Assembly (NCBI GenBank): GCA_030262715.1
Contig: JAJSZR010000007.1
Location: 1-37,870, forward strand
Direction: 5' to 3'
From: Deltaproteobacteria bacterium
GTDB lineage: Bacteria > Desulfobacterota > Dissulfuribacteria > Dissulfuribacterales > UBA3076
DNA length: 37,870 bases
A program made the position numbers and the translations under genes. Shown piece by piece: positions 1 through 37,870 of the stretch (within the stretch, counting starts at the first letter, position 1; each line of letters begins with the position of its first letter). The notes under the pieces were generated by a model that was not told the DNA's origin, searched no databases, and worked only from the letters and a program-made list of their open reading frames with translations.

Positions 1-1
1 C

Positions 2-472
2 GACACTATCAAGCTCCGCCAGACCCGCCCCTTTGTAGCCAAAGACCAGGGCTACCTGGTCCCGAAGAAAAGCGTCTTCAACCGAATCATTGGTGACAGC
101 CAACTGGAACTTCGCTTCGCCGGTTTCCTCGAAGATTGCTCAGATGTATTGTCATACGCAAAAAACTATCTGGCCGTGCATTTCAAGCTCGATTACGTGA
201 ACTCCGATGGCGACATTTCCAACTACTATCCGGACTTTATCGTCAAGCTCTCTGACAAACATACGGTCATCGTCGAAACCAAGGGCCAGGAGGACCTCGA
301 CGTACCCTTGAAAATGGCCCGGTTACGGCAATGGTGCGAAGACATCAACGGGATGCAGTCGGATGTGACGTATGATTTCCTGTACGTGGACGAGGAAGGC
401 TTCAAGAAATATAAACCGAAGTCGTTTGCGGATTTACTGGCCAGCTTTCGAGAATATAAAGAGAAAACATAA
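2..472 (+). CDS. Restriction endonuclease / helicase (type III Res-like), C-terminal part only
   Basis: The reading frame is open from position 2 and the gene begins outside the window; the internal TTG at 149 is not the real start. The visible 156 residues are the nuclease end of a large DEAD/DEAH helicase-nuclease of the type III Res kind. A PD-(D/E)XK site is readable: YYPDFIV, a short hairpin, then VIVETKG, where D, E and K would bind metal and cut DNA. The tail (VPLKMARLRQWCEDIN, then a KYKPKSFADLL-like stretch) matches what I remember of the BPTD_3080-type restriction proteins. It would act in defence against foreign DNA. No methyltransferase partner is visible, so its system must lie to the left. 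Confidence 0.8.
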   Translation, partial: DTIKLRQTRPFVAKDQGYLVPKKSVFNRIIGDSQLELRFAGFLEDCSDVLSYAKNYLAVHFKLDYVNSDGDISNYYPDFIVKLSDKHTVIVETKGQEDLDVPLKMARLRQWCEDINGMQSDVTYDFLYVDEEGFKKYKPKSFADLLASFREYKEKT

Positions 473-529
473 CCATAATAAGGATTGATTCGATCCAGGT
501 AAGGTCGATCTCAATCCATTGTTCAAGAA

Positions 530-827
530 GCCCGGTTGTGTGCGAGCTTTTGTGGTATAGGGGTATTGCTCCGGAAACCGGACAGACAGGTGTCGTCGTC
601 CGGGCGCTGGAAGGGGCTTCCGCTGCATCTGCATCGGCTATTGTCAGCCCACATGCCTTACGGATCATATCTGCGATCTCCTCAAAGGAAATGGAGCATC
701 CCGGATGGAGGAAGCCGTAATAGCGTACTTTCATGAAGCCGCTGGGCAGGACATGCTGTAGAAAGCGGTGCATGAACTCCATCACATCGAGGGATGTGGT
801 GCGCATCCGGCGTGATCCCTTTTTTCT
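530..827 (-). pseudogene. Remnant of an IS91-family (Y2) transposase
   Basis: The minus strand encodes SRRMRTTSLDVMEFMHRF followed by LQHVLPSGFMKVRYYGFLHP. This is the characteristic C-terminal part of the IS91-type rolling-circle transposase, just after its HUH/Y2 catalytic core. The catalytic core itself is missing: upstream of about 830 there is only a short tandem repeat and then the neighbouring gene. Downstream the family match fades after about residue 60, although the frame stays open to 402 and runs through the end of the restriction gene on the other strand. I read this as a dead fragment left by an insertion and deletion at the edge of a defence region. Exact borders are approximate. 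Confidence 0.75.
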
Positions 828-838
828 GAACCTCTAAA

Positions 839-870
839 CCTTTGAACCCGTGAACCTTTGAACCCGTGAA
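839..870. repeat. Tandem repeat, two exact 16-bp units
   Basis: The 16-bp unit CCTTTGAACCCGTGAA occurs twice in a row without a mismatch and is itself made of two similar 8-bp words. It is followed by a degenerate continuation (CGTTTAGGTTATAGG). It lies between the IS91 remnant and the end of the TauE gene. It is one of several word-like micro-arrays in this window. Confidence 0.9.
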
Positions 871-885
871 CGTTTAGGTTATAGG

Positions 886-1845
886 TTACCTGACAAATTC
901 CAAAATATACTTAATAGCCGGGATTAGAATGCAACCTACTAGCATCGTTTTGATTAGTCTGGCTGGGACAAATTTCTGTAACCTTGCCCCGCAATACATG
1001 CCGGCAAATCCCCCCATCCCGAAAAGGAGGCCCAGGGCCCAATCCGGTGCAACAGCCATGTCAGGATAAAAGGGAGCTATTGCTTGATAAAATAGCACGC
1101 CCACAACTGAAGTTACAAAGGTCCCCATCAATGCCGCACCAGCTATAGTATAAACCGGGAGACCGAAGAAACTTACAAAGAAGGGAGCAATAATGGCTCC
1201 CCCGCCTATCCCATAAATACCGCCAATGATACCAACCGAAAAACTTAAGAGCATTATTCCCATGGCGTTTATATCAAACGTTTGGCCATAGAATTCATAA
1301 ATAATGCGAGAGATATTGAACTTTTTTACGATGATTCGTGGTAATTGCTTTTGACCTGAAGCAGTTCGAGATTGATTTGATTCATAGTATTCTTTAACTA
1401 CTTTCTGGAATTGCTCCTCTGCTGACATTTGATGGCCATTGGATTGCTTTTTCTTAAGCACATCTTTTATTAATCTACTTCCAATATATAAGAGGACCAA
1501 ACCGACAAACATCTTGAAGTTCTTTGGATTTGGGAGATACTGTATGCGCAAAATAGCGCCGATTAAGACCCCGGGCAGAGTTCCTATTATGACTGCCCAC
1601 GTGAGCGGCCACACCATTCGACCTTCCTTGAAATATCGATAAACACCGCTGGGAATGGCAACAATATTGAAAAGATGGTTAGTGGCACTGACTGCCGGGC
1701 TGTTGAAACCAAGGAAGCTTACCTGGAAAGGCAAGATTAGAAAGGCACCTGATACACCGCCCATTGAAGTAAAGAAAGAAATAACAAAAGCTACAAGAGG
1801 TGGGATCCAGGGGCTAATTTCGATATCAGCAATTGGGAAATACAT
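886..1845 (-). CDS. TauE/SafE-family anion permease
   Basis: A 319-residue membrane protein of the TauE/SafE family, which exports or moves sulfite, sulfoacetate or other small sulfur anions across the inner membrane. The first helix carries the family-type glycine-rich stretch FFTSMGGVSGAFLILPFQ. A second glycine-rich repeat, IIGGIYGIGGGAIIAPFF, begins the second half, so both halves of the inverted repeat are present. Between them (about residues 130-185) is an unusually long charged loop rich in K, Q and E, likely cytoplasmic. The gene starts 10 bases after the endonuclease V stop, so the two are probably co-transcribed. The substrate cannot be read from sequence; a sulfite exporter would fit a sulfur-respiring host, but that is inference. 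Confidence 0.85.
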   Translation of the reverse strand: MYFPIADIEISPWIPPLVAFVISFFTSMGGVSGAFLILPFQVSFLGFNSPAVSATNHLFNIVAIPSGVYRYFKEGRMVWPLTWAVIIGTLPGVLIGAILRIQYLPNPKNFKMFVGLVLLYIGSRLIKDVLKKKQSNGHQMSAEEQFQKVVKEYYESNQSRTASGQKQLPRIIVKKFNISRIIYEFYGQTFDINAMGIMLLSFSVGIIGGIYGIGGGAIIAPFFVSFFGLPVYTIAGAALMGTFVTSVVGVLFYQAIAPFYPDMAVAPDWALGLLFGMGGFAGMYCGARLQKFVPARLIKTMLVGCILIPAIKYILEFVR

Positions 1846-1855
1846 TCTGAAATTC

Positions 1856-2584
1856 TCAGTCTGATAGCCGCTTGCAAAATTTGGGATTCATTATTTCTCC
1901 CCAAAAAGTAACGCCTTCTAACGTTATTCCTTTTGCATACGCTTTTGCACTTTGGTCTGCCCTGCGGAGGGGCTCGGATATTCTGAATCTGGGTGAAAGA
2001 TTCAAAATTACTTCTATCGCAACTTTCAGACTAACTCTATGTCCTGGACTGACGAAAACAGGTTTTGTATTATCCTGTGTTACTAAGACTGCGCCGATTA
2101 TCTCATTTTTATCTTTAATAAACAGGTAATTCCCTCTTTTCTTATCTATTTCTCCGTTGTAACGTACCAAAGTTTCTTTAGCACAACCTATTGAGGGGAT
2201 GTCAGTATTCACACCAATCCAGCAGGCAACTCCAAAACGTCTTGGATGTGCTATCCCATGTCCATCCACAATGATCAATTTGGGTTGCAGAGACAGACGC
2301 TTTTTGGCTGCTTTCAGCATTTCCAGCAATACAGGCCCTTCCCTAAAGCAAAAAAATTGCGGCACATATGGGATTTCTACATTCGTAATGCCTATATAAG
2401 TACCAACAATTTTACCTTTCCATTTCTGCACATCTAATGCAATGTAGGCCCTATCTTTCACATAGTGGGCATCCAAACTAAAAATAATATCATTTTGTTT
2501 GGGATAGTAACCCAAGTTATGGCGTGGAATAATTACTTTTTGAGCCAGCTTTTTCTGCAACTCGGCCAAGTATGTCCTGTTCAT
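1856..2584 (-). CDS. nfi: Endonuclease V (deoxyinosine-specific DNA repair nuclease)
   Basis: A 242-residue endonuclease V, which nicks DNA one base past deoxyinosine formed by adenine deamination. The motifs are in order: FSLDAHYV with the first metal-binding Asp, YVPQFFCFREGP with the Glu and the strand-wedge segment, LIIVDGHGIAHPRRFGVA with the second Asp and the base-recognition loop, then PSIGCAKETL and SPGHRVSL. The usual YIPG wedge reads YVPQ here, a small departure next to the inosine pocket. The start is the ATG at 2584. It is the first gene of a two-gene unit with the TauE permease. Confidence 0.93.
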   Translation of the reverse strand: MNRTYLAELQKKLAQKVIIPRHNLGYYPKQNDIIFSLDAHYVKDRAYIALDVQKWKGKIVGTYIGITNVEIPYVPQFFCFREGPVLLEMLKAAKKRLSLQPKLIIVDGHGIAHPRRFGVACWIGVNTDIPSIGCAKETLVRYNGEIDKKRGNYLFIKDKNEIIGAVLVTQDNTKPVFVSPGHRVSLKVAIEVILNLSPRFRISEPLRRADQSAKAYAKGITLEGVTFWGEIMNPKFCKRLSD

Positions 2585-2697
2585 GAACTATATGTTTTCA
2601 TTTTGGCATGATCCTGTTATCATTGACCGAATACAAAAAGAGGTAGGCATCCTTCATTTTGTAGTTTACACTTTTTCAACATAGACGGATACCAGCC

Positions 2698-2781
2698 ATT
2701 AGCTGTTAGCCATTAGCTATTAGGTAAAAACTTTGTATAAAAACGGACTGTTAAGCTAAAAGCTAACGGCTAAAAGCTAAT
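2698..2781. repeat. Inverted repeat built from TTAGCNN heptamers
   Basis: The left arm (2698-2723) reads as TTAGCTG, TTAGCCA, TTAGCTA in a 7-bp period. The right arm (2756-2781) is its reverse complement with 23 of 26 positions matching. The loop is 32 bases. It lies in the 226-base gap between divergent nfi and rlpA, the region where both promoters should be; I see nothing else convincing there. A transcript would fold into a long hairpin, but there is no U-run to mark it as a terminator. Confidence 0.85.
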
Positions 2782-2810
2782 CGCACGGGTCATATTTTTT
2801 GAGGTTTGCC

Positions 2811-3563
2811 ATGAAATGTTCGTGGCTGTCGATTTCAGTTACCTTTTTTTTCCTCATTTTTAATTTATCAGGTTGTGGGCACCGGCATATACCACCAACA
2901 GTACCCGTTCGGGAATTGCCTGCAACCCAGCGTCCCTATAAGTTGAATGGACACGTTTACTACCCCTTGCCCTCTGCCGAAGGCTTTGTGGAGGAAGGGT
3001 ATGCATCCTGGTATGGAAGTGAGTTTCACGGAAGGCCAACCGCCAGTGGTGAGCCATATAATATGTATGCTATAACTGCTGCTCATCGTACATTGCCCAT
3101 AAATACATATGTAAGAGTACTCAATCTTGAGAATGGACGGGAAGTCATGGTCAGGATCAGTGATCGCGGGCCTTTTGCCAAGAAGAGGATTATAGATCTC
3201 AGCTATGGAGCAGCCAGGAAGGTAGGGCTGATCGGGCCGGGGGTGGCAAAGGTGAGGATAGAGGCCTTGGGAGAGGTTCGACTTGGAACTGGAAGCCCTG
3301 CCAGATTTAAGCCGCACCCTGATTTCAGAAGAGGGGAATTCTATGTGCAGGTAGGGGCCTTTTTGGAACCGGACAACGCCTATGCCTTGAGGCGAAAAAT
3401 GACCAGATTTTATAAGGATGTGGTTGTTTCTCGCCAACCAAGCGGAGATCAGACCTTTTATAGGGTGCGGATATTTGCAGGCACCGAGTATAATACAGCC
3501 AAGAATTTTGAAACTCGTCTTGAAAGCTCAGGTTTTCCAGAGGCCTTTGTGGTTGCGAGATGA
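2811..3563 (+). CDS. rlpA: RlpA-like septal lytic transglycosylase lipoprotein with SPOR domain
   Basis: A 250-residue lipoprotein. The signal peptide ends in the lipobox LSGC with Cys22 as the lipid-bearing residue. A double-psi beta-barrel RlpA domain follows (about residues 60-155), with [26 protein letters not shown] and VRISDRGPF; the His and Asp match the proposed catalytic residues of RlpA that cleave peptide-free glycan strands. A C-terminal SPOR domain (about 175-248, beginning [14 protein letters not shown]) binds denuded peptidoglycan at the division site. I chose the ATG at 2811 because GAGG sits six bases upstream; a TTG 12 bases earlier is in frame but less likely. It is followed by the promoter of the secretion operon. 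Confidence 0.9.
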
Positions 3564-3585
3564 GGCAGAGAGGTATGTGCATTGC

Positions 3586-3614
3586 TTGACAGTAGTTTCT
3601 GTGGGCCGTAATTT
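3586..3614 (+). promoter_or_regulatory. Sigma70-type promoter for the gsp operon
   Basis: TTGACA at 3586-3591, a 17-base spacer and TAATTT at 3609-3614. It lies between rlpA and gspG, about 40 bases before the gspG start. It is the only good promoter match seen ahead of the eleven-gene operon. Confidence 0.6.
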
Positions 3615-3656
3615 AATTAGTAATAATTTGAGCATGATATTATCGGAGGTATTTTT

Positions 3657-4106
3657 TTGAGAAAAAGACAAAATGATCGTGGTTTTATAAGGGGCCTTGG
3701 CAGGGATTCGGGTTTTACCCTGATTGAACTTCTTGTGGTTGTAATAATCATCGGGCTTTTAGCCTCCCTGGTAGCACCCAAATTTTTCGGAAAGCTGGGA
3801 ATGAGCAGACAAAAGACTGCAAAGGCCCAGATCGAACTCTTTGGTGCTGCTCTTGACGAGTTTCGACTGGATAACAGTCGTTATCCTGATGCTGAGGAGG
3901 GCCTTTTTGCCTTGCGGGACAAGCCGGACGGTCTTGAGAACTGGTCCGGGCCCTATCTGCCAAAGGCCATCCCAAAGGATCCATGGGGACACGATTACGT
4001 CTATAGTTTTCCCGGAGAACACTATGACTATGATCTTGTCTGCTACGGCCGTGACGGTGAACCCGGTGGAGAGGATGAAGACTCGGACATAGTAAGTTGG
4101 GAATGA
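3657..4106 (+). CDS. gspG: Type II secretion major pseudopilin GspG
   Basis: A 149-residue prepilin-like protein and the main building block of the periplasmic pseudopilus. The class III signal is cut between Gly19 and Phe20 (DSG/FTLIELLVV), leaving Glu5 of the mature protein at Glu24. A single helix follows, then the globular domain with DPWGHDYVY and the acidic C-terminal loop GEPGGEDEDSD that binds calcium in GspG. The start is TTG at 3657: GGAGG stands seven bases upstream and no in-frame ATG is available before the cleavage site. It is the first gene of the operon and its TGA overlaps the gspE ATG. Confidence 0.95.
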   Translation: MRKRQNDRGFIRGLGRDSGFTLIELLVVVIIIGLLASLVAPKFFGKLGMSRQKTAKAQIELFGAALDEFRLDNSRYPDAEEGLFALRDKPDGLENWSGPYLPKAIPKDPWGHDYVYSFPGEHYDYDLVCYGRDGEPGGEDEDSDIVSWE

Positions 4107-5764
4107 AGGAATTTGGTGATTGGGTGAATGTTCAAAACGTAGGGTCTTTCCTGGGGTCTTTGGTCAAGAGGAAAGACAAAAACGAACTCCAGAACGCAGG
4201 TGGCGATCAGGTTTCTGATGCCGAATCAAATTCAGCGGAGCTGTCAGAGCCGGGATTTCCCAAAATAAGTGCGGCGGATTTCCCTGACAAGCCACCCATG
4301 ATAAATGGGCTGTCCCCACAGCTCATGCGGCAGTGGCGGGTTGTCACATTATCTATGGATGACTCAGAAGCCAGCGTAGCTATGGCTACGCCCCAGGACC
4401 TGTACCTGAGAGAACTCCTTGAAAATATTTATCAGAAGCCGGTCCGGCCCTTTCTTGCGAGTGAAGAGGATATCCTGGCCGCAGTTTACAGGTGGTACGA
4501 AGCCGATGTGGATCTGGAAAGTGAGGAGTCTGAGGACGAATCCCGTACTATTGATGAGCTATGGGAAGATCCTGAACAGTTGCGTGACCTTGCCTCCGAG
4601 GCCCCGGTGATACGTCTTGTAAACCACATTATCAGTCAGGCACTTGAGGTAAAGGCCTCAGACATACATTTTGAGCCATTCAGGGATCTTTTAAAGGTGA
4701 GGTTTCGTATAGATGGGGTCCTTCACGATATTGAGACGGTCTCAAAAAAGCTTCAGCCTGCAATTACTTCCCGGCTGAAGCTAATGGGCAAGATGAACAT
4801 CGCTGAGATGCGTTTGCCTCAGGACGGGCGCATCAAGGTCCGCGAGGGGCAAAGAGAGATAGACATCAGGGTCTCTTCTCTGCCTACCCTTTTTGGGGAA
4901 AGTGTAGTGCTAAGGCTCCTTAATCGGGAGGAGGTCCGGTTGGAACTGGAGACCCTGGGGATTTCAGGCGACATATTGGGAGATTTTGAAAAAATAATTT
5001 CAAGGCCCTATGGATTGGTCCTGGTCACCGGTCCGACCGGCAGCGGGAAGACCACTACTCTTTATGGGGTTATGAACCGAATCAATGCCCCGGACAAGAA
5101 GATTATAACAGTCGAAGACCCGGTTGAGTATCAGTTGGATGGGATAAACCAAATCCAGATACGTCCTAAGATAGGGTTGAGCTTTGCCTCTGCCCTTCGC
5201 AACATCCTTAGACAGGATCCGGATGTGATACTCGTCGGAGAGATCAGGGACGCTGAGACCGCCGAGATTGCCATACAGTCCGCCCTTACCGGACATCTTG
5301 TGTTTTCTACCCTCCACACAAACGATGCCGCTAGCGCAATTACCAGGTTGCAGGAGATGGGCGTTGAGTCTTATCTTTTGTCCTCCTGTCTACTGGCAGT
5401 GATGGCTCAGAGACTGGTCAGGAAGATCTGTCCCCATTGCCGAACCACCTACGATCTACCGCCTGGTTTTTTAGATGAGGTAGTTCAAGCCCTTGGAGCG
5501 GACAACACTGAGGCTCCATCCGAGGTCTGGCGGGGTGCGGGTTGCGCTCAATGTGCCAATACGGGGTTTTCCGGTCGTACTGGTATATATGAGATGCTCC
5601 AGGTGAATGACGATATAAGGCGACTGATAGTCAAGGGTGCTGATAGTGGCTCAATCCTTTCCAAGACCCAATCCCTGGGCATGAGGACACTCCGTCAAGA
5701 TGGCCTCCAAAAGGTCCTTGCAGGTCAAACAACCTTTGAAGAGGTTATGAGGGTCACTAATTAA
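4103..5764 (+). CDS. gspE: Type II secretion ATPase GspE
   Basis: A 553-residue cytoplasmic hexameric ATPase that powers pseudopilus assembly. An N-terminal MshEN/GspE_N-type domain covers about residues 60-130. The core holds Walker A GPTGSGKTT at 310-318, the Walker B/Asp-box stretch ILVGEIRDAETAEIA near 374, the His-box STLHTNDA, and a zinc tetracysteine (Cys443/446 and Cys481/484). The ATG at 4103 overlaps the gspG stop (ATGA), so translation is coupled; a TTG two codons earlier is in frame but weak. The first codons after the start run through a degenerate GGAATTT-GGTGATT word array, so residues 2-10 are poorly conserved filler. Confidence 0.96.
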   Translation: MKEFGDWVNVQNVGSFLGSLVKRKDKNELQNAGGDQVSDAESNSAELSEPGFPKISAADFPDKPPMINGLSPQLMRQWRVVTLSMDDSEASVAMATPQDLYLRELLENIYQKPVRPFLASEEDILAAVYRWYEADVDLESEESEDESRTIDELWEDPEQLRDLASEAPVIRLVNHIISQALEVKASDIHFEPFRDLLKVRFRIDGVLHDIETVSKKLQPAITSRLKLMGKMNIAEMRLPQDGRIKVREGQREIDIRVSSLPTLFGESVVLRLLNREEVRLELETLGISGDILGDFEKIISRPYGLVLVTGPTGSGKTTTLYGVMNRINAPDKKIITVEDPVEYQLDGINQIQIRPKIGLSFASALRNILRQDPDVILVGEIRDAETAEIAIQSALTGHLVFSTLHTNDAASAITRLQEMGVESYLLSSCLLAVMAQRLVRKICPHCRTTYDLPPGFLDEVVQALGADNTEAPSEVWRGAGCAQCANTGFSGRTGIYEMLQVNDDIRRLIVKGADSGSILSKTQSLGMRTLRQDGLQKVLAGQTTFEEVMRVTN

Positions 5765-5781
5765 TTGGGTGATTGTTGGAC

Positions 5782-6987
5782 ATGCCTACCTTTGCTTATG
5801 AGGCCCTGGATGTTAAAGGGCAAAAGATTGAAGGGACCGACGAGGCTGCAAGCCAGGATCTCTTGATTTCCATGTTGATCTCTCAGGGCCTTCAACCTGT
5901 TAAGGTTAAGAGGTTAAAGCGGTTCTATGCTTTATGGAGCAGGAAAGGGGTCAGGTTCAGCCACGATGATCTCCTTTACTTCACAAGGGAATTGGCTGAT
6001 CTTCTGGAAGCCGGTGTCCCTTTGGAACGGACTCTGGTCATCGTGGAAGATGCTGCTGAGCAGAAGACAATACGTGTACTGATTAATACCATAAGACAGG
6101 AGATCCACGGGGGCAAAAAGTTGTCAGAGGCCTTATCTTCCCATCCGGACATCTTCAATCGCCTCTACATTAATATGGTGCGGGTAGGGGAGTTGGGGGG
6201 TGTCCTCCCTGTGGTTCTCAAGAAGTTGGGTGGTTTCATCGAACGTTCAAGAGATATTCGAAAGTTTATTATCACTTCATCGATCTATCCCAGCATCCTG
6301 GCCCTTGTGGGCGTCTTGTCCGTCTTTATCCTGGTAACCTTTGTTGTGCCAAAGTTTGGCCAGATCTTTGAGGATCTTAATCAGCCCATGCCCCTGGCTA
6401 CCAAGTTCATCGTTGGGGCCAGCATGTTTCTACAGTCATGGTGGTGGTTGTTAGGCCTGGTTGTTCTTGTGCTTGGTACTGGTTTTTACTCCTACATCAA
6501 GTCGCCTGAAGGGAGGGCCTGGTGGGACAGGGTGGTGCTTCGTCTGCCCTTGGCCGGTTCCATGTTGCTGAAGATAGAGCTCGGTCGTCTGGCCCGCACT
6601 CTGGGTACCTTGCTTGAGAGCGGAGTTCCCATACTCAAAGGTATTTCTCTTTCGGGAGAAGTGGTGTCTAACAGCGTTATACGGAGTGCTGTGGAGGATC
6701 TGTATAAGGGAGTCCGCCAGGGAAAGAGTCTCAGCCAACTTATGAAACAGGCAAAGGTCTTTCCGTCACTTATGGTCCACCTGGTGGCTGTTGGAGAGGA
6801 AACAGGGGCTATGGGGCCTATGCTTTTAAAGATTGCAGATGATCTTGAAGAAAGGGTTCAGCACGACACCAAGGTTTACCTATCTCTGGTAGAACCTATA
6901 ACCATAGTATTGATGGGGATTATTATTGGCGGGATTATCCTGTCCATGCTCCTTGCTATATTTGGTATTAACGATGTGGCTTTATAA
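5782..6987 (+). CDS. gspF: Type II secretion inner-membrane platform protein GspF
   Basis: A 401-residue platform protein that couples GspE to pseudopilus growth. It has two T2SSF cytoplasmic domains (about residues 70-190 and 270-390), each with the family pattern FTRELADLLEAGVPL or LARTLGTLLESGVPI followed by GKSLS or GKKLS. Membrane segments lie near residues 168-195, 215-235 and 375-398. I chose ATG 5782, giving the usual MPTFAYEAL beginning, over an in-frame TTG three codons upstream. Its 17-base gap from gspE is a short GGTGATT word repeat. The gap to gspH is filled by a hairpin repeat element. Confidence 0.95.
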   Translation: MPTFAYEALDVKGQKIEGTDEAASQDLLISMLISQGLQPVKVKRLKRFYALWSRKGVRFSHDDLLYFTRELADLLEAGVPLERTLVIVEDAAEQKTIRVLINTIRQEIHGGKKLSEALSSHPDIFNRLYINMVRVGELGGVLPVVLKKLGGFIERSRDIRKFIITSSIYPSILALVGVLSVFILVTFVVPKFGQIFEDLNQPMPLATKFIVGASMFLQSWWWLLGLVVLVLGTGFYSYIKSPEGRAWWDRVVLRLPLAGSMLLKIELGRLARTLGTLLESGVPILKGISLSGEVVSNSVIRSAVEDLYKGVRQGKSLSQLMKQAKVFPSLMVHLVAVGEETGAMGPMLLKIADDLEERVQHDTKVYLSLVEPITIVLMGIIIGGIILSMLLAIFGINDVAL

Positions 6988-7004
6988 AAGGTCTGAAAAA
7001 ACAC

Positions 7005-7145
7005 AGCCGCTCGCAAAACTCGAGATTTTGTTCGAGGGCAAGGCGCGAGGAGGTGAAAAAGCGCAGTGTACTTGGGCGTACATGAGCACTTTTCACCGAC
7101 GAGCAACACAGCCATCGGGCAAAAGATTGGGTTTTGCAAGTGGCT
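7005..7145. repeat. 141-bp palindromic mobile-type element between gspF and gspH
   Basis: The two ends are inverted copies of each other (about 28 bp, AGCCGCTCGCAAAAC at the left against GTTTTGCAAGTGGCT at the right). The inner part also pairs (GGTGAAAAAGCGC with GCACTTTTCACC around the centre GTACTTGGGCGTAC), so nearly the whole element can fold as one long hairpin. It encodes no protein of its own and looks like a REP/MITE-type unit. Its right end stops three codons before the GspH cleavage site, so it contributes the start region of that gene. Confidence 0.8.
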
Positions 7146-7579
7146 CAAAGGGTTTTACGCTCATAGAGCTCCTTGTAGTGCTGGTACTGATAGGCATTTT
7201 CAGTTCTCTGGTGTTTGTGGCTGTTGCAGGCGGGATACTTCGGTCTGAAGAGAGGCGTTTTGTTCAGTCCTTCGGACAGAATCTGGTTCGGGCCAGATCT
7301 GCAAGTCTGGGTAGAGGCGAGGCAGTCAGGTTTTTTATTGATGGAGAGAACAGGACTTTTTGTGTTGAAGGCCTCAAATGGCAGGATATCCCAGAGTCCG
7401 TAAAGGTAGAAGGCGAGGGAGTGGGGGAAGTGGAACCAGGTGTTCATGCAGTGACCTTTTATCCTGATGGAAGTTCAAGCGGTGGGGAAATTGACCTCAA
7501 ATGGGAAGGAGGTCGTATGGACCGGATAGTGATAGACAGGTTCCTGGGGCTGATACGCATGGAGCGCATTTCATCGTGA
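7082..7579 (+). CDS. gspH: Type II secretion minor pseudopilin GspH (start uncertain)
   Basis: A minor pseudopilin of the tip complex. The class III signal is SKG/FTLIELLVVLVLIGIF, followed by the GspH/FimT-type globular domain ending VTFYPDGSSSGGEIDLKW. The mature protein is well conserved; the leader is not. Every possible start lies in the 141-bp repeat element: ATG 7082 (24-residue leader, as annotated) or TTG 7127 (9-residue leader). Neither has a recognisable ribosome binding site. The frame is open back to 6926, so translation could be coupled to gspF. The stop overlaps the gspI GTG. Confidence 0.88.
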   Translation: MSTFHRRATQPSGKRLGFASGSKGFTLIELLVVLVLIGIFSSLVFVAVAGGILRSEERRFVQSFGQNLVRARSASLGRGEAVRFFIDGENRTFCVEGLKWQDIPESVKVEGEGVGEVEPGVHAVTFYPDGSSSGGEIDLKWEGGRMDRIVIDRFLGLIRMERISS

Positions 7580-8007
7580 CAATCACAAAATCACCAAATC
7601 ACAAAATCACCAAATCCTCATCAGGCTTTACCCTCATAGAGGTCCTGGTTGCTACGGCAATAATGGGTATTTCGCTTGGAGTGTTGCTTTCGGGCTTTGC
7701 ACAGGGCCACAGGCAGGCATTTAGGGGCGATATGGCCAGAGAGGCAGCGTATATAGCAGAGTCTGTGCTTTATGGATTGCCCCATGAGCTTGAATCCCTG
7801 TCTTCAAGTGAGGAGGAGGTAGAAGACCATCCTGGGTGGAGCTATAAGGTGGAGATTCGGGACCTGGTCTTGAAGATAACGGTCCAGGCCCAGGAAGAGA
7901 AAGAGATCGAGGTCCCTGAGCTGAAGGAGCTTGTTCTTACCGTACACCCTCCGTATAATGCCCATCCTTTTGTGTTGACTAGCTGGATACCGGCAGAGCA
8001 GATATGA
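7576..8007 (+). CDS. gspI: Type II secretion minor pseudopilin GspI
   Basis: A 143-residue minor pseudopilin with the cleavage site SSSG/FTLIEVLVATAIMGISLGVLL and a small GspI domain ending VLTVHPP. The GTG at 7576 overlaps the gspH stop as GTGA, which is why I prefer it to upstream starts inside gspH. The 17-residue leader (MTITKSPNHKITKSSSG) is encoded largely by two exact copies of a 16-bp repeat. GspI seeds the GspI-J-K tip complex. Its own stop overlaps the gspJ ATG. Confidence 0.92.
   Translation: MTITKSPNHKITKSSSGFTLIEVLVATAIMGISLGVLLSGFAQGHRQAFRGDMAREAAYIAESVLYGLPHELESLSSSEEEVEDHPGWSYKVEIRDLVLKITVQAQEEKEIEVPELKELVLTVHPPYNAHPFVLTSWIPAEQI
7581..7612. repeat. Tandem repeat of 16 bp inside the gspI leader
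   Basis: AATCACAAAATCACCA is present twice, exactly and without a gap. Each unit is two 8-bp words (AATCACAA, AATCACCA). A partial further copy precedes the coding of SSSGF, and the same CAATCACCAAATCCTCAGG string appears again at the start of gspJ (about 8017-8036). Confidence 0.92.
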
Positions 8008-8681
8008 GAAAAAAAACAATCACCAAATCCTCAGGCTTCACCCTGCTCGAACTCTTGATCTCCATCACCCTTATTGCTGTTTTGGTCCTTATCCTTTCCA
8101 TGGCTGTCCGTACAGGACTACGGGCCTACAGCAGGGGAAAAGAGATCAACGGACGTTTGATAGCTGTATCCGCTATTGAAGGACTTTTTGGGAGACAGCT
8201 CAGGGCTGTGGTGAGAGAGGAAGGATCTGATCTAAAGGATTTTTCTGAGTTTCATGGGGAGGAGAACGAGATTTCCTTTGTGACTACTCACGTGCCGCTT
8301 GGCTCTCAGGCAGGCGGTCTTTTCAAGGTGGTATATCGTTTTGACGAGAGAGGGAAAAAACTTATCTATGCTCAAAAGGTCATCACAAGGCCCGAAGATC
8401 TGAAAGAGTCTCTTCCCGACAGCATAGACCCGGAAGATAAAGAAGACCTGATGGAACAGGGCTGGGGCGTTTCGATTGTAGATGAGATAGATTCTCTGGC
8501 CTTTACATATCAAAGTACATTGCAGGATGAATCCGCCCCTGAGGATTGGCAGGATGGCTGGAATAAAAAAGGCAAGGTGCCCGAGGCAGTGGCCATGGGC
8601 CTGGCTTTTTCCGATGATGCTGAGGAGCCTGCAACCACCTGGCGGATTTTTTATATGGATCCTCTTCTGATTGTTGATTGA
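8004..8681 (+). CDS. gspJ: Type II secretion minor pseudopilin GspJ
   Basis: A 225-residue minor pseudopilin. The leader is MRKKTITKSSG and cleavage comes before FTLLELLISITLIAVLVL. The globular part (about residues 40-225) has the GspJ pattern, with EISFVTTHVPLG, LFKVVYRFDE and a closing WRIFYMDP. ATG 8004 overlaps the gspI stop (ATGA). The leader shares the TITKSSG string with GspI, pointing to a repeat-derived or copied leader. After gspJ the tight overlaps stop: 247 bases with repeats separate it from gspK. Confidence 0.92.
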   Translation: MRKKTITKSSGFTLLELLISITLIAVLVLILSMAVRTGLRAYSRGKEINGRLIAVSAIEGLFGRQLRAVVREEGSDLKDFSEFHGEENEISFVTTHVPLGSQAGGLFKVVYRFDERGKKLIYAQKVITRPEDLKESLPDSIDPEDKEDLMEQGWGVSIVDEIDSLAFTYQSTLQDESAPEDWQDGWNKKGKVPEAVAMGLAFSDDAEEPATTWRIFYMDPLLIVD

Positions 8682-8773
8682 AAGATTGATGATTGAGGAA
8701 TTGAGGGTACTTATTGACTGGATACTGAGGTTCCTTTAAGAGTTTGAAATTATAAGAAATGAAAAACTGACCG

Positions 8774-8854
8774 CGTCATTCCGGCGAAAGCCGGAATCCA
8801 GTGTCTTTTTAAAACGTTCCGCGATCTGGATGCCGGATCAAGTCCGGCATGACG
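8774..8854. repeat. Palindromic repeat CGTCATTCCGG...CCGGCATGACG
   Basis: The left arm (8774-8801) and the right arm (8826-8854) are imperfect inverted copies of the widespread bacterial CGTCATTCCGGCGAAAGCCG-type repeat. The arms themselves contain small hairpins (CCGGCGAAAGCCGG). The repeat sits in the gspJ-gspK gap, which also holds a GATTGA-word array (about 8681-8710). Translation of the right arm gives the familiar spurious MPDQVRHDE. Confidence 0.85.
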
Positions 8855-8928
8855 AGAGAATTTTGGACTCTCAAATTATTGATTATAGTTCCTCAATTTA
8901 TAAATTGATATCAGGTGACCGGTCTAAA

Positions 8929-9819
8929 GTGAATGAACAGAGAGGCACGGTTCTTGTATTGGTCCTGTGGGTGTTGACCCTGCTCACATTGGTCGGTGGC
9001 TTCTATGCCGTTGAGGCCAGAATCCGCAGAAATCTGGGTCAACATGTATGGGATGCCGTGCAGGGCCAAGAGGCTGCGAGGTCTTTGCTGCTTCTTGCAG
9101 CGAGCAGATTGTCTCCTCCTGGAACCGACAGGGAAGAGGCAGAAGACGGTCTTTTTGCTGACGGGAGTGTGTATAAAGTGAGATTTGGAGGCAGAGAGGC
9201 CTGTTTTACCCTGGAAGACGAGAATGGAAAGCTCGATCTTAATAACAGTTCAGAGGAACAGATCAGGGAGGTAGTGAGGGCAATTTTGGGGGACGAAGAG
9301 CTTGAAGCCGCAGATACTATAGTGGATGGTATTTTGGATTGGAAAGATTCCGATAAGCTGGTGAGGCTGAATGGGGCAGAGGATGATATCTACCAAGACA
9401 GGTCTCCGCCATACTATCCTGCGAATGGTCCATTTCATTTATTGGAGGAACTGATTTTGGTAAATGGGGTTGGCCAGGAGGCATTTTACGGGCCTATAAG
9501 CTGGTCATCCCAGGAGGAAGACAGTGAAGTTGTATGGCAGGGCGGTCTCTGGGATTTATTTACCGTTTACAACAAATCCGGTACTGTAAATAGGCAATGT
9601 GCACCTTTACCTCTTGAGGAAATTCTAAGTGCCGAACTTGGTGATAACATTACATCAACCCGTGAGGTAGTGTGTCTTAGGGTTTGGTTTGGCAGTCGTA
9701 TATACCAGGTTTACTGGAATCCTCAGTCTGGGACAGAGGGGTTAAAGGTCAAACATTGGACTGAGGCAAATACTCTGGGAAGCAAAGGCTCAAAGTGGTC
9801 AGAGAACGAGAAATACTAG
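8929..9819 (+). CDS. gspK: Type II secretion minor pseudopilin GspK
   Basis: A 296-residue large minor pseudopilin that caps the pseudopilus tip. The leader MNEQRG is cut before TVLVLVLWVLTLLTLVGGFY; as usual for GspK the mature Glu5 is absent. The helical insert carries FTLEDENGKLDLNN, DGILDWKDSDKL and YYPANGPFHLLEEL, which in GspK hold the calcium site and the domain typical of the protein. I reject the longer frame from 8830 because its first residues are a repeat; GTG 8929 with AGGTGA upstream fits the family length. It overlaps gspL by 25 bases. Confidence 0.92.
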   Translation: MNEQRGTVLVLVLWVLTLLTLVGGFYAVEARIRRNLGQHVWDAVQGQEAARSLLLLAASRLSPPGTDREEAEDGLFADGSVYKVRFGGREACFTLEDENGKLDLNNSSEEQIREVVRAILGDEELEAADTIVDGILDWKDSDKLVRLNGAEDDIYQDRSPPYYPANGPFHLLEELILVNGVGQEAFYGPISWSSQEEDSEVVWQGGLWDLFTVYNKSGTVNRQCAPLPLEEILSAELGDNITSTREVVCLRVWFGSRIYQVYWNPQSGTEGLKVKHWTEANTLGSKGSKWSENEKY

Positions 9820-11168
9820 GTATTTATCTGGACGAGTCCAAGCTCGATGTCTTTTGTCTTAAGAGACAGCTTGGGAAATGGTCTTCTGTTGAATTGCCCT
9901 ATACGTTTGGTGATACCGGGCGTTCCTTAGCAGAACAGGTAAAAGGCGTACTTCAGGCTATTCGTCCCTCGCGAAGGCGTACCATATGTCTGGCCCTTCC
10001 TCGTAAGAATCTGTTTTTGAGGAAGTTAAGCTTTCCTCAGTTGGAACCGGATGAGGCGGCAAATGCAGTCCGTATGGGCATAGGGCTTCACATACATCTG
10101 AAACCGGATGAGATATACCATGATCAATGGGCCTTCAAGCGTGGAGATGAGACCGTGGTGCTTCTGGCCTATATACCCAGGAGTTTTCTGGATCCGATAC
10201 TCCGGGTGGTTCGTGAGACAGGCCATGCCAGATCGCTTGGCCCTGTATCACCCGCGACTTTGGGGCTGGATATCCTGTTGCGCAGCAGTGCGGAAGCCCA
10301 TCTTCCCTGCATCAGTCTTGGGCGACAGGGAGACTGCTGGATTGTTTCTCTTCACGGTGTTTACGGGTGGGAAGGTTCACATACTATATCAGTTTCAGGT
10401 GAAGAGGATGTCTCGATAGGCCTGCAAAAGCTTGCTCAATATCTCCCTTTTCCTTTCTCCAAGATTGCAACAGCCCCTGTCTATGCAGTGGGGAATTCCG
10501 TTGCAGCAAATTTGGATCCTCCTCCCAAAGATCCATGTAATGCCATAAAGGACCTTTTGAATATCTGTGGACAGGAGGGCAAAGTCACTTGGGGGTTATG
10601 TGCTGCTTCACTGGGACTAAGTTCTTATCCTGCAATCTCCCTTCAGAAAGGCCTTCGTCATAAACCTTTCCGTTTGCGCATAAAACCATATCAATTTGTT
10701 GTTGGGGCTGTTGCTGCGGCAATTATTTTGACCACAGGTATACAGGGTTTAAAGCTCCAAAAGCGTATTCACTCTATTCATAAGATGGAACAGGAGGTTG
10801 GGGAGCTACAAGAACGTCTGTCACCCATGCTGAATACCCAGAAGCAGTTGGAACAGATTGAAAATCAGCTCAAGGACCTGGGAGACTTCAAGGTTGAGAA
10901 GCCCTCTGAGCTGAAGGTCTTAAAGGCCATAGCTGAGCTTACGCCTCCAGAGACCTGGATAAAAAGCTTCAATATAAGAAAGGGCAAGTTAAAGGTCACA
11001 GCCGAGGGTGGTTCAGCAGTAAAGACCATGGGAAATTGGCGTCAGACCCCTCTTTTTTTAGAAGTCAAACTCATATCTCCTGTCACAAAGGACAGGCAGC
11101 AAAGGGAGCGTTTTACAGTGGAAATGAAGCTGGTCAGCGGAAAAGGAGAGGCGAGTAGTGGCAATTAG
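9795..11168 (+). CDS. gspL: Type II secretion assembly protein GspL (PilM-PilN-like)
   Basis: A 457-residue inner-membrane protein linking GspE to GspM. The cytoplasmic part (about residues 1-290) has the actin-like PilM/GspL fold, opening with EREILGIYLDESKLDVFCL. A single membrane helix lies at about 302-322 (FVVGAVAAAIILTTGIQ). It is followed by a coiled coil and a small PilN-like periplasmic domain with LTPPETWIKSFNIRKGKLKV. The start is the GTG at 9795, overlapping gspK. The relation to PilM plus PilN is visible in the domain order, but the gene context makes GspL the better name. Confidence 0.87.
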   Translation: MVREREILGIYLDESKLDVFCLKRQLGKWSSVELPYTFGDTGRSLAEQVKGVLQAIRPSRRRTICLALPRKNLFLRKLSFPQLEPDEAANAVRMGIGLHIHLKPDEIYHDQWAFKRGDETVVLLAYIPRSFLDPILRVVRETGHARSLGPVSPATLGLDILLRSSAEAHLPCISLGRQGDCWIVSLHGVYGWEGSHTISVSGEEDVSIGLQKLAQYLPFPFSKIATAPVYAVGNSVAANLDPPPKDPCNAIKDLLNICGQEGKVTWGLCAASLGLSSYPAISLQKGLRHKPFRLRIKPYQFVVGAVAAAIILTTGIQGLKLQKRIHSIHKMEQEVGELQERLSPMLNTQKQLEQIENQLKDLGDFKVEKPSELKVLKAIAELTPPETWIKSFNIRKGKLKVTAEGGSAVKTMGNWRQTPLFLEVKLISPVTKDRQQRERFTVEMKLVSGKGEASSGN

Positions 11169-11721
11169 TCGTCAGCTCTCCGGTAAAAGAAGTCCCTTGT
11201 TACGTTATGGTTTATTGGTAATAGGACTTATACTCTGGTACAGCCTGATCTGGAATCCGCTGTCCGGCAAAATCGAGGAGTTAGATAGCAGGCTTGAGAC
11301 CCAGGAGGCGAAAATCGGTCGATTGAAGCGGGACATCAAACGCCATCGTGGCGTAGACCAACGCGTTATACAGTCGGAGCGAAGACTCGCGACTGCTTTA
11401 AAGGGGCTTATGCCCGGCGATACTCCCCAGCTTGTAGCATCCAATTTACAAGATATTTTGCTCAAAATGGCCTCTAAAGCTGATCTCCAGGTAATTACTT
11501 ATAAAACAGGCCGGGTTAGCAAATGGAGAGGTTATCAGCTAGCTGTAGCTACTTTTAGTGCCAAGACAGATACCAGGAAGCTGGTCAATTTTTTGAAATT
11601 ATTAGACGATGATCGTAGGGTATTTCGAATACAGAATATTAACTTGGTCAAGGTAAAGGGGCGGAATCCACATCTTAGGGTCAATCTCGAGGTGGAAGCC
11701 CTTTTTATGAAAGCGACTTAA
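11158..11721 (+). CDS. gspM: Type II secretion protein GspM (PilO-like)
   Basis: A 187-residue bitopic membrane protein and the partner of GspL. A short cytoplasmic tail is followed by a membrane helix at about residues 17-34 (YGLLVIGLILWYSLIW), a coiled coil (about 36-62, rich in E, K and R) and a ferredoxin-like GspM/PilO domain. GTG 11158 has AGGAG nine to ten bases upstream and overlaps the end of gspL by 11 bases. The family is recognised by size, topology and position more than by strict motifs. Confidence 0.82.
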   Translation: MAISRQLSGKRSPLLRYGLLVIGLILWYSLIWNPLSGKIEELDSRLETQEAKIGRLKRDIKRHRGVDQRVIQSERRLATALKGLMPGDTPQLVASNLQDILLKMASKADLQVITYKTGRVSKWRGYQLAVATFSAKTDTRKLVNFLKLLDDDRRVFRIQNINLVKVKGRNPHLRVNLEVEALFMKAT

Positions 11722-11726
11722 GGGAT

Positions 11727-13838
11727 ATGGTCAAGATGAGAATACAAGATCGGAAATGGATGGTCTGGGGCCTGGTTGTCATATGTCTTTTAGGATCCAT
11801 TCAAGGCTTGGCATTTGCCCAGGATCCCACTACGCAGGAGACTCGGCCAGACGAAGGTGAAAATGCCTTAAATGATTCTAATGCGGTTGCAGTAAAGTCT
11901 CCTTTTTCCGGAGCCGGAGATGGTGAACGTCGTCAAATGGACATTACTCTGGATAATATGGACATATATCCTGTTTTGGATCAGGTCCTGGGGCGCATTT
12001 TGGAGCTTAACTATGTTGTAGATCCAGCCATTAAGGGGACAATTTCACTCAATATCAAGGGCAGATATACTAAAAATGAATTCCTTGATCTCTTCAATTC
12101 CATACTACAGATACACGGCCTGGCTATAACCTGCGGCGCTCAGGATCTTTATAAGGTGGTACGAAAGGCCAGCAGTGCCAGAGCCGGATCAGAAGTGGTA
12201 AATGTCGGAGAACGAGTTCCCTATCCAGGAGACGTAATCAGTGTCTTTCAACTTCACTACCTCTCGGCAGCCCATGTAATCGCAAATCTCAGGAACTTTA
12301 TCTCTCCTGGGGCGGTTATTGTGGCCGAGCCGAGTTCCAACGCCGTTATCTTGGTGGACACTGCAGAAAATGTGGCCAAGTTGTCCAAAATATTAGCTTT
12401 AATGGACACAGATCTTTTTAAGGATATACATTGGCGTTTCTATACTCTGGAACACACCGATGTGGATGATCTGTCGAAAGACCTTGATAAGATATTCAAA
12501 ACAAAGGGGCTTTATATGAAGCCGGGTATTGATCCGGGCGGTCTTCAGATCATGCCCTTAAAGAGCATCAACTCCTTACTTGTAGTGACTAAGTGGGAAG
12601 AAGTCCTGGATGTGGTAGGCCACTGGGTGACCCAACTGGATCAGGAGATATCACAGAAGGGGACCCAGGTCTATGTATACTTTGTCCAGAACGGCAAGGC
12701 TGCAGATATCGCCGACCTCCTCCGGCAGCTTTATGGCGGAAAGGCATCAGAGCACAAAGGCAAGAAAGAGGTCCTTGTGGAAAGGGAAAAAAAGCCTGTA
12801 AAAGAGCAAACCGTGCCGCATACCGGGGAGTTGGCCGGAGAGGTAGAGATCATTGCGGACGAAGTCAATAATGCCATACTTATCAAGGCCACGCAGAGAG
12901 ATTATACCATCCTTTCAGGTGTGCTGAAAGAGATAGACATTGTTCCGCGCCAGGTCCTGATCGACGTGTTGATTGTTGAAGTTTTTCTCGATAACGAGCT
13001 TCAGTATGGGGTGCAATGGTTCCTCAAGGCTCGCGGAATCGACACGGGAGGAGGAGATATGACTGCGGACATCGGCCTAAACAAACCGGATTTCGGCCTT
13101 GCTGAAGATGCTCTGCTCGGCAGCGACCTGGCCGGCTTTTCCGCGGCTCTTTTTTCAGGCGAAGACCTGAGGGCCCTCATAAATCTGTTGGCCTCGGAGA
13201 CAGAAGCCAACATCGTTTCCGCTCCCAATATACTTGCTGTAGATAATCACGAGTCGACAATCGAAGTAACTCGGGACGAACCAACTGTATCCAGCTCGCA
13301 GACGAGTACGGAGGGGATAGGTGTAACGCAGACAATTCAGTATCGCAGTGTTGGTGTAATATTGAAGGTAACGCCTTTGATCAACGAAAGCGGGTTGGTG
13401 ACGTTGGAGATTTCACAGGAGGTGAGTAATCTCCTCGCTCAAACGACGGTAGAGGGCATCAATTCCCCAGTTTTTCAAACCCGCAAGGCCACGACAAACC
13501 TCGTCGTACAGGATAGTCACACAATAATAATTGGCGGCTTAATGCAAACACAGCAAGAAAACACCCACACTGGTATCCCCATCCTCAAAAACTTGCCGAT
13601 CTTGGGGTATCTGTTTGGAAGTAAAGGCTACAAAACCAAGAAGACAGAGCTTTTGTTTGCCATTACACCCCATGTAATCCAGTCAAAAGAACAAGCTGAC
13701 GCCCTCACCCGGGAGTTTTCCCAGAAGGTGAAATCCATAAGGGAGATATTTGAGCAAAGGGGCGTGCTTCAAAAACAGGAAATATCAGAACATGAAGGCA
13801 CGATTCAGGAAGAGGATGTCAAGGAGACGGACGAGTGA
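11727..13838 (+). CDS. gspD: Type II secretion outer-membrane secretin GspD
   Basis: A 703-residue secretin that forms the outer-membrane channel. The signal peptide ends AFA/QD near residue 31. It is followed by the N0 domain (about 70-140, MDITLDNMDIYPVLDQVLG), N1-N3 ring domains with VFQLHYLSAAHVIANLRNF and VYFVQNGKAADIADLLRQLYGG, and the secretin beta-barrel region starting VPRQVLIDVLIVEV, with SAPNILAVDNHES and IIIGGLMQ. A charged linker (about 350-372) separates N2 and N3. No S-domain is obvious, and no pilotin gene is next to it. It lies late in the operon, unlike the classical C-D-E order. Confidence 0.95.
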   Translation: MVKMRIQDRKWMVWGLVVICLLGSIQGLAFAQDPTTQETRPDEGENALNDSNAVAVKSPFSGAGDGERRQMDITLDNMDIYPVLDQVLGRILELNYVVDPAIKGTISLNIKGRYTKNEFLDLFNSILQIHGLAITCGAQDLYKVVRKASSARAGSEVVNVGERVPYPGDVISVFQLHYLSAAHVIANLRNFISPGAVIVAEPSSNAVILVDTAENVAKLSKILALMDTDLFKDIHWRFYTLEHTDVDDLSKDLDKIFKTKGLYMKPGIDPGGLQIMPLKSINSLLVVTKWEEVLDVVGHWVTQLDQEISQKGTQVYVYFVQNGKAADIADLLRQLYGGKASEHKGKKEVLVEREKKPVKEQTVPHTGELAGEVEIIADEVNNAILIKATQRDYTILSGVLKEIDIVPRQVLIDVLIVEVFLDNELQYGVQWFLKARGIDTGGGDMTADIGLNKPDFGLAEDALLGSDLAGFSAALFSGEDLRALINLLASETEANIVSAPNILAVDNHESTIEVTRDEPTVSSSQTSTEGIGVTQTIQYRSVGVILKVTPLINESGLVTLEISQEVSNLLAQTTVEGINSPVFQTRKATTNLVVQDSHTIIIGGLMQTQQENTHTGIPILKNLPILGYLFGSKGYKTKKTELLFAITPHVIQSKEQADALTREFSQKVKSIREIFEQRGVLQKQEISEHEGTIQEEDVKETDE

Positions 13839-14689
13839 TGTCAACAGATTACATACATAATAGAGCTTCTTATGGGAAGCAGTCCTTTTCTGCCCTATAT
13901 ATTTCAATATTCAGGCCTGGTAATTCTAAGAGGCGTTGGGAAGTTTTGTTAGTGACTGCCTTGTACATTTTAATTTTGGGATTATCTCAATGCCTTAAAC
14001 CCGGGGTTGTTCATGCCAAAGAATCTCAGGTTGAGCTTGGCCCCTATCAAGTCATTATTAGCAAGGATCCTTTTGATCCTGAGCGAGGCAAGAGTCAACC
14101 TTCATCCTCAGCAGTGGAGGGCGACCTGAAAGGCGAGTATCAGGTTTATGGTACTATTATTGCGGGAGAAATGCGACAGGCTTTTCTCATGGTTGCAACT
14201 TCCAAGTCTGCCTCCAGCCCGTACAAAAAAGTGGCTAAGGGCTCTCAAAAAGGCTTGCGTACTGTAACTGTTGGGGACCTTGTTGATGGCTGGCGTGTAG
14301 CGGATATAACAGCTCAAGGTGTTAAGTTTGAATCGGATGGGGAATATGTTGAAGTTGGTATATTTGATGCGGTCAAGAAAGAGAGAAAGGCTATATCTCC
14401 AGTTGCCTTGCAAACTCCCCATCCAAAACCACAGGTTAGCCGGGCTCATCAATCAACCCCTGCAAAAAGGGCTTCCTCCAGCAAGCCGAGTTTTCGTTCT
14501 AAAGAAAGGCCTGGGAAAAGGACCTCACCGTATTCAAAGAAGCGTCCCGCCAAGAAATCTCAAGAAATAACTGGGGAGACAGAGAGTGACTCTAACCCTC
14601 TTGAGGTTGTCACTCCACCTGCGTCTCCAGGCGGCCAAGGAGGGCCAAACCCCTTTCTGGAGCTTATAAAAAAGGCAAAAGGAAAGTAA
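13838..14689 (+). CDS. GspC/PilP-like secretion clamp protein
   Basis: A 283-residue protein with one membrane helix (about residues 36-56). It is followed by a periplasmic HR-type domain: SKDPFDPERG, YQVYGTIIAGEMRQAFLMV, then VTVGDLVDGWRVADITAQGVKF, the beta-strand pattern of GspC and PilP homology regions that dock onto the secretin N0 domain. The tail (about 190-283) is a long low-complexity segment rich in Lys, Ser and Pro with no PDZ domain, so the canonical GspC C-terminus is missing. ATG 13838 shares its first base with the gspD stop. By elimination and position this fills the GspC role; the exact name is inferred. Confidence 0.65.
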   Translation: MSTDYIHNRASYGKQSFSALYISIFRPGNSKRRWEVLLVTALYILILGLSQCLKPGVVHAKESQVELGPYQVIISKDPFDPERGKSQPSSSAVEGDLKGEYQVYGTIIAGEMRQAFLMVATSKSASSPYKKVAKGSQKGLRTVTVGDLVDGWRVADITAQGVKFESDGEYVEVGIFDAVKKERKAISPVALQTPHPKPQVSRAHQSTPAKRASSSKPSFRSKERPGKRTSPYSKKRPAKKSQEITGETESDSNPLEVVTPPASPGGQGGPNPFLELIKKAKGK

Positions 14690-14730
14690 TCGTTGTGTAC
14701 GATCAGACGGATTTGTTTGAATGCGTTGGT

Positions 14731-15675
14731 TTACTTGCCTTTGATTTTTCTGAAGCACGTCTCAAGATTTTCAGGGTTTTCCCCTTGAAATATTGATACA
14801 GATCCTTCAGGCAGACACTTCCTTATCAGGTTACTGAGTACCTTTTTGGGACCAAGCTCAATAAAGTTTGATATCTTGTCCTGGTCCATGTTGATTACGA
14901 TTTCATACCACCTGACAGGTGAGCAGATCTGTTTTTTAATAAGGTCCTTAATTTCCTCCGGGTCTGATTCCGGCCTTGCCGTGACATTGCTGTAAATCGG
15001 GATTTTGGGTCTGCAGAAAGAAACTTTATCTAAGATTTCAGAAAAGCGTCTCGATGCCTCTTTCATAAGGGGGCTGTGATAGGCACCGGAAACCTTCAGG
15101 GGAATCGCCTTTGCTCCTTTAGCCTTAGCTTCCTCGCACAAATCGCCAACCAGGTCTGTTTCTCCAGTGACTACGATTTGCTCTGGAGAATTGTGATTAG
15201 CCAGGACCAGGATGCCTTTTTTTGCCAGGGGCACAATCAATTCCTCCAGGTCTTTCCTGTTGAGACCAATCACAGCAGCCATGGCCCCGGGGTTTTTATC
15301 CCCCACCTCTTTCATAAGGTTACCCCTGGCATGGACCAGCTTAAATGTGTCTTCAAGGCTAATGACCCCGGCGGCCCACAGTGCCGGATACTCTCCCAGA
15401 CTGTGTCCTGCTACTGCTACTGCCTTCAATCCTATATTTCTGGCAGCCATACAGCAAATAATCTCTATAGCTGTCAGACAAGGTTGAAGATTTTCAACCT
15501 GGGTGAGTTCTTCCAGGGGTCCTTCAATACAGAGCCTCTTCAGGGGGAGCCCTGTCAATTTTTCTGCCACAGAAAAAATATGGGCCGCATCAGACACTGT
15601 TTCCAAAAAGGCCTTGGCCATTCCAACATATTGAGAACCTTGCCCTGGAAAGACAAAGGCCAGATTACTTTTCAT
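14731..15675 (-). CDS. fabD: Malonyl-CoA:ACP transacylase FabD
   Basis: A 314-residue cytoplasmic enzyme that loads malonyl groups onto acyl carrier protein for fatty acid synthesis. It shows FVFPGQGSQYVGMA (the oxyanion-hole Gln at residue 12), the nucleophile elbow GHSLGEY with Ser92, and SGAYHSPLM with catalytic His200. Length is normal. It lies 30 bases after moaA on the same strand rather than with other fab genes, and it is convergent with the gsp operon across a 41-base gap without a clear terminator. Confidence 0.96.
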   Translation of the reverse strand: MKSNLAFVFPGQGSQYVGMAKAFLETVSDAAHIFSVAEKLTGLPLKRLCIEGPLEELTQVENLQPCLTAIEIICCMAARNIGLKAVAVAGHSLGEYPALWAAGVISLEDTFKLVHARGNLMKEVGDKNPGAMAAVIGLNRKDLEELIVPLAKKGILVLANHNSPEQIVVTGETDLVGDLCEEAKAKGAKAIPLKVSGAYHSPLMKEASRRFSEILDKVSFCRPKIPIYSNVTARPESDPEEIKDLIKKQICSPVRWYEIVINMDQDKISNFIELGPKKVLSNLIRKCLPEGSVSIFQGENPENLETCFRKIKGK

Positions 15676-15705
15676 TATTAGAAGCCTTCCACGAATTAGC
15701 TAACC

Positions 15706-16710
15706 TCATCCACCTATGCTGGACATGCCCCTGTTGCAAGATAGTCCTTCCCTATCCAAGTATCTGAATCCTTTCGGCTTTTTTGATACGGCCCGGTGGA
15801 AAAAAAGAGTTAGTTCCTCTATGTTCAGACCCTGGCGCAAGGCCTTTTTGACATCTACCTCTTCGTCAGAGAAGAGGCATAAGCGAAGACGTCCCTCTGC
15901 GGTGATGCGCAGGCGGTTACAACTCTCGCAAAAATTGTGGCTTAAAGCGCCAATAAATCCCACACTTCCTGGGGCCTTATCCAGTACATATTCACTTGCC
16001 GGTCCAGCACAGCGCGATTTGGGCAATGGGCATAGCATTCCAAATGTGTCCTCTACCTGACTCTTGATCTCGTCACAACTGATAAATCTGTCCGGATTCC
16101 AAAAAATATCCTGGCCAACAGGCATGAACTCTATAAAACGAACCTGTACGGGATATTTCATGCTCAATCCTGCCAGAGCTGTTATTTCATTGTCATTTAT
16201 GCCTTTCATGATTACTGAGTTGATTTTTATCGGGGAAAATCCCTTTTCCAGGGCCTTTTCTATGCCCCGCCACACCTGCTCAAAGAGATCGAAGCCGGTA
16301 ATATAGGCAAATCGTACCGGACTCAGGGAATCAAGGCTGATGTTAATATGTCTGATACCTGCTTGATAGAGGCTATCTGCATACTCTTCCAGCAGAACTC
16401 CATTTGTGGTGATACAGATTTCTTCAAATTCTTCGATCTCAGTCAGTCTTTCTATTAGGTTTATAAGGTCCCGCCGGACCAATGGCTCTCCACCTGTAAG
16501 TCGCACTTTTGTGATACCAATGGTCGCCAGGGTACGGCACACTTTGAGAATTTCTTCATAGGTGAGAATTGAATCATGAGGCAACCAGGAGAAGTTAATC
16601 TGGGGCATGCAATACTGACATCGAAGATTACATCTATCTGTTATTGAAAGCCTGAGATAGGTCAACTGCCGGCCGTATCGGTCAATCAGGGTATTTTTTT
16701 CTCTTTTCAC
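15706..16710 (-). CDS. moaA: GTP 3',8-cyclase MoaA (molybdenum cofactor)
   Basis: A 334-residue radical SAM enzyme that turns GTP into 3',8-cyclo-GTP, the first step of molybdopterin synthesis. The SAM cluster is bound by Cys27, Cys31 and Cys34 (CNLRCQYC). The second cluster uses Cys261, Cys264 and Cys278 (FCESCNRLR to RLRLC). The C-terminus ends in GG, which MoaA needs for activity. TGGEP is present at 72-76. The start is a GTG at 16710 with a weak ribosome site. Sulfate reducers need the cofactor for formate dehydrogenases. No other moa gene is nearby. Confidence 0.96.
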   Translation of the reverse strand: MKREKNTLIDRYGRQLTYLRLSITDRCNLRCQYCMPQINFSWLPHDSILTYEEILKVCRTLATIGITKVRLTGGEPLVRRDLINLIERLTEIEEFEEICITTNGVLLEEYADSLYQAGIRHINISLDSLSPVRFAYITGFDLFEQVWRGIEKALEKGFSPIKINSVIMKGINDNEITALAGLSMKYPVQVRFIEFMPVGQDIFWNPDRFISCDEIKSQVEDTFGMLCPLPKSRCAGPASEYVLDKAPGSVGFIGALSHNFCESCNRLRITAEGRLRLCLFSDEEVDVKKALRQGLNIEELTLFFHRAVSKKPKGFRYLDREGLSCNRGMSSIGG

Positions 16711-16816
16711 CGAATTAGCCAGCTTACCATAAAAGACTTTTTATTAGCCACAGGCCCACACAGACAAACACAGACAAAATAGAGTTTTATGTGCAGGGGC
16801 AGAGAAATACCTCACT

Positions 16817-16940
16817 GCAACCCTCCGAACTGTAAGCGTTTACAGGGTGCTGCAGATGCGAGGCGGAGGGTACGCAGACGTACTCCCTGTACTTCAAGTG
16901 CCCGACAACAAAGCAGATGCGGTACCCTGTGAACGCTTAC
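16817..16940. repeat. MITE-like hairpin element, copy 1 (inverted partner at 34428-34552)
   Basis: The core 16832-16940 is bounded by 17-bp terminal inverted repeats GTAAGCGTTTACAGGGT and ACCCTGTGAACGCTTAC. Inside, GCAGATGC occurs on both sides of a centre around GACGTACTCCCTGTAC. An almost identical copy lies in opposite orientation at 34428-34552. The TAA stop of murA is inside the terminal repeat. The rest of the moaA-murA gap (16711-16816) holds a CACAGACAAA word repeated twice and nothing else I can name. Confidence 0.9.
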
Positions 16941-18199
16941 TTTTCTCTCTTGATTTTGGCCCCTACTGCTGCAAGCTTCTGTTCCAGGTGTTCATACCCA
17001 CGATCAAGGTGATAAACTCTGGATATCGTTGTAGTCCCCTTGGCTGCAAGTCCAGCCAGTACCAGAGAGGCACTGGCCCTGAGATCAGTAGCCATTACAG
17101 GGGCACTATTTAATCCCCTTACACCTTTGATGATGGCGCTCCTGCCTTCAACCTTTATGTCAGCTCCAAGCCGCCTCAATTCGGCAACGTGCATGAAACG
17201 GTTTTCAAATATGGTCTCAGTGATCACACTGAGGCCACCAGCCAGGGACATCAGCACCATGATCTGAGCCTGCAGATCAGTCGGGAAACCGGAATATGGC
17301 AGAGTCTTAACATCCACACTGTGCAGGGCGCCTTTTTTCCTAACAGAAATACGGGCATTATCTCCTTCAATTTGAAGCCCGGTACTCCTGAGCTTGGATA
17401 TGACCACCTCCAGGTGATCTGCCATAATGTTCTCAATTATCAGCTCTCCGCCGGCTGCACCCACAGCCATCATGTATGTGCCGGCCTCTATGCGATCCGG
17501 GATTATTTCCCAGTCAACGGGTCTTAGCTCCTTGACTCCTTCTATCTTGATGGTATTTGAACCAAGGCCCTTGATTTTTGCCCCCATTTGGTTGAGCATC
17601 TGTCCCAGGGCAAGCACCTCTGGTTCCCTTGCAGCATTTCCCAGTACAGTATTTCCCTTGGCAAGAACTGCTGTCATCATCAGGTTTTCCGTGCCTGTCA
17701 CAGATGGCATATCGAAATAGATTTGTGCTCCATTCAGTCTCCCGGCCTTTGCCTCTATATAGCCTTCTTTGAGCCGGATCTTGGCTCCCATGAGCTCAAG
17801 GCCCTTTAAGTGAAAATTTATGGGACGGGCACCGATGGCACAGCCCCCGGGAAGGGAGACACGGGCCTTTCCAATACGGGACATAAGAGGTCCCAGCACC
17901 AGAATTGAGGCCCGCATCTTGCGCACCAGATCGTAGGGGGCCTCGTGGTCAGAGAGTCTTGAGGAGTCTATGTTTAAGAAATCAGGATCATTATCTGTGC
18001 TGTATTCTACCATAACGCCCAGATCAGTCAGGAGATCAGTGAAGGTCCTTATATCAACCAGCCTGGGGATATTCTGTAGCCTGAAGGTGCCGCCGGTGAG
18101 GAGAGTTGCCGCAAGAATAGGGAGGGCCGCGTTTTTTGCTCCGCTAATCCTGACGGTTCCCTTGAGCGGGTGCCTGCCTTCAATGACCAGTTGATCCAT
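16937..18199 (-). CDS. murA: UDP-N-acetylglucosamine 1-carboxyvinyltransferase MurA
   Basis: A 420-residue cytoplasmic enzyme that transfers enolpyruvate from PEP to UDP-GlcNAc, the first committed step of peptidoglycan synthesis. Lys22 and Asn23 lie in GAKNAALP, and the active-site Cys120 is in [10 protein letters not shown], so the enzyme should be of the fosfomycin-sensitive kind. I chose the ATG at 18199 ([14 protein letters not shown]), which fits the family start, over an in-frame upstream start at 18253 that runs into a repeat. The stop codon is provided by the terminal repeat of the adjoining element. Confidence 0.96.
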
Positions 18200-18220
18200 G
18201 AGAAAACCAATTAAGGTAGA

Positions 18221-18282
18221 AGGTGGAAGGCTGAAGTATGTTAGCCCTATCACCTTTACCTTCCACCTTCAGCCTTCCACCT
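18221..18282. repeat. Inverted repeat of GGTGGAA/GGCTGAA heptamers
   Basis: AGGTGGAAGGCTGAAG at 18221-18236 is perfectly repeated in inverse at 18267-18282, with a 30-base loop. Both arms are parts of 7-bp word arrays (GGTAGAA, GGTGGAA, GGCTGAA). The repeat fills the secDF-murA gap and overlaps the last codon of secDF. It can form a strong stem but has no U-tract. Confidence 0.9.
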
Positions 18283-20854
18283 ATCTAGGCGCTTTGCCCT
18301 TGTGCCACAAGTACACTACAGGGCTGGCAACGAATACTGAGGAATAGGTCCCGACCAGCACTCCCAAAAGCAGAGTAAAGGCAAAGTCATGTATTACCAC
18401 GCCACCAAGTACAAAGATGCATAAGACCACCATCATCGTGGTCATAGACGTAATAATTGTCCTGCTCAGCATCTCGTTGATGCTTCGATTTATGATCTCG
18501 GCAAAAGGCAATTTTTTGTAACGTTTAATATTTTCTCTGATTCTATCAAAGACTACTACGGTATCGGTGAGGGAGTAGCCACCAAGTGTAAGAAGGGCGG
18601 TTATTGTCAGGAGTGTTATTTCCTTGTTCAGGATAAATAAAATACCAAGTACTACCAGCACGTCATGGAGGGTGGCAGCAGTAGCTGCTACTCCAAAGCT
18701 CAAATTGAACCTGAAGGCCAGGTAACAGATTATGCCCGCAAATGAAATGCTTATTGCTATCAGTGCCTTACGTCTCAGTTCCTTGCTCACGGTTGAACCG
18801 ATCTCGGCCTTGCTTTCTATTACAAAGTGGGTCTCAGGAAGGCCCTCTTTTAAGCTGTTGGTTATACTGGTCCCTATGTCTCCCACAGTAGCCACTGATT
18901 TCTTGACGCGTACGATTAAGACATGTTCCCCCGCTACTTCTTGAAGCGAATAACCCTCGATACCTGTGTTTGTCAGGGCCTTTCTTACATTGTCCAGGGT
19001 AAAGGGCTTGTCCGCGCGATACTGGACCATGGTTCCACCGGAAAAGTCTACGCCGAGGTTGGCTGCCCCCCTTACGACCTGTATGAAGCCTGTAAGACCT
19101 AAAATTACCAGGAACGCCGACAGTATGAAGGCGAAATTTCTGCGCCCTATGAAGTCCAGGCTGGTTTTCTTGATTAACTGGAGGAACCTCAGGTTGGTCA
19201 GGGCATGTTTGGACAGCAGTCCGTCATATACCATCCTGGTTCCAAAGATTGCAGTAAAGAGGTTGATGACAATGCCGGCGGACAGAGTGACGGCAAAGCC
19301 CTTGATCGGGCCGGTTCCAAAGAGAAACAGGGCTATGGCGGTTATTAGAGTGGTGACATGGGCGTCTACGATGGTCCAAAAGGCCTTGTCATATCCTCCG
19401 TCAATAAATGCCTTAAGGGGCTTTCCAAGGGCCCTTTCCTCCCTCATACGTTCAAAGATCAGAACGTTGGAGTCAACCCCCATACCAATGATGAGTATGA
19501 TGCCGGCAATGCCGGGAAGGGTCAGTGTGGCCTGAAAAAGCGCCAGGACAGCCATAAGGAAGAGCAGGTTCAGGACCATAGCTATGTTCGCTACGGCACC
19601 TGAAAACGTGTAATATATGACCATGAAGACAACTACAAAAGCCGCTCCGAGTAGACCCGAATAAAGGCCGTGCTGTATGGAATCACGGCCAAGAGACGGA
19701 CCTACTGTGACGTTTTGAATAATGCTGATCGGTGCGGGCAGGGCCCCGGCTCTTAACACAATGGCAAGGTCAGAGGCCTCGTCAGGAGTGAATGAGCCGG
19801 AGATCTGGGCATGCCCTCCTCCTATACGTTCCCTTATTACCGGTGCAGAGCGGGCCACTCCGTCCAGGACAATGGCAAGACGCTTGCCTACATTGTCACT
19901 GGTGATTTTCTCAAAGAGTCTTGCCCCCCGATCCGTAAATTCAAGGGCAACATAGGGCTCGTTGTAGGTCCCGCCGATCCGGACATGGGCAGTCTTTACA
20001 GTATCCCCTGTCATCAGCGTTTTGTCCTTGAGAAGAATCGGCCTTTTTCGGATTTTGCCCGTGCGATCATCGACCTCTTTAAGGAAGTAGATGGCATCGT
20101 CTCTGGGTATCCGGCCCTTCAGTACTGAGTTAAGGGCCTTAGCGTCATAGCCGGCTGGAAGGCGACCGCTATCTGAGGCTTGGCGGATAAGCCTTCCAAA
20201 GTCTATCCCAGCCTCGTCATCCACCAGCTTGAACTCCAGTTGCGCAGTCTGCCCTATGAGCTTGAGGGCCCTTTCAGGGTCTTGGATCCCCGGAAGCTGG
20301 ACTACTATATCTTTCTCGCCTTGACGGACAATTACAGGTTCTGTTACACCGAACTGGTCTATCCGGTTACGAATGATCTCCAGGGACTGGTCAACCGTGT
20401 TTTCTCTTATGAATTTTTCCTCTTCTGGGGAGAGTCTTAGCACCAGGCTGGGGAATTTTTCCTCTTCTTTTACCTTTACGAGTTCGAGGCTTGGGAATTC
20501 ATCTTCCAGAACAGCCTTCACCCTTTCCACTGCGTCCTTGTTAGGGAGAAAGAACAGTATTTCGTCAGGGTCCGGGCTCTGTCGGCGCACCAATGTTATC
20601 TGCCTGCGCCCCAGGGACTCCTTAAGGTCCCTTGCCGCAAGATCTGCAGAATTTTTAACTGCCTGATCCACATCTACCTTGAGGATGAGATACATTCCCC
20701 CCTGGAGGTCCAGACCAAGTTTCAGTCCCTCGCTGTAGACATATTTTTTGAACCAGTCAGGCGTATCTTTATAGAAAGAGGGCAGGACAAAGACCAGAGA
20801 CAAGGCAATAAGTGCTGCCATTAAGGAATATTTCCAGCGCAGACCTGTGGGCAT
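18281..20854 (-). CDS. secDF: SecD-SecF fusion, protein export membrane protein
   Basis: An 857-residue protein joining SecD (about residues 1-540) and SecF (about 560-857) in one chain. These RND-type subunits use the proton gradient to help pull proteins through SecYEG. The SecD half shows GLDLQGGMYLIL, the large periplasmic P1 domain with RIDQFGVTEPVI, and GVDSNVLIFERMREE. The SecF half shows NLGVDFSGGTMVQYR and TLGGYSLTDTVVVFDRIREN. Twelve membrane segments are expected. The join follows SKHALTNLRFLQLIKK without an internal stop or start. Separate secD and secF genes with yajC upstream are the more common bacterial layout; no yajC is seen here. Confidence 0.95.
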   Translation of the reverse strand: MPTGLRWKYSLMAALIALSLVFVLPSFYKDTPDWFKKYVYSEGLKLGLDLQGGMYLILKVDVDQAVKNSADLAARDLKESLGRRQITLVRRQSPDPDEILFFLPNKDAVERVKAVLEDEFPSLELVKVKEEEKFPSLVLRLSPEEEKFIRENTVDQSLEIIRNRIDQFGVTEPVIVRQGEKDIVVQLPGIQDPERALKLIGQTAQLEFKLVDDEAGIDFGRLIRQASDSGRLPAGYDAKALNSVLKGRIPRDDAIYFLKEVDDRTGKIRKRPILLKDKTLMTGDTVKTAHVRIGGTYNEPYVALEFTDRGARLFEKITSDNVGKRLAIVLDGVARSAPVIRERIGGGHAQISGSFTPDEASDLAIVLRAGALPAPISIIQNVTVGPSLGRDSIQHGLYSGLLGAAFVVVFMVIYYTFSGAVANIAMVLNLLFLMAVLALFQATLTLPGIAGIILIIGMGVDSNVLIFERMREERALGKPLKAFIDGGYDKAFWTIVDAHVTTLITAIALFLFGTGPIKGFAVTLSAGIVINLFTAIFGTRMVYDGLLSKHALTNLRFLQLIKKTSLDFIGRRNFAFILSAFLVILGLTGFIQVVRGAANLGVDFSGGTMVQYRADKPFTLDNVRKALTNTGIEGYSLQEVAGEHVLIVRVKKSVATVGDIGTSITNSLKEGLPETHFVIESKAEIGSTVSKELRRKALIAISISFAGIICYLAFRFNLSFGVAATAATLHDVLVVLGILFILNKEITLLTITALLTLGGYSLTDTVVVFDRIRENIKRYKKLPFAEIINRSINEMLSRTIITSMTTMMVVLCIFVLGGVVIHDFAFTLLLGVLVGTYSSVFVASPVVYLWHKGKAPR

Positions 20855-20978
20855 AATTAGAAATCTCCCATTTTAATTTATTTGTAGTTCTATTTTAAGG
20901 ACATGGAATTCTTAGCCAAATACAGGAGATTTTGCAAGGAGATTGTGGGCATGGAGTGATGATTACTCTGCCGAACCT

Positions 20979-21329
20979 CTAGCATGTGAGGTGAACTGCA
21001 AAGGCAACAGCCTCGTGTCCAAGCTGTGATACCAGTTCATTGAATCTCTGTATGGCCGGTTCGGTTGGAAGGGCCTTTATATGGATACCCTTGGACTCGA
21101 GTTCTTCCGATAGCCCCGGTCCCAGAACCATTCTACCGTAGGCACCTGTTCCGACTATCAGGGTACCGGGTTTTGCGGCCACAACATCCAGGATATCAGA
21201 GAGTTGAAGGGTGTGTCCTTGGGACCTCCACCAGTTGTCAAAGGTCTTTCCCTTAATAATTTTCAGGTCCTTTGTATAGCGTATTCCATCAATTACGATT
21301 TCACCAAAGCGATATGACTCAATCTTCAT
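20979..21329 (-). CDS. Mth938-like domain protein (NDUFAF3-like fold)
   Basis: A 116-residue single-domain protein of the Mth938/NDUFAF3 type, with IVIDGIRYTKDLKII near the start and the core TLIVGTGAYGRMVLGPGLSEELESKG followed by PTEPAIQRFNEL. The biochemical role of bacterial members is not established. The start is the ATG at 21329, preceded by an AAGGAGTGAGG ribosome site; the frame extends further upstream but without support. It lies alone between secDF and the divergent tRNA-Pro. Confidence 0.8.
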   Translation of the reverse strand: MKIESYRFGEIVIDGIRYTKDLKIIKGKTFDNWWRSQGHTLQLSDILDVVAAKPGTLIVGTGAYGRMVLGPGLSEELESKGIHIKALPTEPAIQRFNELVSQLGHEAVAFAVHLTC

Positions 21330-21422
21330 AAGCCTCACTCCTTCATGGAAAAGCATAGATTGCACCTGATACGTGTAGTATAGTCAAGATACTTATTGCC
21401 CTAATATCAGCAGATGCCCCTG

Positions 21423-21451
21423 TTGACAAGGTCTGGCTTGGCGAATATATG
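21423..21451 (+). promoter_or_regulatory. Strong promoter for tRNA-Pro
   Basis: TTGACA at 21423-21428, a 17-base spacer and TATATG at 21446-21451, 15 bases before the first base of the tRNA. No terminator is visible after the tRNA, so it may also serve purH and aroD. Confidence 0.75.
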
Positions 21452-21466
21452 GAATAGATCTTCAGT

Positions 21467-21543
21467 CGGGACGTGGCTCAGTCTGGTAGAGCACAGCGTT
21501 CGGGACGCTGGGGTCGGAGGTTCAAATCCTCTCGTCCCGACCA
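21467..21543 (+). tRNA. tRNA-Pro (anticodon CGG)
   Basis: A full cloverleaf of 77 bases. The 7-bp acceptor stem is CGGGACG with CGTCCCG. The D-arm has GGCTCAGTCTGGTAGAGC. The anticodon loop TTCGGGA in the stem CAGCG/CGCTG gives anticodon CGG. The T-arm contains GTTCAAATC. The ACCA end is encoded. It has its own promoter. Confidence 0.97.
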
Positions 21544-21603
21544 GTTTTTCCCGTTTTATTAATATTCTATTTTGAACTTAAACAAAAAAGGCGGCCAATA
21601 CGT

Positions 21604-22221
21604 ATGACAAAGATAAAAAGGGTACTCATCAGCGTAACTGACAAGACAGGTGTAGCAGAACTGGCCAAAGAACTTGAGGATATGGGTGCAGAGATCATAT
21701 CCACTGGCGGTACAGCGCGAGTAATAAGAGAGGCAGACGTTTCCGTAAAGGACGTTTCAGACCTTACCGGTTTCCCGGAGATGATGGATGGCCGGGTAAA
21801 GACATTACACCCCATGGTCCATGGGGGCATCCTGGCCCTTCGTGACAATGCTAACCACAGGCAACAGATGGAAGACCATGCTATTCTATCTATTGACATG
21901 GTAGTGGTAAATCTTTATGCCTTTGAAAAGACCGTGGCCAAAGAAGGTGTGAGTTTGGCTGATGCCATCGAGAATATTGATATAGGGGGTCCAACTCTGC
22001 TTCGCTCTTCCGCAAAGAACTTTAGGTATGTAACTGTGGTTGTAGATCCATCTGATTATTCAAAAGTGCTCGGAGAAATAAAGGCCAATGATGGGGCAAC
22101 CACCCTGACTACACGTTTTGAACTGGCCAGAAAGGTCTTTATTACAACAAATAAGTATGATAGGGCCATTGCCGGTTATCTGGAGGGAATCGATCCCCTG
22201 AAGGACCCATATTTTATTTAG
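21604..22221 (+). CDS. purH: IMP cyclohydrolase (PurH N-terminal domain only)
   Basis: A 205-residue protein matching only the first, IMP cyclohydrolase, half of bifunctional PurH, which closes FAICAR to IMP in the last purine step. It shows [43 protein letters not shown] and [16 protein letters not shown]. The protein ends cleanly at DPYFI and the AICAR formyltransferase half is not encoded next to it, so another gene must supply that step. An AAGGCGG ribosome site lies before ATG 21604. It is 60 bases after tRNA-Pro and 20 bases before aroD. Confidence 0.92.
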
Positions 22222-22241
22222 TGATTTGGTGACTATCTCGC

Positions 22242-22931
22242 ATGATCTGTGTCTCCCTGGCTGAACCTACTTGTGATGCACTGCTGAAGCGCTTGCAACA
22301 GGTGGCAGTAAAAGCCGATATGGCAGAAGTCCGTCTGGATGCTCTTGCAGATGCGGAATCCCTGGATTTTGTGAGTTTAATAAAAGACCGTCCTTGCCCC
22401 CTTATTTTTACTAATATATCCTCAGCAGAAGGAGGTCTTTTTTCAGGTTCAGAAGAGGAGCGAATCAGCTTTTTGGAAAAGGCCATATCTGCAGGGGCGG
22501 ATTATGTTGATATTGAACTCAGGACAGATCCGGCTTTAAGGGATGCCATAGTAAAAAAGGTTCGTGAAGCCGGAACAAAACTCATTATATCCTTTCATGA
22601 TTTTTCTTGCACTCCCCCAAAGGAAAAACTGATCAAAGTATTTGACTCGGAAAGGCGGGCCGGGGCAGACATTGGGAAGATAGTCACCATGGCCGCGGGT
22701 CCACAGGATGTCTTGAAAGTTTTTTCGCTGTATTTTAAGGCCCTGGATGAGGGGTTCCCTTTGATAGCTTTCTGTATGGGGATTTTGGGAAAGATGAGCA
22801 GGCTGGCCTGCCTGGCGATGGGGGCTTATCTGACCTATGCGTCTCCAGCCAGGGGTCATGAGGCCGCTCCGGGGCAAATACCTCTTAATGACTTGAGGGC
22901 TATGGTTGATTGCTTGAACGATACGCGATAA
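22242..22931 (+). CDS. aroD: Type I 3-dehydroquinate dehydratase AroD
   Basis: A 229-residue shikimate-pathway enzyme that dehydrates 3-dehydroquinate through a Schiff base. It shows EVRLD (29-33), His119 in SFHDF and the Schiff-base Lys146 in IGKIVTM, closing with MGILGKMSRL and AAPGQI near the end. It is a stand-alone domain, not fused to shikimate dehydrogenase. The start ATG 22242 has no ribosome site; the 20-base gap after purH is a TGATTTGGTGACT word repeat, so translation may depend on coupling. Confidence 0.94.
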   Translation: MICVSLAEPTCDALLKRLQQVAVKADMAEVRLDALADAESLDFVSLIKDRPCPLIFTNISSAEGGLFSGSEEERISFLEKAISAGADYVDIELRTDPALRDAIVKKVREAGTKLIISFHDFSCTPPKEKLIKVFDSERRAGADIGKIVTMAAGPQDVLKVFSLYFKALDEGFPLIAFCMGILGKMSRLACLAMGAYLTYASPARGHEAAPGQIPLNDLRAMVDCLNDTR

Positions 22932-22972
22932 AAGAATTTTGGAGATATTTCTTTTTAGGAGCGCTTATCCTC

Positions 22973-23000
22973 TTGACTTAATGGGTTTTTTCTTTATCAT
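22973..23000 (+). promoter_or_regulatory. Promoter candidate for ihfA
   Basis: TTGACT at 22973-22978, a 16-base spacer and TATCAT at 22995-23000, about 80 bases before the gene. The surrounding run is T-rich. Confidence 0.45.
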
Positions 23001-23082
23001 ATTAATGTCTTGGTATTTGCAGAGGAGAAAAAATAGGACCCTTGAGATTTCTTAGCGTGTTTGTAGAGGAGGGTATCTCAAT

Positions 23083-23376
23083 ATGACCTTAACTAAGGCA
23101 GATCTTGTAAGTCGTATATATAGAAGTAAAAAACTGAGTAAAATAGAGTCTGCTCAAGCTATAGAGAGTCTGCTTAAGATCATAAAATATCGTCTTGAGG
23201 CAGGAGAGAACGTTCTCATTAGTGGTTTTGGTAAATTTTCTGTTAAAGATAAGAGATCCAGGCGTGGCAGAAACCCACACACAGGAAAGGATCTGATCCT
23301 TGGTCCTCGAAGAGTTGTGACTTTTCGGCCTTCAGGAGTGTTACGTCAAAAGATAAACGGAAAAACTAAAGAGTAA
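23083..23376 (+). CDS. ihfA: Integration host factor alpha subunit (HU/IHF family)
   Basis: A 97-residue DNA-bending protein. The beta-arm carries GRNPHTGKDL with the intercalating Pro, and the following RRVVTFRPSGVLRQKI is typical of IHF alpha rather than HU. It bends DNA at specific sites and supports sigma54 promoters and recombination. GAGGAGGG lies 10 bases before ATG 23083. It stands alone, not behind pheT as in many proteobacteria. Confidence 0.88.
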   Translation: MTLTKADLVSRIYRSKKLSKIESAQAIESLLKIIKYRLEAGENVLISGFGKFSVKDKRSRRGRNPHTGKDLILGPRRVVTFRPSGVLRQKINGKTKE

Positions 23377-23421
23377 TTCTGCTCAAAATCAGCAATCTTA
23401 AATTCAAAATTTAGAATTAGG

Positions 23422-23509
23422 TGGTGCCGAAGGGGAGATTCGAACTCCCACGGATATAATATCCACTAGATCCTGAATCTAGCGCGTCTACCAATTCCGC
23501 CACTTCGGC
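23422..23509 (-). tRNA. tRNA-Leu (anticodon CAG)
   Basis: On the minus strand an 88-base type II tRNA with the acceptor stem GCCGAAG/CTTCGGC, anticodon loop TTCAGGA in stem CTAGA/TCTAG (anticodon CAG), a long variable arm around TGGATATTATATCCG, T-arm GTTCGAATC and an encoded CCA end. The long variable arm fits leucine. Confidence 0.97.
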
Positions 23510-23521
23510 TGAGCGAAAATC

Positions 23522-23550
23522 ATTAAATAGACAGCGCTTGCACTTGTCAA
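23522..23550 (-). promoter_or_regulatory. Promoter for tRNA-Leu
   Basis: On the minus strand, TTGACA (23550-23545), a 17-base spacer and TTTAAT (23527-23522), 12 bases before the tRNA. It points away from ribF. Confidence 0.7.
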
Positions 23551-23633
23551 GGGGCCATTGTAGTGTCTGCTGATCAAACAAGGAATGAATGTCTGGAGCA
23601 GAGACTGCAATCACAATCTGAAGAAGATTTGAA

Positions 23634-24575
23634 ATGAAGGTCTATAAAGGCCTGCACGAAATTGAAAAACCATTTTGTCGGTCTGCATTGACTATAGGTA
23701 ACTTCGACGGAGTACATCTGGGGCATCAGGCCCTTTTCCGCCGGGTAGTGGAGCTTGCAGGGCCAAGAAATGGGGACACGGTAGCACTTACCTTTGAACC
23801 TCATCCCATGAAGGTCTTAAGGCCTCAAAGTCCACCAAAGCTTATTTCAACAATGGACCATAAGGTGGAGCTGATAGCCGAGGCCGGCATCGGACACCTG
23901 ATTTGCTTATCCTTTACCAAAGAGTTCGCAGGCACTTCTGCCCACGATTTTGTATATAAAATACTTCACCAGACTATAGGGATGGAGGACCTGGTTGTGG
24001 GATATGATTATGCCTTTGGCAAGGGTCGGCAGGGAAATATATCTTTACTCCAGGCTATGGGATCCAAGCTTGGATTTAACGTACATGTTATCTCTCCTGT
24101 TACTGTGGAAGGCATGGTAGTCAGCAGCACTAACGTCAGAGAACAGGTGACCCTGGGGGAGATGAAAAATGTCCGGCTTCTCCTTGGAAGGTATTATCAG
24201 ATTCATGGAATCGTACAGGAAGGAATACGTCGAGGCGGTCCGGTCGTAGGCTTTCCCACAGCAAACCTGCGCATTGACAAGGAGGATCTATGTCCCAAAC
24301 CGGGGGTCTATGTAGTTCAGGTTATCCATCAAGACCAGCGCTATGGAGGGGTGATGAATATCGGGTACAACCCCACCTTTGGCGGGCAGGATCTGGGGGC
24401 CGAGGTCCACATCTTTGACTTTGATAAGGATATTTACGGCCATCCGATTAAATTGGATTTGATACAGCGATTGAGAGATGAAAAGAAATTTGCCGGGGCA
24501 GAGGAACTGGCCGGACAGATCACGAAGGATGTGGAGGCAGCGCGTCTCGTCCTTGCCAAGGGGAAAGACCTGTAG
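23634..24575 (+). CDS. ribF: Bifunctional riboflavin kinase / FAD synthetase RibF
   Basis: A 313-residue enzyme making FMN and then FAD. The N-terminal FAD synthetase domain (about residues 1-180) has LTIGNFDGVHLGHQALF, the nucleotidyltransferase GNFDGVHxGH motif, and VVSSTNVREQV. The riboflavin kinase domain (about 185-310) has GVGFPTANL-like VVGFPTANLRI and PGVYVV, then GYNPTFGG and VHIFDFDKDIYG. It is a single-gene unit ended by a bidirectional terminator. Flavin supply suits a redox-enzyme-rich anaerobe. The ribosome site is weak (GAAGAAG). Confidence 0.95.
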   Translation: MKVYKGLHEIEKPFCRSALTIGNFDGVHLGHQALFRRVVELAGPRNGDTVALTFEPHPMKVLRPQSPPKLISTMDHKVELIAEAGIGHLICLSFTKEFAGTSAHDFVYKILHQTIGMEDLVVGYDYAFGKGRQGNISLLQAMGSKLGFNVHVISPVTVEGMVVSSTNVREQVTLGEMKNVRLLLGRYYQIHGIVQEGIRRGGPVVGFPTANLRIDKEDLCPKPGVYVVQVIHQDQRYGGVMNIGYNPTFGGQDLGAEVHIFDFDKDIYGHPIKLDLIQRLRDEKKFAGAEELAGQITKDVEAARLVLAKGKDL

Positions 24576-24600
24576 CAGTTCTCTCACAAAGGAAATTTTT

Positions 24601-24641
24601 ACAAAAAAAGGATAGCCAATCAATGGCTACCCCTTTTTTGT
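24601..24641. terminator. Bidirectional rho-independent terminator between ribF and ferredoxin
   Basis: ACAAAAAAAGGATAGCCA pairs with TGGCTACCCCTTTTTTGT around a short AATCAA-type loop. The A-run on the left and the T-run on the right let it work for both converging genes. Confidence 0.8.
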
Positions 24642-24668
24642 CTGATAAAATTCAATGTTTAAATTGTG

Positions 24669-24860
24669 CTAGACTTCCTCAACAGTGATGGCGCCCACTT
24701 CACAGACCTCCACGCAGGTCTCACAGCCCAAACAGTCCTCCGGCCTGGCGATTATCGGCCTTGAATTCTCTTCGTCCCAGTCATACACTTCAGATGGACA
24801 GTTGCCCACACACTCCTCATCGCCCTGGCACTTATCATAATCAATAGTAATCTCGTACAT
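24669..24860 (-). CDS. Small ferredoxin with Asp in place of one cluster cysteine
   Basis: A 63-residue ferredoxin. The second motif is complete: Cys43, Cys46, Cys49 with Cys53. The first motif reads C11-x2-D14-x2-C17-x3-C21-P, with Asp where the second cysteine normally stands. This CxxDxxC pattern is known from Pyrococcus furiosus ferredoxin and Desulfovibrio africanus ferredoxin III, whose first cluster converts between 3Fe and 4Fe forms. An ideal AAAAGGAGG ribosome site and its own promoter suggest high expression. It follows the CbiA/DsrN-like gene on the same strand and could serve sulfite reduction, but the partner cannot be read from sequence. Confidence 0.9.
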   Translation of the reverse strand: MYEITIDYDKCQGDEECVGNCPSEVYDWDEENSRPIIARPEDCLGCETCVEVCEVGAITVEEV

Positions 24861-24921
24861 AAAATCCTCCTTTTATAATAGATTTAGCCTGCATCTCTTG
24901 GCAGTTACATACTAGATCGTT

Positions 24922-24951
24922 CATATAGACGATGGGCGATCTTTTTGTCAA
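24922..24951 (-). promoter_or_regulatory. Strong promoter for the ferredoxin gene
   Basis: On the minus strand, TTGACA (24951-24946), an 18-base spacer and TATATG (24927-24922). A small inverted repeat ATCGT...ACGAT covers the -10 region and could be an operator, though it is only five base pairs. Confidence 0.65.
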
Positions 24952-24972
24952 CCCTGTTTTTTGATAAATTGC

Positions 24973-26421
24973 TCAAAATAATTTCCGTATGTTTTGATAT
25001 TTCCCCTGTGATTTTACGCGGCGATATTCAATAGCGATCTCTACCAGACGGATGGCCCATTCAGAGCGCTCAAGGGCGTGAATATGGGTATAGGTTCCAA
25101 AGATATTTTTGAACACTACTCCTTCAAGGTGTCCGTCAAAGCCATGCCCCCTTATTACACGGCAGCTTAGTTTCCCTGAATTTCTTTTGTCCACCAGGAC
25201 CGGTCTGGAGTAATGAAATTCATGGCCCTGCAATATTGTCCCTACATTATAAAAGGGATTCCGGGAGATAACTTCCAGGGCGCTGTAACCATGACCAACC
25301 GGCCTTTCACCGACAACAAAATCCCAACCGATGGCTCCTACCATGGGATAGGTCTGCCCGTGCCAAACCAGTTGCCTGCCCAGATACATCAGGCCTCCAC
25401 ACTCTGCATAGACAGGAAGTCCTTGATCTATAGCCTGATAAAGATCCTTCCTCATGGCTTCATTAGCTGAAAGGCGGGCAGCCTGTGTTTCAGGGAAACC
25501 TCCCCCTATATATAGTGCATTGAGTTCCAGCAATCCGCCATCTTGAAGGGAATCCAGGAATATGAGCTTTGCCCCGGCTTTTTCCAAGGCTTCAAGGTTT
25601 TCAGGATAATAGAATTGAAAGGCCCCATCCTGGATCACACCTACGAGAGGCGTTTGTGAAGAAGGGATCTCTTCCGTACCAGGGAATAATTCCGCGCCAT
25701 CCCTGTTGCCAAATTCCCATTTACTATTCTGATCAGCGATTTTTGCTAATACATGAATATCCACTGACTCTGTCATCATCTGGCTCAGTCTGTCCAAGGC
25801 TTTGGCGGCCTGTGGGTGTTCTTCCCACGGAGTTACACCAAGATGGCGCATAGGGATAGGATCACCTTTCATCCTTGGCAGGGCGCCGAGCACAGAAAGC
25901 CCTGTGTACTTTTCCACAGATTGCCTGACAATTGTTTCATGGCGGGATCCGGCTATTTGGTTGAGTATTACTCCCTCAATACGAAGTTCCGGATCAAGCC
26001 TCTGACAGCCCAGGACAAGGGCTGCGGCTGTCCTTGTCATTTTGGTGCAGTCCAATACCAGAACAACAGGAGCATCTATCCACTTAGCAAGTTCTGCCGT
26101 GCTACTTAAACCGGAGTCATCTACTCCATCAAAGAGACCGCGATTACCTTCTATTACGCTGATATCAGCGTCTTTTGCCCTGAAGGCGAATGACTTACGG
26201 ATGACTTCCTTGGACATCAGGAAGGGATCCAGGTTGTAGCAGGGCCTTTTGGCCGCCTGAGAGAGCCAGCCGGCGTCAATGTAATCGGGGCCTTTTTTAA
26301 AAGGAATTACTTGAAGGCCCTGTCTTTGCCAGGCACGAACCAGGCCTAAAGCGGCAACAGTCTTTCCTGCTCCGCCCTTAAGCCCCGCGATTACTAATCT
26401 GGGGAAGTTTTCTTGGAACAT
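24973..26421 (-). CDS. cbiA: Cobyrinate a,c-diamide synthase family protein (CbiA / DsrN type)
   Basis: A 482-residue ATP- and glutamine-dependent amidotransferase. The P-loop GLKGGAGKT lies at residues 13-21, then FKKGPDYIDAGW, the Asp-rich EGNRGLFDG (91-99) and a class I glutaminase domain with YAECGGLMYLG (nucleophile Cys341) and GHEFHYS. CbiA amidates the a and c side chains of cobyrinic acid in B12 synthesis; the close homologue DsrN is found in dsr clusters and is thought to amidate siroheme of sulfite reductase. No other cobalamin gene is nearby and dsrMKJOP starts 3 kb away, so DsrN is a serious alternative. Confidence 0.88.
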   Translation of the reverse strand: MFQENFPRLVIAGLKGGAGKTVAALGLVRAWQRQGLQVIPFKKGPDYIDAGWLSQAAKRPCYNLDPFLMSKEVIRKSFAFRAKDADISVIEGNRGLFDGVDDSGLSSTAELAKWIDAPVVLVLDCTKMTRTAAALVLGCQRLDPELRIEGVILNQIAGSRHETIVRQSVEKYTGLSVLGALPRMKGDPIPMRHLGVTPWEEHPQAAKALDRLSQMMTESVDIHVLAKIADQNSKWEFGNRDGAELFPGTEEIPSSQTPLVGVIQDGAFQFYYPENLEALEKAGAKLIFLDSLQDGGLLELNALYIGGGFPETQAARLSANEAMRKDLYQAIDQGLPVYAECGGLMYLGRQLVWHGQTYPMVGAIGWDFVVGERPVGHGYSALEVISRNPFYNVGTILQGHEFHYSRPVLVDKRNSGKLSCRVIRGHGFDGHLEGVVFKNIFGTYTHIHALERSEWAIRLVEIAIEYRRVKSQGKYQNIRKLF

Positions 26422-26468
26422 GAGGTTATACTACCTTTTACATTTATGCCGTAAGGAATTGTTTTAAA

Positions 26469-26528
26469 AAATGAACATCGAACATCCAACATCGAATGAA
26501 AAACGAATATTCAATACCGAACATTCAA
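26469..26528. repeat. GAACATC heptamer micro-array
   Basis: GAACATC is followed directly by GAACATC, CAACATC and then degrading copies (GAATATT, GAACATT). The array fills most of the gap between the end of the radical SAM gene and the start of the CbiA-like gene. Confidence 0.8.
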
Positions 26529-26529
26529 C

Positions 26530-28269
26530 TTAACCCATGCCCTGTTGGAGAGAACGGAGTTTCCCAAGAAAGTAAGATTCTTTTTCAAAATCACCTAATG
26601 CCTTGTAACAGCTTACAATATAGGGAACCGCTTCTCTTGAATCCGGGAAATTCAGGAGATATGAAAGGGCCTTGCTATATTCCTCTAAATTCATATAGCT
26701 AATTCCCAGGCACACACTCAATGGCTCACTGTCCGGGAAATATTTAACGCCTTCTGATAAAATCCTGATAGATTCATCAAAGGCCTTGTTTTTTTGCTTA
26801 ATGATGCCCAATCCCAGATAAGCACGATGGTCAGGGTGATAACCCAATGCCCTTCTGAACAGCTTTTCAGCGGTTTTCTCTTTTTCCATGACAGCGTCGA
26901 TCCTGGCGTAGTCCCCGTGGCTGAATGTCATCCCCAGTCTCGAGCAAAAACCTGAATGCAGTTCGTAGAGTTCTTTTTTATCTATAAGTTCAATGGCATC
27001 AACGTATCGGTGAAGATTTCCATAGTATTCCCTTCTTAGCTTCTCGCCAAAGGCCAATATCAAATCCTTGGACAGACGAGGATCGGTTTCAAAATACATG
27101 ATATCTTCTATTCGCTGCAGCCAGATCTTGTCTGAGACCTTGTATTTTTTCTTGAAATCCGAGTAAAGTGCCGTACCTGGAAAAATGTCAAGTATATAAA
27201 AAACAGTGCTCATTGGTCTTATTTCATGCATCAAATCTATGGTCTTCTGAATAGTTGCCCAGCCTTCCCCAGGAGAGCCATAAATGAAATAGGCACGCGC
27301 CAGGATCCCGTATTTCGTAGTTAATTCAAAGGCCTTTTTTATGTCTTTGGTCTTAATATTTTTATTCAGGTAATTTCTGATCTTTTCAGAACCACTTTCT
27401 ACGCCATAGCTGATTTGAATGCAGCCGGCCTTCCTCATCCAATATAATATCTCTTCACTCACATAGTTTACTCGCGAGATGGCCACCCAGGTGATATTAA
27501 GACACCTCTCCATGATTTTTTTGCATATCTCAATTACCCGGTCTCCTTTGACCGTAAAGGTATCATCTGAGAAATAAAAAAAATTAATTCCTTTTTTGTA
27601 GAGCAGTTCCAGTTGCTCCACAAAGTATTCCGGAGAGTGAAATCTGACTTTACGTCTCCAAAATCGAGGTGATCCGCAAAACGTACAATTCCATGGACAA
27701 CCTCGAGATGAGATTACATGCTGATATTCAAAATATTTTGCCGGAATGGGCAGCTCGTCAATATCTTGTATAAATGCGGCATCTTCTGTCTTTAGTATCT
27801 TGCCTTCTTTCCTAAAAGCAATTCCCTTAATATCTTCAATATGTTCATAATCTACTTTTTCAATACATTTTACCAGATTTAAAAAGGTGTATTCTCCTTC
27901 TCTCATAACGACGAAGTCTATTTCCGGGAAATGCGTCAGGAAATGTCTCCATAAAAAGGTAGCTCCAACCCCGCCAAACACAATTTTGACCTCAGGATTA
28001 AGCTGCTTGGCAATCCGGGCAATCTCTATGCCGCCCCAGCGGTTTGCATGCAAGATGGAAAAACCAATGATATCCGGCCTCTTTTCTTTCAGAATCTCCT
28101 TGATTCTTTCAGGCGTTTTATTAATATTATACCAGTTCAGTATCTCGACATCATAGTGATTTACTTTTAGCACAGCGCCTAAATAATAAGCGCCTATGGG
28201 CACGACCCTTACATCGTAATCCTGGAGTCGGTCTTCAAGACAATATGGATATATGAGAAATATTTTCAT
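26530..28269 (-). CDS. B12-binding radical SAM protein with C-terminal TPR region
   Basis: A 579-residue protein in three parts. Residues 1-135 form a cobalamin-binding-type Rossmann domain (MKIFLIYPY, IIGFSILHANRWGG, VKIVFGGVGATF) without the classical DxHxxG histidine motif. The radical SAM core follows, with Cys191, Cys195 and Cys198 in RGCPWNCTFC and later YGVESGSEKI. From about residue 450 come TPR-like helices (AEKLFRRALGYHPDHRAYLGLG). ATG 28269 is set by the ideal AGGAGAAAA just upstream; the frame extends further but without support. Many such enzymes methylate or join unreactive carbons. The substrate is unknown; its position beside dsr genes is the only hint. Confidence 0.85.
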   Translation of the reverse strand: MKIFLIYPYCLEDRLQDYDVRVVPIGAYYLGAVLKVNHYDVEILNWYNINKTPERIKEILKEKRPDIIGFSILHANRWGGIEIARIAKQLNPEVKIVFGGVGATFLWRHFLTHFPEIDFVVMREGEYTFLNLVKCIEKVDYEHIEDIKGIAFRKEGKILKTEDAAFIQDIDELPIPAKYFEYQHVISSRGCPWNCTFCGSPRFWRRKVRFHSPEYFVEQLELLYKKGINFFYFSDDTFTVKGDRVIEICKKIMERCLNITWVAISRVNYVSEEILYWMRKAGCIQISYGVESGSEKIRNYLNKNIKTKDIKKAFELTTKYGILARAYFIYGSPGEGWATIQKTIDLMHEIRPMSTVFYILDIFPGTALYSDFKKKYKVSDKIWLQRIEDIMYFETDPRLSKDLILAFGEKLRREYYGNLHRYVDAIELIDKKELYELHSGFCSRLGMTFSHGDYARIDAVMEKEKTAEKLFRRALGYHPDHRAYLGLGIIKQKNKAFDESIRILSEGVKYFPDSEPLSVCLGISYMNLEEYSKALSYLLNFPDSREAVPYIVSCYKALGDFEKESYFLGKLRSLQQGMG

Positions 28270-28335
28270 TTTTCTCCTGATAGCGCATCTAACGCAATTG
28301 AAAAGGAACTTCTTTGGACTTCTCTCAGAATAGAG

Positions 28336-28361
28336 ACGTAACAGTTTGTGCACGTAACAGT
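28336..28361. repeat. Two 10-bp direct repeats in the divergent promoter region
   Basis: ACGTAACAGT occurs at 28336-28345 and again at 28352-28361, 16 bases apart. The second copy overlaps a minus-strand TTGACT (28364-28359), which could be the -35 box of the radical SAM gene. Direct repeats at this spacing suggest a regulator site. The rest of the 418-base region 28270-28687 is AT-rich, and apart from the promoter listed next I see nothing in it. Confidence 0.55.
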
Positions 28362-28486
28362 CAAGAATGACCAGTGCAAGTATATCTTTAATTTATTTTA
28401 AATAAGCAGCTTGCAATACTCCGGGAGTCAGGGAGAGGGGATAACATAAATATTTTATTCAAATCCGGTTTCATCCATAGTTGGCC

Positions 28487-28513
28487 TTGACATGGAATCA
28501 CATTTTGTATAAA
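28487..28513 (+). promoter_or_regulatory. Promoter candidate for the RsbRD-dsrMKJOP operon
   Basis: TTGACA at 28487-28492, a 15-base spacer and TATAAA at 28508-28513. The spacer is a little short. It would give a leader of about 165 bases before the first gene. Confidence 0.5.
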
Positions 28514-28687
28514 GAGATGTTCATTATGAATTGTCATTCAGAAAATTAGAGGGGAGATTCTGAATGATTTCAAAGTAACTATAGGCTAATATGGCCAGCC
28601 CATGTCGCAGGATGAACGGATGAATGTTAATATCCTGTCAGCATGGCAGGAAATAGTTTAGTCTGAAGCCTTAAAAGCAATGTGACC

Positions 28688-29272
28688 ATGAATCTAGAAA
28701 AATTTCTGACAAAAAAAAGAGACCATGTAGTGGATAAGTGGATCCAGAGTGTCCAGGAAACTTATCCTGCTGAAACCGTAAAGTTTTTCAGGCACCAAAG
28801 AAATAGGTTTGCCAATCCCTTAGGCGCTGCAATTTCCGAAACAATGGGGCCACTTTTCGATGAGCTCCTTAACGAAAATAACCCGCAGAACATATCCTCT
28901 CTTCTGGACAGAATTATCAGGATCAGGGCGGTTCAGGAATTTGAGCCCTCAAGTGCTGTTGCTGTTGTTTTTTTGCTTAAGAAGGTCATCAGGGATGAGC
29001 TGAAAAAAGATATAGAAAAAGACGGACTTATTAAAGTTGAAGACCTGTTGGAATTTGAGTCGAGGATCGACTATTGTGCCCTCCTCGCCTTTGACGTATA
29101 TATGAAGTGCCGGGAGACGATCTGGGGAAACAAATTGGATGATTTTATAAAAAGACCATACGTTACAGGGGGAAACATGAGGTGTCTCTCCTATATGCTT
29201 AAACAAGAGCAGAGGCAGGGTAAGGTGGCTGAAGACTGCTGTAACAACTGCGGTCTAGGAGAAGTGAGGTAA
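28688..29272 (+). CDS. RsbRD N-terminal-like domain protein, first gene of the dsr operon
   Basis: A 194-residue soluble protein whose first part (about residues 5-140) resembles the RsbRD N-terminal, globin-like helical domain found in stressosome-type sensors: RDHVVDKWIQSVQETYP, then LLDRIIRIRAVQEF and SSAVAVVFLLKKVI. The C-terminus carries a cysteine group DCCNNCGLG that could hold metal or a disulfide. It ends five bases before dsrM, so it belongs to the operon. I recall such genes upstream of dsrM in other Desulfobacterota. A sensor or assembly role for the complex is inference. ATG 28688 is preferred; a GTG two codons earlier is possible. Confidence 0.7.
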   Translation: MNLEKFLTKKRDHVVDKWIQSVQETYPAETVKFFRHQRNRFANPLGAAISETMGPLFDELLNENNPQNISSLLDRIIRIRAVQEFEPSSAVAVVFLLKKVIRDELKKDIEKDGLIKVEDLLEFESRIDYCALLAFDVYMKCRETIWGNKLDDFIKRPYVTGGNMRCLSYMLKQEQRQGKVAEDCCNNCGLGEVR

Positions 29273-29277
29273 CGGTA

Positions 29278-30279
29278 ATGGATGTAAAAGTATCGTTAGG
29301 TGTATCTTTAGGCGCGGTTCTGGCAATTGTTCTGGTTGCTTTGGTTGGGGCGCAGGTATCAAGTCTGCAGCTTGTCTTCGGGATCCTTGTCCCCTATGCG
29401 GCATTTGTCATATTCATTTTGGGGTTTATTTATCGAGTCGTAGACTGGGGACGGTCACCTGTTCCTTTTCGCATACCCACTACGTGTGGGCAGCAGAAGA
29501 CCCTTCCCTGGATAAAACGGAACAAGCTTGAATGTCCTAGCAACACACTCGAGGTTATAGGCCGTATGATCCTTGAAGTATTCGCCTTCCGTTCGCTGTT
29601 CAAGCACACAAAGGCGGAGATGGCAAGCGGAAATATCATCTACGGCGGTTCAAAATGGCTCTGGCTAGGTGCATTGGCATTTCACTATTCTTTTCTTATT
29701 ATTGCGGTCAGGCATCTGAGGCTCTTTGTTGAGCCTGTACCGGCCTTCGTGAACGTACTTGACCTTGTAGACGGGATGCTTCAGATAGGCGCACCGACGC
29801 TTTACATCACTGACATACTTCTTATAGGTGCTGTGAGCTATCTCTTTGTAAGGCGTGTCATAGTGCCGAAAATGCGGTACATATCCCTGGCTAACGATTA
29901 CTTCCCCCTGTTTTTGATCTTGGGTATCGGTATATCCGGTGTGCTTATGCGGTTCTTCATCAGAGTAGATATAGTAAGCGTAAAAGAGCTCACTGTTGGT
30001 CTGGCCAGTTTGCACCCTGTATTACCAGAGGGGATCGGTGCAATATTTTTCGTTCATGTGGCCCTTGTCAGCACTCTGTTTGCGTATTTTCCCTTCAGCA
30101 AACTGATGCATGCAGGTGGCGTGTTCCTCAGCCCGGGGAGAAATCTGGCAAACACCAACCGCGCCAAGATGCACGTCAATCCCTGGAACTATCCTGTCAA
30201 GCTCCATACCTATGAAGAGTATGAAAATGATTTCAGAGAAAAAATGAAAAATGCCGGAATACCAGTGGAGAGGGAATAA
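29278..30279 (+). CDS. dsrM: DsrM, membrane cytochrome b subunit of DsrMKJOP
   Basis: A 333-residue integral membrane protein of the NarI/HdrE type. It binds two b-type hemes and exchanges electrons with menaquinone, passing them to DsrK. Several hydrophobic helices are seen (about residues 5-22, 28-50, 127-145, 170-190, 203-225, 252-272). Candidate heme-ligand histidines lie in the helix WLGALAFHYSFLIIAVRHLRL and in HPVLPEGIG and FFVHVALVSTLFAYFPFSKLMH. The soluble loop with PTTCGQQKTLPWIKRNKLE is typical of the DsrM subfamily. ATG 29278 follows GAGGTAACGG. Its stop lies four bases before the dsrK ATG. Confidence 0.93.
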   Translation: MDVKVSLGVSLGAVLAIVLVALVGAQVSSLQLVFGILVPYAAFVIFILGFIYRVVDWGRSPVPFRIPTTCGQQKTLPWIKRNKLECPSNTLEVIGRMILEVFAFRSLFKHTKAEMASGNIIYGGSKWLWLGALAFHYSFLIIAVRHLRLFVEPVPAFVNVLDLVDGMLQIGAPTLYITDILLIGAVSYLFVRRVIVPKMRYISLANDYFPLFLILGIGISGVLMRFFIRVDIVSVKELTVGLASLHPVLPEGIGAIFFVHVALVSTLFAYFPFSKLMHAGGVFLSPGRNLANTNRAKMHVNPWNYPVKLHTYEEYENDFREKMKNAGIPVERE

Positions 30280-30283
30280 AAAA

Positions 30284-31918
30284 ATGGCGAATATTCCTAA
30301 ATACTATGAGTCGCTGAATCTTGATTATAAACCGCCTCGTGGCAACTGGATGGATCGTCCTCTTAATATCAAGTCAGGTATTTATTGCTATCCAGCCAGA
30401 CCAAATGTTTTGGCCGGTATCCAGATGAACGATCGAAGCGACTGGGGAAAGTACTGGGTAGTCGAAGATGAGGACTGGGAGCTCCCTGATGACTGGAAGG
30501 AGCGGTTTCTCAATAAGATGAGGGACATGCTCGACAAGTATCGTACATTCAAGATATATATGGATATCTGTGTCAGGTGCGGTGCCTGTGCGGATAAGTG
30601 TCATTATTTCCTCGGCAGTGGCGATCCAATGAACATGCCTGTTATGCGGGCAGAGTTGTTGAGGTCGGTGTACAGGGGTGAGTTCACTAAAACAGGTAAG
30701 ATACTGGGGCGTATTGCCGGCGCAAGAAAGCTCACCAAAGGCGTGTTGAGGCAGATCTGGTATTATATGTTTCAGTGCAGTGAATGCCGTCGATGCTCGA
30801 CCTTTTGCCCTTATGGAATAGATACTGCGGAGATCACCATTATGGCAAGGGAGATCATGAACGAGCTCGGAATGAATATCGCCTGGATACAGGAATCGTG
30901 CTACAAATGTATCCATACAGGAAATCACCTCGGCCTCCAGCCCCAGGCATATAAAGAGTGTATTGATTGCATGCTGGGGGATATTGAAGAGAATGTGGGC
31001 ATCAGTTTCGATGTTAGCTGGAATAGAAAAGGTGCGGATATCCTCTTTGTCACCCCATCAGGTGATGTGTTTGCCGAACCAGGTATATACACACTTGCTG
31101 GCTATTTGTTGCTCTTTGAATATCTAAGAAAAGAATATGGCTTTGATTACACATGGAGTACTTATGCGTCCGAGGGCGGTGATTTTGGTTACTTTACCGC
31201 TAATGACATAGCAAAACGTATGAATTCCAAGATATACCTGGAGGCCAAACGCCTGGGTGTAAAATGGATCCTTGGCGGTGAATGCGGTCATATGTGGCGG
31301 GTCCTGAACCAGTACATGACCACATGGCACGGTCCCGTGGATTTTCTTGAGGAACCGGTCTCTCCTATTACAGGGACAAAGTTCGAGAATGCCAAGGCCC
31401 ATAAGATGGTCCACATCATGGAGTTTACCGCAGACCTGATAAAGCACGGCAAGCTCAAGTTGGACCCGAGCCGTAACGATCGTCTCAGGGTTACGTACCA
31501 CGACTCCTGCAATCCTTCCAGGGGTATGGGATTGCTGGAAGAGCCCCGCTACGTCATCAAGAATGTCTGCAACCACTTCTATGAAATGCCTGAGAATACC
31601 CTCAGGGATCAGACATTCTGCTGTGGGAGCGGGTCTGGTCTGAATGCCTCGGAGAATATGGAGCTCAGGATGAGGGGCGGCTTTCCAAGGCAGAATGCCG
31701 TCAGGTATGTAAGGGACAAGTATGGTGTAAACATGCTCGCCTGCATCTGTGCCATTGACAGGGCGGCTTTCCCTGATGCCCAGCGATATTGGAATCCGGA
31801 CGTCGGTTGCACCGGCATTACCGAGTTGGTGGCCAATGCCCTGATCATGGAAGGGGAGGGTCCGAGGACAAATAATCTGCGCGGGTTTGAGATCGCAACG
31901 TGGGAGCCAAAACCATAG
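30284..31918 (+). CDS. dsrK: DsrK, HdrD-like iron-sulfur subunit of DsrMKJOP
   Basis: A 544-residue cytoplasmic-side subunit and the proposed site of DsrC trisulfide/disulfide reduction. Two ferredoxin motifs are clear: Cys96-x2-Cys99-x2-Cys102-x3-Cys106 and Cys165-x2-Cys168-x2-Cys171-x3-Cys175-P. A CCG-type domain for the special 4Fe cluster follows, with YHDSCNPSRGMG (about 405), TFCCGSGSG (about 445) and MLACIC (about 487). ATG 30284 is preferred because GGAGAGGG lies upstream; the longer frame from 30251 overlaps dsrM. It is normally membrane-bound through DsrM. Confidence 0.96.
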   Translation: MANIPKYYESLNLDYKPPRGNWMDRPLNIKSGIYCYPARPNVLAGIQMNDRSDWGKYWVVEDEDWELPDDWKERFLNKMRDMLDKYRTFKIYMDICVRCGACADKCHYFLGSGDPMNMPVMRAELLRSVYRGEFTKTGKILGRIAGARKLTKGVLRQIWYYMFQCSECRRCSTFCPYGIDTAEITIMAREIMNELGMNIAWIQESCYKCIHTGNHLGLQPQAYKECIDCMLGDIEENVGISFDVSWNRKGADILFVTPSGDVFAEPGIYTLAGYLLLFEYLRKEYGFDYTWSTYASEGGDFGYFTANDIAKRMNSKIYLEAKRLGVKWILGGECGHMWRVLNQYMTTWHGPVDFLEEPVSPITGTKFENAKAHKMVHIMEFTADLIKHGKLKLDPSRNDRLRVTYHDSCNPSRGMGLLEEPRYVIKNVCNHFYEMPENTLRDQTFCCGSGSGLNASENMELRMRGGFPRQNAVRYVRDKYGVNMLACICAIDRAAFPDAQRYWNPDVGCTGITELVANALIMEGEGPRTNNLRGFEIATWEPKP

Positions 31919-31986
31919 TCAATGTTCAAAGGAGAGACAAATAGTATTACGCAAGGAAGAGATCCAGGGCAAGGAGGAACAAGGGG

Positions 31987-32403
31987 ATGTATGACGCTTG
32001 GAAGATCTTAGTAGGGCTTGCTATCTTTGTCGCCTTATTTACTGCCGCATTCTGGATGAATGCGGGGAAGGCCGCTCCTGTACCTGAGCCGAAGATCGAC
32101 ACGCCGGAGATCAAGAAAATGGCCAAGGCCGAAAGGAAGTGTGTGGAGGACAAGCATTTTATGCGGACCACGCACATGCAGCTCATAAACCATTGGCGTG
32201 ATCAGGCCCTCAGGGACGGCAACAGGGACTATATCAATAAGGACGGCAAAAAATATTATATCAGCCTTCAGAATACGTGCATGAAGTGTCATTCCAACAA
32301 GAAGGACTTCTGCGATAAGTGCCATGACTACACAGGGGTTTCACCGTACTGCTGGGATTGCCACATTGCGCCGAAGGAAGAGCCAAAAAGGAACGAGTTA
32401 TGA
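31987..32403 (+). CDS. dsrJ: DsrJ, periplasmic triheme cytochrome c of DsrMKJOP
   Basis: A 138-residue protein anchored by one N-terminal helix (about residues 6-24) with three heme c motifs: CMKCH (98-102), CDKCH (109-113) and CWDCH (122-126). Cys52 in RKCVEDKH corresponds by position to the cysteine that acts as unusual distal heme ligand in Allochromatium DsrJ, giving a His/Cys heme. Histidines 57, 63 and 69 could serve the other hemes. AAGGAGG lies ahead of ATG 31987. The stop overlaps the dsrO start (ATGA). Confidence 0.95.
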   Translation: MYDAWKILVGLAIFVALFTAAFWMNAGKAAPVPEPKIDTPEIKKMAKAERKCVEDKHFMRTTHMQLINHWRDQALRDGNRDYINKDGKKYYISLQNTCMKCHSNKKDFCDKCHDYTGVSPYCWDCHIAPKEEPKRNEL

Positions 32404-33200
32404 GCATGAATAGAAGAGAATTCATAAAGATAGCCGGGCTTTCCACATTATTTGGCTTGGGGGGTAAGGGTGCCTTTGAATTACTCCGCCCTGGTACGCT
32501 TGATGCCGCGGTGCACCACGGAGAGGAACATGCTCCTGAGGAGCCGGCAGAGGCGGCTATACGCTGGGGAATGGTTATTGATGTAGAGAAATGCTCAGAG
32601 CCTGGGGTCGTTGATAAGTGTATAAAGGCCTGTCACTCCACACACAATATTCCTGACTTCGGGAATTCAAAAAACCAGGTGAAGTGGCTTTGGCGAGACG
32701 ACTACGAGCATACCTTTGCAGGGAATGAAAACGAATATATGGACGATCACGTGAAGGAACTCCCGTTCCTGTGTCTGTGCAACCACTGTGATGAGCCGCC
32801 CTGTGTAAGGGTGTGTCCCACAAAGGCCACATTCAAGAGGCCTGACGGGGTCGTGGCCATGGACTATCACCGCTGCATCGGGTGTCGCTTCTGTATGGCT
32901 GCATGTCCGTATGGCTCTCGCAGCTTCAACTGGTTTGATCCCAGGAAGGCGCTTAACGAGAAGGAATTCAATATGGAATTCCCCACCCGGATGAGGGGTG
33001 TGGTGGAAAAGTGTAATTTCTGTGTGGAAAGGCTTGCACAGGACAAGTTGCCCGCATGCGTTGAGGCTGCTCCTCAGGCGCTGTTTTTTGGGAACCTGGC
33101 AGACCCTGATTCCAATGTGCGGCAGATCCTGCGCAAGCGTAGTTCCATGAGGCGTAAGTTAGAGCTCGGCACAAAGCCGTCAGTCTTTTACTTAGTGTGA
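32400..33200 (+). CDS. dsrO: DsrO, periplasmic ferredoxin-like subunit of DsrMKJOP
   Basis: A 266-residue Tat-exported iron-sulfur protein. The twin-arginine signal is NRREFIKIAGLSTLFGLGG. Cluster motifs include Cys125, Cys127, Cys130, Cys135 and Cys139 (CLCNHCDEPPCVRVCP), CIGCRFCMAACPYG (159-172) and CNFCVERLAQDKLPACVEA (205-224), plus Cys65, Cys74 and Cys78, fitting up to four 4Fe clusters. It would carry electrons between DsrJ and the quinone-facing DsrP. ATG 32400 overlaps the dsrJ stop. Confidence 0.95.
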   Translation: MSMNRREFIKIAGLSTLFGLGGKGAFELLRPGTLDAAVHHGEEHAPEEPAEAAIRWGMVIDVEKCSEPGVVDKCIKACHSTHNIPDFGNSKNQVKWLWRDDYEHTFAGNENEYMDDHVKELPFLCLCNHCDEPPCVRVCPTKATFKRPDGVVAMDYHRCIGCRFCMAACPYGSRSFNWFDPRKALNEKEFNMEFPTRMRGVVEKCNFCVERLAQDKLPACVEAAPQALFFGNLADPDSNVRQILRKRSSMRRKLELGTKPSVFYLV

Positions 33201-33210
33201 GGATGATGCC

Positions 33211-34371
33211 ATGATAGAAAAGGCTTTAAAGGGTGAACCTAGATACTATATGTGGATAGTTTTTCTGCTGGGCATCATTGGTGTCGGCTTTGGGTGTTGG
33301 CTCTACCAGATCAATGTTGGACTGGGAATTACCGGAATGGGCAGGGACATCTCCTGGGGTGTCTATATTGCACAGTTCACATACCTGGTCGGAGTGGCCG
33401 CATCTGCTGTGATGATAGTCATACCGCTCTATCTCCACAACTACAGGAAATATGCCAAGATCATAGTATTTGGTGAGTTTCTTGCAATTGCAGCAGTGAC
33501 TATGTGTATGCTGTTCATTGTGGTGGATATAGGGCAGCCACAGAGGATGCTTAATGTGCTGTTGCATCCCACACCCAACTCCATTCTCTTCTGGGATATG
33601 TGCGTGTTGGTTGGGTATCTCACGATCAATATCATAGTCGGGTATAATTGCCTGTTGGCCGAGGCGAGTCATAGGCCGCATCCGGGATGGCTGACACCTT
33701 TTATTTATCTCTCCATACCTTGGGCAGTCAGCATTCACACAGTAACAGCGTTTCTGTACGCCGGCCTTCCGGGAAGGCATTTGTGGCTGACAGCCGTGAT
33801 GGCCCCCAGGTTTCTTGCATCGGCCTTTGCATCCGGTCCTGCCTTGCTGATAATTGTGCTCCTTATTATAAGCAGGGTCAGCAAATTTGATCCAGGAAGA
33901 GACGCCTTGCAGACCATAGCTAAGACCGTCTGCTATGCCATGATCATAAACCTGTTCCTGGTAGGCATGGAGTTCTTCACAGCCTTTTACAGCAATATCC
34001 CAGGACACATGCACCCCCTTCAATACTTGTTTGTCGGCCTGCACGGCCACGGCAAACTTGTAGCCTGGATGTGGGCTGCTGCTCCCTTTGCGGCTATTGG
34101 GGTCCTTCTCTTGCTGATCCCGCCTGCCCGAAGGCACCACGGCATCCTGGCCTTTGCCTGCGCTTCAGTTTTCATAGCCTGCTGGATCGATAAGGGCGTG
34201 GCACTTGTCATCGGTGGATTTATCCCGAATCCTTTTGACAGGATCGTAGAGTACTCGGCTACATTCCCTGAGATATCCATTACTCTGGCCATCTGGGGAA
34301 TTGGTGCACTAATACTTACAGTGCTTCACAAGGTTGCAGTGACCATCAGGGAGGAAGAGGCAGCGACATAA
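33211..34371 (+). CDS. dsrP: DsrP, NrfD/PsrC-type membrane subunit of DsrMKJOP
   Basis: A 386-residue protein with about ten membrane helices of the NrfD family, which contacts the quinone pool without a conserved heme in most members. It shows WGVYIAQFTYLVGVAASAVM, the family-type WDMCVLVGYL, and the closing FPEISITLAIWGIGALILTVLHK. The first ATG at 33211 lies 10 bases after dsrO with AGGATG nearby. It is the last gene of the operon, directly followed by a strong terminator. Confidence 0.95.
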   Translation: MIEKALKGEPRYYMWIVFLLGIIGVGFGCWLYQINVGLGITGMGRDISWGVYIAQFTYLVGVAASAVMIVIPLYLHNYRKYAKIIVFGEFLAIAAVTMCMLFIVVDIGQPQRMLNVLLHPTPNSILFWDMCVLVGYLTINIIVGYNCLLAEASHRPHPGWLTPFIYLSIPWAVSIHTVTAFLYAGLPGRHLWLTAVMAPRFLASAFASGPALLIIVLLIISRVSKFDPGRDALQTIAKTVCYAMIINLFLVGMEFFTAFYSNIPGHMHPLQYLFVGLHGHGKLVAWMWAAAPFAAIGVLLLLIPPARRHHGILAFACASVFIACWIDKGVALVIGGFIPNPFDRIVEYSATFPEISITLAIWGIGALILTVLHKVAVTIREEEAAT

Positions 34372-34393
34372 ACGGGTTCATTAGACAAAATCA

Positions 34394-34427
34394 AAAGCCC
34401 GCCAAATATGGCGGGCTTTATTTTTTT
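34394..34427 (+). terminator. Rho-independent terminator of the dsrMKJOP operon
   Basis: AAAGCCCGCC pairs perfectly with GGCGGGCTTT across a six-base loop AAATAT, followed by ATTTTTTT. It begins 22 bases after the dsrP stop. Confidence 0.96.
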
Positions 34428-34552
34428 GTAAGCGTTCACAGGACACCGCATCTGCTTTGTTGTCGGGCACTTGAAGTACAGGAAGTACGTCTGCGTACCC
34501 GTACGCCTTGCATCTGCAGCACCCTGTAAACGCTTACAGTTCGGTGGGTTGC
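34428..34552. repeat. MITE-like hairpin element, copy 2 (inverted partner at 16817-16940)
   Basis: This copy starts directly at the T-run of the dsr terminator with GTAAGCGTTCACAGG and ends with CCTGTAAACGCTTAC at 34537. The flank CAGTTCGGTGGGTTGC is also shared with copy 1. Comparing it by eye with the reverse complement of 16817-16940, I find only scattered differences and one extra base. Confidence 0.9.
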
Positions 34553-34600
34553 GATAAAACTGGCATTGTAATCCCGTGAACGGTTATATTTTTTTGGAGT

Positions 34601-34819
34601 TCAATGGTTTTTATTAGGGGAGGGAATTTCCTCGAATAATTGAGAGATCATTTTTTCCTTCATGTCTTCAATATCATCCCTGTAAAGCCTGGCTGGGAAT
34701 TCCTGTCCGCAAGCCTTGCAGACCACTCGGGCATTGTATCACTTGCCCTTTATGCGGACCGGACCGCCACATACTAAGCAACGGAGTCCGGTCTTAACTA
34801 TAAGGCAGCATTTATCCAT
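34601..34819 (-). CDS. Small dual-CXXC zinc-ribbon protein with in-frame UGA: candidate selenoprotein
   Basis: Read on the minus strand from ATG 34819 (AGAGG five bases upstream), a 72-residue protein is encoded if the single in-frame TGA at 34741-34739 is read through. It has Cys14-x2-Cys17 (RCLVCGG), the UGA as residue 27, and Cys34-x2-Cys37 (VCKACGQEF), followed by a charged helix and stop at 34601. The frame is conserved-looking on both sides of the UGA, with both halves of the zinc ribbon present. I recall a small dual-CXXC family in Desulfobacterota in which some members carry selenocysteine and others cysteine seven residues before the third cysteine, exactly the place of this UGA. A nonsense mutation of a Trp or Arg codon is the alternative. 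Function unknown. Confidence 0.6.
34705..34741 (-). promoter_or_regulatory. Candidate bacterial SECIS hairpin after the UGA
   Basis: Starting 16 bases after the UGA, GTCTGCAA pairs with TTGCGGAC (one T-G pair) around the loop GGC (minus strand, 34723-34705). Distance and a G-containing apical loop agree with the general bacterial SECIS pattern. The stem also encodes VCKACG, so some palindromy could be chance. Confidence 0.4.
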
Positions 34820-34970
34820 AATATCCTCTTTAAAGGATTTTTCGTTATTCATATTTTGTTGTAAAGTCACCTAAATATGTTTATTTATGTTAATTCCATT
34901 TTAGCATAAAGGAATTTCAAAGTCTGCACAATTAAAAAATTTATAACCGTTTACAGGCAGTGGACAACTA

Positions 34971-36191
34971 GTGATCATCAAATATCTTTTCTCTGCTCCA
35001 AAAGGGGATATCCCTGTTTGTTCTGATGATCTTCAGCGGCCTTTCTTGATCAGTCCTGGAGAAAGCCATCCTTTCCTGACTTTGGGTAACTATTTCGAGG
35101 CAATTAAAGACTTTATTCTCAGGGATCATGGGAGATCCCTGGTCACAGTCCTTCGTGAACAGTTAAAGACGGATATTAGCCCTGATCATATCAATGAAAT
35201 CCTTATTCGCACTGAAAAGCATGGAGCGCTGTACCATTTGGCAAGTGTAGAGGTCTTCTCCGGCAGGCAGTCCCTGAAGATGTGCGTCAGCACCGCTGTT
35301 TCTGAGAATAGTAAGGTCTGGCTGAGGCATGAATTTGATCTGCTAAAATTCCTGAATTCAACATTTGCCTATTCCTATCTGCCAGTGCCGTATTTTGAAG
35401 GAGATGTCAAGGTTTACTCCGACCACGGGAACGAATCCATGTCCATGTCTTTGACAGAATGGTTTGAAGACTATCACGAATGGCATCTTTCCACGGATGA
35501 AAAAAGGGGAAAACAACGGATTTGCGTCTGGGATCTGAGAAACGGCAACTGGTTTACGTCAAGGGAGGAAGGGTTTGAGATTTTCAGACAGTCCTCGAAG
35601 ATACTCACCCTATATTATGATATCCGGGGCTTTAACCAGATCTATCCCTGGCACCACGCGGCAGGGGACTTTATAGTCAGGAGCGAGGGAGGAATCATTG
35701 ATGTCAAGCTCACGACAGCCAGGAAATATGAGCCAATTATGTTATTTTCGCCAGAGGATACCGTCGATCCAGTTATAGCATTGACATATTTTTTCTTGAA
35801 CCTGTCAATCAGAATGCGGCTCGATAAATTGGACGGTGTAGGTATGGGGGCCTGGGCCGATGGTTTTTCAGTAGAGGCTTTAATACAAGGCTTTTTCAAG
35901 GGCCTTCGGATCATGGAGGCCGATGGCAGATACCGACTCGGTCAAGTCCGAGACCTGCTTTTTTTGTTTAAGGCTTTTGACCGGGAAGAGCTTGCCAGGC
36001 TTTTTCATCCGCTGTTGGACCTGTACACGAAAGAAGATCCAGGGGACTTTTCAGTAATACAGGCTAACCTGGAAAGTCACGTGCAACAGCTATATGAGGT
36101 TATCCAAGGCTTTCATTTAAGACATGATTCCGCTGAAAATACCCCATCTGCTGCGTTGCTTCGATTTCCTCGTCATTGCGACGTACGCTAA
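34971..36191 (+). CDS. Unrecognised 406-residue protein with kinase/phosphotransferase-like motifs
   Basis: I do not recognise the family. Several stretches recall the APH/protein-kinase fold in the right order: LKMCVSTAVS (about 102-111), a helix LRHEFDLLKFL (118-128), LPVPYFEGD, a hinge-like SLTEWFEDYHEWHL (160-173), then PWHHAAGDFIV (227-236) and IIDVKLTTARKYEP (242-255), which could be the catalytic loop and metal-binding segment. This is inference without alignment. No signal peptide or membrane helix is seen. GTG 34971 is the start, with a weak ribosome site. The last about 18 residues, including the stop, come from a repeat element, so the native C-terminus is probably altered. Confidence 0.6.
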   Translation: MIIKYLFSAPKGDIPVCSDDLQRPFLISPGESHPFLTLGNYFEAIKDFILRDHGRSLVTVLREQLKTDISPDHINEILIRTEKHGALYHLASVEVFSGRQSLKMCVSTAVSENSKVWLRHEFDLLKFLNSTFAYSYLPVPYFEGDVKVYSDHGNESMSMSLTEWFEDYHEWHLSTDEKRGKQRICVWDLRNGNWFTSREEGFEIFRQSSKILTLYYDIRGFNQIYPWHHAAGDFIVRSEGGIIDVKLTTARKYEPIMLFSPEDTVDPVIALTYFFLNLSIRMRLDKLDGVGMGAWADGFSVEALIQGFFKGLRIMEADGRYRLGQVRDLLFLFKAFDREELARLFHPLLDLYTKEDPGDFSVIQANLESHVQQLYEVIQGFHLRHDSAENTPSAALLRFPRHCDVR

Positions 36192-36243
36192 GTACGCCTC
36201 GTTCCTCGGAAATCTCGCGCCTTGCATCTGAGGCATTTTGAGC
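36132..36243. repeat. 112-bp palindromic element overlapping the end of the preceding gene
   Basis: The outer ends GCTGAAAATACC and GGCATTTTGAGC are inverted copies. The inner arms GATTTCCTCG and CGGAAATC and the centre GACGTACGCTAAGTACGCC also pair. It belongs to the same style as the elements at 7005-7145 and 16817-16940 (hairpin with a GTAC-flanked centre and TCTGC/GCATC words). The coding frame of the 406-residue protein runs into it and stops at its centre. Confidence 0.8.
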
Positions 36244-36318
36244 GAAATCAAGTTTCAGAACTTTTTACAGTGTAATCAGAGATGAGGCAAAAGAAGGTAT
36301 GAGAATTCATGAGATGTT

Positions 36319-36347
36319 TTGATGGCAAAAATATGTTATATTTTAAT
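36319..36347 (+). promoter_or_regulatory. Promoter candidate for the TPR gene
   Basis: TTGATG at 36319-36324, a 17-base spacer and TTTAAT at 36342-36347, in an AT-rich stretch about 50 bases before the start codon. Confidence 0.35.
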
Positions 36348-36395
36348 ATTTATTTTAGATAAATTATTCAAGTGTTCAAATATAAGGAGGTGTTT

Positions 36396-37055
36396 ATGGC
36401 CCGTCCGCCGCGAGATAATTCCACCCGCCGGAACCAATTGATTAGAGATCTTGAAAAAGAGATGGAGGATAATCCGAAGTCCGTCATTGCGGCCCTCAGG
36501 CTTGGCATGGTCTACCGGAATGCCGGGAGACTGGAGGATGCAGAATTCACCTTCAAATATGGCCTGGAACTTGATCCATTGTCTTTTGAGATAAAACTCA
36601 ACTTGAGTATACTCTATTTCCAGATGGGTAGACTTGAGGACGGCATAACCGAGAGCAAAGAGGCACTCAGGATTCGCCCCGAGTCTACTGAGGCCATGTC
36701 TAATATAGGTGCAGCCTATATGAACATGCAGAGATGGGAGGATGCAGCAGAATATCTCAATAAGGCCCTTGAGATCAAACCGGAGTTGATCAGTGCCCTG
36801 GCGAATCTCGTCACTGTCAACGTAGGACTCGATGATCTGGACAGTGCCATTGCGGCCGGGGAAAAGGCCGCCAGTCTGGCCCCTAAATTTGGCATTGTCC
36901 ACAACAATCTTGCCGTTGCTTATCACTACCACGGGGATTACGACTTGTCCCTTGACCACCTTGAGAAGGCCAAAAAGATCGGATATCCTGTCTCCTCTCA
37001 GTTTGCGGAGATGGTCTCTGCCAAGGCGGAATCTCGGGAAAGGGAGGTTAGCTAA
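36396..37055 (+). CDS. TPR-repeat protein
   Basis: A 219-residue soluble protein made mostly of about five tetratricopeptide repeats (about residues 30-205), with typical lines such as SVIAALRLGMVYRNAGRLED, EIKLNLSILYFQMGRLEDGI, AMSNIGAAYMNMQRWEDAAE and VHNNLAVAYHYHGDYDLSLD. TPRs bind other proteins. The ribosome site AAGGAGG lies before ATG 36396, so the longer frame from 36372 is rejected. The next gene starts three bases after its stop, so the pair likely works together. No enzymatic domain is present. Confidence 0.9.
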   Translation: MARPPRDNSTRRNQLIRDLEKEMEDNPKSVIAALRLGMVYRNAGRLEDAEFTFKYGLELDPLSFEIKLNLSILYFQMGRLEDGITESKEALRIRPESTEAMSNIGAAYMNMQRWEDAAEYLNKALEIKPELISALANLVTVNVGLDDLDSAIAAGEKAASLAPKFGIVHNNLAVAYHYHGDYDLSLDHLEKAKKIGYPVSSQFAEMVSAKAESREREVS

Positions 37056-37058
37056 TCC

Positions 37059-37870
37059 ATGGCAAGGGGAAAGAGTGCTTATAAGCCCATCTGTCCATTC
37101 TGTGACAGTCCCATAGATCGCCCAAAGGAAGTGGAGCCAAGGAGATTCGGAGACTTTGACTACGGTGCATGCGAGTGCGGAGCAGTATATGTCCATGATG
37201 TCACAGGGCACAGTCTTGGTGCAGCCTGGGTTGAGGCACTTGGTTTTGCCTGCAATGATGACTGGGACCTGGCGTGGAGTCTTACGCCGGGAGAGGACTA
37301 TGGGGACGCTATTTTAGAAAATTATGATATCGAGTCTCACCTTGTCCAGCCTACTGGACTGACAAAGGACGAAAAAGTAGTAAAGGCCGCACTTGTCTTT
37401 ATTCGAATGGGAAAAGATATCCGTGAGGTCACCCATGAGGGTATCAAGGAGAGGCTTAAGTTGTTCGCTGGAACCCGGATCTCTCAGGAAGAGAAAGATA
37501 AGGCCTATTTCGAGAGGAGATCACACCGGTATTCCAAGCAGCAGGTCAAGGCCCTTGTAGAGTCCGGAGAGGTTGAAAAAATCAGGGCAATGGCCTTTGA
37601 AGACCCCTTGGTTTTAAGAAAGATTCAACGCCTTCTGTATTCAACAGATGAGATGTTGATGTGGAAGGCAATTACCACACTGGGTGCGGTCGCAGGGGCA
37701 CTAGCCACAGACAGGCCGGCTCTTGTGGGCGATCTGGTCAGGAGGCTTCTTCTAGCCAGCGGCGACTCAGCAGCCACGAATTGGGGATCCATAGAGACGA
37801 TCGGCGAAATAATACGTGCCCAGCCCAAGATATATGGCTCATTCGTGCGGCATATACTTGTATTCGTGAA
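37059..37870 (+). CDS. Zinc-ribbon protein with helical-repeat C-terminus, partial
   Basis: An open frame of at least 270 residues that runs off the right edge. Residues 12-42 contain PICPFCDSPI and ACECGAVY, a four-cysteine zinc ribbon (CPFC and CECG). From about residue 110 the protein is helical and charged, and after residue 170 it looks like HEAT/armadillo-type repeats (RKIQRLLYSTDEMLMWKAI, then ALVGDLVRRLLLASGDSAAT and IETIGEIIRAQP). I do not know its function. GGAGG upstream and a three-base gap tie it to the TPR gene. I recall similar pairs in sulfate reducers but cannot check. Confidence 0.75.
   Translation, partial: MARGKSAYKPICPFCDSPIDRPKEVEPRRFGDFDYGACECGAVYVHDVTGHSLGAAWVEALGFACNDDWDLAWSLTPGEDYGDAILENYDIESHLVQPTGLTKDEKVVKAALVFIRMGKDIREVTHEGIKERLKLFAGTRISQEEKDKAYFERRSHRYSKQQVKALVESGEVEKIRAMAFEDPLVLRKIQRLLYSTDEMLMWKAITTLGAVAGALATDRPALVGDLVRRLLLASGDSAATNWGSIETIGEIIRAQPKIYGSFVRHILVFV

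Follow-up and report, generated by a model that had tools for sequence, protein, structure and literature searches.

An Interrupted Frame Beside a dsr Operon

The window analyzed here, a stretch of 37,870 nt from a bacterium of the order Dissulfuribacterales, includes a dsrMKJOP operon and, convergent to it, a small frame interrupted by a UGA. The locus raises two questions: whether this UGA is a stop or is read as selenocysteine (Sec), and what a selenoprotein would be doing beside genes for dissimilatory sulfite reduction.

The first-pass annotation, made from the letters alone, had described a 72-residue minus-strand gene with a single in-frame UGA between two CXXC pairs, and every detail of that description holds. 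The gene (34601–34819, minus strand) starts with ATG and comprises 26 codons, the in-frame UGA, 45 further codons and a UGA stop; its translation is MDKCCLIVKTGLRCLVCGGPVRIKGKUYNARVVCKACGQEFPARLYRDDIEDMKEKMISQLFEEIPSPNKNH. The in-frame UGA (34739–34741) corresponds to residue 27 and lies seven residues ahead of the third cysteine, as had been noted, and the good ribosome-binding site seen before the ATG is a GAGG (34825–34828) with a spacing of five bases. Standard gene callers truncate or miss genes of this kind, and the supplied open reading frames illustrate it, in agreement with the same annotation.

Two Branches of a Catalogued Family

The first-pass annotation had pointed to a small dual-CXXC family with cysteine or selenocysteine at the UGA position, and such a family exists in NCBIfam as NF041197, "dual CXXC motif small (seleno)protein". 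With cysteine placed at the UGA, the window protein scores 42.6 bits against this model (curated cut-off, 40), as compared with 33.2 bits if the stop is kept in a read-through translation of the genome. The protein is small, like the other members of the family, and has the same layout: a CXXC pair on either side of a Sec or Cys that precedes the third cysteine by seven residues. Homologs were found in 53 of the 99 relatives searched, nearly all of them with one in-frame UGA. NF041197 corresponds to the hypothetical protein OS_HP3, with the motif RxU, in a review of prokaryotic selenoproteins that traces it to 2007 work on a symbiont of Olavius algarvensis (PMC13188914). The family itself is therefore already known and catalogued; what is new here is its division into branches and the tie to dsr genes.

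The family genes that we extracted form two branches, both often present in one genome, and the scores of the two branch models did not overlap across all sequences. The window protein reached 83 bits against a second-branch model built without its genus and 35 bits against the model for the first, classical branch, indicating that the window gene is a member of the second and not of the classical branch. Second-branch proteins show the motif C-x-x-C-G-G-x-A-x-I-x-G-R-U-x-N-A-x-V-x-C-x-x-C-G, followed by a predicted helix, whereas the first branch is marked by motifs of the type C-R-R-U-R and, in most members, by a terminal C-D-R-I/L or V-D-R-I. Around the Sec residue, (R/K)-(R/T)-U-(R/K) in the classical branch is thus opposed to GG-x-A-x-I-x-G-R-U-x-N-A-x-V in the branch of the window, which also lacks the C-terminal C-D-R-(I/L) tail; accordingly, the window protein has neither the classical R-x-U type motif nor this tail. 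The separation by motif and scores makes functional equivalence of the two branches less likely and leaves the family-level match unaffected. Named carriers of the second branch include Thermosulfurimonas dismutans, Desulfacinum hydrothermale and Desulfosarcina widdelii. Within a single family of the phylum (f50), first-branch relatives (L143–L146 and L149–L152) have Cys in place of Sec, for instance in RTC-H-E-V-Y-M-x-C.

Conservation of the Codon and of the Frame After It

Homologs had been expected to carry Cys or Sec at residue 27, an expectation borne out by 115 distinct second-branch sequences, in which the codon is UGA in 113 cases and specifies Cys in the other two (L091 and L142, from the same genus, with GKC-x-x-SKVVC at the Sec column). 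Neither Trp nor Arg was found at this position among second-branch relatives, and the codon was never TAA or TAG. The set was brought to this size in two ways: the second-branch model was run against 395 genomes of the phylum, and named genomes were scanned with a DNA pattern. Because the pattern included a UGA, the scan does not count as independent evidence on this column, whereas the profile searches of relatives, phylum sample and genus did not require a UGA. Two UGA-containing sequences (L140 and L141), which have one extra residue between the second cysteine and Sec, were read by eye. A search of eight genomes of the genus found the gene in five, always with the UGA, and thus no stop-free version in close strains that would speak against a selenoprotein.

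Protein-level conservation of the frame continues past the UGA in more than 100 relatives from across the phylum, and the differences within the genus after this codon amount to 72, 64 and 226 at the first, second and third codon positions, respectively, a distribution indicative of a translated frame. That the UGA is a true stop, leaving a truncated peptide of 26 residues or a decaying pseudogene, would agree with the standard code and with the UGA stops of other genes in the window, but the conservation and third-position excess beyond it, together with a codon that is never another stop and is replaced by Cys in two relatives, led us to reject this reading as extremely improbable.

A Hairpin Downstream of the UGA

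The hairpin with a GGC loop that the first-pass annotation placed 16 bases after the UGA is present (34705–34723, minus strand; loop at 34713–34715), with eight pairs and a UGA-to-loop distance of 23 nt. Its energy, −10.6 kcal/mol, is not unusual compared with shuffled sequences (z 0.75), and only covariation was therefore used as evidence. In an alignment of 40 second-branch sequences, with column numbering that starts at the T of the UGA, columns 19–26 were set against columns 30–37: 90.9% of the cells hold standard pairs, and compensatory changes occur in 39 cells as compared with 14.5 in shuffles; when the partner was slid by one to three columns as a control, pairing fell to 30–53%. Even the innermost pair varies, appearing as C-G, A-U, G-C, U-A or G-U. 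These results indicate that the hairpin is maintained by compensatory changes.

Rules for bacterial SECIS elements ask for a G in the first two bases of the loop, a spacing of 16–37 nt and an energy of −7.5 kcal/mol or lower (PMC13188914). The window hairpin agrees with them in loop, spacing and energy, and the minimum-energy fold does so in loop and spacing in 36 of the 40 second-branch sequences. As in bacterial SECIS elements, the structure is situated within the coding sequence just past the UGA, with a small loop led by G at 23 nt from it, and it differs from them in no principle. The hairpin of the first branch occupies another offset, with columns 13–19 pairing with 24–30, a further difference between the two branches.

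A search of the window's genome for selA, selB, selC and selD, suggested along with the first-pass annotation, found them all, with the tRNA-Sec scoring 75 bits. The selD gene (L048) itself contains one in-frame UGA and is therefore probably a selenoprotein gene too. The presence of the complete Sec machinery, the alternation of Sec and Cys at residue 27 with no Trp or Arg, and the covarying SECIS-like hairpin all argue against decoding of the UGA as another residue, be it Trp, Arg or Cys inserted by suppression; we rejected such a reassignment, which is likewise extremely improbable.

From these comparisons, the window gene almost certainly encodes a selenoprotein of the NF041197 family, a degree of confidence that applies to its selenoprotein nature and family assignment and not to its role. 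SelB and Sec-tRNA-Sec, guided by the hairpin right after the UGA, would insert selenocysteine at residue 27.

Genomic Neighborhood and Co-occurrence With dsr Genes

The dsrM, dsrK, dsrJ, dsrO and dsrP genes (29278–34371, plus strand), named here after the first-pass annotation and the gene order rather than by a family scan, are convergent with the selenoprotein gene. Directly before dsrM there is a gene with an RsbRD N-terminal domain (28682–29272), which is conserved across the order. On the other side, divergent from the selenoprotein gene, lie a gene of 406 residues with no Pfam match (34971–36191, plus strand), found in only some members of the genus, and a gene that by its sequence appearance encodes TPR repeats (36372–37055, plus strand), conserved in the order. 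The latter is followed by another conserved neighbor, a larger gene of which only the start is included (37059–37868, plus strand), since it is cut by the end of the window, and whose product has about 575 residues in relatives.

Across the order, the selenoprotein gene, encoded on the opposite strand, has dsrP on one side and the TPR gene, followed by the large repeat protein, on the other; within about 6 kb there are usually also dsrA and two cysteine-cluster genes that by eye resemble YkgJ. The flanks examined contained a dsr gene at around 29 loci of the order and at one locus outside it (L127); in two cases (L058 and L080), dsrA starts 170–180 bases downstream of the selenoprotein gene and on the same strand. 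This recurrence indicates that the dsr neighborhood is conserved across the order and not accidental. Outside the order, and with the exception of genome G305, we found no adjoining dsr genes in the flanks examined, and the functional link may therefore reflect no more than a common lifestyle. In other families of the phylum the neighbors differ and, judged by eye, look like housekeeping genes (topoisomerase I, DprA and response-regulator-like proteins).

Co-occurrence extends beyond the order: a dsrA gene above the cut-off was present in 51 of 52 second-branch genomes of the phylum sample, as compared with about 137 of the 343 others (hand count), and a Fisher test on 50 of 51 second-branch genomes gave 5e-17, a figure inflated by the relatedness of the genomes. 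We found no paper tying the family to dsr genes in a literature search that covered few subscription journals. The place beside dsrMKJOP or dsrAB provides a testable pathway link for a family of unknown function and concerns the part of selenium in the biological sulfur cycle, sulfate reducers and sulfur disproportionators being frequent carriers of the second branch.

In three of the eight genus members searched, the gene did not turn up. Two of these genomes, nearly complete (G002 and G004), have an intact dsr locus with no trace of the selenoprotein gene and with the 406-residue gene about 80 bases after dsrP, and they retain selA and tRNA-Sec; the gene is thus not essential for dissimilatory sulfite reduction. 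The third (G001) has no match to dsrP in its assembly either. A further genome of the genus (G007) contains two very similar copies of the gene (L055 and L057) at contig ends, perhaps reflecting a mixture of strains in the metagenome assembly.

Predicted Fold and Possible Role

The predicted structure of the window protein, a model of moderate confidence (block means of pLDDT of 84–91 for residues 11–50), places Sec27 at the turn between strands one and two; a short third strand and a long helix at the C terminus complete the fold. All structural matches were weak, mostly to zinc ribbons (Z at most 3.3; Foldseek E above 0.3), and are uninformative about function, so we rejected an assignment of function from the fold; likewise, comparison of the sequence profile with solved structures returned nothing convincing. 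The protein resembles the ribbons of RPB9, the ATCase regulatory chain and LysW in having four cysteines in two CXXC knuckles, with weak structural and profile matches that are below significance, and none of these three is known to carry Sec between the knuckles. The protein is most likely a small ribbon in which a single metal ion, probably zinc, would be bound by Cys 14, 17, 34 and 37, with Sec on the turn between the two strands and a helix at the C-terminal end.

The selenolate of this residue is probably redox active and would take part in cytoplasmic thiol, persulfide or polysulfide chemistry. The role of the protein, as distinct from its being a selenoprotein, is somewhat more probably unrelated to dsr: it could be a ribbon for general redox, oxidative-stress or metal-handling functions, or a regulator, which sulfate reducers and disproportionators happen to carry. 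The housekeeping appearance of the neighbors outside the order and the loss of the gene without loss of dsr are consistent with such a role, whereas the near confinement of the second branch to genomes with dsrA and the stable position beside dsrP, or just upstream of dsrA in two genomes, argue against it. The same co-occurrence and neighborhood allow the tentative suggestion, the foremost among specific roles although below even odds, that the thiol or sulfane-sulfur chemistry of the Sec residue is accessory to dissimilatory sulfite reduction. With similar reserve, the second branch might be a functionally distinct selenoprotein family dedicated to dissimilatory sulfur metabolism, in which the selenolate of the metal-bound ribbon would act on sulfane sulfur or on a thiol partner of the Dsr system, such as DsrC.

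Other Features of the Window

A second candidate for read-through, at 24973–26421, with 43 codons open after its UGA, was rejected: the tail is soon interrupted by additional UGAs and bears no family signature, and upstream of the UGA the gene already encodes a whole amidotransferase of the CobB/CobQ type.

The window has two copies of a palindromic element of about 110 bases (34427–34538 and 16832–16940), with arms CCTGTRAACGCTTACA; the arm has seven sites as compared with 0.7 expected, and the element looks like a small interspersed repeat. The selenoprotein gene is itself flanked by inverted arms of 23 nt (34573–34595 and 34935–34957) that are 83% complementary and resemble the palindromic repeat. 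Two relatives from the genus have no such arms around their copy of the gene, so these are probably independent insertions.
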